Of a stretch of DNA of 33,601 nucleotides, positions 1 through 33,601 are shown in pieces. Position numbers and translations under genes: made by a program. Below the pieces are notes generated by a model that ran no database searches, was not told where the DNA came from, and was given only the letters and a program-made list of their open reading frames with translations. Source of the DNA: Planctomycetia bacterium (GTDB lineage: Bacteria; Planctomycetota; Planctomycetia; Pirellulales; UBA1268). Location: assembly GCA_009924545.1 (NCBI GenBank), contig RFRL01000015.1, forward strand, positions 1 through 33,601. Reading direction: 5' to 3'. Position 1 is the stretch's first letter. Every line of letters begins with the position of its first letter.

Positions 1-33
1 CGCCCCGGGCCACGGCATGCACTTGCCCATCAT
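1..33 (-). CDS. possible 5' end of a divergent gene running off the left edge (MMGKCMPWPGA...)
   Basis: Minus strand reads gggaggtgacctg ATG ATG GGC AAG TGC ATG CCG TGG CCC GGG GCG: an RBS-like GGAGG before an open start. Only 11 codons are visible. Confidence 0.25.
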   Translation of the reverse strand, partial: MMGKCMPWPGA

Positions 34-192
34 CAGGTCACCTCCCGCCCACCGGGGCCGCGGCCCCGGCGCGACATCGCCCTCGGGTGGCCCCGGACAC
101 ACGGCCAAGTTTAGAAATCCCCCGCCCTCCTTCCAAGTGACCGGTCGCCCCGCGCGGCCCGACCGGGCATGACCCGCCGCCGCACGAGGGCC

Positions 193-198
193 TACACT
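193..198 (+). promoter_or_regulatory. possible -10 element (TACACT) upstream of the OPT transporter
   Basis: TACACT about 35 nt before the ATG at 233; the -35 is weak (ATGACC/TGACCC near 169-175). Confidence 0.25.
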
Positions 199-232
199 GC
201 GGCCCGTCACGCCACTCCCGGGGGGCAACGCC

Positions 233-2233
233 ATGGCGATCGAGCAACTCACGCCCGAAGAAGTCCGCGACTGGTCGGTGGAGCAGAAGGACCGCTGGTG
301 GCTGGATAAGGTCTACCGCGGCGACATGCCGCAGCTCACGCTCCGCGCCGCCCTCACCGGGTTCATCCTCGGTGGCGTCCTGTCGGCGACCAATCTCTAC
401 ATCGGCGCCAAGACCGGGTGGACGCTCGGCGTCGGCCTGACGAGCGTGATCCTCGCCTTCGCCGCCTTCCGCCTCATGGCCCAGGCGGGGTTCCGCGACC
501 TCACGATCCTGGAGAACAACGCCGCGCAGAGCGTGGCCACCGCCGCCGGCTACATGACCGGGCCGCTCATCTCCGGCATGGCGGCCTACATGTGGATCGA
601 GAACACGATCATCCCCTGGTGGCAGCTCCTCGCCTTCAACGTCGTCCTCTCGGTCCTCGGGGTGCTCGTCGCCTTCCCGATGAAACGGCGATTCATCAAC
701 GACGAGCAGCTTCCCTTCCCCGAGGGCCGCGCCTGTGGCGTGGTCCTCGACGCCCTGTATGGCGACTCCACGGCCGGCGGCGGCGCCGACGGGATGGCGA
801 AGGCCCGGACGCTCGTGGCGGCGGCCGGGATCGCAGGAGCGTTGGAGTTCCTCAAGGGGGAGAACCTGATGGGGCTCCTCCAGAAGCCGTTCCTCGCCGC
901 CGGGAAAGCGGTCTGGCACGTGCCCCACGCCCTCGACGAGTGGTACCACGCCGCCGCCGCGCAGGGCTGGCTGCCGACGCTCCGGCTGGCCGGGGTGCCG
1001 CTCCCGCAGCTCGGCATCGTGTTCCTCCCCTTCGACATCGCCATGTTCGGTGCCGGCGGGCTGATGGGGCTGAAGGTCGCCGGGAACATGCTCCTGGGCA
1101 TGCTCCTCAACTTCGTCGTCATCGTGCCGGCGATGATCGCGGCCGGCGCGATCCTCCCCAAGGCCGACGGCACCTTCACCCGCACGCACGTCGTCAACAC
1201 CTGGTCGCTGTGGTGGGGGATCACGCTGATGGTGGTGGCGTCGCTGGTGAGCCTGTTCGCCAAGCCGGAGATTTTCCTCCGGGCATTCGCCGCCTTCCGA
1301 CGCCGTGACGACACGGCCTCCGGTGACGCGCGGCACGATCCGCTCGCCGCCATCGAGCTGCCGATCCGCTGGTCGATCGTCGGGGTGCCGCTCGTCGGGG
1401 CACTGGGGGCTTGGATGGCGCAGGCCTGGTTCGGCGTGCCCTTCCTCTACGGCCTCGCCGCCGTGCCCCTGGTGGCGTTCCTCTCCATCATCGCCGCCAG
1501 CAGCACGGGCCTGACGAGCATCACCCCGACCGGGTCGCTCTCCAAGATCCCGCAGTTCACCTTCGGGGCCCTCGATCCCAAGCATCCGCCCACCAACCTC
1601 ATGACCGCGGTCTTGTGCGTCGAGGTGGTGAGCAATGCGAGTAACCTGCTCATGGACATCAAGCCGGGCTACATGCTCGGTGCCAAGCCGCGCCAGCAGG
1701 CGGTGGCCCACTGCATCGGGATCGTCGCCGGGGCCCTGGCGAGCACCCCGCTGTTCAACCTCCTGTTCCTCTCCGACCACCGGCCCGGAATGAGCGTGCA
1801 GGAGGTGATGGCGCCCGAGGGGGGCAAGTTCAGCTTCCCGTCGGCGCTGCAGTGGAAGGGGGTGTCCGAACTGGTGAGTGCCGTCTTCGGCGGCGGCTCG
1901 CAGGAGCTGCTGACGCCGTCGATCATCGCCTCGATCGCCATCGCCGCGGTGGCGGGGATCGTGCTGGAAACGCTGCGGATCCGCCGGGCGGCGACGTTTC
2001 CCCTGAGTCCGATGTCGATCGGCCTGGGGGTGATCCTCCCACCCGATTCGACGGTGGCGATGTTCCTCGGGGCGGCGTTCTTCGCCCTCATGCACCGCCG
2101 TCACGGCGCCGATCCCGGCAGCGCCGGCCACCGCTTGTGGGTCGGCTCCCACGAGCCGATCTGCGCCGGGCTGATCGCCGGTGCGGCGCTCGTCGGGATC
2201 GCCGACATCCTCGTCAAAGTGTTCGCGGGTTGA
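233..2233 (+). CDS. OPT-family oligopeptide transporter
   Basis: 666-aa polytopic membrane ORF; LRAALTGFILGGVLSATNLYIGAKTGWTLGVGLTSVILAF and NNAAQSVATAAGYMTGPLISG are OPT-family-like. Confidence 0.9.
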   Translation: MAIEQLTPEEVRDWSVEQKDRWWLDKVYRGDMPQLTLRAALTGFILGGVLSATNLYIGAKTGWTLGVGLTSVILAFAAFRLMAQAGFRDLTILENNAAQSVATAAGYMTGPLISGMAAYMWIENTIIPWWQLLAFNVVLSVLGVLVAFPMKRRFINDEQLPFPEGRACGVVLDALYGDSTAGGGADGMAKARTLVAAAGIAGALEFLKGENLMGLLQKPFLAAGKAVWHVPHALDEWYHAAAAQGWLPTLRLAGVPLPQLGIVFLPFDIAMFGAGGLMGLKVAGNMLLGMLLNFVVIVPAMIAAGAILPKADGTFTRTHVVNTWSLWWGITLMVVASLVSLFAKPEIFLRAFAAFRRRDDTASGDARHDPLAAIELPIRWSIVGVPLVGALGAWMAQAWFGVPFLYGLAAVPLVAFLSIIAASSTGLTSITPTGSLSKIPQFTFGALDPKHPPTNLMTAVLCVEVVSNASNLLMDIKPGYMLGAKPRQQAVAHCIGIVAGALASTPLFNLLFLSDHRPGMSVQEVMAPEGGKFSFPSALQWKGVSELVSAVFGGGSQELLTPSIIASIAIAAVAGIVLETLRIRRAATFPLSPMSIGLGVILPPDSTVAMFLGAAFFALMHRRHGADPGSAGHRLWVGSHEPICAGLIAGAALVGIADILVKVFAG

Positions 2234-2248
2234 CGACGGCGGGGCGGG

Positions 2249-2674
2249 TCAACTTTCGGAAAGAGTTCTCGCGGACGACGCGCGAGGGCCCGGCCAGGTC
2301 GCCAGCGCCATCGCCACCACGTACACGCCGTAGAGCACGGCAAAGGCGATCAGATCGCCGCGCTCGAGGAAGGCGCCCGGCGGCATCACCAAACGCAGGA
2401 TCATCGCCGTGTCGATGATCAGCAGGAGGAAGATGCCGAAGAACAGGAGCATGATCCTCGCGGCCCGGACGAGTGGCCCGCTGGGAAGCGTTCGCACGAC
2501 CGCGAACCCCGCGAGAAACCGCCACAGGAAGGCGAAGATCGGCAGCCCGACGCCCAGCACCTCGATCGGCCAGCGATCGCCTGGAAACAGCCACAGCACG
2601 GCCCGCGGCATCCCCCACACCGCCAGCGGCAGGGCCCCGTCCCAGAGCATCAGCCGGCGCCACCAGCGACTCAC
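2249..2674 (-). CDS. small integral membrane protein of unknown function (GTG start)
   Basis: ~141-aa hydrophobic ORF (MLWDGALPLAVWGMPRAVLWLFPGDRWPIEVLG...MLLFFGIFLLLIIDTAMIL). The GTG overlaps the TGA of a short upstream reading frame (GTGA). Confidence 0.6.
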   Translation of the reverse strand: MSRWWRRLMLWDGALPLAVWGMPRAVLWLFPGDRWPIEVLGVGLPIFAFLWRFLAGFAVVRTLPSGPLVRAARIMLLFFGIFLLLIIDTAMILRLVMPPGAFLERGDLIAFAVLYGVYVVAMALATWPGPRASSARTLSES

Positions 2675-2727
2675 ACCCCGATCTCCTCGTTCCAGAGATC
2701 GGGCCGGGTGGTGAGGAAGGGGTCCAT

Positions 2728-2752
2728 GGGAACGGGCTCCGGAGCCGTTCCC
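2728..2752. repeat. near-perfect 25-nt palindrome / hairpin
   Basis: gggaacgggctccggagccgttccc: arms gggaacg/cgttccc around palindromic gctccggagc, with one bulged base. Confidence 0.6.
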
Positions 2753-2845
2753 GCAGTCTATTGCCTCGGCGGCGGACAGAGCGAGTGATCGCTCCGCACC
2801 GCGGAATCTCCGTCGGGCGCGCCGGGGTCGCGTCCGGCGCACGCC

Positions 2846-4065
2846 TCATGGCGCCGTCACGGGCGGCGGAGCGCTGTCCTGGGCCGCACCGGGCGAGGGC
2901 GTCGCGCCGTGGGCCCGCGCCCGGCGGACAGTTTCGAAGTGCTCCTGCCAGCGGGAAAACTGCCCGGCGGCGAGCGGCCCGCAGATCCTCCGCCGTGATG
3001 CGCCCGTCACGATCGGCATCCGCCTGCATCAGCCGGGCGCGGATTTGCGGTTGGAGCTCCGCGGACGTGAGCACGCCGTCGCCGTCCGAGTCGAGTTGGG
3101 CGATCGTGGCGGCCACGGTCGGCAACCGCTGCGGGGCCGGCCCGCCGGCGACGCGCGGCGCCGCAGCGAGAGGCGTGGCCTGGGCCCCATAATCGTGTTC
3201 GAAGTCCCGCCACACGGTGTGGACATGCGTCGTGTCTCCGAGGCTGTTGAGGAACTCGAACACCGTCGTCGCCCCCTGCAGTCTGAGGTATACAGGTCCT
3301 TCTGGTGCTGGTGCCACGACGGCCAGGCTCATGCCGTCCAGGCTCGCGCCGCGTATCCGCTCCAAGGCCGCCTCTGCCGCCGCCGGCACCAAGCGGCGGG
3401 TGAAGATCGCCAGCAGTCGCTGCACCACCTCCGCCTGGGCCGCTTCGAGCCGTGACAACGGGAGGCCCGCCGGTGCGAGAGGACGGGCCATGGGTTCGTT
3501 GCGCGTCATCACCGTCATCGGCAGTTCGTCGCCGAGTATGGCCATGGCCTTCTGGTCGGCGGTCAGCGAACGGACCAGCGTCCTGACGGTGTCCTGCTCT
3601 TCGGCCAAGAGGCGCGACCCGTCGGGCGTCCGTGCCGGAAAGGCCCTGGGGAACATCGGCGTGACTCCCTCGACACGACCGTCGTGAACCGTCCCCATGA
3701 GGACGACGTGGTGGCCCTCCACGCGCCAGGCCCAACTCCCCGTGGCGGCGGGCCGGCCGTGGATCGCGACGTGAAACTCGAGCGGTCCAAGCTGCGCACC
3801 GTTGCGCTGGTAGACGATCTGCCGCTCCACCGCCATCGTGTCGCGCACGGTCTGCACCGCGGCCGGCGCCAGGAGCGTGGCGATGAGGTCGAAAGCAACT
3901 TCACGCTGCGCTGCCGACAACTCCCGCATCACCACGCCCGTGCGCGACGGTTCCGGCGTCGCGCACGGGCGGTCCGGGTGGCGTCAAAGGGCACGAGTGC
4001 GGCCGCGCGGCTCGTGTCGTCGAGAACGCCGAGGAACCGCTCGGCGGCCGCGATCATCGCCGCCG
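2846..4065 (-). pseudogene. DUF3500-like protein with C-terminal EF-hand pair, split by frameshifts
   Basis: Body frame: VVMRELSAAQREVAFDLIATLLAP...; EF-hands IAQLDSDGDGVLTSAELQ and ADADRDGRITAEDLRAARR. The N-terminal piece (AAAMIAAAERFLGVLDDTSRAAALVPFDATRT) is in another frame (shift ~3965). The C-terminal tail GQFSRWQEHFETVRRARAHGATPSPGAAQDSAPPPVTAP* is in a third (shift ~2965, stop at 2846-2848). Confidence 0.65.
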
Positions 4066-4560
4066 CGTCCCCGTAGTCGATGCCACCGGCCCGGGCCGGT
4101 AGGCCGGCGAGCCGCTCCCAGTCGCGGACGGCGAGGTGGTCGAGCCGTTCCGGGGTGGCCCCCGGCCGGTAGATGACGCAGTTGCCCTCCTCGACCTCGT
4201 GGAGCACCACGGCGGCGTCGGCCCCCATATCGTGACCTGGTGCGTCACGCACACGCCGTTGCCCTGGCCCGGAGGGGCCTGAGTGAGCCGCCTCCGCAGG
4301 GCGCCGCCGTCACTGCCGACGAGTTCGCGCGTGGTGACGACGTCGTTGAACGCCAGCGAAGCGGTCTCGCGGCAGCGGAACATGGTGCTGCTTTCGACGG
4401 AGGAGACCGGGATCCCGAGGGCGCGGAAGGCGGCGTTGAGCGCGCGGGCGTCGGCTTCGCCACCAGCCGACAGATTGCGCTGGTTCTCGCGGAGCGAGAG
4501 ATCGGGGTCGCGACGGTCCTGCTGCCCCCAGTCGGTGGCACAGTGGCGAAACACTGCCGT
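4066..4560 (-). pseudogene. histidine phosphatase family protein, frameshifted and run-on at both ends
   Basis: FRHCATDWGQQDRRDPDLSLRENQRNLSAGGEADARALNAAFRALGIPVSSVESSTMFRCRETASLAF and GNGVCVTHQ, then a frame change near 4230-4245 to GADAAVVLHEVEEGNCVIYRPG. Confidence 0.65.
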
Positions 4561-4828
4561 CCACACCGCCCATCCGGTCATCCACACCCACACCCCCTGG
4601 AGGGGCGCGACCAATGCGAGGATGCCGAGAGCGATATCCATCGTGCCCACCAGCGGCATCAGGCGCCACGCAGATCCCTCGGCGATCCCGGCCACCGCGA
4701 ACGACGGGACCCAGGCGGCCTTTGGTGAGGATCCCGAACGCCCCGTGGCCGATGAAGCACATCGCGGCTGCGATGCGCAACAGCCACGTCAGACTGAGTT
4801 CGAACCGGGCCTCGGCGCAGGCAGCCAT
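4560..4828 (-). pseudogene. DoxX-like small membrane protein, frameshifted; 3' end joined in frame to the histidine phosphatase
   Basis: MAACAEARFELSLTWLLRIAAAMCFIGHGAFGILTK, then a one-base shift near 4723 gives AAWVPSFAVAGIAEGSAWRLMPLVGTMDIALGILALVAPLQGVWVWMTGWAVWTA. Confidence 0.55.
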
Positions 4829-5065
4829 CGCATGTTCCTCCGAAGTCGCCCCGGGCATCGTGCCGGGATCAGGGCGCCGGGCGGCGTCCTGACCATGAAG
4901 TGGGCGGCACTCCGGCAGAGGTCACACCCGCCATGCGCACGGGCCGGGGCCACGGTGCGGCGCCCTGTCAGCCGTCGGCTACCATCAACATCCTTCCCGG
5001 AGCGTCGGCCGCGGAGCGCTGGCCGCCCATCGTCCCGGTGTCGCATGAGCCGCGAGGAGGTCTCC

Positions 5066-5482
5066 ATGCCCGCGCCCGAGGTGCCCTGGATCGAGTGGTA
5101 CGGCAGCCTTGCCAAGCCCTCCTGGACGCCAACGCCGCGCACGATCGGCACGATCTGGCAGATCCTCTACCCTGTCATCCTGGTGACGTTCGCCTTCGTC
5201 TTCGTCCAGGCGGCCAGGCGGAAACTGCCGTCGATCGTGGCCCTCCCGTTCGCGATCAACCTCGTCGCCAACCTCGTCTTCACGCCGATCCAGTTCGGCT
5301 GGCGCAACCTCCCGCTGGCGGCCGCCGACATCCTCGTGGTGCTGGCGACGATCGTGTGGATGATGTTCGCCGTGTGGCGGCACCATCCGTGGATCGCGCT
5401 GGCCCAGGTGCCGTACCTGGTGTGGGTGTCGATCGCCACGGTCCTGCAACTGGCGATCACCTGGATGAACCGGGGGCGTTAG
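5066..5482 (+). CDS. TspO/MBR family protein
   Basis: EWYGSLAKPSWTPTPRTIGTIWQILYPVILVTFAFVFVQA...; W/P-rich small membrane protein. Alternative in-frame ATG at 5045. Confidence 0.75.
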   Translation: MPAPEVPWIEWYGSLAKPSWTPTPRTIGTIWQILYPVILVTFAFVFVQAARRKLPSIVALPFAINLVANLVFTPIQFGWRNLPLAAADILVVLATIVWMMFAVWRHHPWIALAQVPYLVWVSIATVLQLAITWMNRGR

Positions 5483-5561
5483 CAGGCTGTGGCCACACAG
5501 CCTGCCGCACCTCAGGGATGAGGTGCCGGGAGCGCAGCTCCCGTGAAAAGCGCTGCTTTTC
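5482..5561. repeat. array of four consecutive perfect hairpins
   Basis: GCAGGCTGTG-GCCA-CACAGCCTGC; GCACCTCA-GGGA-TGAGGTGC; CGGGAGC-GCA-GCTCCCG; GAAAAGC-GCT-GCTTTTC; spacers 0-1 nt. Confidence 0.9.
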
Positions 5562-5564
5562 GAG

Positions 5565-5611
5565 TGGGCAATGGCCACGGAGGGACTTTGGCCACGGAGT
5601 GGTAGCGGCCA
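5565..5611 (+). repeat. conserved box of the hairpin-array element, copy 1
   Basis: gtgggcAATGGCCACGGAGGGACTTTGGCCACGGAGTGGTAGcgg; second copy at 26330-26369. Confidence 0.75.
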
Positions 5612-5753
5612 CCGCGCCGGGAGGCGCGCCGGCGGCTTCGCTGCCCCGGCCGGCCCATCGACCCGCCCGGCCGCACCGGCCGGCTTCTGCGCCCGGCGCG
5701 AAGCCGCCATACTCTCCCGGAGCCATCGTCCGCGGATCCCCGAGGATCGCCCC

Positions 5754-7616
5754 ATGCGGCACACGAGCCGTGACCCGAGTCGAGCCGCGTGGTGCCGCAG
5801 GCCGGGCGCTATCCGACCGTGCCTGGCCCGCGCCGCGGTCCTCGCGGTGGCACTGCTCCCCCTGCCCGCCGGCGCCGTGGCTCCTCCCGACGCCGCGACA
5901 CTCTTCGGTGGAGATCGCGTTGTGCCGGTGACGATCGCCCTCCCGGCGGACGACTGGGAAACCCTCCGCCGGGAGTCGCGCGACGCCGGCTTCCTGTTCA
6001 GCGCCAGCCCGCCGAAGAAGTTCACCTGGTTCGAGGGGGCGGCCGATGTCGATGGCCACGCCGCGGCCGACGTCGGCGTCCGCAAGAAGGGCTTCCTCGG
6101 CTCGCTCGACTCGGCGCGGCCGTCGCTGATCGTCGATTACGGCAAGGGCAGCTCCCGCAGCCCGTTCACCGGCATCGGCCGCATCACCCTCAACAACAAC
6201 AAGCAGGACGCCGCCTGCATCGGGCAGTTCCTCGCCTACGAGCTGTTCCGCACCGCCGGCGTGCCCACGCCGCGCGTGGGGTTCGCCGCCGTCACGGTCA
6301 ACGGCGCGCCGCTCGGCGTGTATACCCACGTCGAGTCGATCAAGAAACCGTTCCTCCGGCGCGTCTTCGGCGACGACGACGGCGGGCTCTACGAGGGAAC
6401 CGTCACCGACCTCCTGCCGGACGCCATCGCCAAGTTCGAGGTGGAGACCCACGACCACTTCACGGCGCGCCTCGAGACCCTCGCCACACTGCTGGCCGCC
6501 GACGAGCCGCTCGACGAGGAACGCATCAACGCCCTGGTCGACATCGACACGTTCCTCTCCTACTGGGCGGTCGAGGCGCTGGCGGGGATCTGGGACGGCT
6601 ACACCGCGAACCAGAACAACTACTTCATCCACGTCTCGGCCACCGACGAGCGGCTGCGTTTCATCCCCTGGGGCACCGATTCCGCCTTCACGTCGCTCCC
6701 CGGTCCGTTCATGGCCTTCCAACGCCGCGTGCCGCCGGCGATTCATGCCGAAGGGGCGTTGGCCAACCGCCTCGCCTTCGTGCCGGGCATGGCCGAGCGC
6801 TACCGGCAGCGGCTCACCGAACTGCTGGCCACCGTGTGGAGCGAGGAGCGGCTCCTCGCCGAGGTCGATCGGCTCGAGGCGCTGCTCACACCGCATTTCG
6901 TCCCTGCCCAGGCGGGTGCCAAGAAGGCCCTGGTGAACGTCCGCGACTTCATCCGCCGGCGCCGCGGCGAGCTCGAGCCGGTGCTCGCCGACTGGCCGCC
7001 GGCGCTGCCCACGCGCCCCCGGCCGCCGCTGTCGACGAAGCGCGTGGGCACGGTGAGCGGCACGTTCGCCACGCTCCAGCGGCTGGCCGCCGACGAGGAA
7101 GCCGCCCCCGGGGAGGTGACCCTGTCACTCACGCTCCACGACGCCCCGGTCGCCGTCACCCCCAGCGACGTCCGCGCCTACCCCACGCCGCTGCCGGGCC
7201 CGGGAGGGCGTCCCGGCCCGGCGCCGGGCCAAGCGCCGGTGGGCCCACCGCAGCCGGCACCACCGCCGGCGGGCGCGGCCGCCGCGCAGGGCGACCAACC
7301 GATCGGCGTCACGGTGTCGGGCGCCCGCGACGACGGCACGCCGCTGACGATCACCTTCCTCCTCGATCGCCGTCTCGTCCGCGACACCACCACCGATCTC
7401 GAAGCGAGCGGCCTGCTGGCGATCGGCGGGGGCTTCCTCGGTACGGGACCGATGCGCGTCCTCGGTGGCCGCGTGGCCCTCACCGAGCGTGGCGTCGCCC
7501 CCGGCAGCCGGCTGGCGGGGAGTTTTTCCTTCACCGTGGACGAGACCAGCGGCGGGTTCGCCAACCCCGCGCCCCGGGCGCGTCCCCCGGCCGCCGCGCC
7601 CGCCCCGGAGCGCTGA
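5754..7616 (+). CDS. secreted CotH kinase-like family protein
   Basis: Signal peptide (LARAAVLAVALLPLPAGAVA); VVPVTIALPADDWETLRRESRD, GVRKKGFLGSLDSARPSLIVDYGKG, GVYTHVESIKKPFLRRVFGDDDGGLYEG, TANQNNYFIH are CotH-like. P/A-rich C-terminal linker. Confidence 0.85.
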   Translation: MRHTSRDPSRAAWCRRPGAIRPCLARAAVLAVALLPLPAGAVAPPDAATLFGGDRVVPVTIALPADDWETLRRESRDAGFLFSASPPKKFTWFEGAADVDGHAAADVGVRKKGFLGSLDSARPSLIVDYGKGSSRSPFTGIGRITLNNNKQDAACIGQFLAYELFRTAGVPTPRVGFAAVTVNGAPLGVYTHVESIKKPFLRRVFGDDDGGLYEGTVTDLLPDAIAKFEVETHDHFTARLETLATLLAADEPLDEERINALVDIDTFLSYWAVEALAGIWDGYTANQNNYFIHVSATDERLRFIPWGTDSAFTSLPGPFMAFQRRVPPAIHAEGALANRLAFVPGMAERYRQRLTELLATVWSEERLLAEVDRLEALLTPHFVPAQAGAKKALVNVRDFIRRRRGELEPVLADWPPALPTRPRPPLSTKRVGTVSGTFATLQRLAADEEAAPGEVTLSLTLHDAPVAVTPSDVRAYPTPLPGPGGRPGPAPGQAPVGPPQPAPPPAGAAAAQGDQPIGVTVSGARDDGTPLTITFLLDRRLVRDTTTDLEASGLLAIGGGFLGTGPMRVLGGRVALTERGVAPGSRLAGSFSFTVDETSGGFANPAPRARPPAAAPAPER

Positions 7617-7619
7617 CCG

Positions 7620-9160
7620 ATGACGGAGCCGCACGTCGAACGGAAAACCACCGCCTGCAACCGCGACTGTGCCGATGCCTCTGGGATCGTGGCCACGGTC
7701 GAGAACGGGCGGATCACCCGGCTCGCCGGCGACCCCGACCATCCCGTCACGCGCGGCTTCCTCTGCCAGCGCACGAGCCGGTTCCTCGAGCGCCAGTACG
7801 CCCCCGAGCGCCTCACCACGCCGCTGCGGCGTCGCGGCGACACCTTCGAGCCGGTGGGCTGGGAGGAGGCGCTCGACGAGATCGCCGCCCGGCTGCTGGA
7901 GATCCGCGCCACGAGCGGGCCGGCGGCGATCCTCCACTACCGTTGCGGCGGTTCGATGGGCCTCCTCAAGGAGGTGGTCGACCACTTCTTCGCCCGCCTG
8001 GGGCCCGTCACGGTCAAGTCGGGCGACGCCTGCACGGGGGCCGGCGACGCCGCCCAGCTCCGCGACTTCGGCGACGAGGAGAGCCACGACCTGGTCGACC
8101 TGCTCCACGCGCGCACGATCGTGCTGTGGGGCAAGAATCTCCACGTTTCGAACGTGCACATCCTCCCCGTCGTCCTCGAGGCCCGGAAGCGCGGGGCCCG
8201 GATCGTGGCGGTCGATCCGATCTGCCAGCGCACGGCACGCTTCGCCGACCTGTTCGTGCAGCCCCGCCCCGGCGGCGACATCCCGCTGGCACTGGGCGTG
8301 GCGCGCCACCTGTTCGACAGCGGGGCCGCCGACCCCCGGGCGGCCGACGACTGCGACGGCCTCCCCGTCTTCCGGGCGCTATCGCTCTCCCGACCGATCG
8401 ACGAGTGGGCGGTTGCTGGCCGACGTTCCCGCGGACGCGCTCCTGGCCCTGGCCGCGGCCTATGCCGTGAAGCCGGCGGTCCTCCTCGTCGGCTGGGGGC
8501 TGCAGCGGCGCCGGCACGGCAGCGCCACGGTCCGCGCCCTCGACGCCCTGGGGGCGATCTCGGGCAACATCGGCATCCCCGGCGGGGGCGTGTCGTACTC
8601 CTTCAAGCGGCGCGGGGCGTTCGACCTCTCCTTCACGCAGTCGGTCCTACGGGCACCACTGGCTGGCGGAATCGCGGCCCGTCGTATCGCCCCCCGCCGG
8701 GGTGCGCAGCGACCTCGACATCGTGCGCAGGCTGCCCCCCGCACCGGCCTGGCCGACGAGTTCTCGGCCGATGCCGCAGCCTGGAAGCGGCGCCTCCTCG
8801 CCCGGGTCGCCGCCCGGGGTGCGGGGCTCGAAGGGCTGCGCCAAGGTCCGGTGCGCAACCCGCTCGCGCCGTTCATCACCAACCCCGACCGGATCTTCGC
8901 CACCCCGACGGGGCGGGCCAACCTCGTCACCGACCTGCCGCTCGAGCCACCGGCGGGCGCGCCCCTGCGGCCGCTGCTCCTCATGGCGCTGGCCACCGAG
9001 CGGGCCCAGGAATCGCAGTGGCGCCCCGAGGACCAGGTGGGCCCGGCGACGGCGATCGTCCACCCCGCCGCCGCCCCCGGCTTCGCCGACGGCGATCTGG
9101 CGACGGTCGAGTCGGAGGTCTCGAGCCTCACCGTGTGCCTGTGTATCGCCGCGGGCGGTG
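7620..9160 (+). pseudogene. molybdopterin oxidoreductase (formate-dehydrogenase-like large subunit), degraded
   Basis: MTEPHVERKTTACNRDCADASGIVATVENGRITRLAGDPDHPVTRGFLC...; frame changes near 8412, 8641 and 8735; missing centre and 3' end. Confidence 0.8.
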
Positions 9161-9179
9161 GCGAGCGCGCTCAGGCCCG

Positions 9180-10814
9180 TCAGCCGGCCCGCCTCCGCGG
9201 GGAGGCGCCGGAACCCCCCAGCAGGCGTCGCAGCCGCGAGTGTGGCGCCGCCAACGCCTCCCCGCAGGCGAGGTAGTCGCGGGCCACGTCGGCCCACGTG
9301 CGCCGGCCCAACCGCGCGCACACGAGACGCTGCCGCGCGAGCACCTCGGCCGGATGGTCGAGGACGTGGAGGATCGACCTGACCATGCCGTCGACATCGG
9401 CGGGGACGAATGCCTCGGGGGCGGCAAGCTCGGCGTCGGTGAGGAGCTCCTCGACGACGGGGATCCGGCTGAAGGCCACCGGCGTCCCGACGCCGACCGC
9501 CTCCGCGAAGCCGAAGGGCATCGCCCCCTCGAAGAAGGTCGGGATGACGAGGGCCCGCGCGTGGCGCAGGAGCCGCGCATGGATCGGCTCGGGAAGGTTC
9601 GTCGCCTCGACGACGTCGAACACCAGCCCACGCCGCGCCAGTTCGGCGCCGAGCGCCGGATCGGAGGACAAGGCCCCGGTGACGACGAGCTTGACGTCGC
9701 GGCGGTGGCGCCGCAGCACGCACTCGTAGGCATCGATCGCGCCGGCGTAGTTCTTGTAGGGCCGGCACTTGCTCGACACGAGCAGATAGTCGACCCGCTC
9801 GAAGGGGAAATCACAAAAGAACCGGTGCGGCCCGCCCTGCACCGACGTGGCGAAATGGCGGCGCAGGTCGCGGGCCAGGTGTCGCCGCGACGTCGCCTCG
9901 TCCACATCGGCGGCGGGGGTGACGAGCGGGGCATGGGGCACGACGACGACCGGCCTTTCGCTACCGGCGAGTGCCGGCCGGACCTGGCGCCGGGCCACGT
10001 ACTCCGAGAAACAGACGACCGCCTCGGCCCGCTCCGCCAGGGCCGCGAGGCCGCGCTGGTGCGCCCGGATCGTGGCCGGCGGCACGCCCAGCAGCGGATA
10101 CTCGCGGTAGACGATGTCGGCGACGTTCACCACGAGCCGGCCCGGCAACCCGAGCGCCGCCTCCCAGCCGGGATCGGGCACGATCCACAGGATGTCGCCG
10201 GTCCGGCCATGGAGGTCGGCGGCGATGTCCTCGAACACCGGACGGACGCGCGGAAGGAGCGGTCGCAACACCTCGAGCATCCCCAGGCCCACTGTCGCCA
10301 TCACGGTCCGCCGCAGGCGCCCCGCGATCGCCAGGAGCAAACCGAGCGACGACGGGATCGTGGCCACCAACGGCCGCTGGCCGACGGCCCAGGTGAGCGG
10401 GTTGGTGCTGACGCCGTAGCCAGCCAGCCGCTCCTGCCACGCCTTCCGGCGCCGGCCGAACCAGGCGCGCAGTTCAAGTGCCCGGCGCCGATCGCGGCCG
10501 ACCGCCATGATGTGGAGCTTCGTCGACACCAGCGTCCGCGGACCATCGGCCGGCCCCTCGTCGGCGGCGAACAGCCGCTCCACGAGGTGCCGCGAACCCA
10601 CCGCGCACGGGATCACGATCGCCCCCACTTCGGGCACCTGGTCGAACCCGCTGATCAGCGCCCGTACCCAACGGATCAGCCCCTCCCCGTGGGCATCGGC
10701 CAGCGACGCATCGGACAATTCAAGCCAGATGCCCACCGCCCGCACGGAGGCCGACCCGCGGCGAACCGGGACCGACCCTCGGGCGCCGTCGTGCGAAGTC
10801 GTCGAGGCGAACAT
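9180..10814 (-). CDS. glycosyltransferase (GT-B/GT4-like) with long N-terminal region
   Basis: FERVDYLLVSSKCRPYKNYAGAIDAYECVLRRHRRDVKLVVTG...ALVIPTFFEGAMPFGFAEAVGVGTPVAFSRIPVVEELL. Confidence 0.8.
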   Translation of the reverse strand: MFASTTSHDGARGSVPVRRGSASVRAVGIWLELSDASLADAHGEGLIRWVRALISGFDQVPEVGAIVIPCAVGSRHLVERLFAADEGPADGPRTLVSTKLHIMAVGRDRRRALELRAWFGRRRKAWQERLAGYGVSTNPLTWAVGQRPLVATIPSSLGLLLAIAGRLRRTVMATVGLGMLEVLRPLLPRVRPVFEDIAADLHGRTGDILWIVPDPGWEAALGLPGRLVVNVADIVYREYPLLGVPPATIRAHQRGLAALAERAEAVVCFSEYVARRQVRPALAGSERPVVVVPHAPLVTPAADVDEATSRRHLARDLRRHFATSVQGGPHRFFCDFPFERVDYLLVSSKCRPYKNYAGAIDAYECVLRRHRRDVKLVVTGALSSDPALGAELARRGLVFDVVEATNLPEPIHARLLRHARALVIPTFFEGAMPFGFAEAVGVGTPVAFSRIPVVEELLTDAELAAPEAFVPADVDGMVRSILHVLDHPAEVLARQRLVCARLGRRTWADVARDYLACGEALAAPHSRLRRLLGGSGASPRRRAG

Positions 10815-10827
10815 GGCTGCCACGCGG

Positions 10828-12162
10828 TCAGAGGTAGGGCAGGGCCCGCCGCGGGGCCCGGATCGCGTCGTCGATCGCCGCCACCAGCGCCTCGTCCGCG
10901 CCGCGCCACCCGCGGCGCCGGATGTTCGCCACGACGGCGGGGTCGGCGTGCGCCGCCAGCGGCAATCGCTCCCCGTCGAGCAGGGCGTGGGCGGTCGCCA
11001 GCGGATCGCAGCCGTCGAAAAACCGCATTCCCAACCCGAACTCCGTGTCGATCTCGCGCATCTGCGGATAGTCGCTGGAGATCGAGCGGCGGCCGAGGAT
11101 CGCCGCCTCGACCACGCTGTAGGTGCCGTTGTCGGCGAGGACGTTGTGGAGGAGGAAGCGGGCATCGCGGACGATCCCGACATACTCCGCGTCGGGCACC
11201 GCACCGCGGAAGTGCACGCGCCGGCGCCACGCGCCGAGAGTGGTGCGCACCGCATCCCGGACCGAGCGCACGTAGGGCTCGTCCCACACCGCGCGGCGGT
11301 CACCGATCCGCTCGGCGGGCAGGTCGGGATCGAACAGATCGGTCCACAGTCCGGTCACCACGACGTCGAGCGCGCCGCCGAGGGTGTCGAGATACAGCCG
11401 CAGCGCCCGCAGCGTCCGCAGGTGGTTCTTGTGCTGCGAGGAGTTGGTCACCCAGACGAAATACGGTGCCGCCCGGTCGGCGGTTACCGACTCGGCAGCA
11501 CCGCCCGCCGACGCGTGCCCACCGGCCAGAGCGAGGAAGTGATCGATGTCGATCGTGGTCGGGATCCGGACCACGTGGCCGAGGGCGCCGGCGTAGCTCA
11601 CCACGTCGCGGGCCGTCGCGGCGCTGGTGGCCGCGACCACGTCGGCAGTGCGCACGTTGCGGAGGAAATCCCACACCGGCCCGTCCGGATTGCCATACAT
11701 GGCAGCATCGAAAATGCCCGGGGCGTAGCGCTGCAGGTGGTCGGTGACGAGCACGCCGTAGGGGCGCAGGGGAACGAGCGGGTGCACGAGTCGATCCGAA
11801 ACGAAGAACCAGAAATCGCAATCGCAGAAAAACGCCCCGGCGTCGGCCGGCAACTGGTAGGTCGAGGAAATGAACGCGCCGACCTCGAGCCCCGCCGCCG
11901 TGGCGCAGCACGCCGCCGCATCGCGATCGAGGCAGCGCCACCGGAACGGGCGGACCTCCACGAGGGGGCACTCCGCGCGCAGGGCGGCGAGCTCATCCTC
12001 GATGGCGGGGAGATGGTCGGCCGGGACACCGAACACGACCCGCGCCACGCTCCGTGACGCGAACGACCGGACGACGTTGAGCACGAGGCGCAAGGTGCCG
12101 CCGAAGTAGGCGACCGGCAGCAGCACCGCGATCCGCGGTTCGGACCGACCGGGCGCGATCAT
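10828..12162 (-). CDS. glycosyltransferase (GT4-like)
   Basis: VLLPVAYFGGTLRLVLNVVRSFA...YFVWVTNSSQHKNHLRTLRALRLYLD...ADNGTYSVVEAAILGRRSISSDYPQMREI. Confidence 0.8.
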   Translation of the reverse strand: MIAPGRSEPRIAVLLPVAYFGGTLRLVLNVVRSFASRSVARVVFGVPADHLPAIEDELAALRAECPLVEVRPFRWRCLDRDAAACCATAAGLEVGAFISSTYQLPADAGAFFCDCDFWFFVSDRLVHPLVPLRPYGVLVTDHLQRYAPGIFDAAMYGNPDGPVWDFLRNVRTADVVAATSAATARDVVSYAGALGHVVRIPTTIDIDHFLALAGGHASAGGAAESVTADRAAPYFVWVTNSSQHKNHLRTLRALRLYLDTLGGALDVVVTGLWTDLFDPDLPAERIGDRRAVWDEPYVRSVRDAVRTTLGAWRRRVHFRGAVPDAEYVGIVRDARFLLHNVLADNGTYSVVEAAILGRRSISSDYPQMREIDTEFGLGMRFFDGCDPLATAHALLDGERLPLAAHADPAVVANIRRRGWRGADEALVAAIDDAIRAPRRALPYL

Positions 12163-12547
12163 GGGGGGCCCGCGGAGGAGTGACGATCTCGACGCGCGGC
12201 TTATCCCGTACCGCCGCGGCGCGAGTCAACGTCAGTTGCCATCGGGGCCAGGTTCTCCACGCCGGTCGGCGGTATCCGGCACGTCGATCGGCCGGAAAAA
12301 CAGGGTTATCCTCCCGCATGGAGACGGCGCGTCGAACCCTGGGGGCCACGGGGTAACGCCGCGCCGCGCGACGCGATTCCATCGGAATTCGCTTCGCGTG
12401 CGCTCCCATCCGCCGGCCCGGGCAGAGGTGCCCTACCGCAAACCGGGCACCGCCTGGTGTCACGGGCGCGGCCGCACGCTTTCCAGGCGCTCGACCAACC
12501 GGGTAGCCTTACCACCCCCCCACGGGTTCCCGGAGCCACGAACCATC

Positions 12548-14950
12548 ATGACCGTCGCCTGCCGTGCCTTGCTGATCGTGTGTGTCGCGTGTCTGGTCAC
12601 GGTGCCACCGGTGGGGCGACACGCCGCCGCGCAGCCGCCGGCGGCAGCAGCGGACGGCACGGTGCTGCCGCGTCCCGCACCGGCTTTCCAGGGCAGGATC
12701 GGTCGGACGGTCGCCGAGTCCACCCCCGACTTCCCGCGCGAGCTCGCCGCCCCGCGGAACGCTCCCAACGTGCTCCTCATCATGACCGACGACGTCGGTT
12801 TCGGGGCCTCGTCGACCTTCGGTGGACCGATCCCCACGCCGGCCTTCGATGCCCTCGCCAAGCGCGGGCTGCGCTACAACCGCTTCCACACCACCGCCCT
12901 CTGCTCCCCCACGCGGGCGGCGCTGATCACCGGCCGCAACCACCACACCTGCGGGACCGGTGCCATCACCGAGATGGGGACCGGCTACCCCGGCTACAAC
13001 ACGCTGATGTCGAAGGCCTGCGGCACGGTCGGTGAGATCCTCAAGCAGAACGGGTGGAACACCGCCTGGTTCGGCAAGAACCACAACGTGCCCGACTGGC
13101 ACTCCAGCCAGGCCGGTCCCTTCGACCTGTGGCCCACCGGGCTCGGCTTCGAGCACTTCTACGGCTTCCTCGGCGGCGACACCGACCAGTGGCATCCGGC
13201 GATCTTCGACGGCACGAAGCCGGTCGAGGCCCCCCACGATGACCCCGACTACCACCTCGACGCCGATCTCGCCGACAAGGCGGTGGCCTGGATCCGCGAG
13301 CAACACGCCCTCGCGCCCGACAAGCCGTTCTTCGCCTACTACACCCCCGGTTTGTGCCACGCGCCGCACCACGCCCCCCGGGAGTGGATCGCGAAGTTCA
13401 AGGGCCGGTTCGACCAGGGCTGGGACAAGGTGCGCGAGGAGACCCTCGCCCGGCAGATCGCCCTGGGGATCGTGCCCGCCGGCACGAAGCTCACCGCCCG
13501 CCCGGCGGAGATCCCCGCCTGGGACTCGCTCACGGCCAACCAGCGCCGCCTCTACGCCCGGATGATGGAGAGCTACGCGGCCTGTCTCGCCTACTGCGAC
13601 TCCAACATCCAGCGCGTCATCGACGCCGTCGCCGACACCGGCGAGCTCGACAACACGCTCATCATGTACATCCAGGGCGACAACGGCGCCAGTGCCGAAG
13701 GCACGCTCCAGGGTGTGCTCAACGAGGTGGGGGTGGCCGCCAACGGCGTGACGGAGACGGAGGAGTATCTGCTCTCGATGATGGACGAGATCGGTGGCCC
13801 CCTGACCTACAACCACTACCCCGTCGGCTGGGCCCATGCGATGTGCGCGCCGTTCCAGTGGACGAAGCAGGTGGCCTCGCACCTGGGGGGCACGCGCAAC
13901 GGCCTCGTCGTCTCCTGGCCGGCACGGATGGGGGAGGCCGGGGGGATCCGGTCGCAGTTCTGCCATGTCATCGACATCGCCCCCACGATCCTCGAGGTCG
14001 CGGGGGTCACCGAACCGAAGATCATCAACGGCGTGGCCCAGACCCCGATCGAGGGCACGAGCCTGGTCTATTCCTTCGCCGACGCCGGCGCGCCGGAGCG
14101 GCACACCACGCAGTACTTCGAGCTGCTGGCCAACCGCGGCATCTACCACGACGGTTGGCTGGCCAACACCAAGCCGAAGAAACTCCCCTGGGCCCCCCCT
14201 GGCGTCGTCACCCGGCCGGAGGAGTTCGAGTGGGAGCTGTACCACATCGCCGTCGACCACTCCCAGGCGGAGAACCTCGCGGCCACGCACCCCGAAAAGC
14301 TCGCCGACCTCCGCGCCCGGTTCGACGCCGAAGCCCGGAAGTACAACGTCTACCCGCTCGATTCCACGTTCGCGGAGCGGGCGGACGTGCGCATCCGTCC
14401 GAGCCTGACCCGGGGTCGCGACACCTTCACCTACCATCCCGGTACGTTCCGGGTTCCGGAGGGGAGCGCCCCCGATCTCAAGAACCGCTCCTACAGCGTC
14501 AGCGCGGAGGTGGAGATCCCGGCGCAGGGCGCCGAAGGCGTGCTCGTCACGCAGGGGGGCCGGTTCGGCGGATGGGGGCTGCTGGTGATCGACGGGAAGC
14601 CGGAGTTCGTCCACGCCTACTCCAACCAGAAGCAGCACAAGTACCGCGTGGCAGCGGCGGAGAAGCTGGCTCCGGGCAAACACACCATCACCTTCGACTT
14701 CGCCTACGAGGGCCCCGGAATGGGCAAGGCAGGCACGGGCACGCTCTCGGTCGATGGTCGGCCGGTGGCGAAGGGGCGGATCGAGAAGACGATCCCGCTG
14801 CGGATCTCGCTCGACGAGACGTTCGACGTGGGGCGCGACACGGGCACGCCGGTCGTCGAGGACTATGTCGCGCGGATGCCGTTCGCCTTCACCGGCCGGC
14901 TCGGCAAGGTGGTGATCACGCCCCAAGCGGCCGCCACCGCCGCGCCGTGA
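12548..14950 (+). CDS. secreted arylsulfatase-type sulfatase
   Basis: Signal peptide; NVLLIMTDDVGFGASSTFGGPIPTPAFDALAKRGLRYNRFHTTALCSPTRAALITGRNHH contains the CxPxR sulfatase motif (CSPTR). Confidence 0.95.
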   Translation: MTVACRALLIVCVACLVTVPPVGRHAAAQPPAAAADGTVLPRPAPAFQGRIGRTVAESTPDFPRELAAPRNAPNVLLIMTDDVGFGASSTFGGPIPTPAFDALAKRGLRYNRFHTTALCSPTRAALITGRNHHTCGTGAITEMGTGYPGYNTLMSKACGTVGEILKQNGWNTAWFGKNHNVPDWHSSQAGPFDLWPTGLGFEHFYGFLGGDTDQWHPAIFDGTKPVEAPHDDPDYHLDADLADKAVAWIREQHALAPDKPFFAYYTPGLCHAPHHAPREWIAKFKGRFDQGWDKVREETLARQIALGIVPAGTKLTARPAEIPAWDSLTANQRRLYARMMESYAACLAYCDSNIQRVIDAVADTGELDNTLIMYIQGDNGASAEGTLQGVLNEVGVAANGVTETEEYLLSMMDEIGGPLTYNHYPVGWAHAMCAPFQWTKQVASHLGGTRNGLVVSWPARMGEAGGIRSQFCHVIDIAPTILEVAGVTEPKIINGVAQTPIEGTSLVYSFADAGAPERHTTQYFELLANRGIYHDGWLANTKPKKLPWAPPGVVTRPEEFEWELYHIAVDHSQAENLAATHPEKLADLRARFDAEARKYNVYPLDSTFAERADVRIRPSLTRGRDTFTYHPGTFRVPEGSAPDLKNRSYSVSAEVEIPAQGAEGVLVTQGGRFGGWGLLVIDGKPEFVHAYSNQKQHKYRVAAAEKLAPGKHTITFDFAYEGPGMGKAGTGTLSVDGRPVAKGRIEKTIPLRISLDETFDVGRDTGTPVVEDYVARMPFAFTGRLGKVVITPQAAATAAP

Positions 14951-15172
14951 GGTGACGGTCCGGGGCATCCGGGGGCGGCCAGCTCCCCATGCTCCCGGCC
15001 GCGGCACGACCGCCAGCGACACCGGCACTGTCACCGCCGCGCCGGGTCGATCCGCCAGAAGATCACGAAATCCGCCCCCGCAGAGACGGCGAAGCGGCCG
15101 CAGGGGGCGACCGCCTCCCGGAACAGATCGCCCGCCAGGCGATGTGCTCGATGGGGCCGTCCTGCCGCTCAC

Positions 15173-15857
15173 TCACCCGCCGGCATCGAGCCCACGGAGC
15201 AGCGTGATCGCCTCCTCGAGGGTCGGGCTCACGCCGCCGCGCACCCGGCCGCGGCGGTCGGCCGTGGCGAGGAGCTCGACCTCGGCGAAGTCGGGATGGG
15301 CCTCGAGCCGGGCCCGGGCACGCTGCCCGAGGGTGCCCGCGGCGTGGGCCCGCGCCGCCGGGAGCGACTCCACGAGCCACGCCGTCCGCTCCGTCACCAG
15401 GCCCGCGAGGGCCAAAAGCGCCGCCGCCACCGGAGCCCCACGGTCGATCGCCCGGCCCACGTCGAACACCAGGGCCGCCGTCAGCAGCTCCTCGTCGTAG
15501 GGGCGCTCGGCCCGCACCAGCTCGAACACCTGCAGCGTGTGCTCGAGCGCATCCCCCTCCGGATGCCGCGCCGGATCCTGCTTCACCGTCGCCAGCATCC
15601 GCACCAGGGCCGCGATGTCGTCGAAGCGGTCGCCGGCCACCGGGGGCGGATCGCTCGCCGCCCCGGCCAGCTCCGGCGCGACGGATTTCTCCATGGTCGG
15701 GGAGGCGCTCCTCCGGCACCCACCCGCGGGCCACACGCCGCGCGGCACGGAGCCGGGCCCGGTGCGAATCGCCGCCACCCGCCACGAAGCGGGCCGCCTC
15801 GGCGGCGATCTTGCGGCGGAGTTTGTCGGGCGGTGGTCCGCCGGGAGAGTCGCTCAT
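15173..15857 (-). pseudogene. planctomycete-type KLRRK.../HD-domain protein; internally shortened, frameshifted, HD residues lost
   Basis: N-terminal frame MSDSPGGPPPDKLRRKIAAEAARFVAGGG...RVARGWVPEERLPDHGEIRR (15857 to ~15690) then a different frame with HPEGDALEHTLQVFELVRAERPYDEELLTAALVFDVGRAID... to 15173. The C-terminal part may be expressed alone from 15694. Confidence 0.55.
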
Positions 15858-15915
15858 CGATGCCTCGCTGCGCTCGGCAGGCGGGGGGGGCGGGTGCCGC
15901 CCCCGTGATCCCGCG

Positions 15916-18678
15916 TCACTCGGACGCTTTGCCGGCGGGGATCTCCCGCCAGCGGATGCCGCGGATCTTCGCCGCCGTGGCATAGGTGGCGATGCCGAGC
16001 GGCTTCGAGGGGATCACCTCCGGCCGCACCGAGATCGTGTGCCCCTCGAGGTCTTGGTTGACCACCTGCTCGTCGTCGATGAAGCACTCGATGCGCTGCG
16101 GCGTGACGCGGACGCGGATCGCGTACCAGCGCTGATTCTTGAACTCGCGGAACTGGGTGGTGTCGTTGTGGGCGGCGTCGCGGCCGTCGATGTTCGACAG
16201 ACCGATCACGCCGCCCCCCCACCCGCCGACGATGAAGCTGCAGGGATCGTCGCCGACCGGGAAGGTGAGGCCGCAGAAGAAGTCGCTCCCGTCGACGCGC
16301 TGCGCCTCGCAGGCCAACTCGTAGTGCTGCCGCGGGAAGTCTTTCGTCCAGGTGATCCCGCTCATGTCGGCACCGATACCGATGCGGATGGCCCCGTCAT
16401 CGACCCGCACCTCCCCCTCGCCACCGAACGCCGTGCTCCGCCAGCCGCCGAGGGCTTCGCCATCGAAGAGCGGTTTCCAGCCATCGGCCGCCGCGGCCCG
16501 GTCGGGCCCGCCGCTGCCGCTGAGCTCGCTTACCAGGGCGGTCGCCCCGTAGACCTTCTCCAGGGCGGCGAGGATCCCGGCGGCATCCACGCTCACCGCC
16601 CGGGCGAGGGCGTCGTCGTAGGCCACGTCGAGGACGAGCGAATGGATGTTGCCGTCGAAGATCAGCCCCACCAACTCCCCCTTCACGTTGACCACCGGGC
16701 TGCCGGAATTGCCGCCGATGATGTCGGCGGTGGAGACGAAATTGAACGGCGTGCGGAGAAAGGCATCGTCCTGCTCCAGGCCGGCCCGCTTCTCGGCCCA
16801 GCGCGGCGGCAGGTCGAAAGGGGGCGTCTCGCGCTTCTCGTCGGCGCGGTCGAAGAGCCCGGCGTAGGTGGTGTGGGCGGGGATGCTGCGGCCATCCTGC
16901 CGGTAGCCTTTCACCGTGCCGTACGCCAGCCGCAACGTGAACGTGGCGTCGGGGTAGAGGCCGTCGCCTTCGGAGGCGAACCGGGCCCGCGTGATCTCGG
17001 CATGCGCCTGCCGCTTCACCTCCCCCGCCTTCTCGACGACCGCCCGCAGCCGCCGGGCCTCGGCATCGACCACAGCCGCCAAAGCCACCATCGGGTCGCC
17101 CGCCTTCTCCACGGCCGCCCGCCCGCCGGCGAGGCCGGCGTCGTAGAGCTCGCGGCGGGTGTCGCGTGGCGGCTCCGCCCCAGCGGGGGTGGGCCGCGTG
17201 CCGAGGTGCGTGCCGCGCACCAGTTCCGTGGCCCGCGCGCGGGGCGACTTCCCCGCCAGCACCTCCTTCACGAGCGGATCGTCGCCACCGAGGGCACTGG
17301 CCAGGAAGGAGAGCGAATCGGTGAGCTTGGCGATCTCCAGGTCGTCGTGGATCGGCTCCTTGGAGAACAGTTGCATCTCGAGCGACTCGCGGGCCGAGTC
17401 GCGCAATTCGCGGAGCCGCTCGCCGCTGGGCTTCTTCGCCTCCTCGGCCGCACGGAGGATCGTCCGCGCGTTGGCGAAGAACTTGCTGTTGAACGCCAGC
17501 CCCGACTCGAGCAGGCTGTGGCGCCGCGACACGGCGTCGAGCTCCTTTTCCACCGCCTCGATGCGCTCGTAGGGACTCGGCGTGCCGGCTGCGGCGCGCT
17601 TGGCCACCGCGGCCCGGTCGCGCTCCTCGGCCCCGCGCCGCGCCGCCATGATCCGCGGATCGAGGAGTCCGGCCTGGACGCCAAGCCGCGCCTTGCGGGA
17701 GTTCTGCACGCCAAACAGGTCCTCGGCCACCTGCCGGGCCTGCTCCGGCCCCTGCCCCGCGAAGGCGCCGTAGAGGACCTCGAGGCGGTTGAGGCTGGCG
17801 AGGGACCACGGCATCTGCCGGTCGCGCATCGCCTCCAGCTCGCGCATCGTGTTGGCACGATCGGTGTGCCCCGGGTGACCGGAGACGAACACCAGGTCCC
17901 CCTCGCCGACCGGCGTCGCCGACCAGGCGAGGTGGTGCGGCACGCGGGCAGGCGCACCATCTTCATAGGCCCGGAACAGGCACATGTCGAGGTTGTAGCG
18001 CGGGTACTCGAAGTTGTCGGCATCGCCGCCGAAGAAGGCGATCTGCCGCTCCGGCGCGAACACGAGGCGGACATCGGTGTATTTCTTGGCCCGGTACAGG
18101 TGGTAGGCGCCACCCTGGTAGAGCGTGACGACGTCGCTGCGCAGGCCGGTCGCCGCCAGCGACGCCTGCTCGATCTCGGCCATCGCCTTCCGCCGGGCGG
18201 CGAAGGCTGCATCGGTGTCCATGCCAGTTTTCACCACCGCCTCCACCCGTGCGGTGACGTCCTCGATCGACACCAGGACGTTGAGCTCGAGATCCAGGCA
18301 CTTCAGTTCGTCTTCGCGTCGCGCGGCGCTGAAGCCGTCGCGGTAGTAGTCGTGCGTCTCGTCGCCGAGCTTCTGCAGGGCGTCGGCACCGACGTGGTGG
18401 TTGGTGAGAACCAGGCCGTCGGCGGAAACGAACGACCCCGACCCGCCCGAGTTGAAGCGCACCGAGGCCTGCTGGAGGTGGATGAGCCACTCGGGGGACA
18501 GCTTCACACCGTGATCCCGCTCGAGTCGCTCGCGTGGGGGATGGCTGTAAAGCCACATCCCCTCATCGGCCCGGACCTGCACGGCCGCCATGCCGATGAA
18601 CGACGCGGCCACGACGACGAGCAGGGAACCGCGCCTGGGGAAAAAGCGTGCAGACGGCAAACGGTGGAAGGCCGGCAT
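15916..18678 (-). CDS. S46-family (DPP7/11-like) peptidase with C-terminal DUF1080-like domain
   Basis: DEGMWLYSHPPRERLERDHGVKLSPEWLIHLQQASVRFNSGGSGSFVSADGLVLTNHHVG; GGNSGSPVVNVKGELVGLIFDGNIHSL; then WKPLFDGEALGGWRSTAFGGEG...QRWYAIRVRVTPQRIECFIDDEQVV...GIATYATAAKIRGIRWREI. Confidence 0.9.
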   Translation of the reverse strand: MPAFHRLPSARFFPRRGSLLVVVAASFIGMAAVQVRADEGMWLYSHPPRERLERDHGVKLSPEWLIHLQQASVRFNSGGSGSFVSADGLVLTNHHVGADALQKLGDETHDYYRDGFSAARREDELKCLDLELNVLVSIEDVTARVEAVVKTGMDTDAAFAARRKAMAEIEQASLAATGLRSDVVTLYQGGAYHLYRAKKYTDVRLVFAPERQIAFFGGDADNFEYPRYNLDMCLFRAYEDGAPARVPHHLAWSATPVGEGDLVFVSGHPGHTDRANTMRELEAMRDRQMPWSLASLNRLEVLYGAFAGQGPEQARQVAEDLFGVQNSRKARLGVQAGLLDPRIMAARRGAEERDRAAVAKRAAAGTPSPYERIEAVEKELDAVSRRHSLLESGLAFNSKFFANARTILRAAEEAKKPSGERLRELRDSARESLEMQLFSKEPIHDDLEIAKLTDSLSFLASALGGDDPLVKEVLAGKSPRARATELVRGTHLGTRPTPAGAEPPRDTRRELYDAGLAGGRAAVEKAGDPMVALAAVVDAEARRLRAVVEKAGEVKRQAHAEITRARFASEGDGLYPDATFTLRLAYGTVKGYRQDGRSIPAHTTYAGLFDRADEKRETPPFDLPPRWAEKRAGLEQDDAFLRTPFNFVSTADIIGGNSGSPVVNVKGELVGLIFDGNIHSLVLDVAYDDALARAVSVDAAGILAALEKVYGATALVSELSGSGGPDRAAAADGWKPLFDGEALGGWRSTAFGGEGEVRVDDGAIRIGIGADMSGITWTKDFPRQHYELACEAQRVDGSDFFCGLTFPVGDDPCSFIVGGWGGGVIGLSNIDGRDAAHNDTTQFREFKNQRWYAIRVRVTPQRIECFIDDEQVVNQDLEGHTISVRPEVIPSKPLGIATYATAAKIRGIRWREIPAGKASE

Positions 18679-18802
18679 GGGGGCACCCTCGGGGAAGCGA
18701 CCGCGGACGCCACCGACCGCGGTGTGCAAAAGCCTATCCGATCGCGGCCGGCTCGCCGAAGGGCGGTGGGGGGGCGACGCACGACCCGGCGTCGGCCGGG
18801 AC

Positions 18803-18830
18803 TTGACGAAAGAATGTACTTCTGTACACT
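18803..18830 (+). promoter_or_regulatory. sigma70-like promoter upstream of comM with overlapping palindrome
   Basis: TTGACG (18803-18808), 16-nt spacer, TACACT (18825-18830); palindrome TGTACTTCTGTACA at 18815-18828. Confidence 0.6.
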
Positions 18831-18860
18831 CTTTGAGCGGGGCAGACGAGGGCCAATTGC

Positions 18861-20444
18861 ATGCTCGCCAAATTGCACACGTTTTCCCTGCTCGGCATCG
18901 ATGCGGTGCCGGTCGACGTGGAGGTCGACGTTTCGGCCGGGGCCCTTCCCGCCACGGTGCTGGTGGGGCTTCCCGATGCCGCAATCCGGGAGAGCACCCA
19001 CCGCGTCGCCCGGGCGATGGTCAATTGCGGCTTTCACAGGCCCACCGAGCGGATCGTGGTGAACCTCGCCCCGGCGGAGTTGCCCAAGCAGGCCGCCACG
19101 TTCGATCTGCCGATCACGCTGGGCATCCTCGCTGGCAGCGGGCAATTCTCCGCCGAGCGGTTCCGTGACTACGCGGTGGTGGGAGAACTGTCGCTCGAAG
19201 GCCAGACCCGCCCGGCGCGCGGCGCCCTGTCGATGGCGATCTCAACGGCACGGCAGCGCAACCTGCGCGGCGTGGTCGTGCCCGCCGCCAGTGCCACCGA
19301 GGCGGCGGTGGTGGAGGACGTCGAGGTGATTCCGGTGTCGTCGCTGACCGAGGCGGTGCGCTTCTTCGCCGGGGATCTCGACATCCCGCGGACGCCGTCG
19401 CGGGTCGACGAATACTTCGATCGCTTCGCCGCCTACGACATCGACTTCTCCGACGTCCGCGGCCAGGAGGCGGCCAAGCGGGCGATCTGCGTCGCCGCCG
19501 CGGGCGGCCACAACATCGCCATGCTCGGCCCGCCGGGGGGCGGCAAGACGATGCTCGCCAAGCGGATCCCCACGATCCTCCCACCGCTCTCGGCCGCCGA
19601 ATCGATCGAGACCAGCCGGATCTACAGCGCGCTGGGGCTGCTGGCCCCGGGGCAGCCGCTCATCGTCACCCGTCCGTTCCGGGCCCCCCACCACACGATT
19701 TCCGAAGCGGGGCTCGTCGGTGGCCGCTCGGTGCCCATGCCGGGGGAGATCAGCCTCGCGCACAACGGCGTCCTGTTCCTCGACGAGCTCCCCGAGTTCA
19801 ACCGGCGCACGCTGGAGGTGCTGCGGCAACCGCTCGAGGAGGCCGCGGTGACGATCAGCCGGGCCCGCTCCACGACGCGCTTCCCCGCCGACTTCATCCT
19901 CGTGGCCGCCTTCAATCCCTGCCCGTGCGGCTACCGCGGCGATCCGCGGCGCGAGTGCCAGTGCACCACGCCCCAGGTCGAGCGATACATGGGGCGCATT
20001 TCCGGGCCACTCCTCGACCGGATCGACATCCATCTCGAGGTTCCGGCGGTGCCCTTTCGCGAGTTGTCGAGCAGCCGCGCGGGAACGACGTCGAGCCAGT
20101 TGCGTGAGGCGGTGCTCGCCGCCCGGGCCCGGCAGGCGGAGCGGTTCCGCGGTCTGCCCACGCGGTCGAACGCCCGGATGACGGCCCGGCAGATCCGCGA
20201 GCTCTGCCCCCTCGACCCGGCTGCAGTCGAGTTGCTGCGGGGGGCCGTGACAGACCTGGGGCTCTCCGCGAGGGCCCACGACAAGATTCTCCGTGTCGCG
20301 CGGACGATCGCCGATCTCGACAATGGCGATTCCGGCGACCTGAAGCAGGGAAACCTGAAGCAGGGTGGCGCGGAGCGCATCACCTGCGCCCACTTGAGCG
20401 AGGCCATCAACTACCGGATCCTCGATCGGAAGCTGTGGACGTGA
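18861..20444 (+). CDS. comM: YifB/ComM-family Mg-chelatase-like AAA ATPase
   Basis: MLAKLHTFSLLGIDAVPVDVEVDVSAGALPATVLVGLPDAAIRES...; Walker A GPPGGGKTMLAKRIPTILPPL; FNPCPCGYRGDPRRECQCTTPQVERYMGRISGPLLDRIDIHLEV. Confidence 0.95.
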   Translation: MLAKLHTFSLLGIDAVPVDVEVDVSAGALPATVLVGLPDAAIRESTHRVARAMVNCGFHRPTERIVVNLAPAELPKQAATFDLPITLGILAGSGQFSAERFRDYAVVGELSLEGQTRPARGALSMAISTARQRNLRGVVVPAASATEAAVVEDVEVIPVSSLTEAVRFFAGDLDIPRTPSRVDEYFDRFAAYDIDFSDVRGQEAAKRAICVAAAGGHNIAMLGPPGGGKTMLAKRIPTILPPLSAAESIETSRIYSALGLLAPGQPLIVTRPFRAPHHTISEAGLVGGRSVPMPGEISLAHNGVLFLDELPEFNRRTLEVLRQPLEEAAVTISRARSTTRFPADFILVAAFNPCPCGYRGDPRRECQCTTPQVERYMGRISGPLLDRIDIHLEVPAVPFRELSSSRAGTTSSQLREAVLAARARQAERFRGLPTRSNARMTARQIRELCPLDPAAVELLRGAVTDLGLSARAHDKILRVARTIADLDNGDSGDLKQGNLKQGGAERITCAHLSEAINYRILDRKLWT

Positions 20445-20528
20445 ACCCCCGGCTGGGTGGCGGTGGAATCGGTCGCCTCCGGGAAACGGTCTTTTCGGCT
20501 TCGGGTCGGGTGTGGCACGATGCTGGAC

Positions 20529-21327
20529 ATGACCGATGGCATTCCAGTCGAGCGCGGTGTTGCCTGGCGGCAGTCCCGTCACCGAGCGCCGGCCGCGACG
20601 CCCCAGTCGCTCGTCCGTTTGGCTGTCGCGCTGTGCCTCCTGGGGTGCGCCTGCTTGCCGATCGACCTGGCGGTCGCCCGCTGGGTGGCGGCGCGCCGCC
20701 TGCCCGGAGAGGTGGGCCGGCTGCTCGACATCAGCGAAGCCTTCGCCCAGGGCTGGGGTGTGGCCGGCATCACGCTCGACGAGAGGTTGTGGCATCGCCC
20801 TACCGGTCGGCAGCCGGGGGGCGACACGGCCGTTGACCGACCAGGCCGCGGGATACCGGCGTTGGCGTTGACCGGCCTCCGTCCCCGGGAAGCCTGCATG
20901 CGGCTCGTGGCGATGGCGGTGCTCGGCGGTCTGCTGGTCGATGTCGTCAAACTCGTCGTCCGTCGGGTCAGGCCGCGGGCCATCGACCTCCACGCTGCGA
21001 CCGACGCGCTGGCCACCTTCGACACGACGCTGGTGGGAATCCCCCACCCGGGATCGGCCGACCTGCTCAGCTTCCCGTCGGGTCATGCGGCGCGCGGCGG
21101 GGCTGGCGGCGGCGCTGTCGCACCGCTATCCGCGGGGAGCGGTCCTCTTCGTCGCCTTCGCCACCCTCGCGGCGCTGCAGCGCGTCAGTTCATCGGCGCA
21201 CTACCCGAGCGACATCTGCTTCGGGGCGGCTGTGGGATGTGTCGGAGCGGCTCTGCCGCTGTGGCTCGAGCACCTCGCGCCCCGACGACAGGCGAGCGCG
21301 CAGGGACGCCGGGCTGCCGGCATCTGA
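20529..21327 (+). pseudogene. PAP2-family phosphatase, frameshifted between motifs C2 and C3
   Basis: KLVVRRVRPR (Kx6RP) and SFPSGHA in one frame; AGLAAALSHRYPRGAVLFVAFATLAALQRVSSSAHYPSDICFGAAVG in another; break near 21090. Confidence 0.7.
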
Positions 21328-21342
21328 ACGACATCTGAACGA
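21321..21342 (+). repeat. perfect 11-bp tandem direct repeat (CATCTGAACGA x2)
   Basis: catctgaacga catctgaacga; equivalently CTGAACG-N4-CTGAACG. A TATACT hexamer follows at 21364-21369. Confidence 0.7.
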
Positions 21343-21485
21343 CGAACCGGCCGGGGCGGCTGCTATACTTCAAGCCGCGGTCGATCTGAATCGTGCGGCG
21401 GTGATCCGGGCGACGATGGCGACAGAAAGCCTGGCCCGGCTTCTCCGCCACACGCGTTACATCCTCTTTTCACCCGAACCCACCC

Positions 21486-22016
21486 ATGCCAGCCCCCAAA
21501 CGCCCGGCCGCGAAGAAAGCCAGCCGGGCCCGGAAGCCGGCGACACCCTCGGGTGACGTCCCGGTGCCGGAGCATGCCGATGGCGGGGGGAACGACGTCC
21601 GTCCTGGAGGTGCGACGGCGACGGTGGGCTCTGGCGGGGAGAGCATCGGCCGCAGAGTGCTCCTCGTCGACGACGACGAGGAGATCGTGGAGTCGATGCG
21701 GACGCTGCTCGAATCGAAAGGTTACGAGATCTTCGTCGCCCGTGACGGCAACCAGGGGCTTCTGCTGGCCGAGCGGGAGCGTCCCGACCTCATCGTCCTC
21801 GACATGATGATGCCGAAACGGAGCGGCTTTCTCGTGCTCGAACAGCTCCGCCGCAGTCGGCCCGTTCCCGTGAAGGTGGTGATGATCACCGCTAACGAGG
21901 GGAGCCGACACCGCGCCTACGCGGAGATGCTCGGGGTCGACGACTACATCCGCAAGCCGTTTGCCATGGACCGCCTGCTCGCCACCGTGCAACGGCTGCT
22001 GGGCCCGGCTGGCTGA
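21486..22016 (+). CDS. REC-domain-only response regulator with basic N-terminal tail
   Basis: RRVLLVDDDEEIVESMRTLLESKGYEIFVARDGNQGLLLAERERPDLIVLDMMMPKRSGFLVLEQLR...VVMITANEG...DDYIRKPF; tail MPAPKRPAAKKASRARKPATP. Confidence 0.9.
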   Translation: MPAPKRPAAKKASRARKPATPSGDVPVPEHADGGGNDVRPGGATATVGSGGESIGRRVLLVDDDEEIVESMRTLLESKGYEIFVARDGNQGLLLAERERPDLIVLDMMMPKRSGFLVLEQLRRSRPVPVKVVMITANEGSRHRAYAEMLGVDDYIRKPFAMDRLLATVQRLLGPAG

Positions 22017-22239
22017 CGATTGGGGTCCCCACGCGGGGCGCTAACGGCCGGACTCGCCCAGAGCGCCGCGTTGTGGCGTTGCCGAAGTTGGTATCGCGTC
22101 GACAGGGTGGCGCTTCGGGAGGGTGCCAGCAGTTGGTTCGCAGGGGGCTGAAACGCCGTCGCCGAATCATCGGGCAGGACGTTCGGGTGACCGCGAAAAC
22201 CTCGACAAAATGGGCGCTGTGCGTCGGCGCTGGCTGCGA

Positions 22240-22285
22240 TTGACCCACTTCGGGGCCCTTCATACATTCCGCCGGCGAGTATGAA
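22240..22285 (+). promoter_or_regulatory. sigma70-like promoter of dnaG with inverted repeat over the -10
   Basis: TTGACC (22240-22245), 17-nt spacer, TACATT (22263-22268); TTCATAC (22259-22265)/GTATGAA (22279-22285) inverted repeat. Confidence 0.6.
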
Positions 22286-22312
22286 CCGGTCGGGTTTCAG
22301 GGGAGCAGGTCC

Positions 22313-24277
22313 TTGCCGACGCATCCGCTCACAGCTTCCACATCGTCCGCACCGGCCTCCGCGGCGTCCGCACCGGGCTCCGCGGCGTCCGCACCGGCAC
22401 CATCGGGCCAGCCCCGCCACGCGCTCGCGGCGGCGATGCCTGGCGCGGTGATCAATGCCGGAGGAGACGACGCCAAGGAGCGCGTCCGCGAGGCCACCGA
22501 CATCGTCGATCTCGTCGGCTCGTACATGGTCCTCCGGCGGGCCGGCAAGGCGATGGTGGGCCGCTGCCCGTGGCACGACGACTCCCGTCCGAGCCTGTCG
22601 GTCAATCCCGAGCGGCAATCGTTCCGCTGCTGGGTCTGCGACATCGGGGGGGACGTGTTCAGCTTTCTCATGCGGATGGAGCGGATCGAGTTCCGCGAGG
22701 CCCTCGAGCTGTTGGCGCAGCGCGCGGGCATCCCCCTGTCACGCGGCAGCGGGCAGCGTGACGACCTCCGCGCGGCGGTGCGGGCGGCTTTGGAATGGTC
22801 CGCCGGTCGCTTCACCGCCTGCCTCCGCGATGCCCCCGAGGCGGAGGGGGCGCGCCGCTACCTGACCGAGCGGGGCCTCACCCCCGCGACGATCGAGCGC
22901 TTCGGCGTCGGCTACGCGCCGGCGGGCTGGGACTGGCTCCTGCGGCAGGGACCGGCAGCCGGCCACCAAGCCGATGCGCTCGAGCAGGCCGGCCTGATCG
23001 TGCCCCGCCAGGATCGCTCGGGCCATTACGACCGCTTCCGCGACCGGGTCATGTTCCCGATCCGCGATCCCCAGGGGCGGTGCATCGCCTTCGGCGGCCG
23101 CGCCCTCCCCGGCGGTCCGCCCGACGCGGCGAAATACATCAACTCGCCGGAAACGCCCCTGTTTTCCAAGAGCGGCACGCTCTACGGCCTCGACACCGCC
23201 CGGGAGGCGATCACGCGGTCCGGCCGGACGGTCGTGGTCGAAGGCTACATGGACTGCCTCGCCGCCCGCCAGGCGGGGCATGGCGACGTCGTCGCCGTGC
23301 TCGGTACCGCGGTGGGCGAGCGCCACGCGCGACTCCTGCGCCGTTATGCGGAGCGTATCGTGCTCGTGCTCGACGGTGATGCGGCCGGCCGCCGCCGTGC
23401 CGACGAGGTGCTGGACCGTCTCCTCGCCGAGCCGATCGACCTGCGCATCGCCCGGCTGCCCACCGGCACTGATCCGTGCGATCTGGCCATGGCGGGCGGT
23501 CATGCGTCACTGGCCGCGGTGATCGACGCGGCGATCGATCCGATCGACTACCGGATGGACAGCACGCTGGAGCGGCTCGGAGATCGGCCGGCCGACCAGG
23601 CAATCCTCGCTGCGGTCGAGGCCGTGCTCACGCCGCTGGCCCGCGTGTCGCCACGGGCGCCGCTCAGCCCCGCCCAGCGCCGGATCCGGGAAGACCAGGT
23701 GATCGGGCGCTTGTCGCGCCGCTTCGGGTTGGAAACCGCCGGCCTGCGGCGCAGGCTCGAGGAACTACGGCTGGTCAGCCCGCGGGAGGCCTTCTTCGAC
23801 GCCCCGGAAGAGGAACTGGCGGTCGCGGCCCCCCTCGACCCCCTCCCCGCCTGGGATCGCGAGGTGCTCGAGCTCCTCCTCAGCCATCCCGACGCCGCCG
23901 GATTCGTCGCCCAGCTCGCCCCCGACGACCTCGACTCGCCGACGGCCCGTGCCGTCCTCGCCGCTGCCGCCCGCAGTGCGGCCGCCACCGGCCATGTGAG
24001 CCTCCACGGGCTGCTCGACGAACTGGCTGCCGGGCCCTTGCACAGCCTGCTCGTGGCCCTCGACGAGGATGCCGCTGACAGGCCTTTGCCGGTCACGGAA
24101 CGTCTCGTCCACTGGGAGGAGAGCCGCCGCCGGCGCACCGCTCATCGGCTGGCCCAGGCCAGCGTCACCGCCTTGAAATCCTCCACACTCGACCCGGGTG
24201 CGGAGGCGGATCTTCTGGAACGGCTCGTCGCCCATCGGCGCGCCGTTCAGGGCATGACCGAACCCAAGGAGGGGTGA
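22313..24277 (+). CDS. dnaG: DNA primase DnaG (TTG start, or ATG at 22436)
   Basis: ATDIVDLVGSYMVLRRAGKAMVGRCPWHDDSRPSLSVNPERQSFRCWVCDIGGDVFSFLMRMERIEFREALELLAQRAGI; VVEGYMDCLAARQAG; VLVLDGDAAGRRRAD. Confidence 0.95.
   Translation: MPTHPLTASTSSAPASAASAPGSAASAPAPSGQPRHALAAAMPGAVINAGGDDAKERVREATDIVDLVGSYMVLRRAGKAMVGRCPWHDDSRPSLSVNPERQSFRCWVCDIGGDVFSFLMRMERIEFREALELLAQRAGIPLSRGSGQRDDLRAAVRAALEWSAGRFTACLRDAPEAEGARRYLTERGLTPATIERFGVGYAPAGWDWLLRQGPAAGHQADALEQAGLIVPRQDRSGHYDRFRDRVMFPIRDPQGRCIAFGGRALPGGPPDAAKYINSPETPLFSKSGTLYGLDTAREAITRSGRTVVVEGYMDCLAARQAGHGDVVAVLGTAVGERHARLLRRYAERIVLVLDGDAAGRRRADEVLDRLLAEPIDLRIARLPTGTDPCDLAMAGGHASLAAVIDAAIDPIDYRMDSTLERLGDRPADQAILAAVEAVLTPLARVSPRAPLSPAQRRIREDQVIGRLSRRFGLETAGLRRRLEELRLVSPREAFFDAPEEELAVAAPLDPLPAWDREVLELLLSHPDAAGFVAQLAPDDLDSPTARAVLAAAARSAAATGHVSLHGLLDELAAGPLHSLLVALDEDAADRPLPVTERLVHWEESRRRRTAHRLAQASVTALKSSTLDPGAEADLLERLVAHRRAVQGMTEPKEG
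22346..22405 (+). repeat. 21-bp tandem repeat (about 2.8 copies) in the dnaG 5' region
   Basis: tccgcaccggcctccgcggcg / tccgcaccgggctccgcggcg / tccgcaccggcaccatcg; encodes SAPASAA-SAPGSAA-SAPAPSG. Confidence 0.75.
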
Positions 24278-24379
24278 GGGTGCCCGCCTCGTCGCTGCAG
24301 TCGGATCCACGGTGCCTCACGGCCCGTGGATTCCGGGGGGCGGTGCGCGAGTGACGGTAGGATGGAAGGAGGCCCAGAC

Positions 24380-26158
24380 ATGAACCAGCAGCACACGAGC
24401 CCCACCGACCCGATCACCCAGCCGTCCGCCGACGGCCCCGGTGTCGACCCGATTGACACCGCGGTGGTCAAGCCACGCGCCGCCGCCCAGGGCGTCGACG
24501 CCGATCTGGCGACCCTCATCGCCACCGGTCGGCGCCAAGGCTACCTGACCTTCGACCAGGTCAATGCCTACCTTCCCGACGAAGCGGTCGACCCCGAGAA
24601 GATCGACAGCCTGCTGGTGGCGCTGGAGGAAAAGGGGATCGATCTGGTGGATGTGGCCCCGGCACCCGAGGAGGCCGAGGCGGCGCCGGTCGCCGTGCAG
24701 CCCGCGGGCCCCACTCCACGGGCCGCGGCCACCGTGCGTCCGGCGCCCGCGCGTCGTGACGAGGCCACCACCACGGCGCCGTCCAACGCCGGCAACGACC
24801 CGATCCGCATGTACCTGGCGCAGATGGCCGAGATCCCCCTCCTCACCCGGCCGGAGGAGATCGCCCTCGCCAAGCGGATCGAGGTCACGCGGAAGCGCTT
24901 CCGCCGGGCCATCCTCGGCTGCGCGTATTCGCTCCAGACCACGGTCGACACCCTGCGCCGCGTGCATGAAGGGAAGCTCCCCTTCGATCGCACCATCAAA
25001 GTGTCGCTCACCGAACGGCTCACCAAGGAGCAGATCCAGGCCCGGATGCCCCACAACCTCGCCACGCTCGGCCAGCTCATCGAGCGGAGCCGTGCCGACT
25101 TCCGTCTCCTCATCAGCCGGCGGACGCCGGCGGAGGAGGCACGCGTGGCCCGCAATCGATTCCGGCGGGGGCGTGCCAAGTCGCTCACGCTGGTCGAGGA
25201 GTTGTCGCTGCGGACGCGGCGCGTGCAGCCGCTGCTCAAGCTGCTGCGGGGCATGTCGGGGCGGATGGACCGGCTCCAGGAGGGCCTCCGGCAGGACGAG
25301 CTCTCCCGCGACGAACGGGCCGACATGCGGAAGGAGCTCCGCGACCTGATGCTCTCGACCTTGGAAAGCCCGCGGTCGTTACGGAAACGCGTGGTGCTCC
25401 TCGAGCGGCTCCAGGGGGAGTACGAGGCGGCGAAGCGCTCGCTTTCGGCGGCCAACCTCCGCCTCGTCGTGTCGATCGCCAAGAAGTACCGCAACCGTGG
25501 CTTGTCGTTCCTCGATCTCATCCAGGAGGGCAACACCGGCCTGATGCGGGCGGTCGACAAGTACGAGTACCGCCGGGGCTTCAAGTTTTCCACCTATGCC
25601 ACCTGGTGGATCCGGCAGGCGATCACCCGGGCCATCGCCGACCAGGCCCGCACGATCCGCATCCCGGTTCACATGATCGACGTGCTCTCCAAGCTCCGCA
25701 CGGCGGGCAAGAAGCTGCTCCATGAGCTGGGCCGCGATCCGACGGCGGAGGAGATGGCCACCGCGACCGGCATCCCGCTGGAGGAGGCGCGCCGTGTGCT
25801 CGACATGGGGCGGCAGCCGATGAGCCTCGACCGGCCGGTCGGGGAGAGCGAGGACGCCAGCTTCAGCGAGTTCGTCGAGGATGCCGGCGTGCAGAGCCCG
25901 TCCCAAGCAGCCACCTGCGGTCTGCTGCGGGACCGCATCGAGTCGCTGCTCAAGACCCTCACCTACCGTGAGCGGGAGATCATCCGCCTGCGCTATGGCC
26001 TCACCGACGGCTACACCTACACCCTGGAGGAGGTGGGGCGAATCTTCCGCGTCACCCGCGAACGGGTGCGGCAGATCGAAGCCAAGGCGGTGAAGAAGCT
26101 CCAGCATCCGGTGCGTTCGCGCCAGTTGGAGAGCTTCCTCGGCGGTGCCGTGAACTGA
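24380..26158 (+). CDS. rpoD: RNA polymerase primary sigma factor (sigma-70/RpoD type)
   Basis: [137 protein letters not shown] aaggagg upstream. Confidence 0.97.
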
Positions 26159-26214
26159 CACCCGGCGCCACGCCGCCTGTCTCCCGGCACGAGCCGCGCA
26201 CCGTGAGCCACCCA

Positions 26215-26252
26215 CCGGCCCCCGTTTGCGGGATTTCCGCAGCGGGGGCCGG
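26215..26252. repeat. two-tier stem-loop downstream of rpoD (terminator or part of element copy 2)
   Basis: CCGGCCCCCG(26215-26224)...CGGGGGCCGG(26243-26252), perfect 10-bp outer stem; inner GCGG/CCGC stem. Confidence 0.75.
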
Positions 26253-26263
26253 CCCGTGGGGAT

Positions 26264-26369
26264 GCCGGAAGCGCGGCTCCCGACAAACGGCTGGCCGCAG
26301 CCAGTCCCACCGGCGGTTGTGCCATGGCCAATGGCCACGGATGGACTTTGCCCACGCGCTGCTAGGATG
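26264..26369. repeat. hairpin-array element, copy 2 (diverged) with conserved box
   Basis: CCGGAAGCGCGGCTCCCG matches hairpin 3 of copy 1; then GGCTG-GCCG-CAGCC; then AATGGCCACGGATGGACTTTGCCCACGCGCTGCTAG. Confidence 0.7.
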
Positions 26370-26406
26370 TCGACCGACAGGAATCCTGCCCACCGCGCGA
26401 CCGACC

Positions 26407-27114
26407 ATGTCCCTGGCCGTCACCGCCGATGCGATCCGCACGCTGCACCGCATGCAGCGTCAACTGACCGACCTGCGCGAGCAACTCGAGGTCGGGCCCC
26501 GGCGTGTGGCCGCGCGGACCAAACTCGTGGAAGCTGCCGAGGCCCGGATGGCGGCCGTCAACGACGAGGTCCGCCGGGCCAAGATGGGTGCCGACCAAAA
26601 GCAACTCCAGCTCAAGTCGGCCGAGGCGAAGATCACCGACCTCGAAGGAAAGCTCAACGCCTGCAAGACCAACCGCGAATACCAGACGCTCCGCGACCAA
26701 ATTGCCGCCGACCGGATGGCGACCAAGGTGCTCGAGGACGAGATCCTCGAGGCCCTCGAACGCGTTGACGCGACCCGGGGACAGGTTCCCAACGTGGAGG
26801 GTGAGTTGGCCACAGCCCGGCGCGGCCTCGCGGATGCGAAAGCGGAAGTCGACGCCAAGGCCGCCAGTCTCGCCGCGGAGGTCGCGCGGATCAGCCGCGA
26901 CCTCGAAGCCGCCGAGCACGAACTTCCGGACGATTCCCGTGACGTCTACCGCCGTGTCGTGAAGAGCAAGGGTGCCGACGGGATGGCCGTGGTCGATGGC
27001 CAGAGCTGCGGAGGCTGCTCCCAGCAGATCACGGGCAACATGGTGGCGGAGCTGTCGATGGGCCGTGTCGTCGCCTGCCGTAGTTGCGGACGCCTGCTCT
27101 ATCTGGCGAAATAA
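26407..27114 (+). CDS. coiled-coil protein with C-terminal zinc ribbon (COG1579-like)
   Basis: Long heptad-rich region, then SCGGCSQQITGNMVAELSMGRVVACRSCGRLLYLAK (CxxC...CxxC). Confidence 0.85.
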   Translation: MSLAVTADAIRTLHRMQRQLTDLREQLEVGPRRVAARTKLVEAAEARMAAVNDEVRRAKMGADQKQLQLKSAEAKITDLEGKLNACKTNREYQTLRDQIAADRMATKVLEDEILEALERVDATRGQVPNVEGELATARRGLADAKAEVDAKAASLAAEVARISRDLEAAEHELPDDSRDVYRRVVKSKGADGMAVVDGQSCGGCSQQITGNMVAELSMGRVVACRSCGRLLYLAK

Positions 27115-27182
27115 GGGGCCCTGCGGCCCGTTTCCCGCGGCTCCCGCGGATTCTCGTTCCCCGTTTCACCGGAATGCCGACG

Positions 27183-27665
27183 ATGTCAGACCGCATCCCC
27201 ATGACCCGCACCGGCTACGAAAAGCTCAAGTCCGAGGTCGATCACCTCGACACGGTGGAGATGCCCCGCCTCACCGCCCGGGTGGCCGCCGCGCGGAGCG
27301 AGGGCGACCTGAGCGAGAACGCGGAGTACCACGGGGCCCGGGAAAGCCAGGGGATGCTCCAGGCGAAGATCAACCTCCTCCGCGACAAACTCGCCCGGGC
27401 GGTGATCGTGGAACGGCCCAAGGAGGCCACCGACGAGGTGGTTTTCGGCGCCACGGTCACGGTGAAGGACCTGAAGTTCGGCGACGAGGAGGAGTTCGTC
27501 CTCGTGGGGGCCGGCGAGGAGGACTACGACGCCGGCAAGATCAACGTCGCCAGCCCCCTCGCCCAGGGTCTGCTCGGCCGCAAGGTCGGCGAGAAGGTCG
27601 AGATCCAGGTGCCCGCGGGGCTGATGCGATTCGAGATCCTCGGCGTCCGCTTCGAGGACGCCTGA
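27183..27665 (+). CDS. greA: transcription elongation factor GreA
   Basis: RIPMTRTGYEKLKSEVDHLDTVEMPRLTARVAAARSEGDLSENAEYHGARESQGMLQAKINLLRDKLARAVIV; C-terminal SPLAQGLLGRKVGEKVEIQVPAG. Confidence 0.96.
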   Translation: MSDRIPMTRTGYEKLKSEVDHLDTVEMPRLTARVAAARSEGDLSENAEYHGARESQGMLQAKINLLRDKLARAVIVERPKEATDEVVFGATVTVKDLKFGDEEEFVLVGAGEEDYDAGKINVASPLAQGLLGRKVGEKVEIQVPAGLMRFEILGVRFEDA

Positions 27666-27751
27666 CGGCACCGTGGGGGCCGGCGAGAGCCGCGGTGCCG
27701 TGCCGCAGCACGACCGGGAAGCGGCCAGCGGCCATCCGCGGAATGCCGGGC

Positions 27752-28459
27752 TCACCGGTTCGCGACACCCTCCCAGAGGGCCGAACCGATCCGCACGATC
27801 GTCGCCCCTTCGAGGATCGCATCCTCGAAGTCGCCGCTCATCCCCATCGAGAGCTCGGGGAGCCGCAGCCCGGGCCGCTCCGCCTCGATGCGGTCGCGGA
27901 GCGCCCTCAAGCCCGCGAACTGCCGCCGCGCCGTGTCGGGTGGGTCGCCGGGCGCCGCAGCGGAGGCCATCCCCATCAAGCCGCACAGCCGTGCGCCGCG
28001 TGCCGGCCAGGCATCGAGCAGGGGGCGCACCGCTGCGGGCTCCAGCCCGGTCCGTGCGGTTTCTCCGGTGAGATTGACCTCGATCAGCACGTCGACGGGG
28101 CTGCCGTGGCCACCCCTCTCGGCGGCGATCGCGTCGAGCAACCGCAGGCTGTCGAGCGAATGGACGAGGTGGCACAGCGGCAGGGTCCGCCGCAACTTGT
28201 TGCGCTGCAAGTGGCCGATGAAGTGCCAGCGGATCCGGTCGGCCAGGTCGGCAAGCGCCTCCTGCTTGGCCCACAGCGCCTGGGGCCGGCTCTCCGCCAG
28301 ATCGCTGCAGCCGGCCTCCACCAGCTCCCGGGCCAGCGTTGGCCCCACGGTCTTCGTCACCCCCACGAGGCGGACGCTCTCCACCGGCCGCGCCGCCCGC
28401 TGGCAGGCGTCAGCCACCCGTTCACGGACACAGGCCAGATTGTCGGAAAACTGTGCCAT
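27752..28459 (-). CDS. YggS/PROSC-family pyridoxal-phosphate homeostasis protein
   Basis: VRLVGVTKTVGPTLARELVEAGCSDLAESRPQ...IRWHFIGHLQRNKLRRTLP...LPELSMGMSGDFEDAILEGATIVRIGSALWEG. Confidence 0.93.
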   Translation of the reverse strand: MAQFSDNLACVRERVADACQRAARPVESVRLVGVTKTVGPTLARELVEAGCSDLAESRPQALWAKQEALADLADRIRWHFIGHLQRNKLRRTLPLCHLVHSLDSLRLLDAIAAERGGHGSPVDVLIEVNLTGETARTGLEPAAVRPLLDAWPARGARLCGLMGMASAAAPGDPPDTARRQFAGLRALRDRIEAERPGLRLPELSMGMSGDFEDAILEGATIVRIGSALWEGVANR

Positions 28460-28485
28460 CACCCCACCCGGGCCGGCGCGGGCCG

Positions 28486-30306
28486 TCACTCGATCTCGAT
28501 CGACCGGCCGACGCGGCCCCGCGGCTTGATCCTCCCGAGGATGAGCTCGCACGCCACGTTGCAGCCGAGGAGCGTGCGGTTCCGCGGTTCGTCGAGGGCC
28601 CGGTAGACGAGCCACTGCTCCAGGCCCGCCTGCACCCGAAAGCCCACCGCCTCGTGCCGGCCGAGGATCCGCCGCGTGTCGGCCACGGTGAGTTGTCGCC
28701 ACGTCACCGGACCACGGCTGCGTCCGGGATCGCAGTCGATCCACAGCGGGGCGTAGAGCCGGTCGCCCGGACCGGATTGGCGCAGTTCCAGTCCCGCGAC
28801 CCCCGCCGCTTCCTGGGTGGCGGACGATGGCGCCACGACGTCGAAGCTCCCGGGGCCCCCGGCACTCGTCCATTCCCCGAGGGCCAGTGGGAGCACGACG
28901 CTCCGGGGCCGGCCATCACAGAGGAGCCGTTCCCGTGTCTCTTCTTCCGGCGTCGCCACGGTGATCGCACCGGGCAGCACGATCCGCGCCCGGTAGTCGA
29001 TGCCACCGCCACTCGCCGGCACGATGACCGCGTCGGCCAGGAGCACAACCCGGTCGGCGGCCATCACCACCACCTGCCGCTGCACCTCCCCACCACCGAC
29101 GAGCGGCTGGACGATTTCGAGGAAAGTGCCGTGCCGGCAGGGCTCGCAGCTCGACATCCGCCACGGGCCATCGGGGTCGCGCTTCTGCCCGCCCACAGAG
29201 ACGCCGGCCGACCAGGGACCGGCCACGAGGACTCGGCGCCCGACCGCCACTTCCAGCCAGGGCGCGGATGCCTGCCAGTCGATGAACAGCCGCACGGCGC
29301 TCCCGTCCCAGCCCGAGCGGATCACCGCCTGCCCCCCGTCGCCGAGCCCGCGCTCGCGGGGGAGGAGCCGACCGCCGGCGCCACCCTGCGCCAGATGCCG
29401 GGCCGTGTTCCGTGCCCGCCGGCTGCCGTCGCGGGCGACCCGGTCGAGGAGCGGCTCCACGTCGGCCATCGCGGCGGTACCGCCGGCAGAGCGACGCGCT
29501 ACAGGCCCACGAGGGTCCGACCCGGCAGGCCCCATCAGCGCGAGCGCCGTTTCGCCGGCTGCGCGGAGACGGGCGTCGGTCCGGGCATTCCACGGCACCC
29601 CCCCGCCGGCCGCCGTCACCGCCTCTCCGATCGCCGCCCAGCGCGCCACGAGCGCGACCCGGGCCGCGACATCGGCCGCCCCTGGCGCGCGGATCGCACC
29701 GTCGTCGCTCGTCTGGCGGTCGATCTCGGCCTCCACGGCCTCCCGGGCCGGCGGCTCGAGCGCCTGGCAGGCCGCGATGTCGGGGAACAGCTCCGCCACC
29801 ACCAGCAGGCAGGCGGCGGCAGCCGTGTCACCGTCGCGCACCACATCCACCGCCGGGGCGGCGACACGGCACAACTGGTCGATCAGCGCCGTCGCGGCAC
29901 CCGTGCGCCCGGTCGAGGCCCCGCCGGGCTGCGCCGTCCAGCCCAGGGCCCAGGCAACCGCCTCGGTTGTGGTCCAGCGCTCCGCGCCGGCCGGCAGGCG
30001 GGCGATCGCCTCGAGGGCCTCGGCCACCGCCGCCTCGAGGCGTCGGAGGTCCCCACCGCGGCGCGCCTTCCCGGTGATCCGCGTCGCCAGCCGGCGCAGG
30101 TGCCGACGGCCGTCGCGAGTCGGCATGCGGTCGGCGAGCCGCGTGATCCGCGCGACCGTGTCGGCCCGCTGCCTTCGACGCGGCCGGGGGGATCGCGCGG
30201 GTGGCTGCGTCGTCGACCGGGAGTCGGTCGGAGCCCCCGCCGAAGCATGCCGACCATTGCGGGCCGGTGGCAGGGTTCCAGGGGAAGTGCCGTGGCGCGT
30301 GGCCAT
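28486..30306 (-). CDS. large uncharacterised protein (~606 aa)
   Basis: Continuous ORF MATRHGTSPGTLPPARNGRHAS...ending GRIKPRGRVGRSIEIE; no family recognised with confidence. Confidence 0.7.
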   Translation of the reverse strand: MATRHGTSPGTLPPARNGRHASAGAPTDSRSTTQPPARSPRPRRRQRADTVARITRLADRMPTRDGRRHLRRLATRITGKARRGGDLRRLEAAVAEALEAIARLPAGAERWTTTEAVAWALGWTAQPGGASTGRTGAATALIDQLCRVAAPAVDVVRDGDTAAAACLLVVAELFPDIAACQALEPPAREAVEAEIDRQTSDDGAIRAPGAADVAARVALVARWAAIGEAVTAAGGGVPWNARTDARLRAAGETALALMGPAGSDPRGPVARRSAGGTAAMADVEPLLDRVARDGSRRARNTARHLAQGGAGGRLLPRERGLGDGGQAVIRSGWDGSAVRLFIDWQASAPWLEVAVGRRVLVAGPWSAGVSVGGQKRDPDGPWRMSSCEPCRHGTFLEIVQPLVGGGEVQRQVVVMAADRVVLLADAVIVPASGGGIDYRARIVLPGAITVATPEEETRERLLCDGRPRSVVLPLALGEWTSAGGPGSFDVVAPSSATQEAAGVAGLELRQSGPGDRLYAPLWIDCDPGRSRGPVTWRQLTVADTRRILGRHEAVGFRVQAGLEQWLVYRALDEPRNRTLLGCNVACELILGRIKPRGRVGRSIEIE

Positions 30307-30418
30307 CCTCGGGTGTCCATCCACGTGTCGGCGGGCGTGCGGAGCGGCCCACCGGGACCGCTGCGGTGCGGTATCGTATCGTGGTGAAGGTCCCACCACC
30401 ACGGGGAGCCCCTCGGCC

Positions 30419-31228
30419 ATGCCGTTCCCGCACAGCCCACCCGTCGACCCTGTCGTGGTCCCCGCCGTGGCCGCGGTCCCCCGCCGCAGGGCGCGGCGGC
30501 CAGGAGTGACGCTCCTCCTGGTGCTCACGCTGGCCCCGTCGCAGCTGGGCAGTGGCCGGGCCGCCGAGGATCCGCCCGCGGAGCCCGTGCCGGTCGTCGA
30601 TCGCCATCCGGAGCTCGAGCGTTTGGCGCCGCGCGAGGAGGTGTGGGTCGATCTCCGCGGCAGGAGGGTCGTGGTCGGTGGAGCCGTGGCGCTCGACGAG
30701 GGGCCCATCGAGTTCTTCGCCTGCCCGCAGCTCACCAAGGAGCACGAGTCGGTGATCGCGGTGAAGGCGTCGGCACGGCTCGTGCACGCCGCCCTGCTGG
30801 CGATCGGCCTCGTGCCGGGGAAACCGGTCTCCTTCGACCCTGTCTACGCCGCCGCCACCGGCCCGGCGGTGCGGATCATGCTCCGCTGGCGGGACGCCGC
30901 CGGTGCAGCGCGGGAGGCCGACGCCCGGACGTGGGTGCGTAATTCGCGCACCGGCAAGGTGCTGGAGGCCGACTGGGTGTTCGCCGGCAGCAGCCTGTGG
31001 AAAGACCCCGATGGCCAGGAGCACTACCAGGCCGACGCGGGCGACTTCGTCTGCGTTTCGAACTTCCCGACCGCCACCCTCGACCTGCCGATCGAGAGTT
31101 CGCAGTCGAACGAGGCGCTGCTGTTCGAGGTCTTCCCGGAGCGCGTGCCCCCCGTGGGCACCGTGGTCGATCTCGTGCTCACCGCTGCCGCTCCGGTGCC
31201 CGCCAAAAACCCGGGTGGCTCCCGGTGA
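30419..31228 (+). CDS. secreted YdjY-domain-like protein
   Basis: Signal-like N-terminus (LLLVLTLAPSQLGSGRAAE); VWVDLRGRRVVVGGAVALDEGPIEFFACPQLTKEHESVIAVKASARLVHAALLAIGLVPGKPV. Confidence 0.75.
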   Translation: MPFPHSPPVDPVVVPAVAAVPRRRARRPGVTLLLVLTLAPSQLGSGRAAEDPPAEPVPVVDRHPELERLAPREEVWVDLRGRRVVVGGAVALDEGPIEFFACPQLTKEHESVIAVKASARLVHAALLAIGLVPGKPVSFDPVYAAATGPAVRIMLRWRDAAGAAREADARTWVRNSRTGKVLEADWVFAGSSLWKDPDGQEHYQADAGDFVCVSNFPTATLDLPIESSQSNEALLFEVFPERVPPVGTVVDLVLTAAAPVPAKNPGGSR

Positions 31229-31264
31229 CGGGTTGGCCCCCGAGGATAGCGCACGCACCGCGGC

Positions 31265-32077
31265 TCACCCGGCACCGGCGCCCACGTGGCAGTGCGCCAG
31301 GACCGTCTCCGGCGTCGCCACATAGCCGGTGTAGAAGGGGCCGAACTCGGCGTACCGGGCGCTCGCCTCGTCGAAGCGCATCGTGTAGACGATCTCCTTG
31401 AGGAAGTCGGGCCGCCGCGCCCACAGCGTCACCCCCCACTCCCAGTCGTCGAGTCCCACGCTCACCGTGATCAACTGCGTGACACGCCCACCGAAGGTCA
31501 TGCCGGTGCGGCCATGCTCGGCCATCAACCGGCTGCGCTCGGCGAACGGGAGAAGGAACCAGTTCTCCCCCACCTCGCGCTTCTTGTTCATCGGATAGAA
31601 GCAGGCGTTGGGCCAGGGGGGCAGTTCAGGCTCGATCCGCGCCCGGCGCATGGCATCCTCCCGCGCGGCATACCCCGCGACCTTCGCCTTGTAGCTCGGG
31701 CTGTCGGCCATCTCCCCCTCCTCGAGGAGCCGCTGGCCGTACTGGGCGACCGTGGGGACGTATTCGCTCACCTCCGTGAGGCCGATGAACGACCACGTGG
31801 GCACGAGCGCGGTGCCGAGGGGCCCGGCGACGAGCCGCTGGTGCACAGCCTCGACCGCGAGGGGGGAGGGATCCATCGCCACGACGGCGAAGTCGGCCTT
31901 GTGCCCCGGCACGATCCACGTCTGCAGACGGCGGGGCGCCCCGGCCGCGCCGGGGTCGAGCGCCGCCCGGAACGCAGCCATCCCCTCGGCGAGCTGGCGC
32001 GGCGAGAGGGCGGCCAGCCGGCCGTGGTCGAAGGAGTAGAAAAGGTGGCTCACGTGCCACCCGGTGGACGGCTCCAT
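31265..32077 (-). CDS. hemQ: chlorite-dismutase-like / HemQ-type coproheme decarboxylase
   Basis: GWHVSHLFYSFDHGRLAALS...TWSFIGLTEVSEYVPT...ACFYPMNKKREVGENWFLLPFAERSRLMAEHGRTGMTFGGRVTQLITVSVGLDDWEWGVTLWA. Confidence 0.93.
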   Translation of the reverse strand: MEPSTGWHVSHLFYSFDHGRLAALSPRQLAEGMAAFRAALDPGAAGAPRRLQTWIVPGHKADFAVVAMDPSPLAVEAVHQRLVAGPLGTALVPTWSFIGLTEVSEYVPTVAQYGQRLLEEGEMADSPSYKAKVAGYAAREDAMRRARIEPELPPWPNACFYPMNKKREVGENWFLLPFAERSRLMAEHGRTGMTFGGRVTQLITVSVGLDDWEWGVTLWARRPDFLKEIVYTMRFDEASARYAEFGPFYTGYVATPETVLAHCHVGAGAG

Positions 32078-32266
32078 CGACGCGGTGTCGTCGGCGGCGT
32101 TGCGGTGCGGGGGATGGGACACGGCGGAAGGTCTCCTCGGGACGGGGGTGCCACCGACTCGCCGGTCGCGCCCGGGCCCGGAGTGTAGGCGGCCCGGAGG
32201 CCACTTCCCATCCCCCGTCACGGCCCCGCCGCACCGCTGCCTGTCCCTCCTGGTGCCGGAGCCGGT

Positions 32267-32316
32267 AAGCTTGCCCATGGGGCCGGTGAGCTGAGCGGTC
32301 AGGGACCGACAAGCTT
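32267..32316. repeat. inverted repeat AAGCTTG...CAAGCTT enclosing a CGGTC-AGG-GACCG hairpin
   Basis: AAGCTTG at 32267-32273 and CAAGCTT at 32310-32316; inner perfect hairpin cggtcagggaccg; lies between hemQ and the WXG-like cassette. Confidence 0.5.
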
Positions 32317-32361
32317 TCAGGCGGGAACGGGCAGGGCGCTACGCTCGCGGAGGACACGACC

Positions 32362-32634
32362 ATGGGACAGGCGATCGTCGATCCACAGGAACTGCGGCGT
32401 TTCGCCGCCCGTCTGCGCCACTTCAGCACCGAAGTGATGACGCAGATGCAGGCGGTGCAGCGGCAGCTCTCGGCGCTCGGTTCCACCTGGCGCGACCAGG
32501 AGCACCAGAAATTCGCGGAGGAGTTCGAGCAGCAACTCAGCACCTTCGGCCGGTTCGTGGAGAGCACCGGTGAATACGTGCCCTACCTGATCCGCAAGGC
32601 GGAGCGGGTCGAGGAATACCAGCAGCAGCGGTGA
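32362..32634 (+). CDS. WXG100-like small helical protein
   Basis: 90 aa: MGQAIVDPQELRRFAARLRHFSTEVMTQMQAVQRQLSALGSTWRDQEHQKFAEEFEQQLSTFGRFVESTGEYVPYLIRKAERVEEYQQQR; helix-turn-helix with a central W-x-D turn. Confidence 0.75.
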   Translation: MGQAIVDPQELRRFAARLRHFSTEVMTQMQAVQRQLSALGSTWRDQEHQKFAEEFEQQLSTFGRFVESTGEYVPYLIRKAERVEEYQQQR

Positions 32635-32650
32635 GCCGGGGAGGCAGGCG

Positions 32651-33289
32651 ATGTCCGGACAGGCCGACGTCAAATCGATCGACACCCTCGCCTTCGTGAA
32701 GGCGGCGGTGGCGTCGTTCGCCCACGAGACCGGCCAGGCGATCGCCGAGGTCGAGCTGGAGGGCCGGCGGGCCGTCGACTACATCACCATGGACCGGGCC
32801 GCACACTGGAAAGCCGAGGTCCGCCGCGCCGGCGACATGGTCAACCAGGCGATCAAGGACCTCGAGCACTGCCGGGCGTTCAAGAAGGTGGGGGACAGCC
32901 AGCCCTCGTGCGTCGAGGAGAAGAAAAAGCTGGAGAAGGCCCGGGCCCGATTGGCACTGGCCGAACAGAAGGCGGAGGCGGTGCGCCGCTGGACGCCGAT
33001 GGTCCAGCAGCAGTTCCGCGAGACATGCGTGAAGCTCGTCCACTTCCGCGAGGTGGTCGACGTGAAGTGCCCGCGCGCGGTGGCCACCTTGGAGCGGATG
33101 CTCAAGGCCCTCGACGCCTACCGCGAACTGTCGGGGCCGCGTCCCGGGGGCAATGCCGGTGGCACGGCTTCCGCCACCGCCGTCACCCGTCAGGTGGAAG
33201 ATCCGGCATCCCCTGCTCCGGCGTCGACCGCTGCTCCAGCCGCTCCAGCGGGGAGCGCTGGGCCAACAGTGGATCCCTCCACCCCGTGA
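32651..33289 (+). CDS. coiled-coil protein encoded between two WXG100-like genes
   Basis: 212 aa; DRAAHWKAEVRRAGDMVNQAIKDLEHCRAFKK...SCVEEKKKLEKARARLALAEQKAEAVRRWTPMVQQQFRETCVKLVHFREVVDVKCPRA; A/P/T-rich C-terminal tail. Confidence 0.7.
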   Translation: MSGQADVKSIDTLAFVKAAVASFAHETGQAIAEVELEGRRAVDYITMDRAAHWKAEVRRAGDMVNQAIKDLEHCRAFKKVGDSQPSCVEEKKKLEKARARLALAEQKAEAVRRWTPMVQQQFRETCVKLVHFREVVDVKCPRAVATLERMLKALDAYRELSGPRPGGNAGGTASATAVTRQVEDPASPAPASTAAPAAPAGSAGPTVDPSTP

Positions 33290-33299
33290 GGTGCGTCCC

Positions 33300-33536
33300 G
33301 TGAAGCACATCGACCTCTCCAGCGGCGCCTCGAAGATGTCGCTCGCGCTCAAACAGTTGGAGATCAAGTGGGACTCCGCCAAGGACACCTGGAACGACGC
33401 CACGAGCAAGGCGTTTCACAAGGAGCACATCGAGCCGCTCCGGCCCGACATCAAGGAAACGCTCGAAGCGATCGGCCGACTGGCGGAGGTCCTGGCCCGC
33501 GCCGCCCGTGACGTCGCCGACGAAGGTGGCGGCTGA
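33300..33536 (+). CDS. second WXG100-like small helical protein (GTG start)
   Basis: VKHIDLSSGASKMSLALKQLEIKWDSAKDTWNDATSKAFHKEHIEPLRPDIKETLEAIGRLAEVLARAARDVADEGGG; W-x-D centre, ~78 aa, helical. Confidence 0.65.
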   Translation: MKHIDLSSGASKMSLALKQLEIKWDSAKDTWNDATSKAFHKEHIEPLRPDIKETLEAIGRLAEVLARAARDVADEGGG

Positions 33537-33601
33537 CGCCGGATGGGGGCTTCCGCGGGCGCGACCCCGGTTGCGGGGTCGGACACGGCGGGCGGATTGG
33601 G

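Follow-up and report, generated by a model that had tools for sequence, protein, structure and literature searches.

A single-copy WXG100 and EssC-like ATPase operon of planctomycetes in a side branch of type VII secretion

The three cassette genes and their ATPase

The stretch of DNA analyzed in this study, called the window, comprises 33,601 nucleotides and is the entire contig C47 of a planctomycete genome of 4.36 Mb in 444 contigs. A preliminary description had reported three co-directional open reading frames near its right end, and this observation was confirmed: W1 (32362-32634, 90 aa), M (32651-33289, 212 aa), and W2 (33300-33536, 78 aa, GTG start) are all located on the plus strand and are separated by 16 bp and 10 bp, respectively. 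As had been stated, the locus runs off the right edge, since the contig stops at position 33601 after a spacer of 65 bp (33537-33601, plus strand) behind W2. Upstream of W1 and divergent from it, positions 31265-32122 of the minus strand code for a HemQ-like heme synthase of the chlorite dismutase family (PF06778, E = 1.2e-50).

W1 clearly matched the WXG100 family PF06013 (E = 4.2e-10, above the gathering score), whereas W2 matched it only weakly (E = 3.8e-4, below the gathering score), which means that the assignment of two WXG100-like proteins stood firmly for the former and in a weaker form for the latter. Nine of 20 W2 homologues matched PF06013 at E ≤ 0.1, and comparison of the W1 and W2 profiles gave an E value of 1.2e-4 with a probability of 55%. 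The W-x-D centres described for both proteins were found as W43-R-D in W1 and W31-N-D in W2; W-x-D was retained in all 103 W1 and all 95 W2 homologues examined and takes the place of the W-x-G turn of the WXG100 proteins of canonical type VII secretion systems (T7SS). The best PDB matches of the W1 profile were HP0062 of Helicobacter pylori (3fx7, 2gts, ~1e-9) and EsxB of the Bacillus type, and the mean column identity of W1 was 75% among 20 Pirellulales. The export motif (YxxxD/E, FxxxD) was matched only loosely: a hydrophobic residue followed by xxx-D/E occurred near the C-terminus of 94 of the 103 W1 proteins, a pattern loose enough to count as weak evidence. A third weak WXG100 match was present in the genome on contig C83 (E = 1.2). 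Within the genus, dN/dS values were 0.06 to 0.08 for W1, 0.02 to 0.07 for W2, and 0.14 to 0.17 for M, showing that all three genes are under purifying selection.

The pair of WXG100-like proteins had been taken to imply an FtsK/SpoIIIE-type ATPase, and such a protein is in fact encoded by the next gene, which lies outside the window. The genome contains two FtsK/SpoIIIE genes, one of which opens contig C389 with its ATG at base 9 and codes for an EssC/EccC-like protein of 1344 aa (G000:C389:9-4043). This contig begins with ACGAGC-ATG, like the orthologous start in the close relative G003, and in both G003 and a second close relative, G002, the ATPase gene is located directly 3′ of W2 with a similar sequence around its start. 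The C389 gene together with the synteny in relatives ruled out that the cassette has no ATPase. By sequence, the nearest solved relatives of the ATPase are EccC and YukB (4nh0, 1.9e-35), and its NCBIfam matches lie in the vicinity of EccC/EssC but fall far short of the cut-offs. A model of the domains D1 to D3 of a close orthologue (pLDDT 85) matched the cytoplasmic three-ATPase part of EccC (4nh0) in Foldseek with E = 2.5e-32 over 892 alignment columns. The Walker A (GKTGSGKST, residues 748 to 756) and Walker B (DEF, residues 856 to 858) motifs are both invariant and belong to the middle domain, D2; no P-loop was found in D1 or D3. Coiled coil makes up the first 400 residues and is interrupted in most planctomycetes by a transmembrane (TM) hairpin. 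The architecture is coiled coil, TM hairpin (lost in the window's genus), coiled coil, D1 (dead), D2 (Walker A and B intact), and D3 (dead).

Conservation of the operon and loss of the TM hairpin

The synteny check proposed in the preliminary description found the ATPase in syntenic relatives: in the 19 relatives of the order that carry the locus, its gene is next to W1-M-W2. The order W1-M-W2-ATPase extends across the Pirellulales and most other planctomycete lineages sampled, and among 80 loci from Pirellulales, Gemmatales, Isosphaeraceae, and Schlesneria and 20 further loci from the whole phylum, the same cassette was present in nearly all with a contig of sufficient length. In the exceptions L149 and L152 the ATPase gene is unlinked and W1-M-W2 are still together. 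In the window's family, hemQ is located upstream in divergent orientation, and two further genes often follow 3′ of the ATPase gene; the position of hemQ beside W1 throughout the family probably reflects linkage only. No partner membrane protein adjoining the core and conserved across families was found. M was present in one copy in 14 of 15 genomes tested; W1 was absent from the phage set searched and gave one plasmid match. The three genes of the window thus open an operon of four genes that occurs in single copy across planctomycetes, and this version forms a core that is syntenic within the family and not obviously mobile.

Some loci showed other arrangements. In L160 (9031-10254) the order is M-W2-W1, with the ATPase gene ~180 kb away on the same contig; here, the match was read through two TGA codons. 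L154 (G168:C1:7881041, 7882189-7884612) is a reduced variant with W1 and a shorter TM-less ATPase (open frame of 1008 aa), lacking M and W2. In several Pirellulales (L039, L040, L129, L132, and L137), genes of ~1000 to 1160 aa and ~300 to 560 aa (clusters c6 and c5) precede W1.

A sample of 394 genomes spanning the phylum contained 62 with W1. The ATPase was found in all 12 W1-positive genomes tested (E values from 0 to 4e-250), also where its gene is unlinked. All 20 W1-negative genomes tested lacked it, and in these only ordinary FtsK proteins matched the D2 part (1e-10 to 1e-21); the counts are not independent, as the genomes are related, but presence and absence alternate within the families f15 and f21. 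These data bear on the possibility that the cassette consists of three unrelated helical open reading frames and represents no system. Short helical proteins easily resemble each other and W2 scored below the Pfam cut-off, but the invariant W-x-D, the conserved gene order, the occurrence of the ATPase in 12/12 versus 0/20 genomes, and dN/dS values well below 1 reduce the probability of this reading to almost nil. Chance open reading frames in particular were ruled out by the dN/dS values and the conservation of W-x-D.

The cassette had been proposed to be a divergent ESX (type VII)-like system, and this interpretation was partly supported. A canonical ESX/T7SS that secretes a W1/W2 heterodimer across the inner membrane would account for the combination of WXG100 proteins with an EccC/EssC-like ATPase and for the N-terminal TM hairpin in most planctomycete homologues of the latter. 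However, YukC (EssB) gave no match in the window's genome and none above the cut-off in 14 genomes, and YukD (EsaB) was missing from the window's genome and from 12 of the 14 genomes tested, although the Bacillus subtilis YukC control and the YukD control were matched. EccB was not matched either, in a search whose control likewise gave no match. The P-loop pattern also differs from that of EccC/EssC, the TM hairpin is missing in the window's genus, and M separates W1 and W2, leaving no bicistronic pair. The absence of YukC and YukD, the restriction of the P-loop to D2, and the lack of TM segments in the genus led us to reject a canonical ESX system, which we regard as improbable. The YukD-like matches above the cut-off in two planctomycetes (G041:C1:1770757-1770966 and G117:C1:145443-145655), which are far from W1 or on another contig, possibly belong to a separate T7SS-related locus.

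In the ATPase of the window's genus the TM hairpin is absent, with a maximal 19-residue hydropathy of 1.49. Hydropathy values of the ATPases were bimodal, ranging from 0.79 to 1.38 without and from 1.62 to 3.02 with the hairpin; the TM-less set includes L044, a member with a split open reading frame. In the ATPases of the window's genus the flanks are kept and a segment of ~60 to 70 residues is missing. In a quick tree of D1 to D3, with TM segments called by hydropathy rather than by a trained predictor, there are four changes of the TM state, all within the window's family; well-supported branches force at least three of them. The junction sequences differ among the TM-less clades (FGGLKK, GGIGGLFSGNK, and GAGMMNVFGRKK), which speaks for independent loss events. 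The hairpin was thus excised about four times within the family, including the window's genus. With dN/dS values of 0.17 to 0.19, purifying selection continues to act on the TM-less ATPases of the genus.

Loss of the hairpin speaks for an ATPase that, in this genus, does not depend on its own membrane anchor, and it challenges a simple membrane-secretion reading. The proteins might instead form an NTP-dependent machine of the cytoplasm, perhaps a defensive one as proposed for versions associated with CoCoNuT/TerY-P, that would act on nucleic acids or protein complexes by remodeling or translocation and for which the TM hairpin is optional. At least three to four losses under continued purifying selection point in this direction, as do the related plasmid systems found in islands with VWA, PP2C, kinase, and CARF genes and with nucleases, and also the suggestion of the CoCoNuT authors that the missing TM domains indicate a different mechanism (PMC11090510). 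On the other hand, the planctomycete operon has no defense neighbors and is syntenic beside hemQ in the family, PADLOC found no system-level match but only generic FtsK/HerA domains, and most planctomycete versions possess the hairpin. We consider this alternative possible at a clearly minor probability. Equally tentative is the view that the machine repeatedly turned cytoplasmic in this one family, with W1, M, and W2 retained, and that its ancestral, conserved job is the handling of a W1-M-W2 bundle inside the cell rather than secretion.

The middle protein M and its plasmid counterparts

The AF2 model of M (pLDDT 84.6) consists of two helices formed by residues 7 to 77 (32669-32881, pLDDT mostly >95 in this block) and 88 to 161 (32912-33133), followed by an Ala/Pro-rich C-terminal tail of residues 162 to 212 (33134-33286) that is predicted to be disordered (pLDDT 46 to 67). 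With ~70 residues per helix and 1.5 Å per residue, the computed length of the hairpin is ~105 Å. The tip between the helices carries the motif C74...P-S-C87-x-E-E. M matched no Pfam or NCBIfam family, Foldseek returned generic coiled coils without a specific match, and none of 63 M proteins matched LXG or toxin families of Pfam. Sequence searches gave no support for placing M among the WXG100 or LXG proteins. For the M of the window, neither a toxin domain nor an accompanying immunity gene was observed. Two distant lineages of planctomycetes, L148 (M at 9320-10447) and L151 (M at 9222-10295), have an M with a fused C-terminal Imm33-like domain (PF24719, 1.1e-7 and 3.2e-7, above the gathering score), and no toxin gene was recognized at these two loci.

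Searches with the ATPase by tblastn identified plasmid relatives in other phyla. On a plasmid of Helicobacter sp. NHP19-012 (L188:5761-10163), W1 is followed by a 340-aa protein containing a coiled coil plus WHH and colicin-DNase domains, an SMI1/KNR4 (SUKH) immunity protein, a 77-aa protein, and the ATPase. In Caballeronia the order is VWA, W1, a 436-aa coiled-coil protein, proteins of 113 aa and 76 aa, ATPase, CARF, VWA, PP2C, and kinase, and in Deinococcus the ATPase is followed by W1 (88 aa) and by proteins of 94, 326, and 144 aa. A conjugative plasmid of Rhodococcus sp. AH-ZY2 (L187:6492-11922) encodes the ATPase, a 314-aa protein, a 73-aa protein, and W1 (87 aa); this cassette is reordered and lies beside TerD-family genes, and its 314-aa protein combines an M-like N-terminus with a C-terminal domain. 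According to these gene tables, M occupies the slot in which a toxin or nuclease is found in the plasmid systems.

The Rhodococcus cargo protein scored 19.1 bits against the M profile, with a maximum of 2.6 bits in 200 heptad-preserving shuffles. The Caballeronia and Deinococcus cargo proteins matched weakly (5 and 2 of 200 shuffles, respectively, were as good), and their relation to M is supported mainly by the cysteine tip motif. This motif occurred in 46 of 63 M proteins, in three of the four plasmid cargo proteins (Rhodococcus, Caballeronia, and Deinococcus), and in ~2% of background genes. The Helicobacter protein lacked the motif and did not match the M profile, as 46 of 200 shuffles scored equally well, and a similarity of the N-terminus of this nuclease to M was thus unsupported. 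The link between cargo and M is statistically good only for Rhodococcus.

M is therefore a conserved component in the cargo position of related systems, and as the planctomycete protein is accompanied by neither a toxin domain nor an immunity gene, its designation as cargo would rest on analogy. As the plasmid proteins in this slot end in nuclease toxins with immunity genes, the ancestral function was, by analogy, most likely effector export.

Proposed mechanism and relation to known systems

We favor, with reasonable though limited confidence, a stand-alone, single-copy WXG100/EssC-like ATPase machine whose core is formed by W1, M, W2, and a hexamer-type ATPase. In this model W1 and W2 would bind the long helical hairpin of M and form an elongated helical bundle, similar to what Lap1/Lap2 build with an LXG domain, or PE with PPE, in type VII secretion. 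The finding that W1-M-W2 stay together when the ATPase gene is elsewhere fits such a single bundle. The complex would then dock on the ATPase, presumably a hexamer, and ATP hydrolysis by D2 would move or remodel it, with M as a putative carrier that might be moved and might cross the membrane. That M is a client of the ATPase appears somewhat the better supposition. True export in the TM-bearing relatives is plausible at slightly less than even chances and has a lower probability in the window's genus.

A class of solo WXG proteins associated with a YueA-like ATPase, in which only the middle one of three HerA/FtsK domains is active, was briefly noted by Zhang et al. in 2012, with planctomycetes named (PMC3482391, table footnote 6). 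Three ATPase domains with only the middle one active, a linked WXG protein, and the occurrence in planctomycetes make it almost certain that the cassette belongs to this class. In contrast to the mobile and solo systems described there, it contains two WXG100-like proteins and M, is present in one copy per genome, is syntenic within the family, and has a TM hairpin in most members that was secondarily lost in some. Mobility was described as an apparent rather than strictly defining property of the class and was not seen here, the cassette being single copy beside hemQ in the family.

For EssC-like ATPases active in D2 only, the CoCoNuT study of 2024 (PMC11090510) described an N-terminal coiled coil together with a coiled-coil nuclease and two WXG100 proteins; given the lack of TM domains, its authors suggested that the mechanism differs. 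The planctomycete cassette shares the D2-only ATPase, the long N-terminal coiled coil, the two WXG100 proteins, and a coiled-coil middle protein, and its gene order is the same as that of the Caballeronia island. In the CoCoNuT systems the middle protein is nuclease fused, located in a VWA/kinase/McrBC island, and not accompanied by TM segments, whereas in planctomycetes it is stand-alone and without a nuclease, and the ATPase usually has the TM hairpin. The HP0062-HP0066 "WXG100 secretion system" of H. pylori (PMC4978471, PMC3397514) is similar in that HP0062, the best structural match of W1, has W-R-D at its hairpin bend and is clustered with an FtsK/SpoIIIE protein, HP0062/HP0066 being a related pair. 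It differs in that its cluster is annotated with an HNH/EndoVII nuclease, which M lacks.

LXG effectors form complexes with two small WXG100-like partners, one of which carries the T7SS signal (PMC9600955). The planctomycete cassette likewise encodes a long helical protein with two such partners, but M has neither an LXG motif nor a toxin domain, and the resemblance is one of arrangement, with no sequence relation shown. With T7SSa, T7SSb, and T7SSc-j, a scheme that covers Gram-positive phyla only (PMC11217815), the cassette shares a WXG100 protein and a three-domain EccC/EssC-type ATPase; these systems have other conserved components, whereas YukC and YukD are missing here and the active domain is a different one. 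The cassette thus represents a side branch of type VII secretion that has received little study. The general class had been mentioned shortly in 2012, when planctomycetes were named, and in 2024, for the CoCoNuT islands. Our search of the open literature turned up no description of the planctomycete anatomy, of M, of the single-copy synteny, or of repeated TM-hairpin loss. New are thus the single-copy, family-syntenic core, an M hairpin in the toxin slot that sometimes carries an Imm33-like domain, and the loss of the TM hairpin about four times.

The phyla from which type VII secretion is known are Gram-positive. With four genes in single copy, the minimal version present in many lineages of a diderm phylum offers a simple system for studying the role of the WXG100-ATPase core when the known membrane partners are lacking. 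TM-bearing and TM-less ATPases form a natural series in which everything else is retained, and the need for membrane anchoring is thereby directly testable. M, which seems to be a toxin-free relative of the nuclease carriers, might reveal how this carrier part is recognized.
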